Source: Symbiodinium sp. CCMP2592 (Eukaryota > Sar > Dinophyceae > Suessiales > Symbiodiniaceae). Taken from it: a stretch of DNA of 64,000 nucleotides. Shown one piece after another: positions 1 through 64,000 of the stretch. The first letter of the stretch is position 1. Each line of letters opens with the position of its first letter. The notes under the pieces were generated by a model, which was not told the origin of the DNA, did not search any database, and was given only the letters and a program-made list of their open reading frames with translations. Where the stretch lies: contig CAJNDT010004668.1 in assembly GCA_905221615.1 (NCBI GenBank), forward strand, positions 323,001-387,000, given 5' to 3'. The position numbers and the translations under genes are program-made.

Positions 1-261
1 CATCATGCGTGCACGGTTGCCGCGTTACCACAGAATCAGCACAACACATGCCCAGTAAAGCTGCATCACTAAAGCTGCATTGCCACCGGGTATCACGAGA
101 AGTGGAGGAGTCTCTTGCTGGGAGAGGCGGGTAACTATGATAGTTGCTTGCCAGCACAGCGACTGCACACGAAACATGTTGATTGCATTGGCTCAAAAGT
201 GCTGGCCGTCCATTCATTTTATGAGGGCCAGTGGACGCTAGGAGTACTGCCATTCGCAGGC

Positions 262-3200
262 ATGACCGATGGCTCCGTGGAAGAGGACCAAGCGACCCAG
301 TCGGAGACCGTGACGCAGGCAACGCAGGGCTTCAATGTGGAGTCGCAGGCCGCTGGGGAGACTTGCCATGCGGTAGTCTTTTCCACCAAAGGCAATGAGA
401 AGTTCGAATTCGAGCTGGAAGGTGCCAGCGAGGTCTTCCTTGGGCGCTCGCCGGATTGCGAAATCCAAGCAAAGGACATGCACGTGTCCAAGAAGCATCT
501 ACGGATCTATCGTGATGATCAGCGGTGTTATTTCATAGAGCAGCTCAGCCCTGCGGGGACATTCATTAATACACAGTACCTGAAGAAGGGGGAGCGACGC
601 GTGCTCAACCATGGTGATGCCATCACGATTACACGCCAGCTCTCTGCCGATATAATTCCTTTCGCATCCTTCTTCTTTCGCACGACAGGACAGACTGAGA
701 CAGGAGCACCACAAGCAGGAGCAGACTTGGCCAAAGTGAACATTGATACATCGGATTGCGAGCTTCGGCATCTGGTCACAGACGGCTGGGTGAGGAGGCA
801 GTGGGACATCTCGCAGAAATTGGGCGGTGGCGCTTTCAGCACGGTAAAGCTGGGCGTGCGCAGCAAGAAGGGGATCTCAGAAGAGCTCATGCCAGGGCTG
901 AGGTGCGCCATAAAGATCATCGACAAGAGGAAGTTGACGAAGCTGGGTTCTTGTTACGGGATTTCATCTAACTTACCAGAATACAGAGACCCATGTTATT
1001 TACCCTAAACATCCCTAAACCCTAACAATTATGCAACTGAAATCATATAAGTCCCTTAACAAACCCTGAGCCCTCAACCCTAAAGCCCCAGTTGCCTACA
1101 GCAGGTGACTCTGCAGGTCGAACAGGAGCCCTTAAACAAAAAAAACCCTAAAGCCCTAAAGGTTTAGGGTTTAGGGTTTAGGGTTTAGGGTAAAGCCCAG
1201 GAAATTCCAGAGGAAGCGCTCCTCGGGAGAGAATTTGAACCAGGAGCCAGAGTTGATGAGCAGCCTTCGTCACCCCAACATTGTGAAGTGCCTGGGCTCT
1301 TGTTAAGGGGAGTTACCATCATAAGGGCTCCTTTAAGGGATCTACAAGGGTTCCCTTCATGGGTTCTATAAGGGTTCCTTTAAGAGTGAAGCGTGTGGGG
1401 TTCTTGTAAATAGGGGCTTTATTTAAGTTACCATAATAGGGATCTATTGCGCCTTTAAGGGATCTATAAGAGTTCCGTTAAGTCTTTAGGGTGAAATGTT
1501 TAACTTACCATAATAGGGACCTACAGTAAATAAGATGCTTTCCTTATTATGGTAACGTAAACTAAGCCCCTTAGCAAGAACCCAGGTGCCTTGAATGGTT
1601 CCAGACGGAGACTCATATTTACCTTGCGCTGGAGTTGATCCATGGTGGCTAGGTCTGCCAGTCGGCCCTTTTCCCCACTTTGTGGTCTTAGGTTCCTGAT
1701 GAAGCTGCCCAGTACCAGAAAGGGAGCCCGTTCTATTCCTAAACCCTAACCCTAAACCCCGAACCCTAAACCTTAAACCCCAAACACCAAACCCTAAACC
1801 CCAAACCCCAAACCCTAAACCCCAAACCCTAAACCCTAAACCCCAAACCCTAAACGGCCTAGAGGCCGCCCACCTCCGTGGGTGGGCGGCGCTTAAGCCC
1901 CTCGACCTCGATGGCGCAGAGCGACCCAATACGCTTGCCCGCCTTTCCACAGCCATGGGGACGGTCGCACCCACGATGGGCCCGGACCAGCACTGGTCCC
2001 TATCAAAAAACCCTAAACCCAAGTCGGGTGCTGCAGCGAGCAGAGTTCGGGGACCTGGAGACCTGGACAAAATTGCAATTTTTGGTGGAAAAATTCTTCC
2101 ATCCAGGCCCCCCAGCCCCCAGGTGCCCCCACGCCCCGATGACCCTGACCCCCCTCCCCCCCGCCTGCCCTGCCTTGCCCCGACCTGCTGCTGGTTTTTG
2201 CCTATTCTTATCTGTTCATAAAATGTGCATTTTCTGCCAAAGTCGAGGTCCCCTCCTTTCTTGGTGTGGGCCTAGTCTAAAGAAATAAAGAAAACCATCG
2301 AATGAGTTTAGGTGCTAAACCCCAAAAGGAATAGGTTTGGGTGGTTTGGCCGCCTTAGACGGCGTGGGGCGGGAGAGTTAAAAGAAAGAGCCATCCACCA
2401 TCAGGCTCCAACAGCTAATCGTCATATTACGACGCACTCGACAATACACTGTCGCAAGCTACTTCCGCTTCTGCGCCACTCTACGGCAAACCCTAAGCCT
2501 TAAACCCCAAACCCTAAACCCTAAACTTCTACTCTAGGCTACTGGGGATCCGAGGTGAGGACCTGCTGCACAACTTGATGTCTGGGGGCTGCCTGAGCGA
2601 GACCCAGGCGCTACGAAGCTTCCGGCAGATCTGTGGTGCAGTGAAGCACCTTTGTCATAGTTGAATACTTTTTTGGGGTACCTGTTCCTTAAAGGAACCA
2701 TTATGAAATAAAAGTCTATACTTTTTTCCCTCTGGTTACTTCGAAGTCCAGGTACCTCCATGTCACGATGAATCTGGTGCATAGAGACTCTGGGTTGTCC
2801 TTTGGGATAAATTTTGAATTTCCCCTTATTTCCTTACAAGGGGAAACCTACTCATATATAGTTTTCAAATGTTTAAAGCACAACCCTAAACCCTGAACCC
2901 TAAACCCTAAACCCCAAACCCTAAACCCTAAACCCTGAACCCTAAACCGTGAACCCAGGACTTGAAGCCAGACAACATCCTCTTAACCAGCAAGGACCGG
3001 GACACGATGATTCCCAAGCTTGCGGACTTCGGATTTGCCCGAATCAACATGAAATCGATGGACTGCCACACCTATTGCGGATCGCCTCACTACTTCGCCC
3101 CAGAGGTGATTCGCGCAGCTCAGGACCCAAACTGCGGCTATGGCAAGCCGGTGGATATGTGGAGTCTTGGGATCAATCTCTACATCATGCTCGGTGGCAT

Positions 3201-3519
3201 GCAACCTTTCGAGGATGAGGACCTTGAGATGCAGATCCTACACGGCTGCTGGCAGTTCGATGTTCCCAAATTTTCGGAAGTCTCTGAACAAGCGAAAGAT
3301 CTTATCCGCAAGCTGCTGGCGCTGAATCCCAGCGAGCGCATCAGCATCCAAGAGACCCTGAATGAGCCCTGGCTCCGCATGGGCGGTCTCGCCACTCCGG
3401 CGCGCTCCTCGACGAAGTTTACATGTGTTCCTGTCGCAGACGATGCTGTGCAGCGGGGGGAGCACAAGCCGGAACCAGTGCAGAAAAAACGCAAAATAGA
3501 GCTTGACGCGGCTTCTTGA
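262..3519 (+). CDS. FHA-domain serine/threonine kinase (Chk2/Rad53/CaMK-like), six exons
   Basis: Exons that join in frame are 262-938, 1201-1287, 1586-1644, 2555-2645, 2752-2785 and 2959-3519, giving about 502 residues. The N-terminal third has an FHA phosphopeptide-binding domain (GRSPDCEI, then SKKHLRI, then GTFIN). A kinase domain follows: glycine loop GGGAFSTVKLG, lysine in AIKIID, HPNIVK, the HRDLKPDN catalytic loop made by joining exons 5 and 6, DFGFAR, YFAPEV and DMWSLG. The C-terminus has a basic stretch KKRKIEL that could be a nuclear signal. The ATG at 262 is the first in frame; no RNA evidence is available. The FHA plus CaMK-type kinase order is that of Chk2/Rad53 DNA-damage checkpoint kinases, so a role in nuclear damage or cell-cycle signalling is inferred. 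Introns use GA, GT, GT, GC and GA donors with AG acceptors, and each is bounded by a near-perfect 4-bp direct repeat (see findings). Confidence 0.85.
1008..1195. repeat. Interstitial telomere-like CCCTAAA/TTTAGGG words in intron 1
   Basis: Short runs of CCCTAAA on one side and TTTAGGG on the other lie inside the kinase intron. TTTAGGG is the known dinoflagellate telomere unit. The runs are only a few units long and degenerate. Confidence 0.85.
1288..1585 (+). repeat. Introner-like element forming kinase intron 2
   Basis: The intron starts with GTGC, followed by CTGGGCTCTTG, and ends CAAGAACCCAG before a second GTGC. The ends are inverted repeats extended by TAAGGGG/CCCCTTA and TTACCAT/ATGGTAA. 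The duplicated GTGC supplies the GT donor and the element end supplies the AG acceptor, so splicing restores GTGAAGTGCCTTGAATGG exactly. The interior is made of degenerate TTTAAGGGATCTATAAGGG-like words. Confidence 0.7.
1733..1856. repeat. CCCTAAA-type array in kinase intron 3
   Basis: Roughly 120 bases of alternating CCCTAAA and CCCCAAA words, inside the 0.9 kb intron 1645-2554. The rest of that intron (1860-2550) has GC-rich and C-rich text and a smaller CCCTAAA run near 2490-2525. I see no further exon in it. Confidence 0.85.
2646..2751 (+). repeat. GC-AG intron 4 of the kinase, element-like
   Basis: Frame and the kinase motif (AVKYLH) fix this 106-bp intron as GCAC...CCAG, followed by GTAC in the exon. 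GCAC/GTAC fits a 4-bp target duplication with one change. Its interior resembles 8425-8515 (TTGGGGKACCTG, a GGARCC-ATTAT block, TATACTTTT, ACTTCRAAG), so the same element type occurs elsewhere. Confidence 0.6.
2880..2950. repeat. CCCTAAA array in kinase intron 5
   Basis: About ten CCCTAAA/CCCTGAA units just before the intron end. The intron (2786-2958) has a GA donor, starts GACT-CTGGGTT and ends AACCCAG-GACT. Confidence 0.85.
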
Positions 3520-4804
3520 CCTCCACAAGCCTGCCTTGTGACGTGGTGCTATATCTTGGCTGAAGCTGCAATGCTTCGGTCTCACCGTCAATGGGGCATC
3601 CATTGCGGCTGGACTTGCGCAGCACAGTGCAAGCCTGCATCTCGAACAGGAACTTTCGTTGAGCGCAAAGCCTGAAAGACGTAAAGCGTGAACCTGCCCG
3701 TACTTGTAGCAATTGCAGGCATTCAATCTCAGGCTCTGTGCTGATGGGCACAGCTCTTCCTGGTTGTGTATGAAAAATGCACATGCAAATCTTGCCAGGA
3801 CAGCGGCCTTGTAGTGTTAAGCTTGGGTAGACAAGCTCTCTACTTGTCGGGAACGGCATGGAGCAGGGGCCATGATGTCAAACATTGCAGGATTTCAGGG
3901 CTGATTGAAGGAGGTCGTGGACGGCACGCCCGGAACACCCCTACAGTACACCATACATCCGAAATTCAAAGTGCCTAAACCCCTGCAATCATTAGCACGA
4001 AATACTTGTAAACGAAACCACCCGAATGGTAATAATGGTACTGCATGAGGATGCGAATATTAAGGCCTTCAAGCGAAGAAAGTTTACTTTTTCAAGAGTC
4101 TACCTTCTGTCCGCCTTCCTCGGGCCATAGTGACACAGGAAGCTGCGAGACGCAATTGAAAGAAATTCCGTAAGCGCTGGGATCCTCAGAAATCCGAGGA
4201 TCGGAGAGCTCAGCACGGAGCCGCAGCGGCGAAAGGCTCTCCGAGAGAAAGGTCTTCAAGGTGCGATGTTCCAACCATATATAGGGCTATAAAATGCCAT
4301 AAAGGTACTATGTTGCAAAAAGTTCCACGAAGTTCCTCACAGTAATGTCATGGTCATTGCACACCAAACCCTGGACCATAAACCTCCCCCGGCTGGGCTT
4401 GTCCGAGTGTAAGTGCTGAAACCATGTGTCGCATGAGCATGATTACCTAGGCTGCCCGGTTTCTCCGTTGCACTGCGGGTGATTCTGTCTTCGCATAGGT
4501 TTTGTTTATCTGCAACTTTGTGTTTCATGGTCACATTATCACATCAGCAGTTTTCGGGCTGCTGCAGGATTCTGTGTGTTCCGCCATTGAAAACCGAAAT
4601 CCTGACACACGCGACCCGCGCACCAAGAGACCTCGCCTGGCCAGTCCGAGTTGTGAGAGCAGAGCCCGTAAATCAACCGTAGCTGCGAACTCCCAAACCC
4701 TAAGCCCTCAAACCCTGAAACCCTAGGCCCTTAATTAATCCTTAAACCCTTGCCCGAAATCTGAAGCCCTCAAACCCTGAAGCCTTGAAGCCCGAAAAAA
4801 AGCC
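3520..4804. other. Spacer downstream of the kinase gene
   Basis: The kinase 3' flank shows no convincing long coding sequence. At 4622-4680 a frame reads KRPRLASPSCESRARKS and may be a small exon. A donor-like motif GTCCGAGTGTAAG lies near 4400. From 4693 CCCTAAA-like words resume. Confidence 0.5.
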
Positions 4805-4927
4805 ATGAAAACCACACCCCACGGAGGCTTGTCGAAGAGGGCACGGGCGCCGGTCTCGGCGCAGGCTGCGGAGGAGACGCAGGCGCCGAAACCTGAAGTT
4901 GCTCTAAGGCCTTCGCAGAGTACTTAA
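4805..4927 (+). CDS. Short first-exon candidate, Ala/Pro/Lys-rich
   Basis: An ATG opens a 40-codon frame (MKTTPHGGLSKRARAPVS...) between CCCTAAA-rich DNA and TTAAGGG-type repeats. Composition is coding-like. It is more likely an initial exon ending near GAAGTTGCT than a complete gene. Function is unknown. Confidence 0.35.
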   Translation: MKTTPHGGLSKRARAPVSAQAAEETQAPKPEVALRPSQST

Positions 4928-6737
4928 GGGATCCCTCGAAGGGTTCCTTTAAGGCATTCCGTAAGGATCCTATAAGGGTTCTACTTATAGTACTTAGAGG
5001 GTAGGGGGAATTGGTAAGTAGGTTGTAAGTAGGGTTATAGTTGCGAGAACTCCATTGTTAAGGGTACTTGTAACTCGATCTACTGATAACCTACTTACAA
5101 GTTTCCCTGGGCCTCTAAGTCGTCAAGTAAGGTAGTGCTAACAAGTATCTCGCCGCTTACACACCGAATAAATATGTAATCCGCCCAGTGGCGAATTACT
5201 TAGGTAAGACTTTAAGTGGGACGCTATTTAGAGGATCATGGGACTTAGTAACTAGAGGTATAATTATGGAAAACAATACTTATGACTACTTATAACCCCC
5301 AATTAAGGAACCTAGAACCTTACTTACTAGGTCCCATGATCCTCCAAGTAGGGTTAGTTCGTGGGATCTAAGAATTTTAAGATTTGGGAATTAGCATTCA
5401 GGGTTTCGGGTGTAGGACCCTGGAGCTTCGCTGCCGGCATGCACTGCAAGTCTGTGCTTTAAAGAAAGGACGAAGTGTTCCGGGCTTAAGTTCTTGTATT
5501 CAGGGTTTTGGGTTTAAGGCTGTAGAAGTTGAGGATTATATAAGGGCCAAGGCAGACGGTGATGCGTGCCATATCTGCCAGCTTTGGCTTGCGGGTTGGG
5601 GGTGTCTGTCTGTCGGTTCGCCTTCGAGTTTGTGCATAGTGCTCGTAGTAGCGTAGGTAACCTTTAGCCTTCAACCTCTTTGGGGGGTATTGTAATCCCA
5701 ACGAGAATCTTTAGTTCCGCTTGGATACTGGAGAAGTAGGTGGCTTGAGGCATCCATCAGGGCTTCCGAGGCTTTAAGGCTTCGGGCGTTAAGGGCAAGT
5801 TCAGGGTGCTTCGGCCTCAGTATAAGTTCAAGAAGGAAAGGTGTTGGGTTTATTGGGGGTCTAGAGTCTAGGGCTTTCGGGTCGTTGGGTGTTAGGGCTT
5901 GGGGTTTTGGGCCTCGGTATTTCGTGTCTTCGGATGCTAGCGCTTTGGGGTTTTGGGGCCTTCGAGGCTTTGAGCACCGATCGTCTCCCCAGAGCCGGAG
6001 ACCTGGGTCTTAAATTGCTGAAGGCCAGGGTTTAGAGTTTAGGGTTCAGGGTTTACCTTAACCCCACGTAACCTACCTTTTTAAGGACTTATATAAAGAA
6101 ATCATATTAGGGAACCCTAAAAAGGTAGGTTCCTTAGGGTCCAGGTAGGGTTTAGAGATGTTCAGAGGGTGGGGTGTAGCGTTTATAGTTTAGGGTCCAG
6201 AGTGCTCGGAGATTCTTGTTTTGGATCCTTGGAGGGGGCTCCTCGAGTGTGGTATGTATGAAACTGAAGGCGTGTGCATATTTCAAAGTGAAGCTGTATC
6301 TTGATAGAAACATGATTCCATAGGTATCCCGTTTGGAACGGAATTTGTCTGCCGCGAGGCCTTCTATGCACTGCCCTGCTCAGGCCGTGCCCTCGACCAG
6401 TACTGCCAGCCGTGGCCAAGGGCCGCAGAGGCTGCGCATGCCACGCCCGGACCGAGCCAAGGCAGTTTTGGGATTGTGCCCGTCTTCGTAACTTGCCCTG
6501 TCTCGTCGCTCAGCATGCCCTTCTTCCTGTTCTTCCTCGCGGTTGCTCGTCTGCTGAAATGCATCTCCATGATCATCTTCCCTGGCTTACCAACATGACC
6601 AGGTATTTCATGGTCGTATCTTCGGATATGCAGATATGCTTGTGAGATGAAGGCTATGATGGTCCCTGGTCCTAGCGCAATGTTTACGTCCAGAGCTGTC
6701 AATCAGTCTCCTTGCAATTTCCACTGCCGAGGCCGCG
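4928..6737. other. Repeat-rich spacer
   Basis: Degenerate GGGTTCCTTTAAGG repeats (4928-5000), a foldback element (5231-5344), and TTTAGGG/GTTTAGGG words around 6020-6200. A frame at 6361-6490 is weakly coding-like. I could not assign a gene. Confidence 0.5.
5231..5344. repeat. Foldback element, TACTTRGAGG family
   Basis: The left arm GAGGATCATGGGACTTAGTA is repeated inverted at the right with one mismatch. The arms extend outward to TATTTA/CAAGTA, matching the related elements at 8681 and 40269. The interior is AT-rich with no ORF. Confidence 0.8.
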
Positions 6738-7397
6738 GTGCAGCTGCAAAAGAAGCCCGAAGAAGCGAAGGAAGAGAAGTCGGGTATTCGGAGGTCTCCT
6801 GACGCAGAGGATCAGGAGAAGAAAGGCCCCAAAGCCCAAAGGAGCGCCGTCGAAGCGCAGCGAACAAGCTTGCAACACCCTCCCGAGTTAGGTGCGCAGA
6901 CTGTGGCGGATCCAACTCCCACGAGTCAGATGGATTCAGGCTTTCTTCAGGCAGAGAAAAGCTCAAAAGCATCAGGGAACCCACCAAGACTGCAGAGGAG
7001 AAGCTGGCAGCATCAGCCGCCAGAGTCCTCAGGCCCAATTCCCCAGAGTCAGATGGATTCGAGCCTTTCGGAAGATCCCTTCCTCTTATCCTCGGTCTCC
7101 ACTTCCAGCAAAGATCCTGCTGCGCCTCCCACAGCAGATGCAGCGCTATCCGCAGCTCCACACTTCTCCCAGCCGTCCCTTCTTCCCCAAAGCTCGGATC
7201 TAGAGCTTCCCAACGAAAATCCGGCGCCCTTGCAAGGCGAACAGCCCCAACCTTCGCACCAAGAGCACCAAAAGCCTCAAAAGTCGCCCTCAGAGCCCCA
7301 AAAGTCGCCCCAAGAAGAGCTCCAAGAGCTCCACGGGCTGCCCACGAGCCCTGGCGCCTCGCGGCGCAGCAGCGCCTCGGTGGCTTCAGGGTTTTGA
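6738..7397 (+). CDS. Large exon, Gln/Pro/Ser-rich protein
   Basis: An open frame of 219 codons ends at TGA 7395-7397 and has no ATG at its beginning, so it looks like a terminal exon. It encodes low-complexity sequence with an acidic/basic start (EEAKEEKSG), a repeated SQMDSG/SQMDSS segment, and a tail of repeated QKSPSEPQKSPQEE. No domain is recognisable. The opposite strand is also open for 233 codons (Ala/Gly/Leu-rich), so strand choice rests on the general + orientation of genes here. Confidence 0.4.
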   Translation: MQLQKKPEEAKEEKSGIRRSPDAEDQEKKGPKAQRSAVEAQRTSLQHPPELGAQTVADPTPTSQMDSGFLQAEKSSKASGNPPRLQRRSWQHQPPESSGPIPQSQMDSSLSEDPFLLSSVSTSSKDPAAPPTADAALSAAPHFSQPSLLPQSSDLELPNENPAPLQGEQPQPSHQEHQKPQKSPSEPQKSPQEELQELHGLPTSPGASRRSSASVASGF

Positions 7398-7566
7398 GGG
7401 TCATTGGCCTCGGTCAAGATGATTGTGGGTCGTAGACTGGCTAGCGGCTAGAGAGTCCCGTGGCAAAAAGGGTCATGGGGCTGTACGGCTTCGGATTTTT
7501 GAATGTATAATAAATGGTTTGGAAAAGCTTCGGGTTTGGTGATGGCGATGCTGTTCGCGAGTGTGA

Positions 7567-7605
7567 TGGCAGCGGCAGCAGCAGCAGCAGCAGCAGCAGC
7601 GCAGC
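7567..7605. repeat. GCA trinucleotide microsatellite
   Basis: About a dozen GCA units. An ORF running through it (7503-7748) would encode polyalanine. I regard that ORF as doubtful. Confidence 0.9.
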
Positions 7606-7748
7606 AGCACTGCAACATCGCCAACGTTCCTTCTAGTGTTATTTCAGACTTTTCTTACTCTTGTGATTCTGGCACCGGCACGGTCGTCAGTACCATTTAT
7701 CAGACGTCCCGTCCCCTTTTTATGAAGTTTGAAGCCCCCAAACCGTAA

Positions 7749-8600
7749 ACCCCAGACCCCTGAAGACAAAAAAGACCTAAACCCTAAACCCCCACACCCC
7801 CTAAATGCTGAAGCCCCAAACCCTTAAACCCCTAAACCCTTAACCCTGAAAGCACCACACAGACCTTCAAGGCCTTCGCCTTCCGGATCGTCCCGGGCGC
7901 TCGGCGCGCCGGCGCTCTTCGGCAGCTTCGGTGGCATCGGCAGGAGGCTCGGAACGCCACGGGTTGGCAGCGGATATTAAACCTAAACCCTACCTGTAGT
8001 CTCCATTGTAGTTCCTTTTTGGGGTTACCTTTTAAGATCCTAATTATATATTTGGTTCTATAACCCCTAAAAGGAACTACAATGCAGACTATAGGTAAAC
8101 CCTAAATCCAAACCGTAATTATTACGGTGTGGTGAGTATGCTGCATCTTGAGTTGTGGCAAGCAGTGGGCCCGCGGTTTCGCTAGTCGTATCATCCCCAC
8201 GTAGCCAATACTATTGCAGCATGCGTTTTGGAGACTGTTGTCTGCATGTCTAAAACAATTTGAGGTATGTTCCTGAATATCAAGGGATATTAGAGCCAAG
8301 CCCTAAACCCTATAGATCCCTTAACGGAACCCTGTGCTGATTGTCTCAGCCTAGTGCTGATTGCCAGGCACATCGCCGCCAGCGGAGAAGCCTGAGCCCC
8401 TGGGTTTTGGAGTACCATACGTTAGCAGTATTTTGGGGGACCTGCTACATCTAGGAGCCGTTATAAAATAATATACTTATGGATACTGTATGCTACAGGA
8501 GTTTATACTTTTCCACCTCAATACTTCAAAGCTCAGGCCCCTTCAAGCCACTCATCCGCGCGAGAAGCAGCCTCTCACGCTGCCCAGCGGGCTGGATGAC
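7749..8600. other. CCCTAAA words and degenerate repeats
   Basis: CCCTAAA/CCCTTAA words at 7745-7855; a GC-rich exon-like piece at 7863-7970 (frame FKAFAFRIVPGARRAG); a foldback between about 7985 and 8100; and a segment at 8425-8515 resembling kinase intron 4. No complete gene is seen. Confidence 0.45.
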
Positions 8601-8680
8601 GAAGCTGCGGCGCTGAAGGCGCCACGACCGAAGAGCAAAGAACATGCACAAGCTGCTACGTGCCATCATTCGCAAAGAGG

Positions 8681-8751
8681 TACTTGGAGGGGCAGGGGCA
8701 CTTACAACTCTACTTATAACCCGGTTACTAAGTCCCCTGCCCCTGCAAGTA
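8681..8751. repeat. Foldback element with CT...AG ends
   Basis: Arms CTTGGAGGGGCAGGGGCACT and its inverted partner (one or two mismatches) are flanked by TA on both sides. Upstream, the frame NMHKLLRAIIRKE runs into the left arm at AAAGAG|GTACTT, a possible splice donor. Confidence 0.8.
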
Positions 8752-8823
8752 GACATGATGTAGGAGAGTAGGGCTGGGAGCTGGCTGAAGGAGAGGTGTC
8801 GTGGTCGCAGGACGATGTGCTGA

Positions 8824-8961
8824 CTCGTCTCTACCCTCCCTCCGAAAAGTAAGGTCCGACGAGCCGAGGCGGCGTTGAACCTGAAGGGAACAAACATTAC
8901 ATCACGTAGCAAGCACCGTTCAAGCCTAAAAGATGCTGAACGTTTGAAAAAGACCATGTAA
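8824..8961 (+). CDS. Terminal exon candidate, basic protein
   Basis: A frame ending in TAA reads VRRAEAALNLKGTNITSR and continues to DAERLKKTM. Composition is strongly coding-like. It lies 14 bases before a foldback element. The complete gene could not be assembled and function is unknown. Confidence 0.4.
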   Translation, partial: LVSTLPPKSKVRRAEAALNLKGTNITSRSKHRSSLKDAERLKKTM

Positions 8962-8979
8962 AACCCAGAACACCTTCAA

Positions 8980-9084
8980 CTGTCTGGTTCTTAGTAGGGA
9001 ATGGGAGAATCGATTATGGAGATGATTATATATAGGGACTACTACAGGGATCCATTCCCCAATTCCCTACTTAGCACCAGACAG
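8980..9084. repeat. Foldback element with perfect 4-bp TCAA duplication
   Basis: CTGTCTGGTTCTTAGTAGGG at the left pairs with its inverted copy ending CCAGACAG. TCAA occurs immediately outside both ends (8976-8979 and 9085-9088), a clean target-site duplication. The ends are CT...AG, as in the kinase introns. Confidence 0.9.
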
Positions 9085-9320
9085 TCAAAAGAGACCGCTG
9101 CTCTCTCAGGTCTCGCTGGGAATCGGCCTGGGTTTGCCTCGGGCACAGCTGCTGAGCCAAAGGACGCCACCGCCGCCCAGGCAGAATCCCAGAAATGCTA
9201 ATTGGAACGGGCTTTTGCGTGTACAGATGCCATAATACTGAGAATGTGCCTACTAGCTGGTTTCTGAAGCCCAGATCTCGGCTTCGCTCATTACTCATTA
9301 GGAATACTGTTTAAGAATGG

Positions 9321-9424
9321 TACTGCTGATGGACAAAATCCTGCATGACCTTAAGGACTCTGAACTATGGGGACTATGGTATATACCTATAGTGGGTACT
9401 GCAGGATTTTGTCCATCAACAGTA
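9321..9424. repeat. Foldback element, TGATGGACAAAATCC family
   Basis: Arms TACTGCTGATGGACAAAATC and its inverted partner with TACTGTTG. TA lies at both ends. A sibling is at 21599-21703 and a decayed one near 47699-47808. Confidence 0.9.
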
Positions 9425-10376
9425 GTTCGTGGTTCTGTAGTTGCCACCGTAAACACCCAAAGGGCCATGAAACATGTAATCATTTCTTCTGGCTCAAGGA
9501 GCTTATGGTCATACCATAGGGACCCTTAGGGGGGTAAGGGGGAGCGGAGTAGGGGACTCTACTTCCTTGAAACGGCCCTGATTAAGTCCTTATTATAGGT
9601 ATGGCCCCGTACCCCCCTTAGGGTCCTTATGGTCATAGGGGTCACAGGATGGCAAGTTTAGGATGTAGAGCTCAGACTTGGGTTCAGCTTTTGCCGGCCT
9701 CGGTTCACAGGGTCCTGACCAGCCCGATTCTAGTACAGAAAGTTGTTGGAAGCAGAAGCATAAGCCCTGTCCAGTTCATGCAACTTCAAAAAAATTAAAA
9801 TTAGCGGTATTTCTTGAGGATTAACAGAGTTTCTCTACGGTTGTTTCAGTTTTGCCACTTTGTTGTGGCTGCGGGTTGTAGCTTCGGGTTTCTGGCTCGA
9901 GGGGCGCGAACTATGGATCTTGGCCTGGGTTCTAGGTCTCATGCTTTCAGGCTACAACCTCAGTGTCTTCCATGAAAAAAGTTAGGTACTTGCTTGCAAG
10001 ATCCGAAACAACACACCCAAAGCCCCAAATTCTACTAAGCCCTAAATCTACAACGAGACCCTGAATCCTAAGAAACGTGTTGTTGTTATGATGTCTCGCC
10101 TTGGTTGGAGGTTGAAGGAACCCTCATCGGAGCCTACAAATCCCCGCAGCTGAAGAAGTATTCCTTGACTTAGACGAGGTGACGAGGATTCCTTGATATG
10201 GGTCACGGAGCTGACAGCTTTTGAGTTTCTAGCAAAACCCGAAAACTTGACTGCCAAAACCTGACACAACAAGCCCTGAACCCTCAACACTTGAAGCCTC
10301 AAACCCAAAGCACCAAAGGTCCAACTTAAGTCGCCCCCCTATGGTGACTCTCATGCCCTCGCAACCCCTTAACCCC
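9425..10376. other. Repeat-rich spacer
   Basis: Contains a degenerate foldback built on CATAGGGACCCTTAGGGGGG and its inverse (about 9510-9640), then AT-mixed sequence. No coding sequence is supported. Confidence 0.5.
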
Positions 10377-10502
10377 ATGCTTTTGTCCGGGAGGTCGTCA
10401 GAGCTTGAGAAGGGGTCCAGCTCCCTCCTGCTGCGGCTGAACTCCCTCAGGGAGCAGTGGCGACAGGACGGGAGATCAGGGTGGAGGGCCTCGGGTTCAT
10501 AG
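10377..10502 (+). CDS. Short first-exon candidate
   Basis: An ATG opens a frame MLLSGRSSELEKGSSSLLLR followed by LNSLREQWRQDG, which looks like a coiled-coil or helical segment. The last codons before TAG may be intron, because GACAG|GACGGG could be a donor site. Function is unknown. Confidence 0.4.
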   Translation: MLLSGRSSELEKGSSSLLLRLNSLREQWRQDGRSGWRASGS

Positions 10503-10853
10503 GGTCCCTTTCAGGGTTCCCAGAAGTATTCCTACAAGAATTTCTAGAAGGGTTTCTATGGGTTCCTAGAAGTGGCCGGGCTAAACATACAAAATTGTAA
10601 AAACTGATTTCAATGCCCCAGAGCCTGTTCCCTGGAGGATGCGCAGCCACCTGTCCGGGCATGGCATAGCGTCGAAGATCTGAAAGCTGAGGTCGCTCCA
10701 GATGAGGAGACTGCCATGCTTCTCGTGTAGGGGTTCAGCGATGAAGGTTTGGGGGGTGTACTGCCTCGTCTTCATTAATTGCTTCATCATTCTCGTCGTG
10801 CAATGAAGCTACACACCGAATCTTGAAACCTTTGAAGCCCAAAAGCCCTGCGT

Positions 10854-11000
10854 GTCGGTCGGGGTTTCGCCATCTTTCCAGCAGGACCGGTTGCAGAAGC
10901 TGCATGGAACGGAGCTCTGGCTGCCCGAGCTCTTAAAGGAGGCCTCTTTGCCCGTATGTACGGTAAGGCGAGTTTAGCCTTCAGCAAAGTTGCTAGGTAG
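10854..11000 (+). CDS. Exon candidate, Ala/Gly-rich protein C-terminus
   Basis: A frame reads VGRGFAIFPAGPVAEAAWNG and continues to ALKGGLFARMYGKASLAFSK, ending at TAG 10998-11000. Codon composition is much more coding-like than its flanks. The upstream border is probably an acceptor near 10850. No family recognised. Confidence 0.45.
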   Translation, partial: VGRGFAIFPAGPVAEAAWNGALAARALKGGLFARMYGKASLAFSKVAR

Positions 11001-11162
11001 TATTCGGGAGGCCCTTTAAAGGGGACCCTTCTTTAACCCCACTTATGGCCTAATCCTAACTCCTACAAGTCAAAACGCGAATCGGTGGAGCCGCACATGG
11101 CGTCACTCGCTAGCCCCCAAGGGCCGAAGCTCAGGGGAGATTCATCCGGACACCTCTCGAAA

Positions 11163-11270
11163 CTACGTTGTTATTATTACTAGCATTTTCTCTGTCATTA
11201 GTATTTTTAGTATTATTATTATGATCAGTGCTATTAATATTATTATCATCATAACTATTATGTCAGGCTT
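11163..11270. repeat. ATT/TTA-rich low-complexity tract
   Basis: Interrupted ATT trinucleotides over about 100 bases. Confidence 0.85.
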
Positions 11271-11330
11271 GCCGTAGAGGGGCTTGGCTTAAGGCGGTGA
11301 GACTACGATTGAATGTAAATTCCTGAGGCC

Positions 11331-11405
11331 GACAAAGTGGCTTACTTGCCGCCTCCCTGGGGATTGCGACCAGAGGATGTTGAGAAAGCGGATCAGTTGA
11401 CCTGA
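11331..11405 (+). CDS. Small exon candidate
   Basis: A frame reads DKVAYLPPPWGLRPEDVEKA followed by DQLT and a stop. It sits between an ATT tract and TTTAGGG words. Probably part of a larger spliced gene, possibly with 10854-11000. Function is unknown. Confidence 0.35.
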   Translation, partial: DKVAYLPPPWGLRPEDVEKADQLT

Positions 11406-11766
11406 GCCGTGGCTTGGAAAGCTTCATGCCGCCGAGTTGATCCTGAAGGTTAATAGGGTTTAGGGCCCAGGGCTTAAGGAGTTTGATCAGTGGCTAAGCT
11501 GAGGACAACGTGCACATGGTGTTTGCGAAGCTTCGTGATGAACTGGGTTTGCGAAGCCTGCTTTGTGCAGCTCACTGTCAAGAGTGGATACCGGGAGTCT
11601 GGACCGACTATGTGCACAGTGCCAAGAAAGCTGAGATTTCTCGAGGCGTTTCTGCTTCATGCATGCTCATGGCATTATGAGCATTAAGATGAGCTAAAGC
11701 TTCAACCCTAAACCCTAAACTACCCTAAACCCTAAACTACCCTAAACCCGAAACCCTAAACGTCAG

Positions 11767-11872
11767 TCTTGGACCACCTTCAAGCAGCGTCTGAAGTCTG
11801 GAGCTGCAGGGCTCGCGTGCCACGCTCTTGGTACTTGGAGGCTCGGGGACGGGGACGATGTGCGAGCTCCAA
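11767..11872 (+). CDS. Exon candidate before a truncated foldback
   Basis: After an AG at 11765-11766, a frame reads SWTTFKQRLKSGAAGLACHA and continues LGTWRLGDGDDVRAPR. It stops at the remnant of a TGGGAGTTTCCG-type foldback (about 11870-11928), placing the element at an exon edge. Confidence 0.4.
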
Positions 11873-11928
11873 GGATCCTACTATTTAGGCTACTATTTCA
11901 TGGTCCCCTATTTTCGGAAACTCCCATG

Positions 11929-14454
11929 TAGCTTGTTCCGACGGTGGGGTAGTAAGTCAGACGTCTCAACTACAACCAGATCCGAGGGTGATGGTAGTAC
12001 AGTAATCCCCTGTGTGCTGCAATCCCTCAGCCTTCAAGTACTCCCGAAGAAGCCATCTTACCAGTCTACTGTGTGCCTTTTGCTTCCAAGCGGCTCGCGC
12101 CGAGGCTGGTGCCACTGCTGTCATCGGGCTTGCTTGTGTTTTTGCAAGTTCCCCTTGCTTCTCAAGCTGCCCCGACAGAGACCACAACGGCGGCGTTGTG
12201 TTCAGCCACATCATCCTTCGAAAACTGACGGATGTCTGGGCCAAAGAAGTCTCCTTGAGCCTTGTTCGACTATCCTATTACCGCGGCCCTTGCAGAGCAC
12301 GGGCCTCCAAGCGCAACCAGATGCTGACCCGTGCCCAGAGCTGAGGAAACTGCTCAAGCTTTTGCACTAGTGGACGTGATTGCTCAAGCTAGAAGACTAG
12401 ACCTTTGTCCGAGTGTGAGCGCCGAAACTAGACCTTGCACCAAGAACCCTTGACTCCGACTTGGGTTTGGGTTGAGGTTTTCCACACCCGTCGTTCATTT
12501 GTATTCGGAGTCAGTATATAGCTATAGCATGGTCGCTTCCAGACATGATTCAGTGCACATTGTGAGCGCTTGCACGCAAAGGCAAGCACGTGGGGAACTG
12601 TAATTAATGTTGGAGCCGGAGCAGTCCCCGATAATGGTCTTTCGGACTCGGATAAAAACTTTAACATAGTATGTACTAGCCATTACAATGTTTCTGAAGA
12701 CATAGATGGGAGGTCTATAAGGTTTGATGGGATTTCGGTTTTAAGAGCAGCAACTAACATGAGGGGAGAGACCCTGTTGCATGCAAGCTTCGGGGACGAT
12801 TCTAAAGAAGCTTACAACAGGGTCATCATCGTTAGCGGCATCATCGTGGTCGCCCTCCTCAGCCTCATGCTCTTCACCATATCTTCATCATAGTCTTCAT
12901 GCCCCATCTGCGCCGGCGGCAGCAACAGCCGTAGCATCGGCATCAGCATCGGACTAGCATCATTGGCCATCATCCGCATCATCATCTTCGACACCATTAT
13001 CACCATCATTATCACATACTTGTACCGATTGGCACAATTTCCTTCATCACCGCAACAATCAGTGCACCGCAGTCGTCCCGTACACACTCTCGTCAACAAC
13101 AGTCGCTGTCGATCCTGACCGCCAGCAGCTTCATGGGCCTGAGCCTCGTCATTGCCGCCACTGTCGCAGCATGACCACTATCACTAGCACGCGTATCGTT
13201 TTTGACGAACCCTCTGCAAAACCGTTCGGCGTGTGGAGCGCAGACTGCCTTGCAGCGTTTGGGCCCAAGCTCTGGTCTCAGGGCGGGTCGGCTGGGACGG
13301 TGGGGCCCAGCCAAAGGATGCGCCTCGACGCGAATATCATCATTAATTATCGTCGTGCCCCTCAAACCCTAAAGCCAGGGCAAAGTTTTGGGGACCTCAG
13401 CGCTAATCATCCACCCTGGCATGGGCAGTTCTCTAGATAAGCATCTCTTTGCAGGTCCCCAAAACAGTACGGAACCCAAGGGGACCCCAATTTACTGAAC
13501 CACCGACATTCGTGCCAGGCAGCTCAGCGCGTGAGCTCATGTCAAAAAGGCCTGCCACCCGCAGGGGCATCGTGGTGTGCCTTCGAGGCAAGCAGAGCAT
13601 GCCGAAGTTGTGAATCCATCTTCCTTTCTGTATCTTGAAACCCAAACCTTAAATTATCCATAGTGTGGCATGTTCTTCGTTCTCTGGTTCGCTATCAAGG
13701 TTGGAATGACCAATGCCCACACTACCCACCGTAGATTTTTCTGTTTCGAAGCCTCAGACCACTGAAATGGTAGCTGAGGTTGTGATCATATATGCGCCAC
13801 TTCGAACCGTTCTAACCGAACCTGTTTTCATGTGCGTCAAACCGGTTCGAGCCATGCTAGACCGCAGCACAGCAGCATATGCGATGCCGTCCAAACAGGA
13901 AGTTGTTGCTGCTGACTAGCTTCGCGTACTAAACAGGGAGACTTTGCATCAAACTGCCACGGATGTGCAAGTACCGAACACGTCGTCGCGTGTTGCCAAT
14001 GCCAAGCACATTTTGTACTTGCAAGCCGTGGTGTTAGTCCCTGGTCTTTAAAGATGGCATGTCTTGCGAACAGCCTGTCCAGCACCGCAGGGCTATGTGT
14101 CTGTTTAGGTTTGTCTAGGCTCAGGCATATTATAGGTACGTATCACTCTCTGTGTTTATGCATTGCATTCCATGCTTGTTTCTCACATCGACATCGATAT
14201 GCACCTTACGTAACCGAATAGTGAAATGTACTGATGCATGCACGCATGCCGTGAATCCGTATATACCTATAAGCACGAAACACGGGCATTTTGTTCCCCA
14301 AAGACTGGGACATAGCTCCCGGCTGCCTCCTCAACCTTCAGACGAACTGCCGATACTGCAAAACATTGCAAAACCATGCAAAACCCTTGAATTAGGGAAC
14401 CGGGTTATCGATTGCCAAGGAGCTGCTGTTACCCGTGGCCACTCGGCAGAAGTC
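11929..14454. other. Spacer with weak ORFs
   Basis: Holds ORFs at 12012-12344 (Cys/Ser-rich, then RKLTDVWAKEVSLSL) and 13171-13440 (FDEPSAKPFGVWSADC...), both possibly partial exons. There is a 51-bp hairpin at 12773-12823, an interrupted CATCAT tract at 12890-13020 and a donor-like TCCGAGTGTGAGCGCCGAA near 12408. None is certain. Confidence 0.4.
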
Positions 14455-14645
14455 ATGGAAGACGCTCACCAGGTCAAGAAGGCTTCCCGAGCGCCCATAA
14501 TTGCAAGATCTGTGACAAAGCTTACCGCTGGTTAGTAGGGAATGGAGGAATGGGTTACAATTATAACTACTATTACTACCATTCTTCCATTCCCTACTAA
14601 CCAACGGTAAGAAAGAAGGCCAGCATCCCAAAGGACCCTAAGTGA
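14455..14645 (+). CDS. Small gene end split by a foldback element
   Basis: The frame MEDAHQVKKASRAPIIARSV reaches TK at the left copy of AAAG. If 14517-14611 (AAAG plus element) is removed, the frame continues KKASIPKDPK and stops at 14643-14645. Without removal it ends at TAG after four more residues. The ATG at 14455 lies in a longer open frame, so the true start may be upstream. Function is unknown. Confidence 0.4.
14521..14611. repeat. Foldback element with perfect AAAG duplication
   Basis: Arms CTTACCGCTGGTTAGTAGGG and its inverted partner ending AACGGTAAG, one mismatch. AAAG flanks both sides (14517-14520 and 14612-14615). Starts CT and ends AG. Confidence 0.9.
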
Positions 14646-14741
14646 ATGAAGTCCCCGATGGGGGTTCTGACTTCCTGCCTGAAGATTTCAGTAGGCAGAG
14701 GAGGTAGGAAGGGTCCAAGTTGACACTTTGCCCCCATCATA

Positions 14742-14834
14742 TAGGGGCTTTCATAGTGCCTATACTATCTTAGTGGGGCTCCTGAGTATGGTAGAAGATG
14801 CCCCAAAACCCTATTCTAATTATTAAGGCCCTTA
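14742..14834. repeat. Foldback element, TAGGGGCCT...AATTATT family
   Basis: TATAGGGGCTT at the left and AATTATTAAGGCCC at the right, with the family interior (GGGGCTCCTGA, GCCCCAAAACCCTATTCTAA). Similar elements are at 22370, 38007, 38857, 42128, 60566 and 61679. Confidence 0.7.
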
Positions 14835-14872
14835 TATAAGGGCCTGGAAGATCGACGCTCCCTTGGGTCTCA

Positions 14873-15109
14873 GTGACACTTCAAGCAGAAGCTCTCGACA
14901 TGGAAGCTGTTTTACATGTTTTACAATCTGCGTTTGCGGCTTTATGGATAGAATCGGGGCCTGTGTTGCCATAATTACTGGCCGGACTTTCGATCACACG
15001 ATACACTGCCGCCTCGTCTCCGTTGAGGTCCTCCTACGCTCTCAAGGGCCCGCAGAACGATGCTCTCTTCTATGTGCAAGCCTTGGAAGACCTGTGTGGA
15101 GGTTTATAA
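14873..15109 (+). CDS. Two exon candidates after a foldback
   Basis: Frame one (14873-14974) reads VTLQAEALDMEAVLHVLQSA then FAALWIESGPVLP and stops. Frame two (15005-15109) reads AASSPLRSSYALKGPQNDAL then FYVQALEDLCGGL and stops. Both are coding-like and probably belong to one spliced gene. A longer ORF (14863-15333) crosses this region in another frame but reads through GTTTAGGG words. Function is unknown. Confidence 0.4.
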
Positions 15110-16008
15110 GTTCAGGTGGTTTCAGGACATTTTCTGCAGCCCATATGCTGCATCAGATTCAACAAAAAAGCGTTCTCGGGTCCTTCGGCTTCACTGCGGC
15201 TGGATCAAATGCAGATCAAGTTCTGGGTCTAGGGTTTAGGGGCAAAGTGTTGCAGCGTGACTTCAACCTGATACCTGAAGTCAGTGCAGGGTTCCTTTTT
15301 GCTCAAAACATGGCCGATGCCATCGTTAACTAGTCCGGAACCCCGGGCGATTGCACAAGCAACAAGAAATCCGCATGCAATGAGTTCCTTTAAGTAAAGT
15401 ATCTAGCGTTAGTACACTAATTCACCAGTACTTATCTTACTCAACTCAGGTTTTTCATAGGGACCCTTTAATACTATTAAACCTATTGAAGGAAGTATAG
15501 TCCCCTACTCCCTCCCCCCTGCCCCCAAAGGGTCCTCTAGGGGGTAGGGGAGGTACCCATAACGAGGACCTCCCCGCTAGGCACCCCAAAGGTCCAAAAG
15601 GGAGATATCCCTGAAGAGTGTGAGACCCGAAGTCCCTAAAGGGGCCACTCCATGTACTGATATAGTAGGTACTTAAGCCTTCAAGTGCCTATGCACTCTG
15701 AATTCTAGAATCCCGCGAGGACACACCATGCTGTGTCTACGGGATACCAAAGTTCCCAAAAGCAACGTGAACAGCGAAACCCCTAAAGCATGCGAATGCG
15801 CAGCCTGATATGGATCCACCTAGAAGGATCCTGCGTTGCATATAAGATCGAGCAAGAAAAGGAGCCCTGGTTTTAATTCAGCACTCCCTTGGCTTTACAA
15901 AGCTCGCCAAGCGAAATGCTCTTCGAGAGCCGTAGAACATGTAGTATTGCCACAGTATTGCCATTCTTATGCAAACCTTAAACCCTAAACCCTAAGCCGG
16001 AAACTTCA
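15110..16008. other. Spacer with degenerate repeats
   Basis: Contains TTTAGGG words near 15225, then C- and G-rich palindromic text (15455-15680, with CCCCTACC/GGGTAGGGG pairs). No gene is supported. Confidence 0.5.
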
Positions 16009-16110
16009 GCGTCTAAGGAGCATCTGCTGCGGTCCTTCGGATTCCGCGATGTGCGAACACTGAGCGACGTTCACTTGGGCGGCCTGTGCTACGATTTTCC
16101 TGAGTTTCAG
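16009..16110 (+). CDS. Exon candidate
   Basis: After CCCTAAA words, a frame reads ASKEHLLRSFGFRDVRTLSD and continues VHLGGLCYDFPE, then enters GGGTTT-type intron-like sequence. Coding-like; family not recognised. Confidence 0.4.
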
Positions 16111-16834
16111 GGTTTGCCGTTTTGGGGTGCAGGGTGTTGGGTTTAGAGTGTCTTTCGGGGTCTTACTGTCGTTTGCACAGTGTTTAGGAAGGCTTCCATC
16201 GGGGTATACGGTTCTATGGAGTTGGAGTTAGGCGTCTTCTGGCCAGATTCTACAAGTGCTTCATGCTGAAATGACAAGAGGGTGTCAAAGTTTGATTTCT
16301 TGCAGTTGGGCTCAGCATTCTGGCCCTTAGGATTTAGGGCTTGTGGCTTGGATTCAGGGCCGATTGTTGAAGTAAAGGATCAGGAGGTAGTCGGGGTTAT
16401 GCTAAACATGACCCCAGTATACGCAATCCATTATGAGGCAGCCTGAACTTTGCTGTGCTGCCAAACCCTAAAAAAAAACCTCAAACCGTGTAGTAGGGCT
16501 TATAGATCTTTACGGGGCTGCCGGTTTCTGTAGCGGCTGCTGGAATCGTTTTCTGTCGTATCCCCTGCCCCGACGCCTCACCATATGGTGGCCACAACCT
16601 AATACTAAACCCTCATCCCTCATGGATCCCTTTAAAGGAACCCTATGATCCCTCTAAGGAGCCCTAATCCCTTACCTATGCCAACCCTATGATCCGTTGT
16701 CGGAGCCCTAATCCCTTATGGATCCCTGTAAAGGAACCCCTACGATCCCTTTATATATGGAACTATAGGAAAAAACCCCTAAACCCCTAAAACCCCAAAA
16801 CTCTAAATGCACATGCGGTTCGCCTTGCATTCGA

Positions 16835-16948
16835 TGCGCCTTCCCGCCGACAGACGGCCAGCTCAAGTCGTTGAAAGCAGCCATGTCAAACCCATCTGCA
16901 GAGCAGTTCATCCTATCCAAGGTCGTCTATTGGTTTCATGAGGCTTAA
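16835..16948 (+). CDS. Terminal exon candidate
   Basis: A frame reads CAFPPTDGQLKSLKAAMSNP and continues SAEQFILSKVVYWFHEA before TAA. It follows a CCCTAAA-like stretch. Possibly the end of the gene containing the exon at 16009. Function is unknown. Confidence 0.4.
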   Translation, partial: CAFPPTDGQLKSLKAAMSNPSAEQFILSKVVYWFHEA

Positions 16949-17131
16949 GGCCTACGTGTCAAGGAATTGTATAGGCGGCGGCTACCACTTGAGTTTCTGC
17001 GTAACCTCATTGGGGCTACCCTAATTACAGCATGCATCATGAGATCGCGTTGGCCACGCGGAAGTCTGCAGCTCAGGGGAAGCGCTGCGAGATATGTGTG
17101 ATACAAACAGTATAAATTTTTATAAGTAGAT

Positions 17132-17195
17132 ACGTATATATATATATATATATATATGTATATCTATATATATATGTAGATATGTATATATATAA

Positions 17196-17242
<47 letters not shown>

Positions 17243-17340
17243 TATGTATATGTATATGTGCATGTGTGTGTGTGTGTGTGTGTGTCTGTGTATATGTTTA
17301 TATGTAGATATACAGATATTTCGTATAGTATAGTTTTGTA
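17132..17340. repeat. TA/TG microsatellite
   Basis: Long (TA)n followed by (TG)n. ORFs called through it on either strand are artefacts of the repeat. Confidence 0.95.
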
Positions 17341-18335
17341 TAGCATACCCACGTGTACGCACACACTTACATGCACCCATGCATCCATCCGTACGTACAT
17401 ACATGGGTCAGTACATACACATGTCAAATCTGTCAAGCCTTTCATCTTCACATCCATTCGCGCCATAGATCACCAACCATATTTTGTTGGTCTAGCTCGT
17501 TTAAGATGTACATGTTTTGACACGCCTCCGTGCATTGCATACGCATGCTGCCTCTTGTTATGACCAGCGGATGCGGTCCGTCTGGCACGGATCTTTTTCT
17601 GCAGCCACTCCTACCTCGAATGTCTGGTTTATCTGTAATATAGGGCCCTTAATAATTAATTAGAAATTGGGTTAGAATGGGATTTGGGGCCCATTATACC
17701 AAAATTACCTCATAAATAGTATTGGAAATTATTTACACCAGTTTACACCCCTATATGAATCAATTTGTATGTGTACCACGTAAACTAGTGCCTGCTCAGG
17801 CATTGTGCACCGTTTCCAAGCACCGGCGCATCCGAAAACCCGAGGGAGCAGGAGGACCCGCAGGCAAGTGGGTAGCTGTAGCATGGCTGCACGTACGAGT
17901 CTCCAATTCCCGTTAGGCAAGGAATATTCCTTAACTCATATTAGGGATCCGACTATAACTTAAGGTATCTTCCTAATAGAGGGTTTTGGAGTCGTTGGGT
18001 CAAGCCATAAAGCCATAAGAAGGGTGGCATGCATGGTTTCGATCGCCGAGGATCCTGCTTCTGCAGAATGTTTCAGCTCACGAGATTCATACTCAGGGCT
18101 CCATGCACTCAGTAGACTTTCGGCAGCTTGCTTGCGACTTACCTAAACACATAAAGCCAAACTCCTCAACTCAAAACGCGAAACGGATGTGGAGCCCCCC
18201 CCTCTGAGAAGTGGCACTGATTTGAGCTTGGCTCAACCCTCGAAGCCAAGCAGGGCAAGGCTCCTCCCCAGTGTAGTTGAGGATGTTTCTGTCCCTCGCC
18301 CAGGGCTTCATGGTTGAGAGGTTTGGGGGACTCGG
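17341..18335. other. Spacer with two decayed foldbacks
   Basis: Includes a TAGGGCCCTTAATAATTA-type element (from about 17640) and a GGAATATTCCTTAA-type element (about 17922-17995). A frame at 17790-17880 may be an exon. No gene resolved. Confidence 0.45.
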
Positions 18336-18524
18336 GTTCGCGACGCCTCTGAAGCTCATGGAATCATGGCGGTGGCGGAGACATGGACTTGCTTCGACTG
18401 CGACTGGGACAACGATGTGTCCCTCTCCGTGTGCGAGATGTGCGACACTGCTCGTGACCTGAGCTGCGCCTCGGACTTGTCGGCCTGTTTGGGTCTTGCT
18501 GAGTTGCAACGTGTAGTGCTATAG
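18336..18524 (+). CDS. RanBP2-type zinc finger protein, exon
   Basis: The frame with ATG at 18366 encodes a classic RanBP2/NZF zinc finger: WTCFDCDWDN followed by DVSLSVCEMCDTAR, which fits W-x-C-x2-C-x3-N-x6-C-x2-C. It then reads DLSCASDLSACLGLAELQRV and stops at TAG 18522-18524. The frame stays open upstream of the ATG (TRVRDASEAHGI), so this is probably the last exon of a longer gene. Such fingers bind ubiquitin, Ran or RNA in other eukaryotes; the partner here cannot be told. Other frames of this stretch give longer but meaningless ORFs. Confidence 0.7.
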   Translation, partial: VRDASEAHGIMAVAETWTCFDCDWDNDVSLSVCEMCDTARDLSCASDLSACLGLAELQRVVL

Positions 18525-19182
18525 GAATTGTCTTGGTTGCTACATGGATGCCATACAATGCAACGACATGGCTACTGGTGCGTTTTTTTCCGCGCATAGA
18601 TTGCTCATTCTGACTCATGCCATCGTGCCCTACTGTACCGGTACCGAACCTTAAACCCTAAACCATAAACTCTAAACCCTCAACCCTAAACCAAACAGCA
18701 GACCCCTCCTCGCCTCTTCCGTCTAAGCATGAGCACCGAAACCCTCAGGTGTTTCCCGGGCTGACCGCGAGGATGCATCGATCGTTCAGGCTCTGCAGCC
18801 GCGGACGAACAGAGGGGCCTTAAATCAATTAGAACAGAGTTTGGGGGTAATTGATACGCTGGAAATCAAGGTAGAAGTTTATCCACGCAGCCCAAGGAAT
18901 GTGATTGTTCATCAGTTATTGAGTACAGTGAAAATACTGTATAAGAACCCACTGTTTAAGAACCTGAGCCCCTACCCAAGGCGGAATTCACCAGATTCAA
19001 GTTGCCTCAATATTAAGAACCTTAGGGTACCCCAGTTTTCGGGTCAGGTTCTTTATTTTTTGGGTGCTTTCCCTCACCAAGGAAATTTAGAATCGAAAAC
19101 TAAATTTCCCAACCTTCCACATCAAGAAATCTTGTGCCTAAACATGGTGATTGTATTATCGATGGGCAACAGCAATCATGCC

Positions 19183-19320
19183 ACAGCGCGGTGGTTGTGC
19201 ATGGGTTCTGGAGGCAAAGGTACGTGTTTCGATCCCCAAGGCAGAAAAGCCTCCCCACAGCGCAGTGGTTCTGCATAGGCCCTACAGGGGGAAGGCCTGG
19301 TTTCGATCCCCGGGGGTGTC
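19183..19320 (+). repeat. Tandem pair of tRNA-like (SINE-type) units
   Basis: Two adjacent units each carry an A-box-like ACAGCGCRGTGGTT and a B-box-like TTTCGATCCCC about 35-45 bases later, the spacing of an internal RNA polymerase III promoter. No intact acceptor stem is seen, so these are tRNA-derived repeats, not functional tRNAs. Confidence 0.55.
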
Positions 19321-19495
19321 GTGCCGCTGCGGGCGGCCTGCCCGCAGCTCGTATTCCACTGAAACAGAGCCCCTCACCACCAAACTGTGGAAATTTAGAA
19401 TTGAAATCTAAATTTTCCCACCAGCGTCCTGGTCCCGGCCCAAGCCACTGGCCCATGGCCCATCCGATGCCCTCTGCCCCGAGTCCTTTCGAGGA

Positions 19496-19998
19496 GCTGT
19501 GGAAATTTAGAATTGAGAACTAAATTTTTCAGACCCCCATGGCCCATCCGCCCCCACGGAAATTTAGAATCCAAAAGTAAATTTTCGGCGGGTCTCTGGC
19601 CATGCCCTCTGCCCGGAGTCCTTTCGAGGAGCTGTGGAAATTTAGAATTGAAAACTAAATTTTCCAGACCCCCATGGCCCATCCACCCCCACGGAAATTT
19701 AGAATCCAAAAGTAAATTTTCTGGGGGGTCTCTGGCCATGCCCTCTGCCCCGAGTCCTTTCGAGGAGCTGTGGAAATTTAGAATTGAAAACTAAATTTTC
19801 CAGACCCCCATGGCCCATCCACCCCCACAAGGAAATTTAGAATCCAAAAGTAAATTTTCTGGGGGGTCTCTGGCCATGCCCTCTGCCCCGAGTCCTTTCG
19901 AGGAGCTGTGGAAATTTAGAATTGAAAACTAAATTTTCCAGACCCCCATGGCCCATCCACCCCCAAGAGGAAATTTAGAATCCAAAAGTAAATTTCCC
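19496..19998. repeat. Tandem ~137-bp array built from AT-rich palindromes
   Basis: About 3.5 units, each with two palindromes of the form GGAAATTTAGAAT...TAAATTTTCC separated by GACCCCCATGGCCCATCC and TGGCCATGCCCTCTGCCCCG. Two more palindromes occur at 19079 and 19389. The array lies inside the TIR element. Confidence 0.9.
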
Positions 19999-20143
19999 GA
20001 GACCTCGGTCCGGATAAGAACGTGGTTAAGAACCTGAGCCTACCCTAGCTGCTCGAACGACAAAATCACATGTAATGGAAATTAAGAACCTTAGGGTACC
20101 CTACTCTCGCCGAACGGGGTTCTTATACAGGGTTTTCACTGTA

Positions 20144-21100
20144 GTCAGACCCTTATAGTAGTGTTCTGTAAGGCTTAAAGGGTTCCAAAAAGGGATCCCC
20201 GTGAGAGGTTCTTTCAGGGTCCGTCAAGGTCTTAAGTTTGTGTTTAGGGTTCCGTTAAGGCTATTAAGCGTTTCATAAGGGGTCGTGACGTGCGGAGATG
20301 CAACGCTGTGTTTCAAGATTTATGTTGTTCTTTTGAGGTTTCCGTTTTTGCAAGATGGGCATTTTCGGTTTTCAAGGTGTGAAGTTTCGGTTCGTAGGGT
20401 CCGGTGTCGTGAAGATTTTTCTAGGGTTGCAGCTGCTTAAGGATGTCACGAGAAGTTTGAGGTGGTCGCGAATTCAGGGACGCTTGGCATTTTGCCATCA
20501 AGTCCTGGAGATAAATAAGAGCGAACTCACCATGATGAAAGAAATAACCGATGTGAGAGTAGCACAGGCATCTGAAAGATTCTAGTTCGCGCGGAGCAGG
20601 CCGATGGGTTTGGGCTGCGGGGTTAAAGCTGAAGTGGAGCCCGAATACCGAAACGATAGCTACAAGTACGAGGTGGTTTCAAGCTAGAGCCGGGATTTGT
20701 ACGATGTTCTTCGTTGACTTCAGAGTTTCAGCCCCCGACCTGACATACTCGCCGCATCCTGTAGTCCTGATACAGGGGCCTTACTAAAACCGAAACCCGA
20801 AACCCTTAAACCCCAGGCCCTGAAACGCAAAACCCCAAAACCCAAAAGCCCTAAACCCTAGCTCGAACCCCAATTCCCTCCAGAACCCTCATCCAATCAT
20901 TGAGGCCCGCAAAATGGACCGGTTGCTTGAACACCCGAAATACAGAGGCCTTGCACAACCCTGAGAGAACATCAAACAAGCCCTTTAGGCCCTGTAGCCC
21001 TACGGTACACCCTGCACCCCCAAAAACCTTTAAAGAGAACCCTACTCTAGAACCCTACAGTAGCCCTTAAAGGGACCTCCCAGGCTTCCGCGTAGATTAG
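20144..21100. other. Spacer with CCCTAAA words
   Basis: GGGTTCCTTTAAGG-type text at 20150-20300, an unconvincing ORF at 20355-20585, and CCCTAAA/CCCGAAA words at 20785-20870. No gene is supported. Confidence 0.5.
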
Positions 21101-22105
21101 ACCGTTCAGGCCCGTCAGCGGGAGCTGGCCGAACTTCAGCAGAGAAGGGAATCCGAGATCCGAGCGACGAGGGCGCAGCAGGCACTGCTACGGAAGTTCC
21201 CTGAACCCCAAACCTTAGAAGCTGCCCCCACACTTTACTAGTGACTATAAGGATTATATTAGGGCCCTATTATACCACTATTACAGGGTGGGGGCCCCTT
21301 CTAACCCAAACCCCCAAAACCCTAAAACCGTAAAGTTTCCTAAAGCCTTAAACTCCTGAACCCTAACTTGGTCTTGGGGGCCGGGCGGTCGGTCTTGGCA
21401 TGTCAGTGTCGTTGGGACTTTTGTTGTTTGTAGGTTTGGAGCCATTTCACTTGTCTAACACACGACCCCACTTTCCCGCAGCCAGGAGGAAGAGCAGCGC
21501 CGACGTCAGGAAGAACAGCAGCGCCAGCAAGAGGACTCGGACGCAAGTCCACGCTCGAAGCAGGTTGCCGGTTCGCTTCATGCATTTTTGCTTCTTCCTA
21601 CTGTTGATGGACAAAACCCTGCATGACCCATTGCAAGGAATATACCATAATTCCCATAGTTTAGAGTCCTTAGGGTCATGCAGGATCTTGTCCATCAGCA
21701 GTATCAGTCTTCTTCTTTGGTGTCGCAGGCGGCAAGCTGGGTCTTCTGGTTTCCCTTTCCCCACCAACCCATCCATCTGCTTGTCCCACAAAGCAAACAT
21801 CCTCCTGGCTGTGCGGCACGATGCCCAAAGCCGTCGATACCCAGACCACCGGGAGGATCCAAAACGTAGATCCCAAAATGGGGGGGTTCCTACAAAGTAC
21901 CCTTAGAAGAGTATCGGGCCCCAAATGAGGGGTCTACTTTCTAGATCCTCCCGAAGGTCTGGGCAAGAATGGAAAGTCTCAAGCTCCTAAGCCTCAGCGA
22001 GAGCGCCCGCAGCTGCGATCCGAAACTCTTATCAGCACACAATCTCGGGATGCCTTTTATTGCTCCGATGCTCATTTAAGATAGACAGACAGACATGTAT
22101 GTATA

Positions 22106-22145
<40 letters not shown>

Positions 22146-22366
22146 GTATGTACATTGTATGTATATTATATATATATATATGTATGTATGTATACATACA
22201 TATATATATATATATTTATGTACATGCTGATATCTATTGAAGCGGTTCGTTGTAGGGCAAAGGCATCGCATACCTCACCTTCCCGACTAAAGGAGCGGCA
22301 GAGGCATCTCCGGGCACAGAGAGCGGCAGAGGAGCGCCGCCAGAAAGAGGCACAAGAGTTGTGGTA
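21101..22366 (+). CDS. Coiled-coil Glu/Gln/Arg-rich protein, multi-exon candidate
   Basis: Exon-like blocks in order: 21101-21206 (TVQARQRELAELQQRRESEI...ALLRKFP); 21482-21602 (QEEEQRRRQEEQQRQQEDSD...LLLPT); 21704-21850 (SSSLVSQAASWVFW...); 21963-22037 (KNGKSQAPKPQRERPQLRSE); and 22249-22366 (SRLKERQRHLRAQRAAEERR then QKEAQELW). The first, second and last blocks are typical long-helix coiled-coil text. Foldback elements lie between successive blocks (21215, 21599, 21841) and right after the last (22370), as if they form the introns. The joined frame was not fully verified, and the gene probably extends both ways. Confidence 0.45.
21215..21304. repeat. Foldback element, TTAGAAG family, 8-bp duplication
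   Basis: TTAGAAGCTGCCCCCACACT pairs with its inverted partner ending CTTCTAA. CCCAAACC flanks both ends (21207-21214 and 21305-21312), a perfect 8-bp target-site duplication. A sibling is at 42478. Confidence 0.9.
21599..21703. repeat. Foldback element, TGATGGACAAAATCC family
   Basis: Arms TACTGTTGATGGACAAAACC and the inverted partner, TA at both ends. GT (left arm) and CAG (right arm) could serve as splice sites between the two flanking coiled-coil gene exons. Confidence 0.9.
21841..21962. repeat. Foldback element, CCAGACC...GGTCTGG
   Basis: CCAGACCACCGGGAGGATC pairs with its inverse, two mismatches. AT- and G-rich interior without ORF. Confidence 0.85.
22095..22215. repeat. CT/TA microsatellite
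   Basis: (CT)n then (TA)n and TGTA repeats. Short ORFs here are repeat artefacts. Confidence 0.95.
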
Positions 22367-22369
22367 ATA

Positions 22370-22466
22370 TAGGGGCCTAAATAATTACCAATACTGTTTT
22401 GAGGAAAACTTACTAGAACTATAGTATAATGGGCCCCAAACCCCATTCTAAATAATAAAGCCCCTA
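22370..22466. repeat. Foldback element, TAGGGGCCT family
   Basis: TAGGGGCCTAAATAATTACC at the left, TAAATAATAAAGCCCCTA at the right. It begins 4 bases after the coiled-coil exon end (GTTGTG|GTAATATAGG), with ATTAG just after the right end, so the edges could act as GT and AG splice sites. Confidence 0.85.
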
Positions 22467-24731
22467 CATTAGAGACTTTGCTTCCGGCTTGTATGATTAT
22501 GGGCTTGTGGCTCTCCGGTTTGCGGTACAGATTTCGGATTCAGGGTTAGATTACATGGAGCCAGTGGTTCGTGGTTTGGTTTCACTCATTCGCTGCAGCA
22601 CGGCCAGTTTCGCATCCCGATCAGCGTGCATGCGTGCGCATGCATACATTTACACATGCACACCCTCCCACCCACACACACGCACACCCATTCCGCGCAG
22701 ACACAGACATTGACACACAGACACATGCACCCGCAGGGAATTGTCTCCTTATCTACCTATCTACCCACCTACCGATCTGCCTACCTAGCTATCTGTCTTA
22801 CCTTGTTTTCGATTTGTTCTGTCTTATCTTATCTGGTCCTATCCTGTCGTATATTGTTCTTATCTCCTCTTTTGGCTTATCTTTTCGTATCGCATCTTAC
22901 AGTGTCATGTCTTATCTATTCTTGTTTGTCTCATCTTATCTGATCTTTTCAGCCACATCGTACCTTGCCTTACCTATCAGTTTCTGTTTCTTCATCTCTA
23001 CGTCAATCTCTCTCTGTCTCTCCGGCTGTCTGTCTCTCTGTCTGTATATATGTACATATGTGTGTGTGTGTGTCTTTAGATGATGCCTATTTGTACCTAT
23101 ACACCCAAGTATACATAGCATGCACACAGGCATACATACATACATACGTACATACATACATACATACATATGTAATTTTAGCTGTAAATACAAACATGTC
23201 TGTACATATATACATACATCCAATCATAAATGTGTGTATACATATACACAAACCAGTTTAAATATGGATAGATGCAGATACAGATACACATGAACATAAA
23301 CGAGCAAATGTATCTCTCTTTCGAGTATATGTACATATATATACTTATTCTTAGACATGTATAAATGATGTTTATGATGCCCATCATGTAACGTAGATGT
23401 AGACCTTGAGGGTATCCCCTCCGGACAGCAGGCAGACCTCTGGGCTTCCACGCGAATGGCTCAGCTGAGACAGGAGCGGATTTGGTAATTACTTGTTCGA
23501 GTTTAGGGTTATAGGGTCAAAGCGTTTTTGGGATTAGGGATTAGGTTGGATTTGGGATATTTCGGTGTATTTAACGGTGTCAAAATTTGGTAAAATTTAG
23601 GCTTTCGGGTGTTTCGGGGGTGGAGGTAGGATGGGATAGTTTCCACGGCTTCGGAGACAGAAGGTGCCCTTCAACAGAATCCATCCCGACTCCTAAGCGC
23701 TCATTTCCCCTAGAGCGAAAGCGCTTCGTTCATTTCTGGGTGTGATCGCGCAGTAGTGGGAAAATGTGTGCTTCATCTTTCAGCCACTACATCTACCCGC
23801 CCCGAAAAATCTTGCAGACCCTGAACACCCTACAGCACTAGCTGCACCACTACAGTCGCTAAAGCTCCACCATAAGCTACCTCTGGGGTCTTGGCCCCTA
23901 GTACCGCCAAGCCGTAATTATAATTGCACCTGTATAAATGACTATAGTTTAGGGTTTAGCACTGTGCCCTAATCCCTAAGCCCCACTAAATCCCCTCAAC
24001 CTCCAAGACTTCAAAGCGCATTCCAGCAAAGCTGTTTCTAGAATGCGACACCCACTAGAAACCTCAGAACCCCAAACTCGGAAACCCCTATACCCGTATA
24101 TAACTTTAGACCCTAGAGCAGTCTTTCCCTGAATCCGAAAGCCCGATTAAGGCTTGATTATAGGGTCGAAACAACTCGCAACAATGTCTCACGCCTATGA
24201 CATAAGACCGCATGCTACTGATTGAGGCCCCTAGATTAAATTTTTAGAATCCGTATAGAACTCTTTGCATCATCCCTTACAGAAGTTGTAGTCTTATGCA
24301 CTGTTACCAGTATATAACCCGTATGTAACCCTCTTTAAAGGATCCTTGAAAGCAACCCTTATATGGCAACAATAAGCCGCAACGGCTTAACCGATTATTT
24401 ACCGCTGCACTTGTCCTTGTAGCATTGCTCCGATACTGCAGCCACAGCGGTTTCGGCCAAGAGCATGTGTTATTTGCTACCGGGCTGGTCCAGTCGTTGC
24501 ACCCCTTCAAGGAGAGGGAAATCCCCACTCCACGCTCGAGTTTTGGAGTTTATCGCACGGTGCGGGGGGCCTGAAGGCATTTTCAAGGGTCTTTGGCCCA
24601 GTTCAGATGCTCTAGTCATTCCGCTTCAGCCTTCCATCCGCGATTCGTTCAGGATACACTTCCCTCTTCCCCGTCCCGACCCATGCTAGATACATTTTGC
24701 TGTCGAAATTAGCTTCCCCTGCCGTCTCTAC
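22467..24731. other. Microsatellites and spacer
   Basis: CACA, TCTATC and CATA/TGTA microsatellites dominate 22626-23340; the ORFs there are artefacts. From 23480 to 24440 there are isolated CCCTAAA-like words and no gene. At 24525-24689 a frame reads HARVLEFIARCGGPEGIFKG and continues LWPSSDALVIPLQPS, a possible exon upstream of the next gene. Confidence 0.5.
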
Positions 24732-25194
24732 ATGGATTCCGATTTGCCGGGAAGTGAAGCTGTGCCAGACGAGAGGGAAGCAATTCCCAGCGCAGAGCCG
24801 GATGCTTCGGGTGGACCCGTGCAGCCAGAGCCTCCCGAGCAGCTACTTAGGGGTACTTCGCAATAATTTTTATTTTTTGGCTTTTATAATCCCTAAGAAA
24901 CAGCTAAAATTATAATGTTTGCTAGGGTTCTAAGTTCAGTATAGGCGAGAGCAAGGGCTCGAGGATGATGAGATCCAGATACAAATTGATCTCCTCAAGG
25001 ACTTCCTTGAGCGCCTTGAGACCACAAGGCCCGAGGTGGTAAGAGTGACGCAAGCACGCTATGCACTTTGGTGGTTTGGAGGCGCTTTACGTGAAGGGCA
25101 CAGTGGACCAGACCGTTACCATCAGAGTGAAGTGATCCTTAACCCTTTGCGCCGAACCAGAACCACAGGGTTTAGATCAACAAGGCTTATATGA
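24732..25194 (+). CDS. Two-exon acidic/helical protein, unknown
   Basis: Exon 1 (24732-24841) starts at ATG and reads MDSDLPGSEAVPDEREAIPS then AEPDASGGPVQPEPPE. A GC-AG intron of 103 bp (24842-24944) follows, and exon 2 (24945-25194) reads QREQGLEDDEIQIQIDLLKD then FLERLETTRPEVVRVTQARY and ALWWFGGALREGH. The join keeps frame, giving about 119 residues if the TGA at 25192 is used. The last codons overlap a motif that is repeated inverted at 34385, so the true exon end may be earlier. The four bases at the donor (GCTA) and after the acceptor (GCGA) differ by one. No family recognised. Confidence 0.55.
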
Positions 25195-25198
25195 AAGG

Positions 25199-25500
25199 AA
25201 CCCAAAATCTCATTTTTGTATGTGGTTGGCTTTATTTGTGTTTAAAAGTGTTTTTTTTTTGTATTTAAAAGTATTGTTTTGTATTTAAAAGTTTTTTAAA
25301 TAGGTTTTTTTTGTGTTTTACAGTTGTTAAAATTCTTTTATTTTATTTTTGGTGTAAAAAATACATGTTTGTGAATTTTGTTTCTGAGTGAGTCAATTGG
25401 CTTCCTGTTGTTCTACCTGGTTTCCTGCTGCTGTATGTCTACAAATTTGTTGTTTATTTGTTGTTGAAGTTGATAATTTTTAATATTTAATCTTTTTAAA
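25199..25500. repeat. T-rich tract with TATTTAAAAG words
   Basis: About 300 bases of T runs and TTTAAAAGT words with no ORF. A similar tract is at 34038-34376. Confidence 0.85.
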
Positions 25501-25544
25501 TAGTTTTGGGTTGTGATTGAACAAAGAAGGGAGGCCGTAGTGAC

Positions 25545-26085
25545 ATGTTGACTTGCCTTGAGATCTTGCCCTTACCCACGCGGATCGACTGCCCTTCTCG
25601 GTTCGTGGGCACCGTTGGCCGGGTGTCAGATGTTGAGTCGATGGTACCTGGACCGCCTTGGGGCCAACGTGCCAGGGCAGTGGCATATGACACCCGGGCA
25701 CATGGGCTAAAGTGCCGGGTGGGGTGGTCCAGTGGTTGTGGCTTGATCTGTTCTCCCAACCAGGAGGGGAGGCCATCCATGCTTGTCACGTTAGTGAGCC
25801 TTGCGACTTGGAGCGACAGAGGCAGAGTGCCACCTTACCCACACGGATCGACTGCCCATCTCGGTTCGTGGACACCGTTGGCCGGGTGTCAGGTGTTGTC
25901 GATGGTACCTGGACCGCCGTGGGGCCAACGTGCCAGGGCAGTGGCATATGACACCCGGGCACATGGGCTAAAGTGCTGGGTGGGGTGGTCCAGTGGTTGT
26001 GGCTTGATCTGTTCTCCCAACCAGGAGGGGAGGCCATCCATGCTTGTCACGTTAGTTAGGGAGCCTTGCGACTTGGATCGACAGA
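25545..26085. repeat. Tandem duplication, ~263-bp unit
   Basis: The unit CGGATCGACTGCCC... through CATCCATGCTTGTCACGTTA occurs twice, about 263 bases apart and nearly identical. Copies end in GACAGAGGCAGAGTGCCA. Each unit holds GGGGTGGTCCAGTGGTTGTG, which resembles a tRNA A box. The ORFs across it (193 and smaller) are probably not genes. Confidence 0.85.
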
Positions 26086-26538
26086 GGCAGAGTGCCAGTC
26101 GAGCCTCTCGAGGTTGCCTTACTTAAGCCCCTGCCCCATCGGGGTTGCTCCCCACACCGTTGGCCAGGTCTAAGTGTTCGGTTTGAATCCAAGCCTAGTG
26201 AACGCCTTCTCTTCCATTTCCTTCTCTCCCATCGGTCTTCATCGGCTTCCAGACCATCGAGAAGTGGATGCCAACTGCTGGGATCTCAGCATCAGCTTGC
26301 TTCAGCTACTTCCATTATTATGGTACAGTCCTGGCACCGAGGCTCATGACGAGGATCCTGAGGACATGCTGCCATCGCAGAGGACACGCTGCCTTGCATA
26401 GTCAGTGAGCGTGTCATGTATCGCAACTTGCCGCTGCAGCAGTTGTGCTCGCTGTTGCCCTGCGTAATCTACTATAGTCGTGTTACAGCTGCTCTGTCTC
26501 AAGTCTAAGTCGTAGTAGGCACCCCTGCAAGCCGGCAG

Positions 26539-27020
26539 ATGTCGTCGACGTCGTGGAGTGACAGTGAGTCTCTGGGCTCGGACTGGGTTCTGGTTGACGA
26601 TGGGGGTGCAAGCACTGCGGGCTCGGTCGCGGACAGTTTTGACGACGATGATTCTGTGATTCCGTTCGACACGATGCTAGAGGAGTGCTTTACGACATTC
26701 TGGATGTTTCTGAATTCTCAAGAGCGTGGGCAAGTCTTGCAAGTAGCCTGGTCTGTCAATGAGCAGATCATGTTCACACTCTTTCCGAGACTTCGGCGGG
26801 ATTTTCGACAAGGCAGAGTGCCAGGAATTTTATATTACAATGTGTCAGACGAATTTCTGGCGTTACTGCTTCAATGATTTGTCGTGTTTGTACAGCCTCC
26901 GAGACCGTATTACGGATGTTGGGGAGGGCAGAGTGCCGGGTTTGCGTGTGTTTAGAGGATTTTGAATTCGACGATCTCGCCAGCAGAGCTAGACTGTCCG
27001 ATTTGAGACCTCAGCGGTAG
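26539..27020 (+). CDS. Duplicated acidic protein, copy 1, with overlapping second ORF
   Basis: ORF A (26539-26877, 112 residues) has an acidic Ser/Asp start (SWSDSESLGSDW, SFDDDDSV) and a helical part (FWMFLNSQERGQVLQVAW). Its TGA overlaps the ATG of ORF B in ATGA (26874-26877). ORF B (26874 to about 27020) reads MICRVCTASETVLRMLGRAE then CRVCVCLEDFEFDDLASRAR and ends DLRPQR. CLEDFE with several CxxC pairs recalls the first half of a RING finger, but the histidine and later cysteines are absent. One GGCAGAGTGCC lies in each ORF. The overlap could mean two proteins or one disrupted gene. Confidence 0.5.
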
Positions 27021-27404
27021 TGTGCGCAAGTTGGATTCAAAACGGTTACCCAGCATGACATGCTGACTACACAGTGCAGGGTGGCAGTGATGTCCTCAGG
27101 ACCCTGCTGTCTCCGAGGCTGGCTGCCTGCCTGCCTGCCTGCATAGTCTGTCAGTGAGTTGCCTTGCACCATACATGATCGACATCTGTCTGCCGGCCAG
27201 GGAATCAAGTGATTCATTCATACTGATGTAACAGTAGTAACACAATGTTACATATCATTGATTAATGTACTGTATAGTGATTCATTAGTCACTGTTAATG
27301 TTTTAATCTTTGGACAATTGAAGTGTGCTCGATGAAAGCAGTGATCCCGACGACCTGCTCTGTCTCTAGTCTAAGTCGTAGTAGGCCTCCGTGCAAGCCG
27401 GCAG

Positions 27405-27901
27405 ATGTGGTCGATGTCGTGGAGTGACAGTGAGTCTCTGGGCTCGGTCTCGGACTTATTGGCTGTTGGCGGGTTTGCAAGCACTGCGGCGTTTGGGGGT
27501 TCGTTTGTGGGCTCGGTCGCGGACAGTTTTGACGACGATGATTATGTGATTTATTTCGACGAGCTGCTAGAGGAGTCCTTTTCGACATTGTGGATGTTTC
27601 TGAATTCTGAAGAGCGTGGGCAAGTCTTGCAAGTAGACTGGCATATCAATGACATGATCATGTGCGTACTCGTTCCGAGATTTGTGCGGCAAGGCAGAGT
27701 GCCAGGAATTTTACATTACAATGTGTCAGACGAATTTGTGTCGTCACTGAATCAATGATTTGTCGTGTTTGTACAGCCTCCGAGACCGTATTACGGATGT
27801 TGGGGAAGGCAGAGTGCCGGGTTTGCGTGTGCTTAGAGGATTTTGAATTCGACGATCTCGCCAGCAGAGCTAGACGGTCCGATTTGAGACCTCAGCGGTA
27901 G
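27405..27901 (+). CDS. Duplicated acidic protein, copy 2, with overlapping second ORF
   Basis: ORF A (27405-27758, 117 residues) is a diverged copy of the 26539 protein (SWSDSESLGS, SFDDDDYVIYFDELLEE, WMFLNSEERGQVLQVDW). The second ORF again starts within the ATGA overlap (27755) and ends at 27901 with DLRPQR. Conservation of both frames and of the ATGA junction in the two copies argues that neither is simple noise. Function is unknown. Confidence 0.5.
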
Positions 27902-28213
27902 TGTGCGCAACTTGGATTCAAAAAGGTTACCCAGCATGACATGCTGACTACACAGTGCCGGGTGGCAGTGATGTCCTCAGGACCCTGCTGTCTCCGAGGC
28001 TGGCTGCCTGCCTGCCTGCCTGCATAGTCTGTCAGTGATTTGCCTTGCACCATACATGATCGACATCTGCCGGCCAGGGAATCAAGTGATTCATTCATAC
28101 TGATGTAACAGTAGTAACACAATGTTACATATCATTGGTTAATGTACTGTATAGTGATGCATTAGTCACTGTTAATGTTTTAATCGTTGGACAATTGTGT
28201 GCTCGATGAAATC

Positions 28214-29497
28214 ATGCCGACGACCGTTTCAAGGTGCTCAGGGAGTTCCGAGGCAGAGTGCCAGAGTTCTGCTGCTGACCATCATCAGGCCAATCACATT
28301 GACCTTGGCAGTGATTACTGGAACGAAGCCGTGCAACAACTTCGGTGGAATTGTTTACACTGTGGCAGATCAGCTGCCGACTATACCACCGGGCTCCGAA
28401 AGACCCAAAGGGCTGCACAATTGGATCAACGAATCAAATTGGCAGTTGAGGCCATCTCAGATTTCGGAGATATGGATATGAAGTTGTACAAAGCATGGAC
28501 CGGCCAGACAGATGTGCTGCCTTGGTCGATCCCGCCACCTCGGCCATGCCAGCATGATGTCGAGACGTGGCCCATGGATGATGTTTTGATTTACGACCAT
28601 CCCCAGTGGCAACTGTTTGTTGGCAGTATTGGTTGCCCGATCCGATATGACCAGCTCCGGGTCAAGCCTGACATTGTCATCTCTATGAATGCAGATGACA
28701 GACCTCGGAATTTTGAGCCATGGGAATGGTATCAGTATTTGGCGAATTGTGGACCGTTTGGCACTGCACATCTTCGGTATGGTGGCTGGGATCAAACACA
28801 TGCCAATGACTTTGATGCTGAACAAAGAAGTCATGAGTTCAAGAGCATTTGGCGCCGCCTCATTTCAGATTTCAGAAAGATTATGATGTGCTGGCAGCGC
28901 TCAGAAGAGGAGTTCAGCCAGAGGCAAAGGCAGAGTGCCATCAAGGGCAAAATGATGGGCAAGGCCAATGGCGGCAGGGGCAAGGGCAAGACAATCAGCA
29001 AGGGCTACAGCGGCCCCTGTCAAGTTTCCAATCATATGCAAAGCCAGAAGGCATCGACGAAGGGCTCATTTGGCTATGGCTGCTCCTATGACAAGGGCTT
29101 CAGCAAGGGAAGTGACATGCGCAGCCTGTTCGGAAGAGCCGCTGATGGAAGGCAGAGTGCCGATGGAAGGCAGAGTGCCTTGAAGGTGGCCGATGAGACA
29201 TTCCCTGGTGAGCTCGGTAATGCTCTTGCCTTGTTGGAGGCGATGAAGCTTCAGGGAGGTGGTCGGAAGCGTGGAGGCAAGAAGAGGCCAATTCGTGTGC
29301 TTGTCCATTGCTACGGTGGCATTAACAGGACCTGTGCTGCTTATTGTGTCCTAGTCATGGCCTTTGCCTCGATGACCATGGAACAAGCCATTGTCAGGTG
29401 GATCAACCACCGAGCCTACTATGCTCCATTCCGGGATCGTGAGTACATGATTGAAGCACTGCTGGAAATGCAGGATGAGCTGCACACGTACAGTTGA
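28214..29497 (+). CDS. Protein with dual-specificity-phosphatase-like active site
   Basis: A 427-residue frame starts at ATG 28214 (upstream frame is also open). The middle is a soluble region with many Trp and Cys (WNCLHCGRSAADYTTG, EPWEWYQYLANCG), followed by a Gly/Lys-rich linker (GGRGKGKTISKGYSG). The C-terminus reads IRVLVHCYGGINRTCAAYCV then LVMAFASMTMEQAIVRW. HC-x5-R-T is the cysteine-phosphatase P-loop, and the following helix and AxxW pattern fit dual-specificity phosphatases. The general acid Asp loop is not obvious, so activity is uncertain. Four GGCAGAGTGCC copies lie inside the frame (28252, 28929, 29151, 29169), read as AECQ or RQSA, and none breaks it. Confidence 0.65.
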   Translation: MPTTVSRCSGSSEAECQSSAADHHQANHIDLGSDYWNEAVQQLRWNCLHCGRSAADYTTGLRKTQRAAQLDQRIKLAVEAISDFGDMDMKLYKAWTGQTDVLPWSIPPPRPCQHDVETWPMDDVLIYDHPQWQLFVGSIGCPIRYDQLRVKPDIVISMNADDRPRNFEPWEWYQYLANCGPFGTAHLRYGGWDQTHANDFDAEQRSHEFKSIWRRLISDFRKIMMCWQRSEEEFSQRQRQSAIKGKMMGKANGGRGKGKTISKGYSGPCQVSNHMQSQKASTKGSFGYGCSYDKGFSKGSDMRSLFGRAADGRQSADGRQSALKVADETFPGELGNALALLEAMKLQGGGRKRGGKKRPIRVLVHCYGGINRTCAAYCVLVMAFASMTMEQAIVRWINHRAYYAPFRDREYMIEALLEMQDELHTYS

Positions 29498-30015
29498 TCA
29501 TCGACACTGAACCCGAAGTCCATGGTCAAACAGTTCTGCTCCAATGAATGATTCTGAGCCGTCGAAATTTGTGTCCCGACACTGGCCCAGCCAGAGAGTC
29601 CTGGACCCGACACTGGACTGCTGGCTGGAAGTGAAACACAGTCCTTACCTTGATAAGACTAATAGTTACATTCCCACTTTCAGCTGGCAGTCACAGCTTA
29701 ATTCGTGCTTTTAAACCTGGCTGCCGGTGTTACTGACTGAGCTTAAAAAGAAAGTGAGATCATGCCCGTCTCGGTTGTGGAAACTGTCAGTTCCTTTGTC
29801 GGTTGTGCCGACATGGTGATCAGGGCCGCTGGGGCGATTGGATGAGTGAATCCAGCCGGCGACTCAGTGGGTGCAAGTGTGACTTTAACAGTCAGTCTCC
29901 GGTGATTGTAATGAGTGCTCATTTTTGCCTACTTGTGCTGTTGCAGCAGTCTGGGTTCCGGTGTAAGGCAGAGTGCCCTTGTCCCATTTGTGCAGTGGGC
30001 AAGTCATTATCCGCC
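29498..30015. other. Spacer between two genes
   Basis: Moderate GC sequence with one GGCAGAGTGCC (29967). The frame of the next gene is open upstream from 29803, so part may be its 5' leader. No other feature is seen. Confidence 0.5.
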
Positions 30016-30984
30016 ATGGAAAACACGGGCGCAGTTCGCCAGCGCACTCGGCTGCAAGAGTTTTCAAGTTGGCAGATGGCCAACTTGAGCAACGCCGGTC
30101 AATCCCAAAGAACAAGTCAGGTCGGGAAGGGAGGAAGTGCGATCGGGAAGGGAGGAGGAAAGCCAGGGCCAGGGCAGAGTGCCAGTGCGAGCAAGGGCGA
30201 TCTTGGCAAGGGCAAGGGAAAGAAGGGCAAAATCCCGATGCAAGACCCCAACCAGATCCTTTACACATACTTCATGTGCGTGGAGGACGTTTGGCAGGCA
30301 GTGGGCAGTGTATGTGATGATAATCATAGCATGTGTTGATTGTGAGTGTTTCTTACTGCTTGACTGGATGTCTCCCTGCAGGTTCGCTTTGAATTCTTCA
30401 AAGCGAACGGCATCGCCGCTTGGGCGCAACCCGGTGCCACGCAGGATAACACTCACAAAGGTTATCCGCACTGGTCCTTGCGCCCCACGGCCCAGACGGC
30501 CCTTCAACGCTACCAATGGTGGCCAAAGTGCATTAGATGGCCACTCAGATTCAAGCAATGCTTCGACGCTACATTTATTTATTATCTTATACCTACGGAT
30601 CTTAATACTGACTAGAATCAAGTAGCAACTTCAACATGATCTCAGTTCAGGATCGATCAACATGCACCGCCAGCTTACCTGAAGCTGGAACTCACCGGTG
30701 CAGGCATGCAAGTGATGATGGACAAAAGATGGCTCTATGCCTGTAATGAGGGCTGGGCGCGGGGGGTTGAGAATTTGACGCTGTGGGACGGGGAAGTCAC
30801 CGACGGTGACCAAATCTTGTGGACCACGACCATGGTGAGATTCGCTTACGACGAAGATGATCCGGAGGCCTGGAATGAAGAGCGTGTGGAAGATGAGGAT
30901 GATTACAACGACTTCGAAGAAAGGCCTGCTGCCATGGAAGACGGCGGAGAATTCATTGAAGTCGTCCACTTGCCGTGTCCGTGA
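30016..30984 (+). CDS. Lys/Gly-rich protein with GC-AG intron, possibly three exons
   Basis: Exon 1 (30016-30297) starts MENTGAVRQRTRLQEFSSWQ, runs through a GKGGGKPGPGQSASASKG linker (QSAS comes from a GGCAGAGTGCC copy) and ends YFMCVEDVWQ. A GC...AG intron (30298-30381) leads in frame to exon 2 (30382-30615), VRFEFFKANGIAAWAQPGAT then HKGYPHWSLRPTAQTALQRY, giving 171 residues if it stops at TAG 30613. A third block, 30654-30984, reads APPAYLKLELTGAGMQVMMD then GEVTDGDQILWTTTMVRFAY and an acidic tail ending VVHLPCP. It may be a further exon of this gene or a separate gene. No domain is recognised. Confidence 0.5.
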
Positions 30985-32130
30985 GAAAAAAGGGCAGAGT
31001 GCCTTAAAAGGCAGAGTGCCAAAGGCAGAGTGCCCACCATTGGACCATTCAGTGAGTGGTTTGGCCCAAATTCCAATATCAATTTAATTTTCAGGCCAGG
31101 ACAGTGACGAAGGCAGAGTGCCAGGAAGGCAGAGTGCCAGGTGGGTCAGGCTTCGTCGACTGACTCTTCTCAAGTTTTTCAGTGCCGATGTCTGCTCATG
31201 TGGACTTCTGCCTGCCTTTCGCACAGCAACAGGTTATTTGTTTGTGGTGCAGGCAAACCAACAAGTCATGATCAAAGTTGTGAGTGTTTTGGAGAAGGCC
31301 TCGTCGCTGTCAGAGTAGTGCCTCCAGAAGAGCATTGCTTGCTGCAGAAGCAAAACTGTGAGTGCTGAGACTTCTGAAGACCGAGCACTTCTGAGTTCTG
31401 TTGGATGTGTTTGGTTTGCGACTGTGCTGAGAGAGTCTGAGTATGAATGAAAGTGACCATGCAAGGTTTGGCCGTCAGCTGGCGTCTCCAGACCCCAGGA
31501 TTGCTGGTCATCGGTGCTGTTCTTAGCTTCCGATCATGCTGCTTCTGCGTTGCCAAATTCAACTTAGCATTCTCGGGCTTCTGAAGTGTCATGTCATGAT
31601 TGTTTTGCCTATGGCTTATGATGGTTGCTCAGGTTTCAAATGTTGCTGCAGTGGTCCTTGAATCATGGCATATGGCAGATTTGAATATCAACACAGCCCT
31701 TGAATTAGGTTTCATTCGTGTGCTAAGCTCCCGATCATGCTGAGTCTGTCTGGCCCCTCAATTAAGTTAAACTCCGTGTAGCTGCTGCTTCAATAAAAGT
31801 GTCATGTCATGATTATTCTGTCGATGGAGTTGCTCAAAGTGAAGTGAGTCGTGGTCCTTGAATGATGGCATATGCATGATATTTAATGTCAATGTGAGCA
31901 TAATATCAAAATATAGTTGATATAATTTAAATTGTGTCAAATACTAGTAACTATAATCTAACAACACATTGACGTCAGAGGTAGTATATCATTTCGACAT
32001 TATAAGGCAGAGTGCCGCCTCGCCATTCTTTGCAGAGTGCCTTGAGCTGGACTGAGAAGGCTGAGTGCCTGCATCTGGCTGGACAAGGCAGAGTGCCGCA
32101 ATCTGGCTGGACAAGGCAGAGTGCCGCAGG
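30985..32130. other. Spacer with clustered mini-palindromes
   Basis: GGCAGAGTGCC occurs three times in 42 bases (30993-31034), twice at 31112-31138 and three times at 32006-32125, where the unit CTGGCTGGACAAGGCAGAGT is tandem. Between 31140 and 31900 the sequence is unremarkable, with a repeated phrase TCATGTCATGATTRTTYTG (31587 and 31800). No gene is supported. Confidence 0.6.
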
Positions 32131-33614
32131 ATGACAGCGCCTGTGCATACGAGTCCGCTTGGTCAATTGTTTTGGGCCAATGTGCGAGCCGGCAACATCA
32201 CCTCTGAGTTTTACGAACAAGAGCTGGATGGATCCTTGCAGATGGGTGGGAATTTTCCCTGCCGATCAAAAAACCTCTAGAATACTATGTCACAGCCTTC
32301 GGTGAGGTCCGCCTGCAATTCCGCGTGAGAGGCGGGCAAGGATTCAAACAGTGCAAGTGTGAATGGAAATACGTCGGTCATGGAATGAATCGGGACTCAA
32401 TGATTGCGAAGATCCCACAGCCGTGGGTCATCGACATTCTGAAGCTTCTGCGCGAGCTCAGGATTCCTCGGTCTGAAAGGCAGAGTGCCGAAGTCCTCAA
32501 AGCCTCGACAGTCGCAGCAGAGGCCCTGAGACTGGTGGATTCTATTCCTGAAGATGCTCTGGACTTCGATCATCCGACAGATCAGGTGCACCTCTGTGTC
32601 AAGCTGCACAGGAAACTCGCAAAGGATGAAACAGAGTGTGGAAACCAATATGACTGGCGTTTTCTGAAATCTCGAACGTTCACAACCCACTGGCAATCGT
32701 TTCCTGTCCCTCTCGCTTTCGACTTGAAAACCTTGGTCACCCATGCCTCGGGCGTAGTGGCACCGCGGATGAGAAAATCGGTGCTCGTCACAGAAGCCAA
32801 AGGCGAAGGGACGACTGTGGGAGCCTTCCTCAACCAGAGGTTTTCCGACCCAATCAAGTTCCCAGAGAAAGAGACCATGCTGATCCTCTTCAAGCTGTTC
32901 AAGTTTGTCTTGAAGCTACAAATGCATACCCTTAGGCAGGAAGGGTGTCGTCTGGGGGACCTCCATGAGAATAACATTACTGTCATGGGAGGCAGAGTGC
33001 CGGACCACAAAGGCAGAGTGCCAGTGGGGGCGGAGAATTTGACGTTTGCCTTGGTGGACAGCTCCGGTTGCCTACCAATTATGGCTGTTCCCGCAAAAAA
33101 GATGAAGGGTCACCTCAACTGCTTTCTGAGCTTGTGGCAAATTCCCTCAAACCACAGCGCCACCGTCTCCGAGTACGCGTCAGAGGTCTGGAAGAAGATG
33201 CTTGCCGCTGGCGAAAAATTCAAATCTGACTATGGACCGAATGAGTGGAGAACTGGTGAAATGGTGGCCGATCTGTACAAGTTGTGCAAGAATCTGGAAG
33301 CAAAGTTCCAGCAGGGTCTGGACTTGATGCAACAATGCCAGCAAATGAGGGTCGAGGCAACAAGGGCAGTAATGAGCAGAATTCAGCCGCAGGCACTTGC
33401 GCCGCCGAATCCTCCGCCAACACCTCAGTGTTGGGATTCGACACCTCCCTGGGATCCCCCTGGATCTGCGACTGCAAAAGCCAAAGGGATGAAAGGAGGA
33501 GTGCCAGTAGAAGCCAGAGTGCCAGGCAAAGGCAAAGCAATACATCATCCTGATGGGACTCCTCCCAGGGGGGCCCGCCCGCCTTTGCATAAACCGCCTC
33601 AGCAAAAGGCGAGG
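32131..33614 (+). CDS. Kinase/APH-like protein, frameshifted, truncated by the assembly gap
   Basis: A start MTAPVHTSPLGQLFWANVRA ... EFYEQELDG lies in one frame, and the long frame picks up near 32240 with DGWEFSLPIKKPLEYYVTAF, so there is an apparent one-base shift at about 32225-32245. The long frame runs to the N gap. Its centre reads CRLGDLHENNITV then LTFALVDSSGC, resembling the catalytic loop (GDLHxxN) and metal-binding D of APH/choline-kinase-like folds, though the second motif is DSS rather than DFG/DFD. The C-terminal part is Pro/Lys-rich. GGCAGAGTGCC copies at 32479, 32991 and 33012 are read through as RQSA and GRVP. Kinase activity is only a suggestion. Confidence 0.5.
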
Positions 33615-33714
33615 NNNNNNNNNNNNNNNNNNNNNNNNNNNNNNNNNNNNNNNNNNNNNNNNNNNNNNNNNNNNNNNNNNNNNNNNNNNNNNNNNNNNNN
33701 NNNNNNNNNNNNNN
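33615..33714. other. Assembly gap of 100 N
   Basis: Exactly 100 N, the usual placeholder for a gap of unknown size. The gene on its left is cut here. The ORFs drawn across it are not real. Confidence 0.99.
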
Positions 33715-33988
33715 CCTAACCCTTTCATTACCCTCAAACCCTAATACTATGGCACTCTGCCTTCTAACCCCAAACCCTAAATACTAAAGACCCTGAAACT
33801 CTAACCCTAACCCTTTCATTACCCTCAAACCCTAACACTATGGCACTCTGCCTTCTTACCCCAAACCCTAAATATACTAAAAACCCTGAAACTCTAACCC
33901 TAACCCTTTCATTACCCTCAAACCCCTAATACTATGGCACTCTGCCTTCTAACCCCAAACCCTAAAGACCCTGAAACTGTAAACCCTG
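33715..33988. repeat. ~93-bp tandem repeat combining CCCTAAA words and the inverted mini-palindrome
   Basis: Three units of CCTAACCCTTTCATTACCCT...CTATGGCACTCTGCCTT...CCCCAAACCCTAAA. Each unit carries one inverted GGCAGAGTGCC. Confidence 0.95.
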
Positions 33989-34037
33989 TGCCAGGTCTTC
34001 TTCATCCTCGTCTTCTCGGAAAAAACATTAAAAAATG

Positions 34038-34376
34038 TAGTTTTTTTTTTGTGTGTGTTTTAAAGTTTTTAAAAATTTTTAAAAGTTGTTTAAAGTCTTT
34101 AAAAGTCTTTCAAATTCTTTTTAAAGTTTGTAAAAGCTTTTAAAAGCGTTTAAAAGTCTTTTAAAGTCTTTTTAAAGCTGTTAAATGTATTTTAATGTTT
34201 TTAAAAGTCTTTTAAATATTTTAAAAGCCTTTTAAAGTTTTGAAAAGTCTTTTAAAGTTTGCAAAAGTCTTCTAAAAGTTTCTAAAAGTCTTTTAAAGTC
34301 TTCTAAAAGTTTTAGAATGTTTTTTCTTGCATTTGAAAGTTTTTAAAAGTCTGTAAACGTCTTTAAAAGCCAACTC
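34038..34376. repeat. T-rich tract of TTTTAAAGTCT words
   Basis: About 340 bases of degenerate TTTTAAAAGTCTTTTAAAG. It is similar in kind to 25199-25500. No coding sequence. Confidence 0.9.
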
Positions 34377-34447
34377 TGTCGAAAAAGCCCTGTGGATCTA
34401 AACCTTGTGGTTCTGGTTCGGTGCAAAAGGGCAATGAAGTGAGGCAA

Positions 34448-36001
34448 CACATTGCTCAGTTCTGGTCGCACTCCTGGCATGGCAACAAGATGTCCAAGAT
34501 TCTGTTGCTCCTTGTGGTGTACAATGGCTTCCCAGCTAGTCTAGTTGGTTCGGCTGTTTTTGTGTCCGTGCGGATCTGTATTCATCCGGAGCTTGAGCTA
34601 TTCCCTATGAAATACGCTGCGGCATGGAGCACGCTGGCTGGCATTCTTCTCTCAGGCCTTACTCTCCTGATGTGGCCATCTCGCCGACGCGTCTTCCTGG
34701 ATAGGATCTGCATCCACCAGAAAGACGAGAGGTTGAAGGCTGAAGGCATGCTCAACTTAGCAGCATTGTTGAAGCATTCCCGGAGCTTGTTGGTGTGTTG
34801 GGATAGCATTGAACCGTCGTGCGGACGTCTCTGCTGGCGCAGCTACGGATCCGGCTAAGCCAGCTTTCGCTGCAGCGCGACTCAGTTGTCAGGAGGCCTC
34901 GTCATGGGCCGCTGCTGTTGTCAAGAGGCAAGTTTGCCGTACCACGTCTTGGCACGAAGCTGTCATGGAGCGCATGAAAGCTTCAGAGATAGCGCCGTGA
35001 GTGTTTCACTGTTTCGCTAATGAAGGGCTGCAATCCCACCATTTTGGGCAGGGTACAGTCTCGCCATACATACATACATACATCCAAGCTATATGCTGCG
35101 CATGTGGTGTGCAGTAGAATTGGCCGCATACCTGAAATGTCACCCGGACGGCCTGCTGATCATCCGGCCTGTCAGCTGGGGACCATGCACAGTTGTTGGG
35201 TTCTTGTGTGTGGCCATGCTGTGGGTGGTCCCAGAAGTTCTGCTCGAGCAGCCTGCGGCTCGAGCTGCTGACACTGTACTGTCAGTTGTCTTCGCTGCCT
35301 CTGTGATGGGTTTCATGTATTTCACGAGCGCTGTAGTTCGATCCCATTTCCGGGCTGCATGCGCAGTCCGGGAGCAGCTTAAGACTTTCTCGTTCTACAA
35401 CGACACACACTGCCATTGTTGCAGCATCAACCATGTGAACCCGAAGACTGGACAGAGGATGTGGTGTGACCGTCAGGCCATTGCTGGATGCCTTGATCAT
35501 TGGTTTGGCTCCGTTGCGGCTTTTGATGCCGTTGTCCAGCAAGACGTTTCCCAATCGTTCGAGCGAGGCGTCATGCGGTGTGTGTTGCCATATGCCTGGC
35601 TTACCAGAGCTACGGTTCCCATTTCCTGGTTTGGCCTTCATCTTGGACTTGACATTCACTACCGCACAAGAGACTCATGGTCCGCTTTCTGCAATGCTCT
35701 CTACATCATGGCCTGGTGGCTGGGAACCGTCCCTGTAATCCTAGCGTTCTGGATGCGGATCCCACGTCGTTGTCAGCAGCAATGCTCTGCAAGATGGCGG
35801 GAGGTGATGCTGAACGTGACCTGCTCCTGTGTGATGGGCATCATGTTTTTGGCCGTTCGCTTGGCTGAGACGGCGATTGTGCATTCCATACCAACCTTTG
35901 GAATCATCACAGTCTCAGCCATGTCTCTACTTGCCGCCGTCATCTGCTTGGCTGATTGGGGCAGATGCATCCATCTCTTTCGTCGCACATCTTCCTCTTG
36001 A
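34448..36001 (+). CDS. Multi-pass membrane protein with TIR-like motifs, two exons
   Basis: Exon 1 (34448 to about 34805-34847) begins after CAG with FWSHSWHGNKMSKILLLLVV, has two hydrophobic spans, and then VFLDRICIHQKDERLKAEGM and LLKHSRSLLVCWDS. Exon 2 (from about 35089) continues SYMLRMWCAVELAAYLKCHP, then at least five membrane spans (for example WGPCTVVGFLCVAMLWVVPE, TVLSVVFAASVMGFMYF), and stops at 35999-36001. A Cys/His cluster THCHCCSINHVNPKTGQRMWC lies between spans. The order SHSW ... LDxxCIHQ ... S..LLVCW ... WCxxELA resembles TIR-domain boxes, and I recall this layout from dinoflagellate membrane protein families. The intron edges are not resolved. A signalling role is inferred only. 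Confidence 0.6.
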
Positions 36002-36179
36002 AGCCTCCAACCAATATCATTATTCTTGTTATGTATACTTACTTGGCATTGTCATTCTTAATACTAATATACTTATTATCACCAAGTCATGTTTGTTATT
36101 CTTCTTCTTACAAGTATTATTGTCCATGCAAGAGCCGATCATGGAGCCGCGCCCGATTGGGTGCCAACTGAAGGAGCCT

Positions 36180-36283
36180 AGAGACTCCACTACCCCTTAA
36201 TTAAGGAATATACCTTAAATTATAGTAGGATCCTTAATATGATTTAAGGAATATTCCTTAATTGAGGGGTATTGGAGTCTCTG
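36180..36283. repeat. Foldback element, CCCCTTAATTAAGGAATAT family
   Basis: AGAGACTCCACTACCCCTTA at the left and its inverse ending GGAGTCTCT at the right, with AATTAAGGAATAT/ATATTCCTTAATT. Relatives are at 17922, 43493, 44072 and 58395. Confidence 0.9.
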
Positions 36284-37472
36284 GGCTCACTCTCTTCGTG
36301 CATCCTTCCCCGCAAATGTGGGCTATGCGATGCAGTGATTTAATGTCCGGAATACACATATTTTGCGATGAAATTGCATGCAACGGTTGACTGCTTACCC
36401 TCCGAGGCAGAGGGGTAACTACAGCTTTTCACATGCAAGGCTCCGTGTTCTCAAACGAGACCAACCAGCTTGGTGTCACGACCATGCGCGCCAGAGATTT
36501 CCGCAGGATGAGAACGTGCAAAATTTTCCAAGACTAGCTGACTAGCGACAAAAAGAAGTGCGTCATCCAATTGCGGACTGCAGTCAGTGGCAGCACCAAA
36601 GCGTGCCCGAATCTGGTTGAGGCCTCTAGGCTTAGGTCGGTTCATTCCTGCTTCCAAACAGAAATGAGAAGTTCCATAGGAGCTTTTGCACAGGACATAG
36701 ACATGGAACTCCTTAAGGCCTAAACCCTCCTAGAACCCTATCGGATCCCTAAAACCATCATAGAACCCCTAAATCGCAGCCTTCCAAAGTCCCATGTGCC
36801 TGTGAGGAGCTACGAGGACTCCGTGGGCTCTCCACCAGCGCACGGAAGGAGCCTACCTCTGGGGTGTGGTCTCGGGTTTGGGGCTTTAGGGGTTTCAGAT
36901 GGTTTAGGGTTTGGGTTTAGGGTTTAGGGTTTAGGGTTTAGCGCTTAGGGTTTAGGGTTTAGTGGATCTGGCTAGTCCTTGAGCCCAGGAGCAAAAGAAA
37001 GAGGTGTTGGGTTTAGGGGCTTAGCAAGTTGGGCATCTTACATCTGGTCTCTGAGTTTTCGAGTTGGACGCACCGCGCATGCATCCTTGTTGCCGTGAGC
37101 TGTTCGGAGCACGCTCTCCCCCGTCACACCGCATCGGCCTCAGCACGGGATTAAATAAGGGGTTTAGAGTAATTACCTTGGAGTCGTCTTTTGAGCAAAG
37201 CATGATGCACACAGGAACAGGTGTCAAAGAGGTCTGGGTTCGATAGTTAAGCTTTAGAGTATAAGGGATTAGGATGTCATAAGTAGTGTTATATAGCATC
37301 AAAGACTTGCGGGGATTCACGTCAGGGCCCCGGAAAACTTAGAGTAGGGACTTAGACAGTATCGGTATTGACTTGTGGCTTTCATCGAAGAGCGACATGC
37401 AGCATGCACGCATATGGACGCATCATGCACCCAAAACCCTAAACCCTAAACCCTTTGTTTCAGTAGACCCAG
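36284..37472. other. Spacer with TTTAGGG run
   Basis: TTTAGGG array at 36896-36962; short exon-like pieces at 36780-36850 and 37055-37140 (LDAPRMHPCCRELFGARSPP); CCCTAAA at 37432-37455. One minus-strand exon candidate is listed separately. Confidence 0.5.
36451..36657 (-). CDS. Minus-strand exon candidate
   Basis: A 68-codon frame with coding-like text (PRGLNQIRARFGAATDCSPQ then LDDALLFVASQLVLENFARS). It is the only plausible minus-strand coding stretch away from repeats. No family is recognised and no start context supports it. Confidence 0.3.
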   Translation of the reverse strand: MEAGMNRPKPRGLNQIRARFGAATDCSPQLDDALLFVASQLVLENFARSHPAEISGAHGRDTKLVGLV

Positions 37473-37556
37473 GCACACATCCGAGCGCTTCAGCTGGAGC
37501 TTCACCCAGACAAGCAGCCGGAAGAACGCCGACAGGAGGCTGGACCGTTGAGCGAA
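37473..37556 (+). CDS. J-domain (DnaJ-type) exon
   Basis: After an AG, the frame reads AHIRALQLELHPDKQPEERR then QEAGPLSE. The HPDK motif with preceding helix II pattern (IRALQLELHPDK) is the J-domain signature that stimulates Hsp70. The domain is incomplete: helix III and helix I must lie on other exons. A degenerate TTTCCGAAAATAGGGG-type foldback (about 37555-37645) begins right where the exon ends. Confidence 0.6.
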
Positions 37557-40209
37557 ATTAGGGGTACCGTATTTTGGGGTCCTTATATAAGGATCCCACT
37601 ATTGTATCATATTAGGGTCTCCGATTTTCGGACACTCCCATTTCGTGTTTCGCGAGTCGTTTCCAAGCGCGCGAAACCGCGTTGCTCGCAGTCCCGCCCC
37701 CCGGTTTCTACAGTTGTGGAGATCCTTGTTGAGTGTGCTAGTAGCGCAGAGGCAAACGGAGACACCAAGGCTTTGTGGTAATAGTCTCCTTTGCGTTCTC
37801 TCCTTTCAGCTGAGAGGAAACTCACGAAGCTTTGTCTCATGACCTCGACTGTGACACTCCAACAGAGACACTTCGTGCGGGCAGTCGTGTCTAGTCGTAT
37901 CTGCCTGTTTGGAATTAGGAAGTATATGCTGCTGGGAAGCTGAACATTTCTGTGTTCCATGTCTGGCAGCTACATTTGCATGAGCCTTTAGCTCCGCACC
38001 CTAACATAGGGGCCTAAAGAATTACCTAGACTATGTTGGGGGTTCCTTATTATAATTAGAGTATAATTTGCCCCGAAGCCCTTTTCTAATTATTAGGGCC
38101 CAAAATTAAACCCCCCCAAGCTCCGAACTGCATCCAAGAAGCCCTCCGAGGAAGTCGTTGCTTCAGCCATAAACCCCAAACCCTAAACGGAGGATTCTGA
38201 TACTTGTAGTTGTGATTTAGGGTTTAGGGTTTAGGGTTTAGGGTTTCTTGTAGTTGTGATTGGCTTCAATGTTCAAGCCGAACTCTGTTCAACCAAGTAC
38301 CCTGCAATGCGGGCTTCGTCCTTGCCAAGTAGGAGGGAAAAAAACCCTAAACTGAACCTGAAGCCAAAACCCAGGAGCTGAACACGTAGGAGGGCAATAA
38401 GCCCTCAACCTCCAAGCTTCTGTTTTACTGCTCTGGGGAACTATGTTTGTTTTTGCATATAATGTAATTTCAAGTGATTCATAAGAGTAGTATTTTGTTT
38501 TAATGTTCGTTTCCGATTCTAAGGGCGGCTAAATGTCTCTGATGCCATTTTAAAGGACCCTATAGGTATATAACCTTAGTATACCCATTATATCCTCGTT
38601 AAGGGTCCCTCTTCTGCCTTTTTTCTGAGGCCAAAAGGTTGTTCCTTTTGGTCCAGAGCGAGTGGGAGACTCTTCAGTCTTCCTCGGAGATGCCCTGGGA
38701 AGGGCAATCGCCCAGAAGAGCTCAGAAGGCACACCGCTTTTGGGGACCCTAAACCCTAGCCGACTCGAGTGACCCGAACCTGTAGTCAATGCGAACCGAC
38801 ACACCTCGTTTGGCTTGAGTTGCGAGAGCGTAAACCCAGCTGAGCCTACTGAACTGTAGGGGCCTTTATAATTAGAATGGGGTTTTGAGAGTTCCTGATT
38901 AAAAATATAGTATAATCATCCCCATAAGGCCCCACATTACAAGAGCTCAGAAGGCACACCCAGCTAAGGGTGATCTTGAGGTTTGTCAGAAACTAAATAG
39001 TTACCAATACTATTTTTTTTGAGGGGGGGTCCTTATTGTAGTTATAGTATAACGAGCCCCAAAGCCCTCTTCTAATTATCAAGGCCCATATATTATGCGA
39101 ACATAGTACGCCTCTACACCGCGCTCCTTGTCCTCAGCCCGAAGGCCAACGCTCTGCAAACATCCAGAATAGGGTCGTGGGGCCCAGAATACTAGAACTA
39201 TAGGGGCCTGAATACTTAGAATAGGCTTTTGGGGGCCCAGAGTTCGGTGACTATAATACTAGGATGCCCAGTGGTACCCTTATTCCCTTTTGTAGTCCCA
39301 GGTTCCTTATAAAGTTACCCAATACCAAAAAGAGAGGCCTTTTTATTCTTAGGTTACTGGGTATCCTAGAATAAGGAACCCCCCAAAATAGTATTGGTAA
39401 TTGGCCCCTCTAGTGCTGCAGCTCCCTTGAGTTCTGGATCAGCCCCCTTGTGCCAGGCGCAGGCAGACTGGGCCCAACGAAGGGCGCAGACCTTCGATGA
39501 GGAGCCGCCTTTTCAACGTCAGAGCAGCGGTGTCGGTGTGGGGGTTCCTGAAGTTTTAGTGTTTCCCTTCAGGGTTCGATTAGTTCGATAGCTTCAGGTT
39601 CAGGTCTGATATTTCAGGACTAGATTCAAGATCCGTTGGTTTCGCGAGATACCTTTGGGTGTCCCTGGGTTGGGTTCGGCGTTCGATGGGCAGGGTGGTT
39701 TATGAGCAGTATCGGAGGCCTGGACGCCGGGTTTCGACTTTGGGTTGGCTTCCCAAGCCCCTCTGGATACTTTCATGTATCGGCATTGGATTTGTGTTGT
39801 TAGGACGCATGCTGCGACAGTGCTGTCGCATCCATCTTTTTTCGTTGCATGGTTCGACAAGTCGTGCCTTACGTGGGCCGCTTTGGCAGATCATGGTATG
39901 TCAGCGTTCGGGCTTTGTTCCTGAGAGTAACGATCCTACTATTTAGGGTGCTATATTCTTTGTCATAGTTGGGTAGCATTTTACATTTTTCCTGGGTACT
40001 TAAACCCAATAAGGAATCATGGTTGGGTAACATTTTATTGCATGTTTATGGGTACTTAAACCCAATGAGGAATACAAATTCAAATTCTTACTCCTATCCC
40101 AACCATGAACTAGGCATTGGTGTCCCCCTGCAACTGCAGCCACGTTGTGCCCGGTGCGCAGTGCTTAAACCCGAAGCCCTACTTAAGGCTCACACATAAC
40201 ATAATTCAG
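37557..40209. other. Foldback-rich stretch with small exon candidates
   Basis: TAGGGGCCT-family foldbacks at 38007-38101, 38857-38935 and about 39000-39095, and a decayed one at 39199-39410. Exon-like pieces lie directly beside them: 38115-38170 (KLRTASKKPSEEVVASA), 39100-39170 (NIVRLYTALLVLSPKANALQ) and 39408-39540 (SSAAAPLSSGSAPLCQAQAD then WAQRRAQTFDEEPPFQRQSS). A TTTAGGG run is at 38215-38245. A dispersed repeat is at 38285-38342. No complete gene resolved. Confidence 0.45.
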
Positions 40210-40281
40210 GCCAAGAAGGAGGCGAAGCCCCAGGCTGGGCAATGCATGCTGCGGCTGTTTCAGGGTTACTTGGAGGCCCAG
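40210..40281 (+). CDS. Small exon candidate abutting a foldback
   Basis: After CAG, the frame reads AKKEAKPQAGQCMLRLFQGY then LEAQ and enters the left arm of the element at 40269. Coding-like helical text; unknown function. Confidence 0.4.
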
Positions 40282-40384
40282 GGGACTTAGTAAGGTGTTT
40301 ATAAGTAGGGCTATATTTGGGGTAGCTCCACTTAAGCTACTTTTACTGGATTTATAGCCTTACCAAGCCCCATGGGCCTCTAAG
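40269..40384. repeat. Foldback element, TACTTGGAGG family
   Basis: CTTGGAGGCCCAGGGGACTT pairs with its inverted partner ending GGGCCTCTAAG. TA flanks both ends; starts CT and ends AG. Confidence 0.9.
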
Positions 40385-40739
40385 TAGGCTTCCGGATTTG
40401 GAGTTTGGCTTCCTGTAGCACGAGCTTTTCCGGCCAAGACCTCTCGGCCAGGATACAAAAAAAGGCTTGGCTTCCCTCACATAGTCGCAGCGGGGAGTCA
40501 ATCTGCCTCAAATTAGGAAGGTCACAAGCATCGTTTCCTAAATTATTGGCACCTGGCCCTGACACCGTCTTTTGCTGATGTTGTGGCCCTTATGTTCAGG
40601 ATAAACCATATAACCATACTATAGCACCCCCCCTCAGTTGTATCAGAAGCCACCCAACTTGAGGCGCGCGCTCCACCAAAGCCGCCTTCCTATCGGAAGG
40701 CGCTTGTTGAGTCCATGGGTGGCGTTATTGGGGTTAAGG

Positions 40740-40980
40740 GTTGAGGGGTTTAGGCCTCAGGATTTGGGGCTTGATACCCTAAACCCTTCAACCCTAAAGC
40801 CTAAACCCTGAACCCTATACTCTAAACCTGAAATCCTAAAGCCAAAACCCAGAACCCTATATCCTATACCCTGAGCCCTAAAGCCTAAAACCTATACCCT
40901 AAACCCTTAAACCCTAAACCCCTAAACCCCTAAACCCTAAAGCCTAAACCTCAAGCCTAAACCCTAAATCCCTTTCTAGG
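40740..40980. repeat. CCCTAAA-type array
   Basis: Degenerate CCCTAAA/CCCTGAA/GCCTAAA words over about 240 bases. Confidence 0.9.
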
Positions 40981-41007
40981 CTTTATAAAGCCTAGAAAAC
41001 CCAGCAG

Positions 41008-41103
41008 GATCCGCCCCGGCCGAAGACCAGCCACGAGCGGAAGCCCTCCGAGTTCCGCTTCTCCGATCTCCCTGAGGTGCGGAGCCTGAAGCCTTTCAAA
41101 AAG
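41008..41103 (+). CDS. Exon candidate
   Basis: After CAG, a frame reads DPPRPKTSHERKPSEFRFSD then LPEVRSLKPFK, between CCCTAAA words and GGGTTCCTTT repeats. Coding-like, unknown function. Confidence 0.4.
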
Positions 41104-41570
41104 GGTTCTGGTTTAGGGTTTAGGGTTCCCGGGTTCCCTATGGTTCCTTTTTAAGGGAAGGGTTCCGTACTATACTTTAGGGGGCCTTTAAGGGTTCCTT
41201 TTAGGGTTAAGGGCAGGGTCTGTTCTGGTTCCTTTAAGGGGGGCCTGAAGAGTTCTTTTAGGGTTCCTTCAACGTGCCTTTAAGGGTTCCTTATGGTTCC
41301 TGTAAAGTGCCTTTGAGGGTTCCTTTAGGGGGGCCTTTAAGGGCTCTCTTTTTAAGGTTAAGGGAAGGGTTCCTTATGGTTCCTTTAGGGGGCCTTCAAG
41401 GGTTCTTTAGGGGTTCTTTTAGGATTCCGTGAACGTGCCTTTAAAGGGTTCCTTATGTTCCTTTAAAGTGCCTTTAAGGGTTTGTTCAGGGTGCCTTTAA
41501 GGGTTCTTTCAGGGTTCCTTAAGGGTTTCTTTTAACGGTCCCTTTAACGGGTTCCGTTGATTAAAGGGCG
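41104..41570. repeat. Degenerate satellite of GGGTTCCTTTAAGG words
   Basis: Over 450 bases built from GGGTTCCTTTWAGGGGSCCT variants. The same words occur in short form at 1310-1480, 4928-5000, 16620-16760 and 20150-20300. Confidence 0.9.
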
Positions 41571-41737
41571 CAGGCTTTCTGGCAAGGTTCATTTTTGCTC
41601 GACTTCTGGGTTGCTTGGCTTCGCTTCAGGGGCTTAAGGTCCAGGCTTGAGAGTTCGTGGTTTTTGATGCCTCCGGGCCGGAGGGGAGACCCTGAACCCC
41701 TAAACTTAGCTTAAACCGTAGCTGCCAGGATAATGAC

Positions 41738-42082
41738 ATGCCAAGTATCGAATGTCAATTGCAGACGTGCGTGCATGCCACATGCTCGGTCCTTTTTGCT
41801 TTGTATTTGCCGTGGAAACGCGAAATCGAAACTCAGTCGCAGCCTACAGACGTGCCAAGCCGCAAGTATTGGCCCAAGGACTCCGCGAGCGAGGACGAAG
41901 GAGACTGCCTAGAACTAGGTGGGCGTGGCATTGTGCGTTTTGGTTTCGGGGTTCTCGGGTTGAACTCGGGATGTTCATATCTTTCTGCCTCGAGACATCT
42001 GTGTCGGGCTTCTGAGATTCTGCAGGAGTGCGGCCACAGCCTGCCCGTGTCAGAATGGGTGAAGGAAACCTTTGACTGGTGA
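41738..42082 (+). CDS. Hypothetical protein or exon pair
   Basis: A 114-codon frame starting MPSIECQLQTCVHATCSVLF. Two parts look coding (EIETQSQPTDVPSRKYWPKD and CRASEILQECGHSLPVSEWV), separated by a Gly/Phe-rich stretch that may be an intron read through (GFGVLGLNSG). A TAGGGGC-type foldback (42128-42217) follows. Unknown function. Confidence 0.35.
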   Translation: MPSIECQLQTCVHATCSVLFALYLPWKREIETQSQPTDVPSRKYWPKDSASEDEGDCLELGGRGIVRFGFGVLGLNSGCSYLSASRHLCRASEILQECGHSLPVSEWVKETFDW

Positions 42083-42127
42083 CAAAGGTGGTTCGCTCAA
42101 GGTTCGGCAGCTCCTAGCTGGCTAATA

Positions 42128-42217
42128 TAGGGGCTTTAATAATTACGTACACTGTTTTTGGGGCTCCTGATTATATTTATTATAGTAACCCTATTCTAAT
42201 TATTAAGGCCCCCCATA
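42128..42217. repeat. Foldback element, TAGGGGCCT family
   Basis: TATAGGGGCTTTAATAATTA at the left pairs with TAATTATTAAGGCCCCCCATA at the right; the interior matches its siblings. Confidence 0.9.
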
Positions 42218-42477
42218 GTACCTTTGGCCTTGTGTGCAAGATGCCAGGTGCCCACTGGTGCGCGCAGGACGTGCAATGTTCAGGGCTTATAAAGTTTAGT
42301 TTCTACAGCGCTTGAGGTGTCGTTTTTTGAGATCAAGACGGAAACCGCTAAGCCCTAAACCCTAAACCCTGATTCCTTTATATAAACATGGCTCGATGAG
42401 AAGCAGCTGCAAGCTGACTGGCCCTGGTGATGGGGGCGAATGCTTGGAATGTCTGCCAAGTCGTGAATCAGGATTTG

Positions 42478-42579
42478 TTAGAAGGGGCCCCCGCCCTATA
42501 ATAGTGGTATAATTGGAATATAATAGGGCCCTAATACAATCCTTATAGCCACTATTACAGGGTGGGGGCAGCTTCTAAA
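42478..42579. repeat. Foldback element, TTAGAAG family, 7-bp duplication
   Basis: TTAGAAGGGGCCCCCGCCCT pairs with an inverted copy ending GCTTCTAA. GGATTTG occurs just outside each end (42471-42477 and 42580-42586). Confidence 0.9.
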
Positions 42580-42654
42580 GGATTTGCATCAACCGCAAAC
42601 CAACCATCGGAAACCTAAATCATCGAACCCCATAGTCCCCCAAAGGACCTGCCC

Positions 42655-42843
42655 TTGCACACCCGTAGTACCAAACTTCTCTACAGACCTCGCCCGGCTT
42701 TGCCGAGTTTGCGCGTCAAAAAAGTTCCCCAAAGCCACCCTAAACCATCGCGTGAGGACGAGGACGATGAAGGCACCGGAATCGTCCCGTTGCTGACTTC
42801 TGGCCTCCGCTGCTTCCCGGATGTGATGCAGGACGACTATTAA
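42655..42843 (+). CDS. Terminal exon candidate, acidic tail
   Basis: A frame ending TAA reads LRVKKVPQSHPKPSREDEDD then EGTGIVPLLTSGLRCFPDVM and QDDY. Coding-like and probably the C-terminus of a spliced gene. Unknown function. Confidence 0.45.
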   Translation: MHTRSTKLLYRPRPALPSLRVKKVPQSHPKPSREDEDDEGTGIVPLLTSGLRCFPDVMQDDY

Positions 42844-45253
42844 TGGGTCTTACCAGGGCTTAGGGTTCAGACTAGCGCTTGTTTGCAATTCTGGAATCAG
42901 CAGTAGTCGTCATCGTCGTACTAGCTGTAGCAGCAACAGATCACGGAAACGATTGGAATTAATCCTGACTCGCCTGTGTCAACCGATGTTACATACTGGT
43001 AGTATATCGCCTTGCCACAATGTACGAGTTCTGGTTTTATTGACTTGGGTTTGAATCAGTTTTGGCTGAGGGTTTGGGCTAGACAGGCACGAGGGCCTTC
43101 CAGATTGCCGCAGGCCTTTACGTCCATCCAAATCGGACGCGGCTCAGAAGCATCAGTGGTGCAGGGGCTTGCAAGTCCGTGCTTAAAGAGTGTCTAGGGT
43201 TCTGATTTCAAGAAGATGGAGACATTGGCGTAGCGCGGCACAGCTGGTGCCTAGATCGGTTCGCCGTTGCCTGCTTCAGTTCAACACCAATAATCGGAAA
43301 TCCGTAACCAAACCTTAAACCCTGAACGGAGTGCTCGTTGCACCCGAGCACAGAGACCTTTTCTGCGTAAACGAGCACTCCCACTCATGCCAAACGCAGC
43401 CCTTGCCGTGTCGCTGTATCAAGGCAAGAGTCGAGGTCTTGATGCCGAGAGGCCTGTGGGTGGCTTTCGGGGTTCAGGGTGCCCGGAGACTCCTAAACCC
43501 CCTTAATTCAGGGGTGCACCTGAAATCTTATTCTGGTTTCTCTTATAGTTTAAGGCCTGTTCCTTAACTAAGGGATATTGGAAGGTCTGGGTGTTTCACG
43601 AGCGTCCTACAAGCAGAAATGGTTTTTTGGGTAGTTCTCCAAACTAGGGCCTTTTTTAGGGTCCTTTCTGTAATGGTGCCGTACTCTTTGGGGACCGGAA
43701 AAGTGATCCTAATTTAGAGAACCACCCATCTCACGCATAGCACCGAAACCTTTGCACGGGCGTTTGCAATGAGACACAGTGCCTTGGTTAGTATGCAGCG
43801 ACTACTATTCAGTATTGCTGTGCCAGTTGTTCGTACAGACTCACAGGTGCCCATGTCTACAGTAGCTGGCTGTTGTGAGTTATAGTCAAATTCCGGGTCG
43901 TTGTTAGCATGGGATCTCATGAGACATGATGCTGTGGCACGGGGCATCTGACTCAGAGAACTAACCGATTATGCAAGTAGGGGGCCATGCTGCCAGTACC
44001 TCTGAGAGCCCGTAGCCAAACACCAGGCCCTGGGCTCTGAGCCCTCGACAAAGAAGACCCAAAAAGTCGACCCCAGAGCCCCTTAATTAAGGAATATTCC
44101 TTACATCATAGTAAGGGTCCTACTATATGTTAAGGCATATTCCTTAATTGAGCCCGCACCCCGTAGAAAAGTCCTGGATCTTGTCCTCCCCCTCCCTTCC
44201 CTAAGCCCGAAACCTAAAAACTCAACCTTAAACCCTGATCCCCTCCGAAGTATAGGGGGGAAAAAGCAAAGCAGGCCCGGACATCCCTGGCGGGGGAAGA
44301 TGGATAGGTTCGAGGCAGAAGCTTGGAGACGCTCGCCACGGCTACTACTGTATTGGTTTTGAGTTCTCAGGGGCTTAGAAGCTCAGGGTTCAAAGGATTC
44401 ACGAGTTCAGATTCAGGCATTGCAGGATGTCAGCATTGTGGTGGGGTTGAGTTCGCTTGGAGGCCTGCTCACACTCCAAGATCTACATGTCGGAAAAGGC
44501 CTCATCTTCATTTAACAAATGCCGATGAGAACCAAGGACTCTACGCGCAGCATCAATCTCAGAAAGGCTGGCAAGAGTCCCAAGTCGGCTGTCGCAGATA
44601 AGTCTCAGAAGTCGTGTTTCGTCCTGAGGGCTTAGGCTTCGGGTAGGTGGGTTTAGGGTTTAGGGCCTAGTTACGGGGCGCGGTTTAAGTAGAGTTCAGG
44701 GTTGTGGGAAGATGGCGCCGCCATGTTGGGTCCTGAACTTATGACGGGTTCGATTGGCGCAGTGGTGAAAAGCTGATGCACACGACTGTGGCATGATGGT
44801 GAATGGTGGGAATAGGCCAAACTTCGTCTTGGGGTTTTGAGATTGGCAAAGATGCGATTTCGGGTGTGCAGGGTTGAGGCGAGGCGTTACATCAACCAGC
44901 TCAACTCCGCCGGAACCTTCTTTTCCGTAGAGACCCTGCTGAATGAACTATGAACTCTTGGCACATTCGAGCCCTGTACATAAAAACAGTGGGCGCCAGC
45001 AGGTTGACGCAGGTTGCACTTTGGAGGTTGTTGGATTTTGTATGAGCAGCGAGCTTGGCGACTTTGCTCATTGATGCGCAAAGGTTGCTTTCGTTCTGCC
45101 GGTCCACCGAAAATTGGTACTGTGGTCTTTAGATGTTAGGGTTTCCTGCTGTCTGAAATTCTTAGAAATTCACCAAGTACAGGCTGCAAGTGTAATTACC
45201 TGAAAGCCGGATCCGAATTGCATCCAACGGAAAAACAGGCTAGGATTTAGAGT
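42844..45253. other. Spacer with decayed foldbacks and weak exons
   Basis: Foldbacks of the AATTAAGGAATAT family near 43493-43580 and 44072-44160. Possible exons are at 43325-43480 (VLVAPEHRDLFCVNEHSHSC) and 44519-44634 (MPMRTKDSTRSINLRKAGKS). A tRNA A-box-like GATTGGCGCAGTGGTGAAAA is at 44751. None is firm. Confidence 0.45.
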
Positions 45254-45558
45254 TTGGGGTTTGGGAAAGACCTCGTTCAAGAAGGCCTTAGGGCTGCACC
45301 TGCCATACGATGGAGGTGTGGTTGCGATTGGCTAGACTTGAGCCCAGTGGGGGGGCTCAAACAATTACCAAAGCATTTGGGGGCCCCTTGTGGTATAATA
45401 TACCCCCCAAACCCTGTTCCAATACGGAAGGCTTCCACACCTTCGCCATCGCAGAACACCTCCACAAGGCTGGATGCGATGCTGAGCTCGGGGATGATTG
45501 CAGAGAGGGGCGCTTTATAGAAGCTTACACAGTAGCAGCATTAGGATCCTTATCATAA
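45254..45558 (+). CDS. Exon candidates flanking a decayed foldback
   Basis: KDLVQEGLRAAPAIRWRCGC (from about 45270) and GFHTFAIAEHLHKAGCDAEL then REGRFIEAYTVAALGS (to about 45545) are coding-like blocks on either side of a decayed TAGGGGCCT-type foldback (about 45345-45425). The foldback itself is open in one frame (45310-45558), so it could be translated or spliced. Confidence 0.35.
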
Positions 45559-46749
45559 ATACCCCACCAAAATAAAGAACCCATGAAGGGTCTGTTGAAA
45601 CTAGGACAGCCGTGTTTATAGGAATCCTTCGAGTAGGGTTGCAAGGAAGGTTTGTCAGCTCGCAGACGAAGCGTTAGTCCACCTGAGTAATTACGAACAG
45701 CGTATTCAATCAGCAATTCCGAGCTCTGTAGCACCAGTGCTCTGTTCATTGTTATCATTCATTTCTGTCTTGTTCCGTGCCGGCTCTTCCGTCTGCACGG
45801 TTTGACACCAAAGCAGTCAGCACCATAGGCATGTGCCCTAGACCCTAAACCCGCAGCCCACAGTCACCCCGAACCCTGAGGTTCCTGAGCCCTCTCCTTC
45901 ATCTCGCCTGGTTCCAGCCACTCCAATGCTCGGGACTCCTAAACCCAAACGCCCGCCGACAGTAGCTCAGCCCCAAACCTTTACCCGCAAGAACCTGAAG
46001 TCTCCCTCCAAAGCCGTAAACCCCTAAACCCTGACCCTAAACCCCGGGCTTTGTCCTTGCTAGGTAGGAGGGAAAAAACCCTTTAAACCCCTAACCCTAA
46101 ACCCCTAAACCCCAAACCCCTAAACCCTAAACCCCTAAACCCTCAACCCCTCACCATAAACCCTAAACCCTAAACCCCTAAACCCCTAAACCCTAAACCC
46201 CTAAACCCTAAACCCTAAACTCCTATCCCTAAAAAAGCCGACGCCGGCGAGGCCATGAGGTTGGATCCCAACAGAGGGGAGCTGTCGCCTGGCTTTAAGG
46301 GTTTAGGGTTTTAGGGGTTTAGGGTTTAGGGGTTCCTGGTATATGCCTAGTCCAGGTGTAAAACGGGGTTTAGAGTTTAGGGTTTGGCGCGATGCTGTTG
46401 TTGCCTTTCACCTTCCCCGGCCGACTTTAGGGATTGAGGGTTTAGGGTTTACTCACCTGAGGATCCAAAAACCTACGGTTTTAGGGGTCAGACCATATAA
46501 TTAGAGGGTCATAACCTACTATGTTTGTAGGGTTTGGGGATATAGTAGGGATTACACTTTGGCCAAGTAATGCACCTGTACAGAGTTGGGTGAGCACGGA
46601 AGTCCGTGATGCAAGAATCTGTCTAGTCCCCAGACCCAATTGCAAACAGGAGCTCGGGTCTAGTTGGGGAGCTGTTTGTGGGTCTCCCTGAACGCTAATT
46701 TCCAATCTACCGGTCTCCCAAACCCTCTGGTACTCCCGAGGTCCGGGAG
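45559..46749. other. CCCTAAA-rich spacer
   Basis: Long CCCTAAA/CCCCTAAA runs at 46020-46230 and TTTAGGG at 46290-46400, one dispersed-repeat copy at 46046-46078, and no coding sequence I can support. Confidence 0.6.
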
Positions 46750-46959
46750 GTGTGTTCGTGTCTGAGACGACAACAGCTGCCCAGGTATTTGGACAGAGCG
46801 ACGTACCGTGCCAGGCACGCCTGCGCCGAGCTCCTGCAGAACCAGGCGTCTCTTGAGATCGGGGCTTCAGCATCCGTTTTTTCTCTGCAGGGCAGGTTAA
46901 GTTTGCATTTTCGGTGTGCTGATAGCAGGCTGGTCTGCGATCATGAGGGCCTGGACTGA
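46750..46959 (+). CDS. Exon candidate, helical
   Basis: A frame reads CLRRQQLPRYLDRATYRARH then ACAELLQNQASLEIGASASV, coding-like with helical character, ending at TGA 46957. The last 20 codons may be intron. Unknown function. Confidence 0.4.
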   Translation: MCSCLRRQQLPRYLDRATYRARHACAELLQNQASLEIGASASVFSLQGRLSLHFRCADSRLVCDHEGLD

Positions 46960-48290
46960 CGGCAGCAGCCTCTTTTACACTGAAAGCCCTCTAAATATCC
47001 CATAACATTCTACAAGACGCGAGGATATACGATAACATACAAGCATATGCTACGATATACTGCAGGACATACTACAACCCACTTCTTGAACACATACAAT
47101 TACTGTGAAAATACGTGTTTTGCGATACTGTGGAACCTACGACAACACACCACGACACGCGATGCCATACTACAATAATTACATCACGATATCCTGATAT
47201 ACTCTACAACTATAATATACTGAAACACGGTATGAGGCTGCGCCTGTGTCCCAGGCATGGCATCTTACAACTTTCAGGGCCCTGGATGTCGACCCCTTGC
47301 ACCGCTAATCTTCGCTTTTGTGTTTGAAGTTTGAGGGTTTTGCGTTAAAGGTTATAAAGTCTGGCTAGACATGAGTCCAGTAGCAAAAAAGGGTTTAACT
47401 TTGAGGGTTTGTGTTTTCGAAGTAGCTCTACTCAGCTTCAGGTTGTTTCTTGCAGGACTTGTAACGAAATTTGGACCTGGACAGTGTATTGTATGGGTGG
47501 TTGTCAAAATTAGGTTTTTTGGGGGGCCTAACATAGTACGGCACCTAATATTTGGGGTGCCCAAAAAGGGACCCTACTTTTGACAACCACCTATATACTG
47601 GTCCACCTCCCTGCCCTGAGCTTGTGACAGCGGCAGGTGCCGGCAGATCCCCACCGTAAGGAATTGCAGCAAGTCCTCGAGGACACCGGGGGAGAGCTTC
47701 TATATGTTGATCATATAAATCCTGCATTACCCATAAACTGCAAAAAACCATAATTCCCATAGTTTAGAGCCCTTAAGGTAATGCAGGATGAATATCATCA
47801 ACCATAGCAGAGGCCAGTAGGTTGAGATCGAGCCGGGCCCGTTTTAGTTCTTAGGGCTTCCACTGTCTTACGGGTGGGTACATCGATTTAGGGTTTTGGG
47901 GCTTGTGGTTTAGGGGTTTAGGGCCTGTCGTGAGTCTGATGTTCATGCTATCGTCAGAGAAGCAGTTCCGAGACTGATATGGATAACAGCTTCTTTGCTT
48001 GTGGAATGCTCCGGTCGGCTCATGCTTCAAGGGCATCAGGATATCGGGTGATGCATCGAAGTTGAGGGGAGAGTCGCCTGTGATCCTCTCCTCAATTGCT
48101 AAGACCTCGTAAAAGGAAACAGCCGTATCACCAGACACAGGAGGTTGAGGTAGGAGAGGTCTCTCGGAGGCCTGGCGCGATTCCGAAAGCCCCGTGTGTG
48201 CCCTGCAGGTCCATACCAACTGTTTTTGGTCAGCATTGCTTGTGAATCAGAGCAACCCTCGAGCCAGCTTGCGGAGACATCAATATCCAT
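46960..48290. other. Spacer before the split membrane-protein gene
   Basis: ATAC-rich text (47000-47230), a G/A foldback-like stretch (about 47495-47590), an exon candidate at 47636-47708 (VPADPHRKELQQVLEDTGGE then LLYVDH), a decayed TGATGGACAAAATCC-family foldback (47699-47808), and TTTAGGG at 47890-47925. Confidence 0.45.
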
Positions 48291-48314
48291 TGCTACAGCC
48301 ATTTTGGCTACAAG
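48291..48314 (+). promoter_or_regulatory. Relict spliced-leader sequence in the 5' leader
   Basis: The 13-mer AGCCATTTTGGCT followed by A then CAAG, ending 5 bases before the ATG at 48320. The conserved dinoflagellate spliced leader (known from the literature) ends AGCCATTTTGGCT-CAAG, so the match is 17 of 17 with one inserted base. Genes carrying such relics are explained by reverse transcription of trans-spliced mRNA back into the genome. Confidence 0.6.
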
Positions 48315-48319
48315 TCCTG

Positions 48320-51300
48320 ATGCGCATGGCATGCTCAAGCTCGGAAAGCTCCGATGACTCCTCGGATACATCAACTGCATCCAGCCGATCCGGTTGTTCC
48401 TTGAAGCCTTGGCGGCCTTGGCGGTGGCGATGGTGGCCTGGATCATATTGTTTGGTCTTCATCGTCAATATCACCGCCACTGCTTTGTTCTTTCCTCGAG
48501 ACTTGACTGAGGACCAATGGAAACAAGGTATTAAGAACCACATTTTCCGTCCGCAAGACGTCACCTCGTGCCCAGTTTATAGCAAAGTCTCCTTCTTCGG
48601 GCTACAGTTGGCGAGTTTCGGAGCTGGTTGTGCAGCAGCCTTTCTCATCAAAAGGGCCCAATCCTCAGCTCATGCGAGATCGGCTTGTGGCTACGCAGGC
48701 ATCAACTGGGTTCAATCTATCTTGGCTCCAGCTGGCTTTGTGCAGCACGGCTGCTACTACGGCTTACTGGCAGATATCTACGGGTTTTACGGAACCGTCA
48801 CTACGTGCAGGCTGCCGCTTTATTTGATTGCTTTGCTCTGGATGCAAGTGCTCCTTGTTGAGCGGCTCGTTCAGTTGGAACGAAGCTCGCATGAGAAATA
48901 CTGCAGCAAGTGGCTTCGTAAGTGCATCTGGGTGCAAGCCTTTGGTATTGCCGCGGTTGTACCTTCAGTTGCTGCCGGGGAAATCTTCGAACTTACGGCC
49001 TTCGAAAGCAATTCTACTGTGATTTTTACCGTCTTGTCCTTTTTGTGCAACATCCTGGCAAACACCCTTGCGGTTTGCTCCTTCGGTAGATGTCTCGGCC
49101 AGTTGTGGAGTGTTGTGCACCTCGCCGCAGAAAGTGGAGTCCCGCCAGCTGCAAAATCTTCCTTGGCACGAGCCAGCAAGCTTGCTGCTTTACAAGCAAT
49201 GGGCGTGTCTTGCAGCCTTGTGCTGTCGATTCTGACAGGTCCACTCGTGTTTGAAGCGGTTTTCGAGATTACAGGCAGGGTTTACAACTTCACGGAGGAT
49301 GGAAACGCCCTTGCATGGGCTGCATTGTTCATTGAGTTCCTCGATGTTTTGGGCAATGCGACGGCCGTGCTCCTCTTGTGCGGTGGCCACAGGTTGCCCA
49401 TGGACGACAGCCAGCCAGGCCTACCCAGTAAAGGGTCCGCCCTCTGTTCCTGCCTTGCACGGCCTAGAGCATTGCCGGTGGAAGAGACGTCGTGGAGTCA
49501 CGCTTGGCGCGCGAAAGTTGAAGAACTTTCATTGCGAGGCATGACTTTGCGCAGCCTTCTGTGCTTCTACCAGGAAGATCTGGCGACCATGCCAGACTGG
49601 CAATATGCCCCGAATGAACACAGGACCAGAGATGTGGTCCGCAGGGCGATCATTCCTCTCACCAGCAGAGAAGAAGCTTCATATACAGCTTCCACTTTGA
49701 ACAGGGACACGGCCAGACGACCCCAAGTCATGGTAACCCATAACTGGGGAAACTGCTTCCGGGACTTGCTAGCAGCTGTCGTCTCGGACGCACTGATGGA
49801 ATGCAGCTATAGCTTGGTTGCAAAGCTCCTGGAGGAAGATAGCGACTTGTTGATAGAGCTCCTAGGTCAAATCAGTCGCTTGGATGACACATACTGGATT
49901 TGCGCATTTGCAGTCAACCAGCACAGGTGCATCTGCCACAACAACCCTTACGACCGTGATCCGTTGACAAATCAGCTGCATCCGGTTTGCACCTGCAGCA
50001 GCATAAACATATCTGACCCATCTGGCCAAAGTACCGTTTCAGAGGTGAACAAATTCGATGACATGATGTATCACCTTGCAGGCACCAGCGGAGGCTGCAG
50101 GCAAGTGGTTGCGGTGGACCAAGGTTTTGACTTGTTCAGCTGTTGGGGAGCCCACAACCTCCACGCGGTGACAGTGGACACAGTTGAGCTCGATGTGACG
50201 AACAGTGGGACAGAGGACTACAGGCTGGGTTATGATTTCAATTTGATGTGGACTTTGATTGCAGGAGAGGCTGCCTTTTTTGAGCTCAATGGTGACCATG
50301 CTGCCTTTGATCCGAGTGAGTCGTACCACTGCGTTTCGCTCTACATAGGCTGTGCAGGTGCTTCTGGGCTGGAGGCTTTTGTTTGCAGATTGAGGCGATT
50401 GATTGGATACGCGGGACAGAGAGTCGGTGAGGCCTCAAATCCGGGAACAAAGCTGATCAGGCTTTGCAGTCAGACCCTGGCACAGGAGGAGGTGTACATC
50501 AGTCTTCCACCTTAGGACAATCTTTGGGCAAGGCTGATGGGCGACAGGCTGGAAAAGCTGAAGCCAAATCGGGTGGAGGACGGGGCCAGCTGCCTGGTGC
50601 TACCAAGGGCAAGGCCGCTGGCAAAGCGCCACCGAGCGACAAGGCAGTTTCGGTGCCACAGACGTTGAAGCATGATGAGTGGCTGCTTAGGCCAGATGAT
50701 TGGCATGCGAAGCTTATCACTGCAGAGGCTCTTAATGATTATGGCGGAGCAGGCGAGTCTTTGCTTGTCCAGGCGAAGAATCGCGAAGAGGCGGAGGTGT
50801 TGCAGGTTCTTGTTTCCGGGCGTGGACTTCGAAGTTCCGTCTTGTTGGCATGGAGGGACGATGAGGGCAAGTTACAGCTTCCCTTTTGGCAGAAGGGCAG
50901 GGCAGCATTACATCGTGTTGATATGCTGAAGTATGAAGTTGCGGGAGTTGCGCTTGCTACCCTCAAAGAACAGAGAAAGGCGCAAAAGATCAAGGCGGTG
51001 CCCACGGTCGTCCTCCGAATGGCGCTTGTGCAAAGCTTGGCTTCGGTGTCTGATTGGACGCAGGCCAATAAGAACCTTCGCGGATTTGCCATGGGACGTG
51101 CTTCCACGGTAAAGGACCTTTGGGGAGGAGCTGTGGAGCAGAAGCGCGGGCCTACGCTTGTTGCATTAGTTAGGGTTGATGCTGCCCATGTCAAGATGCT
51201 TCTGCAGAAGAGCGGTGTGGGTGGCCTCTTTTGGGAGCCGTTGAGCCGCGCCGTTGATGGAACATCTCTTGCTGTAAAGTGGGTCGAGATGAAGGAGGGC

Positions 51301-54300
51301 GAGACGGACGGTGCCTACCTCCAGCGATGCTTGGTGCAGAAGCCCGATTGGGGCCTCGTTGTGGGTAGGCGACAGCTTGGTGTTCGTGTTGATCAGCAGC
51401 TTGAGCTTGTTGTGAAGGCGTGGAGACTTCCCCACGTTCCACCAGAATGGACCCAAGACGATATTGAAACCATTCTTGGAGACGCCGGGCTCGAGCACAT
51501 TGCTGTCACTGGGCGCATGGCACGCAAAGGTGGAACTACCTGGTTTGTCAGGGCGGCTTCCAAGCATGATGTTGTGGTTGTTCCTGTGGAACAGGGAAAG
51601 GATGACACTCGCATGCTGTACCTGCTACCGGCGACGCCTACTAGGCGGGGTCCGGCGAGCCGCACCCCGTTGCCCCGACAGACAGGTGCGAAGGTTGACG
51701 TGGCGCAGTTCAAAGTGGTGCAGAAGCCAGTTGATGCTGCGGCAGCGACTGGCGATGCGAATACTGCCGAGGCCGAGCAGCAAAGTGCGACCAAGCGCAT
51801 TGCGGTTGGCTATCGTGAGGTGCCTGAGGGCACCAAGGTCGTTGCTATTGACCGGGATGGAGATTGCCTGCCTGCCTCCATCTCGCGGGCCATTGCCTGG
51901 CATAAGAGCACGGACAAAGCCATGCCGGCGAGCCGTATGAGGGCGGAGGTGATTGCTTACATGAATCGCAAGAAGTCTTACTATGCAGGCTTTTGGGACC
52001 AGAGGGACACCAATGATGAGGATGCTGGTGACACGGACTTTGATGCGTACTTGTTGCAGGCGGCAAAACCATCCAAGTACTGGGGGCACCTTGAGGTTGC
52101 TGCTGCTGCCGACTTGTTTAACCTCTCGGTGTACATCATACCGACGGATGCAGCTGTGGCTCCCACAAAGCATGGAACAGGGGCCTATCCTGTTGCTTTG
52201 CGCTTTGAGAGGGGCAGCGGCAAGATTGGGCACTATGACTTGATTCAGCCGAAGGAGCCTCAGGCTCCGTTGCCTGCTGTCATTACAAACATACAAGAGT
52301 TTGGAGAGGCGAGCGGTGGCCGAGGCGGAGGGGTGGATCCTGGGGAAAACACTGGTAGCCAGACTGGTGGTTCCGATGCCTGGACTGTGTACACTGTTGA
52401 CGCGAGGGGTCAGCATGTTCCGGTCGGTCGAGCGGCTCTTGGTGGCGACGCCACGGTGCCGAGTTCCTCGTCCCAGAGTGTGGGGCGTGCTTCACTTGCT
52501 GTCGCTTTCTCGCGTGGAGCCCGCAGTTTGGAGGACCCTGTGAAGAATGCTGGCGATGGCCCTGTTCTGGGCCAGTCTGAGGTCCCTGAGAGGCTGGAGG
52601 TCGCTGCGGCGGACATCGCTAACCTGCGAGACTTCGATGAGGAGCAGCATGAGTCGAGTGTTGTGCCGCCCAATGTCAACAAAGGCAAGAAGCGGCTGAT
52701 GGGATGGAAATGCCCGGTACCTGGCTGTGGGTATGCTTGTGAAGGCAGGCATTGGGCTCTTCGCAAAGGGCTGCATGTTCGCAAATGGCATCTGGAGCAG
52801 CGGCGTCAGCTTTCGCTACGAGGCCACATTGAGGAGCCGATCGAGGTCGCGGATAACATTGAGGTCGCTTGGCGCTGTCCTGTGTGTTACAAGGCATACA
52901 CCAAGGAGCTCAGTTTGACTGCAGACCAGCTCAGGGCACGGAAAGAGGCGCATGGCCTCAGAGCGCATCCCGATGAGAATCAAGCGCTCTTCAGGAGGAG
53001 GTTTAGACAGGCTACGGGAGCCAACGCACGCAAGGCCACCATCGCTGTCAGAGCGGCTGGCCTGGCTTCCAGACTGTCTAAGATCAAGCGAGGTATTGGA
53101 CCGCATGCTGATGTTTTCACGGTGGATGTCCCCGCGACGCATGGCAAGCGGAAGAGCTCTTCGTATTTTGTTTGCAAGCGCTGCAGATATGTTGCTCATA
53201 CTGCCAAGGTTCTTGAGGGCAAGCGCTGTGAGCGGGCTGTTGGGCTGTCGCAGCAACGGCGAGTGTTGTTGAAGAGGCTGCGGGCACAGAGCGAGGATGC
53301 TAGTTTCGATGAGCGGCTCCGCCAAGGTGCTCGTGAGCTTGCCGCTTTTCTGGATTCTGACGAGGCGACTGGCCGTGCTTTCGGCGGGGCTGCAGCATCG
53401 CGTGGCAATCATGATGTTGAGGCCATTCCTTGGCCACAGGCTGATAGAAGCATTGGTATCCGTTTCATCTGTTTGCGATGCCGTCGTTTGAATGCTAGGG
53501 CATGTACCTTCAGGGACGGCACTTGCGCGGGCACCATGGCCTTGGCTAAGTATCGCGACAGCTGGCTCAGGGAGCTTCGGCCGTGGCTTGCGGATGCTGG
53601 CTACCGTGGCAAGGCTGCTCGCAGTGCCAAGGCGAAGCTTGGCATTGAGGATCCGACTTCTGGTCCGCAAGGGCCACCCGGATTGTTGGGCGGAGGCGCA
53701 GGCGCGAAACCATGACGGTGCCACGACTGCTACGGGTTGGGACGCTGAATGTGCGTACTTTGGTGGGGAGGGCTGCAGCGGTTTTAGAGCTGGCGTGTGA
53801 GTGGCAGCTCGACATTCTTCTGGTTCAGGAGTCTCGCCTGCCTCGAGACTCTTTTGGAGCCCTGCAGAACATCGCAAGAAGAATGGGATGGGCTGCTTAT
53901 GTTCATCCTCAGGGTTGTGACGTTCAGGGTGGCGTGTGCTGGGGATGTGTGACCTTCAGCCGTTGGCCTTTGGAAGTGCTCTCCTGCCCTGACTGGCTCC
54001 CGGCGGGCCGCGGTGGGCTTTTGAAGATCTGGAGGCCTCATGCTCGGCCGATGCTTTTGGCCAACCTGTACCTGCCGGCTTCTTCTAAGGCGGATGCTGC
54101 TGATTTGCTCTCGCATTGTTTTCGGCATGTGGCCTCACTGGGCGAGGATGCCTTGCTCATGGGGGATTACAACCTCACTGAAGGGGACTATCCGATCGCT
54201 GATTCTCTTGCTTGTGGTGCGGTTCGGTCGGCTAACGAGGCCATCCATGGTGATTCGACCTTTCCGCCGACCTGTCGGGCTCCTGGAGGTGAGTATCGCA

Positions 54301-57300
54301 ATTGTTTGGATTTCGGGCTTCACTCCGATCGCTTGCGCATTCATTTCAAGCATCAAGTGGTAGGGCCTGCCGATCATGACCTCGTCTTTTATGATGTGAA
54401 AGCTCCTACGTTTCAATCGATGCGCGAGCGACGTTGCCGTCGTCTTATGCGCCGCATTGCTGAGGCCATGCTTCGCCATCATGATCTCGAGCACCAAAGG
54501 CGACTTGAGCACAAAGTGTGGAGACAGGCGACTGCGGCTGGGTTTCTTGCCTCGTCACTTCCTGAGCTGTTACTTGAGGTCACCAGGGCGGCTGACAGTG
54601 AAGCGGAGGCGGGCAGTCGCCAGAGAATCGAGTCCTGGCAGGAGCGGATGCGGATTGATGTGCATCAGGCCTCTCGTTGGGTCACGCGGGAAGTGCCTCC
54701 GGCGCTTCATGTTGACGGTGAGTGGACGGCGCCTTTGTCGCCGCAGGAAAAGCTGGAGGCGGCCCGTACCTTTTGGTTGCGGTGGTGGGGGCAGGATGGG
54801 GATTATGATCGCGAGGCTACTGCTGCTTTTCTTCATGCACGCTTACCTCCTGCTGCTCCGTGTCATGATGCGGTGCTTGATGTGACTGTTGATGAGCTTC
54901 TGTCTTTCATTCGCAAACAGCGCCGGCGAGCCTCTGGCATCGATGGATGGGCGGTGCGGCAGCTCGCTTGTCTCCCTTCGTCCTTCTGGCAGTGCCTGTT
55001 GCAGTTGTGGCGGGCAATGTTGAGTTTTGGGCGGGTCCCTACGGTGTGGAAGGATGTCAAGGTGACGTTAGTTCCCAAATCGGATGGAACGCATAGACCA
55101 CTTGCGATCAGCTCCGTTCTCTGGGCGGTGGCCACGTTCCCTGACGAGATTCAGGGTGGTGTTTCAGGCCGCGGCATTAACGGTGTCCACGACCATTTGC
55201 TGGAGGATTTGACTAAAGCTACGGGTGGCCGGCGACCGCTCATGGGCATCAAGACGGACATCCGAAAGTTTTTCGACAGTTTGCGTCCGGCGCAGGCGGT
55301 AGACGCCGCTGTACATCTGGGGCTGCCGCGCGCCTTAGCTTCTGTGATTCGCGATTTTTATCGTGGGCAGCAGCGCTATTTGGTCATCGATCGGGTGGTG
55401 CATAGGACGCCCATCCATGTGCAGACGGGCTTACAGCAAGGCTGCCCCGTTTCGGTTGCGTTGGCGAACTGTGTTATGGTTTTCTGGCTGCATTCCGTGA
55501 AGCAAGCTTCGCCTTCTGTTTCTATCAGGCTGTACATCGACGATCGCACCTGTTGGGACAACTCGTTGCAAGCTCCTCAGGCCTTGCAGCGCGCGGTGGT
55601 GGCAGGACGCACGGTCGACGACCACTTCAATGTTGCTGTTCATCCTGATAAAATGGCAGCTTTTGCAACGACGGCGACTGCTAGGAGGGCCTTATCAGGG
55701 CTGGAGCAGGACTTTGGGCCCGTCCGGGATTCCTTTCGCCTGCTTGGTGTCTTCTATTCCATGAAGAAGGGGCGCTTTGCTCCGGACGCTGCGTCGCTTG
55801 ACCAGCTGGTGATTGTGAGGTGTGAGCGCGTGGCTAAGGCTTGCAGGCATCTTAGAATGCGTGCGGCATTGCTTCGAAGTGTAGTGGTTTCGGCGTTGAC
55901 CTGGGCAGCTTGCTGGCAGGGTCATCGAGTCCACATGCGACAAAGGTGGCAAGGACACATCGAGAAAGCGCTGTGGGCGGGCAAAGTGCCTCGACGACGC
56001 TCGCGATTGCTCTCTCGGACTGTGCTTGGCGGGCCCATGCTGGACCTAGAGTTTGCTGAAGCTGCGGTAGTACTGAGGGTCGAGTGGAAAAGACGTGGCC
56101 TTCAACTTCATGGCCAACCGGTGCGAGGTTCACCGCGTGGTTGGAGCCGGCTGTGTGAGAAGTGGGGTTGGACTGAAGGCCCTGACTATCAAATCCACAC
56201 TTTGCTCGGTGATTTCTCTCCGAGGTGGCACACGATTGAGTCCTTACTGCAGGCCGCGACGCATGCTTGGCAGCAAGACCTATCGAATCTGGAAAGTCGT
56301 ACTGCTTTTGAGGGTCCTTTAGGTAGGCGGGCTTTGGTTTTGGGGGAGCAGAAGCAGTTTGTCAACCTTTCGAACCGCACTGCTTTCCGCACTGTCAGAG
56401 CTTCTGCGATTGATGGCATCTTCCTCAAGTACATCGGAGTCCATTCTTCATGTGCTTGTGGCGTGGAGGCTCCTTCGACTGAACATTTGCTTTTTCATTG
56501 CATGGCCGCGCCGCCTGAGCTTGCGAGAGGGCGCTCGACTGCTGAGAAGAGGCTGGTGTTGCGCACAGTTTCCTTTAGGATCATCCCGGGGAGCATGGAA
56601 CCTGTGATAGACGATGAACTGCTTCTTTTGCTGCGCACGGCTGCGGAGCACGACGAGCCCATCCTTTGCGCTACGGATGGTGGCTGCTGGATTGGCCCTG
56701 GCATGGAGAGGTGGCAGCGTGGCGCTTGGGCTGTGGTCGTCAAGACTGCCACTGAGGAGGTGGTTGTCTCTGGCCTCCTCCATGGCCCGGAACAGACTCC
56801 GGCAGCGGCTGAGCGCATGGCTCTAGCTGTGCTGAGTGTTCATGTGGGACGCACTGGTGCTCGTGGCAGGGTTTTCTCTGACAATGATGCTGCGATCAGA
56901 CGTTTGAGGAGGGCTCGCGAGGGTGATTTCGCAGGACCCTTGTCTTGGTTTTGGAGACGTACTGCAGATGGCCTGCATGGGCTGGACGCCTCTTGGGTGC
57001 CCAGCCATGACAAGTGTCGCGCCTGGCACGCGCCATCTGGCTGCGATGACAACGAGGTGCGACGGCTCAACCGACTTGCTGATGCAGCCTGTTCTCGGTT
57101 GCTGAGGCGCTTTGAGCAAGAGTGGCGGAGGGATGTTGCAGCTGTTCAAGATGCTTCTGCTTGGACGAAGACTGCGCTGCAACGCTTGAAGGCGGTTTCT
57201 ATGCCATTTTCTGATCGTGCTGTTGCGCACTATGGGCGGTTTCGAGCACAATTTACTGTGTGAGTCGCGTCTGGCTCCCCTTTCTGCAGTTTTCGAGCTT

Positions 57301-57796
57301 GGGACGTGGTTTATTCGGCCGCTGGAGGCCGATGGCTGGGTGGTGACTTTCCTCGACGTCTAACCGCACAACTACAGTAAGCACAGGTTGGCGTCACGCA
57401 ATTTCAATTTCAATTGACTTGTTCAATCGGGCTTGGTGCGTGGCGGAGCTTGCAGAAGCGCAGAGTCTGCAAATGAAGCAGTCGTTACAAGTTGTGTCCA
57501 AATCTACCTTGATACGATGTGCACGCACTTTGCATGGCTTGGATGTGCGGAATATGCGTGCATCCTCGGAAATTGACAAAGAACTGATACTCAACAGAAT
57601 CGGAAGCCGCACGAACATCGACCGGTTCAACACGGAGCTTCGACGGCTCATCTTCGACCCGAGATCTGGCCTCGTGGCATCTTGGCATGCCACGGACACT
57701 CTGCAGCAAATCGGAGAAGTCGGACGGCTGATTCGCTGGGGGCTTGCTGATGCAGGCACTGGGAAGGTGTGGAAAGTATGGGAAGCCCATGCGTGA
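48320..57796 (+). CDS. Multi-pass membrane protein, intronless, split by a LINE
   Basis: Host parts are 48320-50138 and 57426-57796. Joined at the 12-bp duplication they keep frame and would give about 729 residues. The first ATG in frame is 48320, just after the spliced-leader relic. A Ser-rich, basic N-terminus is followed by about seven hydrophobic spans (for example STVIFTVLSFLCNILANTLA, WAALFIEFLDVLGNATAVLL). The cytosolic-looking C-terminal part has VMVTHNWGNCFRDLL, TYWICAFAVNQHRCIC and NKFDDMMYHLAG, then VVAVDQGFDLF at the insertion. It resumes LFNRAWCVAELAEAQ and ends KVWKVWEAHA. THNW ... WICAFAVNQ ... RAWCVAEL is a layout I recall from dinoflagellate protein families and recalls TIR boxes. 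In this allele the product would read from the host frame into the LINE and stop at 50515. A gene inactivated by a young insertion is the simplest reading. Confidence 0.75.
50464..53715 (+). CDS. LINE ORF1: OTU cysteine protease domain plus zinc fingers
   Basis: The open frame begins after a TGA at 50428-50430 and has no early ATG. Residues counted from 50464. An OTU-type protease domain spans about 455-600: catalytic D-G-D-C with Cys468 (AIDRDGDCLPASISRAI) and His590 in GHYDLIQP. C-terminal zinc-finger-like modules are CPVPGCGYACEG...HVRKWH (from Cys750), CPVCYKAYTKE...HGLRAH, and two CxxC pairs (CKRCRYVA, CLRCRRLN). The N-terminal third is Lys/Gly-rich and may bind RNA. OTU domains remove ubiquitin in other systems and occur in some retroelement polyproteins; a role here is inferred. 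The upstream frame (from ATG 50246) encodes LIGYAGQRVGEASNPG and then goes out of phase, so ORF1 probably begins there and is frameshifted or recoded. Confidence 0.8.
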   Translation: MQSDPGTGGGVHQSSTLGQSLGKADGRQAGKAEAKSGGGRGQLPGATKGKAAGKAPPSDKAVSVPQTLKHDEWLLRPDDWHAKLITAEALNDYGGAGESLLVQAKNREEAEVLQVLVSGRGLRSSVLLAWRDDEGKLQLPFWQKGRAALHRVDMLKYEVAGVALATLKEQRKAQKIKAVPTVVLRMALVQSLASVSDWTQANKNLRGFAMGRASTVKDLWGGAVEQKRGPTLVALVRVDAAHVKMLLQKSGVGGLFWEPLSRAVDGTSLAVKWVEMKEGETDGAYLQRCLVQKPDWGLVVGRRQLGVRVDQQLELVVKAWRLPHVPPEWTQDDIETILGDAGLEHIAVTGRMARKGGTTWFVRAASKHDVVVVPVEQGKDDTRMLYLLPATPTRRGPASRTPLPRQTGAKVDVAQFKVVQKPVDAAAATGDANTAEAEQQSATKRIAVGYREVPEGTKVVAIDRDGDCLPASISRAIAWHKSTDKAMPASRMRAEVIAYMNRKKSYYAGFWDQRDTNDEDAGDTDFDAYLLQAAKPSKYWGHLEVAAAADLFNLSVYIIPTDAAVAPTKHGTGAYPVALRFERGSGKIGHYDLIQPKEPQAPLPAVITNIQEFGEASGGRGGGVDPGENTGSQTGGSDAWTVYTVDARGQHVPVGRAALGGDATVPSSSSQSVGRASLAVAFSRGARSLEDPVKNAGDGPVLGQSEVPERLEVAAADIANLRDFDEEQHESSVVPPNVNKGKKRLMGWKCPVPGCGYACEGRHWALRKGLHVRKWHLEQRRQLSLRGHIEEPIEVADNIEVAWRCPVCYKAYTKELSLTADQLRARKEAHGLRAHPDENQALFRRRFRQATGANARKATIAVRAAGLASRLSKIKRGIGPHADVFTVDVPATHGKRKSSSYFVCKRCRYVAHTAKVLEGKRCERAVGLSQQRRVLLKRLRAQSEDASFDERLRQGARELAAFLDSDEATGRAFGGAAASRGNHDVEAIPWPQADRSIGIRFICLRCRRLNARACTFRDGTCAGTMALAKYRDSWLRELRPWLADAGYRGKAARSAKAKLGIEDPTSGPQGPPGLLGGGAGAKP
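53712..57263 (+). CDS. LINE ORF2: endonuclease, reverse transcriptase and RNase H
   Basis: 1183 residues, starting at the ATG that overlaps the ORF1 stop in ATGA (53712-53715). Residues 8-230 are an APE-type endonuclease (Asn13 in GTLNVRT, Glu40 in LVQES, GDYN 151-154, Asp221-His222 in ADHDLV). The reverse transcriptase centre has VTLVPKSDGTHRPLAIS, KTDIRKFFDSL, GLQQGCPVSVAL and the catalytic YIDD at 608-611. A Cys/His knuckle follows (CACGVEAPSTEHLLFHC, Cys914). The C-terminus is RNase H: Asp989 in TDGG, Glu1034 in AAERMAL, Asp1057 in SDNDAA and a final Asp in NRLADAAC. All catalytic residues are present and there is no stop, so the protein looks capable of target-primed reverse transcription. 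APE plus RNase H places it near I/Jockey-type LINEs; the exact clade needs a tree. Confidence 0.93.
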   Translation: MTVPRLLRVGTLNVRTLVGRAAAVLELACEWQLDILLVQESRLPRDSFGALQNIARRMGWAAYVHPQGCDVQGGVCWGCVTFSRWPLEVLSCPDWLPAGRGGLLKIWRPHARPMLLANLYLPASSKADAADLLSHCFRHVASLGEDALLMGDYNLTEGDYPIADSLACGAVRSANEAIHGDSTFPPTCRAPGGEYRNCLDFGLHSDRLRIHFKHQVVGPADHDLVFYDVKAPTFQSMRERRCRRLMRRIAEAMLRHHDLEHQRRLEHKVWRQATAAGFLASSLPELLLEVTRAADSEAEAGSRQRIESWQERMRIDVHQASRWVTREVPPALHVDGEWTAPLSPQEKLEAARTFWLRWWGQDGDYDREATAAFLHARLPPAAPCHDAVLDVTVDELLSFIRKQRRRASGIDGWAVRQLACLPSSFWQCLLQLWRAMLSFGRVPTVWKDVKVTLVPKSDGTHRPLAISSVLWAVATFPDEIQGGVSGRGINGVHDHLLEDLTKATGGRRPLMGIKTDIRKFFDSLRPAQAVDAAVHLGLPRALASVIRDFYRGQQRYLVIDRVVHRTPIHVQTGLQQGCPVSVALANCVMVFWLHSVKQASPSVSIRLYIDDRTCWDNSLQAPQALQRAVVAGRTVDDHFNVAVHPDKMAAFATTATARRALSGLEQDFGPVRDSFRLLGVFYSMKKGRFAPDAASLDQLVIVRCERVAKACRHLRMRAALLRSVVVSALTWAACWQGHRVHMRQRWQGHIEKALWAGKVPRRRSRLLSRTVLGGPMLDLEFAEAAVVLRVEWKRRGLQLHGQPVRGSPRGWSRLCEKWGWTEGPDYQIHTLLGDFSPRWHTIESLLQAATHAWQQDLSNLESRTAFEGPLGRRALVLGEQKQFVNLSNRTAFRTVRASAIDGIFLKYIGVHSSCACGVEAPSTEHLLFHCMAAPPELARGRSTAEKRLVLRTVSFRIIPGSMEPVIDDELLLLLRTAAEHDEPILCATDGGCWIGPGMERWQRGAWAVVVKTATEEVVVSGLLHGPEQTPAAAERMALAVLSVHVGRTGARGRVFSDNDAAIRRLRRAREGDFAGPLSWFWRRTADGLHGLDASWVPSHDKCRAWHAPSGCDDNEVRRLNRLADAACSRLLRRFEQEWRRDVAAVQDASAWTKTALQRLKAVSMPFSDRAVAHYGRFRAQFTV

Positions 57797-59175
57797 GCCT
57801 ATTCCATCCCACTGCCCACTCTTACAATTTTTCCTGTTTCCGAACAAAGGCACGCTTGTGCAAGCTGCCCGGAAGCGGTGCGCAGTCGTGTTTTGTGCGT
57901 CGACGAGCCAGTGCTGTTAACGGCGGAGGTGCTTTTCGTGCGCAAAGAGACTCTGCGCCGGTGCTTTTCGCAGCTCCCAATTGCTAGACGCTTTACAGGA
58001 CGTAACCCAACACTTAACTAGCTCGCTCCGTGCTACTGTTGAAGTCCTGCTGCTGTAGTCCATAGGCTTAGGACGACCCGCCACCCATGTTTGTAAGAGC
58101 CAGTCCGCGCATTTGTCCTTACTGGCACGGCTCTGACTGTCTGCTATGATCGCGCATTGTGGCATTTAGATGCAGCACTCTCATTATCTGTTGGTTTCAG
58201 ACTGGTGTTCTTGCCATTGTCATGATTCGTATTCTTGTCGATGTAAAAGATAACAAGAAAAATACGTGACTAGAGTAGATGCCAGAAAGACTATGTTTTA
58301 TCAGTCGCATAGTGCTCTTTCTTATGTAACATGTTTCATTGGCATTGCTGTAATTTGGGGGAGGGGCCGGCGGTGAGTTTGTTCCTCCGAGCTACCCAGA
58401 GATTCCAATATCCCTTAATTAAGGAACATTCGCGAAATTTTAATAGGATTCCGAACATGATTTAATGAATATTCCCTGATCCCGAATATGGTGTAAGGAG
58501 TATTCCTTAATTAGGGGATATTGGGGTTTCTGGGTCAAGGACTGCAAAGAGGCCATAGCACGTGACAGCAGCCTCCTGGAGGTGCCTTCTTTGGGGTCTA
58601 GGGATTGGAGTTTAGGGATTATATATATATATATATATAACATATATGTATACATATAGATAGGGTTTCGGGCCTGTTTAGGGATGCTTGGGAACGTGGG
58701 TTGGCAGTTGACGGCATCGTACGGTTGAATTCGGCAGGTTCAGGGTTTCGGGGCAATTGAGGCCGCAGTCAGACAGTGTGTTAGGGTTTGAGCCTTTCGG
58801 TTTGAGGTTATCGGTATGTTGAGCAAGAGTTTGGTCCCAGAACCTACCTGACGATCCAAGCGCACATCGGGGGGGAGGGTCGTCGCTTCCCTTGGGATTG
58901 CAGCTGAGCGGACTAAGAAAGATCTTCTGAGCCATGGAGTCACCAGTTGTCATTGTCGTCGTCGTCGTCGGAATAGGTGTATCCTCGGAAATTAGGGACA
59001 CCTTATTTTGGGGTCCTTATATTGAGGACCAAACTATTCAGCGTGGCCTGAGTACTTACCAATGTCATTCCACGGTTACCTATTACCAATGTCATTCCAC
59101 GGTAGGGTTCCTCAATCTCGAAAGACCTTGGTATACTCTGACACCCTACTCCAAGCAAGAAGGCCCCTACATTAC
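57797..59175. other. 3' flank, foldback and microsatellite
   Basis: Host gene 3' flank, a foldback at 58395-58534 (CCCAGAGATTCCAATATCCC and inverse, AATTAAGGAA family), a (TA)n tract at 58620-58640, and a stretch 58980-59165 with TTATTTTGGGGTCCTTATAT words of the TTTCCGAAAATAGGGG family. A possible small exon starts MESPVVIVVVVVGIG at 58934. Confidence 0.5.
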
Positions 59176-59561
59176 ATGTCTCTGCCCGGTTCCGAAGCTG
59201 CCCTGGCAAGAGCTCAGGCCTTTCATCTGGCTATTCGCATCTGCTGCGTACGCTTGGAGCTGTCGGAGGCTTTGTGCCGCCATAGTGGTGTTGGAGTTTT
59301 TTGCTCATGCCGGGGGCTCGTAAACTGGGCCGTACTTCATTTAGGGGTCCTTACATCAGGATCCTACTCGTGGTGGTTGATATCAATTTCGGTGACTTCC
59401 TCAATCTCTTGTTTCGAACAACACAGCACAGGTCGACCTTGGTTGGTAAGGATGACAAAGGCTTCGAACGGAGACAGTCGCAAAGCAACATGCCGGGGAT
59501 CAGACAGCATGAGACGCAGGCAGCCAGCGGAAAGAGCCACGAGATACAACAAGAGCCATGA
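59176..59561 (+). CDS. Exon candidates beside foldback remnants
   Basis: MSLPGSEAALARAQAFHLAI then RICCVRLELSEALCRHSG (59176 to about 59320) and VVDINFGDFLNLLFRTTQHR then STLVGKDDKGFERRQSQSN, ending IQQEP before TGA at 59559-59561. A piece with TTTAGGGGTCCTTAC (59340-59370) lies between them and could be intron. Function is unknown. Confidence 0.4.
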
Positions 59562-59885
59562 AGAGCTTGGCTAGACCTTCTACCCGATCACGACAGCCTT
59601 CCACAGTTTTCATTGTGCGACCATTGGCGTCAATTACGAATCCACCAGTCGTGTGCCTGAGACATCGCGCAGCAGCCAGCAAAGCTCTGTATGGAATTTC
59701 AACACGCCTAAGGGTGCATTTGACCTACTGGTGGAGAGGCATTCCTCAACCTTTGCGGTCTGAACTAGCACATATCCCGTGAATGCAAAGCCTTTCAAAC
59801 CTCTAAGCCTAGAAGCTCTTCAGCTGTTCAACCAAGATTCCCTGCAATGCAGGCTTCGTCCTTGCTAGGTAGGAGGGAAAAATAA

Positions 59886-60260
59886 GCTGTTGAAGTGCCG
59901 GCGAAGGCTAAGCGCCTGGCGGCTCGCGGACATCGGGCTGCTGTTGCAGCTGGAGCCTTCCCCCAGAGCTTATATGGGAGTTTCCGAAAATAGGGGATCT
60001 AATATAGTACCCTAAATAGCAGGATCCTGATTATAAGGACCCCAAAATAAGATACTCCATTTTTCGGAAACTCCCATATGAGTTAGGACATGTGGTGATG
60101 GAGGTTTTCAATTTGGCTGTGGGATCGCAGCCCCAGGAATTTCAAGAGTGGGAATTCAAGTCTTTGCAGCTCTGGATTCAAGCGATCAGCCTGTGGCGAG
60201 CAGACAGCCAAAGAATGCGAGGCTTTGTTCAAATACCTTTGAATCCGTTGAGGCTTGAGG
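59886..60260 (+). CDS. Exons on both sides of a foldback element
   Basis: Block 1 (59886-59970) reads EVPAKAKRLAARGHRAAVAA then GAFPQS. Block 2 (60081-60260) reads ELGHVVMEVFNLAVGSQPQE then FQEWEFKSLQLWIQAISLWR and ADSQRMRGFVQIPLNPLRLE. The element 59975-60076 sits exactly between them. Both look coding; joining was not verified. Function is unknown. Confidence 0.45.
59975..60076. repeat. Foldback element, TGGGAGTTTCCGAAAATAGG family
   Basis: Arms of about 22 bases (TGGGAGTTTCCGAAAATAGG and inverse), TA on each side, interior GGATCCTNATTATAAGGACC. Siblings are at 62563 and 63411, with decayed ones at 11870 and 37555. Confidence 0.95.
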
Positions 60261-60367
60261 GCAACATCAGACTTAATATTACAAATTGCGTTGTTTCTGT
60301 AATACCCGTGTCACTGTTACGTAGTAGTACTTATAGTATTATTATTCCTTCTGTTGCTTGCACGGCA

Positions 60368-60458
60368 TCGAAGCGCGTCGAGCTTTGTTGATGCCGTCAG
60401 GAGATTCCGTCCGAGCAAACCATTTCTCCGCTCTCCGGCGTTGCGCACCTGGGCCTAT
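60368..60458 (+). CDS. Exon candidate
   Basis: Frame SSFVDAVRRFRPSKPFLRSP then ALRTWAYG, followed by GGGTTTAAGG-type intron-like sequence. Coding-like, unknown function. Confidence 0.4.
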
Positions 60459-61868
60459 GGCTTCGGGTTTAAGGGGTTCATGGTTCGGGGGTTTCAGGGT
60501 TTAGGGGCGCTGGCCGGCACCTCAGTCCGTTCTGCAAAGGGGTTTCAGGGTTTAGGAATTTATTGTAGGGGCCTGAACAACTACCTATACTATTTGAGGG
60601 GTTCCTGATTATAATAATAGCATGATGGGCCCCAAAACCTTCTTCTATATAGGGTTTAGGGTTCAGGGTTTATCGGCTTTTGGGTTCAGGGTTGGCACTC
60701 GGAAGGTCTGAGGTTCATGGGCAGGTGCTACAAGAGAGGACCGCCTTAAAGACGAAATGAATTCTTAAAAGGTTTAGGTTCACATATCATAAAGGGGTTT
60801 GTGGGGAAATGTGGTCGTCAAGGTGACGAATGTTTAGCCCGACAAACCAAATCTAATCCACGACTATGCATGTAGGGCCGGAGAAAATGAGAAAAACCGA
60901 TAAGGTAACCGAAGGAGCAAAAGCCCTTTCATTTACAATTCTTGTAAGCTGACGCCTTGGCCCTGGAAACAACTCGAGAAAGCTTTCGTTCACTCAGGCT
61001 CACGTGGTGCACTATGGTCTGGAACGCGCGCAAACCGCTTTGCTGGCATCTGGGATCTTTTTTGCAGGGACGGTTGCCTTCACCCTAAACCCGAAACCCC
61101 TAAACCCGAAACCGACAACACTGGCAGATCACCACTCAGAAGCACATGTAGACCTGCATGACATGCGAGGGCCACGGGCCTGCTCTTTTTAGGTGCGGGA
61201 TCCGCTCAAGAATCAAAGCACCCATCAGTCGTGAAGCTTCCATATCACGCCCAGAACCTCATCAGCTGCGGAGTGCTTGTGAAAGAAGTGCATTTTGAGC
61301 CACCTTGCTTCAGGATGGGTGGTTTTTGGGGGGTGCGTGATTCTTGTTTCAGAGCGGGGGGAGGCAGCCTCAGTAGACCACCCCTGCGAAACTTGCCCCA
61401 TGCCCTAAACGCAATGCCCTCAGCCGACATGTAGAAGAAGGTCCACAAGCACAGCGCCGGACACAAGTGCTTCTGTACGCCAGATCCAGCCCTAAACTAA
61501 ATCCGAACCTTTCGGTAGGGAGGGGGGTGCCTTGATAGCAAGTTCTTTAGTTGTATAGGGGCTTCGCTGTCGTGACAGACTTGTTCCCCATGTGATGAAC
61601 ACAAGTGGTTTCGCCTATGAGACCTCGCGCCACATGCCTCGCCTGGATTCTGCGAGCGTGAGCGCCGAAGCCCTATTATAGGGGTCTAAATAAGTACAAT
61701 TACCAATACTATTCTGGTGGGTTCCTTACTATATTTATAGTATAATAAGCCCCAAAACCCTATTTTGGCTATTAAGGCTCCTATTTTTCAATCCTTATAG
61801 TAGCCCTTATACTAACCCTTATAGACCCCTTTAAAGGAACCCTATTCTAATTATTCAGCCCCTTCGTT
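60459..61868. other. Spacer with foldbacks
   Basis: TAGGGGCCT-family foldbacks at 60566-60648 and 61679-61783, TTTAGGG words at 60650-60690, a donor-like motif GCGAGCGTGAGCGCCGAAGC near 61648, and weak ORFs (61004-61192, 61231-61434). No gene resolved. Confidence 0.5.
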
Positions 61869-61935
61869 TCAACTCCACCTCCAACTCCGACGCCTGAGGC
61901 CAAGAAGCCGGAAGAACTCCTGGGACTGGTGGAGG
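61869..61935 (+). CDS. Small exon candidate, Pro-rich start
   Basis: Frame STPPPTPTPEAKKPEELLGL then VEA, entering TTATTGGGTTTAG intron-like sequence. It follows a foldback. Unknown function. Confidence 0.4.
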
Positions 61936-63055
61936 CTCTTATTGGGTTTAGAATCGGGCTCCTTTAAAGGGGTCTATAAGGGTTAATATGCCTCAAGAAC
62001 ATACTATGTAAGGCAATCTGGTATGTGGATAATGGGTTTAGAATCGGGCTCCTTGAAAAAATGGGTCTATAAGGGTTAATATAAGGGCTACTCAATAGTT
62101 AGAATAGGGTTCCTTTAAATGGGTCTATAAGGGTTAATATAAGGGCTACTCAATAATTAGAATAGGGTTCTTTTAAATGGGTCTATAAGGGTTAATATAA
62201 GGGCTACTGTAAGGATTGAGTATAGGGGCCTGAATAATCAGAATAGGGTTTGAGGCTCTTTTTGGGTTTAGGGTTTGGAGTGTGGCCGATGGGCATATGT
62301 CCGGTCTGTCTGAGTCTCTCGTCGTCTACGCAGAGTTTCGTTTCGACCCTGAAGGAGTTTAGGGTTTAGGGGTTTCGTTGCCTTTTTTTCAAGAGGCTTT
62401 CCGGGGTTTGGGGCATTTTCAGCCCGTTTGGGGTTATTTTGATGGATTGAAAACCGTCTCGGGAAGTATTTAGTAGGCGGTAGGGAACGGGTTGGGGCCT
62501 GGGGTTTGGGGAAGGGCGGGTTGATGGAAGGAATGGTGTGTTTGCGGCTTCCGAGGTTTATATGGGAGTTTCCGAAAAATAGGGGTACCTTAATTTGGGG
62601 GACTCCTTATAATAAGGATCCTAAATTTAGGGTACTACATTAAGTCCCCTATTTTCGGAAACTCCCATATACTGCTGGGATGATGTGCAAGCTTCCATTT
62701 CATGGCCTTCTGATTTGCAGTCTTCTCGGAATCGGCCTTAGAAGCCAGAGAGCCCGCTGTTTCGTTGTGAAGGCACAAGGGGCTGGTGTTGTCATTCCGG
62801 TTCCTTGGCAGTCAAGATGAGTCTGCATTTTTGCGAAAGTACCAGAATGGAACCATCATGTTGAACGCCAAAACTTGTAACTGAGCCAACAGTCCCTCCA
62901 TACAAAGCGCAGGCCATGGATGCCGTGGTGGAGCCCGAATCTTGGCTTTACATGTCCGTGCGGGACTTGAAACACCTAATTCAGCCCAAACCCTACGAAC
63001 TATAAACCCGTAAACACCTAGACCCTGAAGCCTAAAACCTCCGTTTCTGAGCCCC
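61936..63055. other. Tandem repeats and foldback
   Basis: From 61950 to 62210 the unit GGGTCTATAAGGGTTAATAT...ATAGGGTTCCTT repeats about four times (period near 65-70 bases). TTTAGGG words follow, then a foldback at 62563-62667. A minus-strand ORF at 62812-63138 is not convincing. Confidence 0.55.
62563..62667. repeat. Foldback element, TGGGAGTTTCCGAAAATAGG family, TATA duplication
   Basis: Near-perfect arms and TATA immediately outside both ends. Confidence 0.95.
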
Positions 63056-63143
63056 CCAAAGGAGCTGGAAGCCGTGTTGGCAAAGCGCTTGGCCACTCTA
63101 CGGCAGCAGGCGTCCACGCAGCGGCAGTTCCAGGCCATTTCGG
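63056..63143 (+). CDS. Coiled-coil exon candidate
   Basis: Frame PKELEAVLAKRLATLRQQAS then TQRQFQAIS, followed by G|GTATTGGGG, a possible donor. Helical, Gln/Arg/Leu-rich like the 21-22 kb gene but not a copy. Unknown function. Confidence 0.45.
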
Positions 63144-63302
63144 TATTGGGGATTTAGAGCTTTATGGTTGGGGAGGGTTCAAGGATACCCAGGTTGAAAC
63201 ATTGAAAGGTCGAGAGCTTGGTGCTTAGTGTTTTCGGGTGGAGAGTCTACAGGTTGTGGTTACAAGGCTGTCTTTCGTCGCGGCTGACAGGTGACTGAGT
63301 CC

Positions 63303-63305
<3 letters not shown>

Positions 63306-63379
<74 letters not shown>
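63306..63379. repeat. GA microsatellite
   Basis: (GA)n over about 74 bases with one interruption; GACAGAGAGAGAG also follows the foldback at 63411-63514. Confidence 0.95.
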
Positions 63380-63383
<4 letters not shown>

Positions 63384-63410
63384 CCCTAGACCCTCAACCC
63401 TAAATCCAGA

Positions 63411-63514
63411 TGGGAGTTTCCGAAAATTGGGGGTACCTGATTTTGGGGTCCTTATAATAAGGATCCTACTATTTAGGGTACTTTATTAGGTTCCCCTATT
63501 TTCGGAAACTCCCA
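63411..63514. repeat. Foldback element, TGGGAGTTTCCGAAAATAGG family
   Basis: Arms as in its siblings; GA lies at both ends. Inserted next to a GA microsatellite. Confidence 0.95.
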
Positions 63515-64000
63515 GACAGAGAGAGAGGCTTCGAAATGTTTGGCCTTACTGTGGCTTCCGGAGTGCAAGCAAGTCTCCGCGGTGCTGCACGCACTGAGAT
63601 TTTACATACATGTATATGATGCTATACTATACTATATTATACTATATATGTACACAAAAGCGAAGATAGACACTTATGTAATGGAGGCATACAGATACAC
63701 AGACGCAGACTTTGATGATACATCTGCTGTATATGAACAAATACAAGCAAACATATACAGACATCTACATCTCCATTGGCTTGCACATGCACATGCACCG
63801 TGAAATCAGCATACATACAGACATACGTACAGGAATACCCTATGCTATACCCCTGATTTCCCTAAACCCGGAACCACTGAACGCTTGTGCTTTGATCAAG
63901 TTCTCCCCTTAGTGTCGTTTCACTCAAGAGACCTCGAACCATGCGCGTCATCTGGAGTGTCCGAGTGTGAGCACCGAAGCCACTTAATCTTTGAAACCCT
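63515..64000. other. Window end: low-complexity and spacer
   Basis: ATACTATA and CATACA microsatellite-like text to 63830. The last 100 bases carry the GTCCGAGTGTGAGCACCGAA motif. No gene supported. Confidence 0.6.

Follow-up and report, generated by a model that had tools for sequence, protein, structure and literature searches.

Introns of a Chk2/Rad53-like kinase gene in Symbiodinium as probable introners from four families of inverted-repeat elements

All five introns of a Chk2/Rad53-like kinase gene in Symbiodinium sp. CCMP2592 are, with high probability, introners: non-autonomous DNA elements with terminal inverted repeats (TIRs), that is, MITEs, which belong to four families and would use the duplicated target word (TSD) as donor and the AG at the element end as acceptor. 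We draw this from sequence, starting from a window of 64,000 nucleotides, the whole stretch of DNA analysed (C4667:323001-387000); the genome searched was the 1.098-Gb assembly of 5383 contigs. Direct support comes from family membership, a constant 4-bp duplication, a bias of the target words in coding context, junctions placed by homology with restoration of the exon, and empty sites. The mechanism itself is already known, and the kinase gene is an unusually complete case of it, in which a single gene would display intron birth from target word through donor choice and acceptor supply to restored exon and empty paralogs, with four families together.

The gene lies at 262-3519 on the forward strand of the window, and its product combines an FHA domain with a Ser/Thr kinase (Table 1). 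The preliminary description had claimed that removing the introns restores the original exon, and this held: one frame of 502 codons results, with FHA and a complete kinase domain (Pkinase 1.1e-63), and human Chk2 is the best solved-structure relative of the spliced protein. In a paralog without introns (L039, on C4512), one open frame spans residues 1-498 of the spliced protein, whose full length is 502 residues; the two agree at 315 of the 487 residues aligned, and the alignment is gap-free at 5/5 window-intron junctions. As this intronless paralog aligns across them, the five junctions can be taken as fixed by homology. That L039 lacks all five introns at once could also be explained by retroposition.

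Table 1. Positions of the kinase gene parts and of further elements in the window (a slash marks the predicted 3' splice junction; donors are predicted).
Feature	Position	Strand	Description
Exon 1	262..938	+	Begins at the first ATG in the modelled frame; holds the FHA domain (Pfam FHA 2.7e-14) and the beginning of the kinase domain
Intron 1	939-1200	+	GAAG (donor GA)..CCCAG/GAAA; junction by homology
Intron 2	1288-1585	+	TSD GTGC (donor GT)..CCCAG/GTGC; junction by homology
Intron 3	1645-2554	+	GTGG (donor GT)..CCGAG/GTGA; junction by homology
Intron 4	2646-2751	+	GCAC (donor GC)..TCCAG/GTAC; junction by homology
Intron 5	2786-2958	+	TSD GACT (donor GA)..CCCAG/GACT; junction by homology
Last exon	2959..3519	+	Kinase subdomains, HRD.. 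to stop codon; Pkinase 7.1e-32
Further TIR element	5238..5337	+	TSD GATC, TIR ATGGGACTTAGTAACT; apparently another family
Further element	8400..8536	+	TSD GCCC, family-2-like TIR; outside the kinase gene
Family-4 copy, 111 bp	39259..39369	+	TSD AATA; reference for intron 3

On re-reading, the coordinates and recurring words of the five introns were all as the preliminary description gave them. Its statement that four bases recur after the acceptor is exact for two of the five introns, the remaining three agreeing at 3/4 bases. Over all word positions 17/20 match; when the 3' words are permuted in all 120 ways, only the true pairing scores as high. Base 1 (G/G) is nearly uninformative, because AGG acceptors dominate in most dinoflagellates; at positions 2-4, 12/15 match across the five introns. 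Most ends are indeed inverted repeats, as had been noticed: the tips agree at 5/5 bases in introns 1, 2 and 5, at 4/5 in intron 3 and at only 2/5 in intron 4, where the 5' TIR of the family-2 element is partly deleted.

The introns had also been described as inserted elements, and the genome bears this out: all five are members of multi-copy TIR families that occur at non-homologous sites and have 4-bp TSDs elsewhere. Family 1 is marked by CTGGGYTCTTGTTA, the 14-base start of introns 1 and 2, with 2972 exact genome matches (11 for the reversed pattern); its complete copies, 88-118 bp long and with exact TIRs, number 185 (0 for the control). Against a 111-bp family-1 copy, intron 1 scores 38 as reverse complement and 23.5 forward, with most of the copy covered, and the 3' 88 bp of the copy match intron 2 forward with a score of 57 (reverse 36.5); by alignment score, the two introns lie in opposite orientations relative to the same reference. 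Intron 2 has family-1 TIRs at both ends, and intron 1 carries extra sequence and a CCCTAAA-type tract toward its 3' end. Intron 4 represents family 2, whose ends read CCTGGGTTTGGAGTACC and, on the opposite strand, CTGGACTTTGAAGTAACC; 40 places of 2286 candidates were scored, and the other 39 are identical at 91-95%. Intron 5 represents family 3, a 97-bp element with TIR CTGGGTTGTGCTTT (604 candidates, 40 scored), and has a CCCTAAA-type tract inside the terminal AACCC/AG. The TIR of family 4, CTAGGATRCCCAGT, occurs 13,554 times in the genome, against 6 for the control. The first 93 bp and last 45 bp of intron 3 align to the two ends of the family-4 copy in the window (scores 44 and 17, where 300 shuffles each gave at most 18.5 and 12.5), the element being broken by a dispersed repeat of ~800 bp (core about 90-878 of 906); the idea that intron 3 is only a different repeat was dropped, as both its ends align to family 4. 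Because of the CCCTAAA-type tracts, and in intron 3 also the ~800-bp repeat, introns 1, 3 and 5 are not bare elements. TIRs are perfect or near-perfect over 14 bp in families 1, 3 and 4 and imperfect in family 2.

Telomere-like CCCTAAA tracts were seen inside elements in introns 1, 3 and 5 and, on the reverse strand, in an element at 1501-1709 of locus L033; in intron 5 and L033 the tract lies in or near the AACCC of the 3' TIR. The window holds 150 CCCTAAA/TTTAGGG words, with a density of 14.9 per kb across the five introns (9, 1, 10, 0 and 6 words) and 2.0 per kb in the rest. Among the titles and abstract starts of literature on introners and telomeres, telomere-like tracts inside introner ends were not found. 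Elsewhere in the window, at 48149-57263, lies a LINE-like retrotransposon of three long overlapping frames, the second with an OTU protease and the third with reverse transcriptase and endonuclease-like domains. The dinoflagellate spliced leader was not found in the window when up to three mismatches were allowed.

Outside the kinase gene, an exact adjacent 4-mer stands at the predicted place in 42 of 72 copies, which were taken from the first places listed by the searches and not by random draw (family 1, 31/55; family 2, 11/17, a count partly fitted because the left end was set at CCTGGG after viewing the flanks). Eight shifted comparisons give at most 2 (family 1) and 1 (family 2), and 5000 shuffles reach at most 7 and 6; the other 30 of the 72 are without an exact adjacent 4-mer. 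The 72 are an initial set of 74 (42 exact words, 11 matching 3/4) minus two short family-2 alignments. Family 3 has the exact duplication in 4/6 copies, with a 5-bp repeat offset by one in another and none in the last, and family 4 has it in 4/5 full-length copies examined. At one locus (L036) a family-4 copy splits a family-1 TIR, GGGTTCTTGTTAAGGA, with TTGT duplicated; since the copy sits within that TIR, the target before insertion is known. Copies without coding signal carry the same 4-bp duplication. Around single family-1 TIR matches, a second end bearing a matching word was missing within 1.4 kb at 8 of 30 loci.

In the window itself, four elements combine CTGGG/CCCAG tips (one mismatch allowed) with a TIR and a 4-bp TSD; the same scan gave 0 at every one of seven shifted comparisons. 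Two other scans were set aside: one for the 14-bp TIR was weak as proof of introns (9 matches with up to two mismatches, 3.3 expected), and an unconstrained TIR and TSD scan was too noisy (30 at 4 bp, 12-21 at shifts). At 1501-2618 of locus L028 we also noticed a stretch of 1118 bp with family-1 TIRs and the exact TSD GCTG, which consists of simple-repeat-like sequence with no recognised gene and only repeat-like frames.

In the proposed mechanism, a transposase acting in trans would insert the element via a 4-bp staggered cut and so duplicate four base pairs of target. Where the word on the gene strand begins G[TCA], its first copy would supply the 5' splice site, with the AG at the element end as 3' splice site, and splicing would take out the element with one copy of the word, giving the original exon back. 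A word AGGN might serve in a shifted register, with GN as donor and the AG of the word itself as acceptor. Because either orientation of the element ends in ..CCNAG, an acceptor would be supplied whichever way the element lands, and orientation-free use may be a general rule. The odd GA and GC donors would follow, because the donor is whatever word was hit. The hairpin of the intron may have a role too; the RNA fold of intron 2 has a z-score of -6.3. An altered 5' end of U1 snRNA was considered as the cause of the odd donors and is not supported. Twelve U1 loci share a ACTTACCTG core near the 5' end, which we take to be ordinary when set against the canonical U1 form; with so ordinary-looking a 5' region, a special U1 is not called for. 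The U1 snRNA genes form tandem arrays with units of about 2.1 kb (C2929, C3641, C3790, C4008 and others; 42 matches over the cut-off).

Words that could act in splicing are enriched at coding sites. A copy counted as lying in coding context when codon usage trained on kinase frames gave a coding signal to its left and right in one consistent frame, which holds for 11/72 copies. On the strand with the longest rejoined frame, their words are GTTC, GCTC, GTGA, GTAA, TAAC, AGGA, AGGA, GCAT, AAGA, GCTT and GTCT; seven start with G[TCA], two are AGGA and two fit neither (TAAC in L100, AAGA in L037). Splice-competent words thus make up 9/11, against 5/42 of the other copies whose words match at three or more bases (Fisher p 2e-5). 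The AGGN rule was added after the two AGGA copies had been observed; G[TCA] words alone give 7/11 and 4/42 (p 5e-4). Codon usage calls a different strand for L076 and L079 and adds two non-competent words, TTAC and AAGC, respectively, with which the counts become 7/11 and 5/42 (p 0.001), or 5/11 and 4/42 for G[TCA] alone (p 0.013). When either strand is accepted in both groups, 10/11 coding words and 11/42 others are competent (p 1.5e-4). The strand re-test weakens the word bias and leaves the odds of the introner explanation unchanged.

Coding copies fall inside two Pfam domains, HYR in L107 (GTGA) and DUF4116 in L018 (GCTC/GTTC); a copy in L013/L014, with words GAAG/AAAG, is close to the edge of a TMEM144 match, which extends only about three residues past the junction. 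Across element junctions in the window kinase, these domain copies and the paralogs, frames and domains appear to run on. Family 1 has had a recent burst, with 7 copies, counting the reference, that share all 111 bp and 21/55 at least 95% identical to the reference; the exact words of these 21 youngest copies are mostly AT-rich, for example TAAA. The coding copies, ten of which are family 1, include none of the 21. With 0/21 near-identical copies in the coding group, intron creation by the young subfamily is not seen.

The preliminary description had proposed a genome-wide check for 4-bp repeats at intron edges, which we ran on kinase introns sampled without regard to elements. From 18 small loci of kinase genes with a split domain, 13 independent introns were placed; L132 and L138 were excluded as sharing the intron of a close paralog, and L135, L139, L140, L142, L144, L147 and L148 are also outside the 13. 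The myosin head domain was dropped as a source, with too few split genes. The excess is present: words are exact in 6 introns and match at 3/4 in 3. It does not extend to every intron, as 4/13 match at no more than 2/4 (L131, L134, L136, L141; the junctions of L136 and L141 are top HMM placements, and weak). Positions 2-4 match in 26/39 cases with the junctions of L145A and L137A in frame, or in 20/39 with these one base off and out of frame (permutation mean for 26/39, 11.8; 0/100,000 as high); the junctions of L137, L143, L145 and L146 are manual placements, in frame and with AG, made when the hypothesis was already known. Without the three family-1/4 copies, 18/30 match, and 66/100,000 permutations are as high. 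With the five window introns added, positions 2-4 match in 38/54 (permutation mean 16.1; 0/100,000 as high). The inferred donors of the 18 introns are GA in 8, GT in 5 and GC in 5, each G[TCA] at the word start (18/18), and the acceptor is AG/G in 18/18; this donor mix, the acceptor and the abundance of CCCTAAA/TTTAGGG words in the window agree with a dinoflagellate source. Among offset controls, (-3,-3), which compares exon tail with intron tail, gives 18/39 in the 13 introns and 22/54 in all 18, the other six giving 4 to 13 of 39; a raised (-3,-3) control is expected if AG often precedes both junctions.

Comparison of intron presence and absence, proposed beforehand for orthologous genes, revealed empty sites among the kinase paralogs. 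Among four paralogs (L137, L143, L145, L146) there are eight introns, no two at the same position; where one paralog has an intron, the other three read through without a break, L146 only just reaching the first of the eight. L145 and L146 contain introns of families 4 and 1, with words GAAG/GAAG, GTGG/GTGG and GAAT/GAGT. At some of the empty sites the word stands singly: GAGT (L146 intron 1) in 3/3 paralogs and GTGG (L146 intron 2) in 2/3. The second intron of L143 has the exact word GTGC and tips CTTAG..CTAAG, and the spliced protein is two codons longer than its paralogs. A different kind of insertion was seen in the kinase paralogs L132 and L133 (C868/C949), where direct repeats of ~20 bp surround AAGGCTGG..GCCGTACTA, no TIR was noticed, and the junction reads AAG/GCTGG at both sides. 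Because of the four introns without a clear repeat and this one with ~20-bp repeats, the claim for all introns is not established.

Could these simply be ordinary old introns, their edge repeat reflecting the dinoflagellate splice consensus (donor GN, acceptor AG/G) with no insertion at all? Base 1 would then match nearly always, as AG/G is present in 18/18 introns here and in 96-97% in four Suessiales (PMC10666404); the 4/13 unselected introns without a clear repeat past base 1 and the 22/54 at the (-3,-3) offset also fit. This consensus would not account for the matches at positions 2-4, which no permutation equalled, nor for the alignment of every window intron to dispersed elements whose non-coding copies share the 4-bp duplication. 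For the window introns the family copies already disfavour it, and we regard it as highly improbable.

Similarly slight is the chance that the elements stay unspliced, the window copy being a pseudogene and the intronless paralog the working gene. An intact intronless paralog does exist in L039, yet removal of the elements leaves one 502-codon frame with FHA and a complete kinase domain, and the same pattern occurs in other genes. Between the copies dN is 0.247 and dS 1.02, which indicates constraint on the pair, a value that is not lineage-specific and does not single out the window copy. Least credible of all is a tandem duplication of an exon stretch with AGGN whose inner part was replaced later: the ~20-bp repeats of L133/L132, with AAG/GCTGG twice and no TIR noticed, would suit it, but the window introns have 4-bp repeats only, with TIR elements between, and the same element ends at thousands of places would be left unaccounted for.

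The introner reading of the kinase gene invites a wider one, which we offer tentatively and consider somewhat doubtful: that most introns of the lineage came by this one route, and that AG/G and the free second donor base are footprints of the 4-bp word and not selected signals, donor G and exon G being the same target base. If so, one transposase acting on CTNGG/CCNAG tips would in effect set the splice consensus of the genome, with element ends serving as acceptors both ways. There would be a mechanical reason for the GA/GC donors and the AG/G rule in dinoflagellates, and intron gain could be counted in related genomes by 4-bp edge repeats past base 1 together with inverted tips. In Table 2 of PMC10666404, five of seven dinoflagellates have GT at 24-37%, GC at 44-58%, GA at 17-24% and AGG at 80-97%; AGG acceptors make up 96-97% in the four Suessiales, 80% in Prorocentrum, 93% in Amphidinium and 57% in Amoebophrya ceratii. 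The same table gives GT at 75% and GA at 0.1% for Amphidinium gibbosum, and GT at 99.9% for Amoebophrya ceratii. The footprint reading of AG/G was not found among the titles and abstract starts of literature on dinoflagellate introners and intron gain.

MITEs are short, non-coding elements with TIRs and a TSD of fixed length that appear in bursts of near-identical copies. The elements described here resemble them in being short, with TIRs, a fixed TSD, no coding capacity and near-identical bursts, and differ from MITEs in general in that they apparently also act as spliceosomal introns when the target word allows. Introner elements have been reported in dinoflagellates before, in the Prorocentrum genome (PMC10666404) and in Effrenium (PMC11114475), in the sections of those papers drawn on here, and, as PMC11453091 relates of Roy et al. 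2023, in Polarella glacialis, with 15 families of at least 100 introns each. In Amoebophrya A25/A120, introner elements likewise show inverted repeats (8-20 nt) and direct repeats (3-5 nt) at the edges of the intron (Farhat et al. 2021, PMC7789003). The cited sections of that report describe no clear splice-dinucleotide signature, no family-specific inverted repeat and splice sites variable relative to the hairpin; here, in contrast, the inferred donor is G[TCA] at the word start in 18/18 introns and families are well defined. The preliminary description had invoked the introner mechanism of Amoebophrya and other dinoflagellates; the mechanism is supported, and the closest printed precedent is instead Symbiodinium microadriaticum, for which this architecture is printed in the legend of Fig. 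2B of Gozashti 2022 (PMC9860276). As in that legend, there is a 4-bp TSD, with TIRs, a 3' splice site in the element and a 5' splice site from the TSD; the likeness to family 1 of S. microadriaticum is one of architecture, taken from the published description, and splice sites here are placed by homology. GC and GA donors are noted in the same paper for introner families in general. Unlike the S. microadriaticum account, as far as its cited parts go, the present case brings four families together in one gene, with copy counts, empty sites in paralogs, and words from coding and non-coding contexts.
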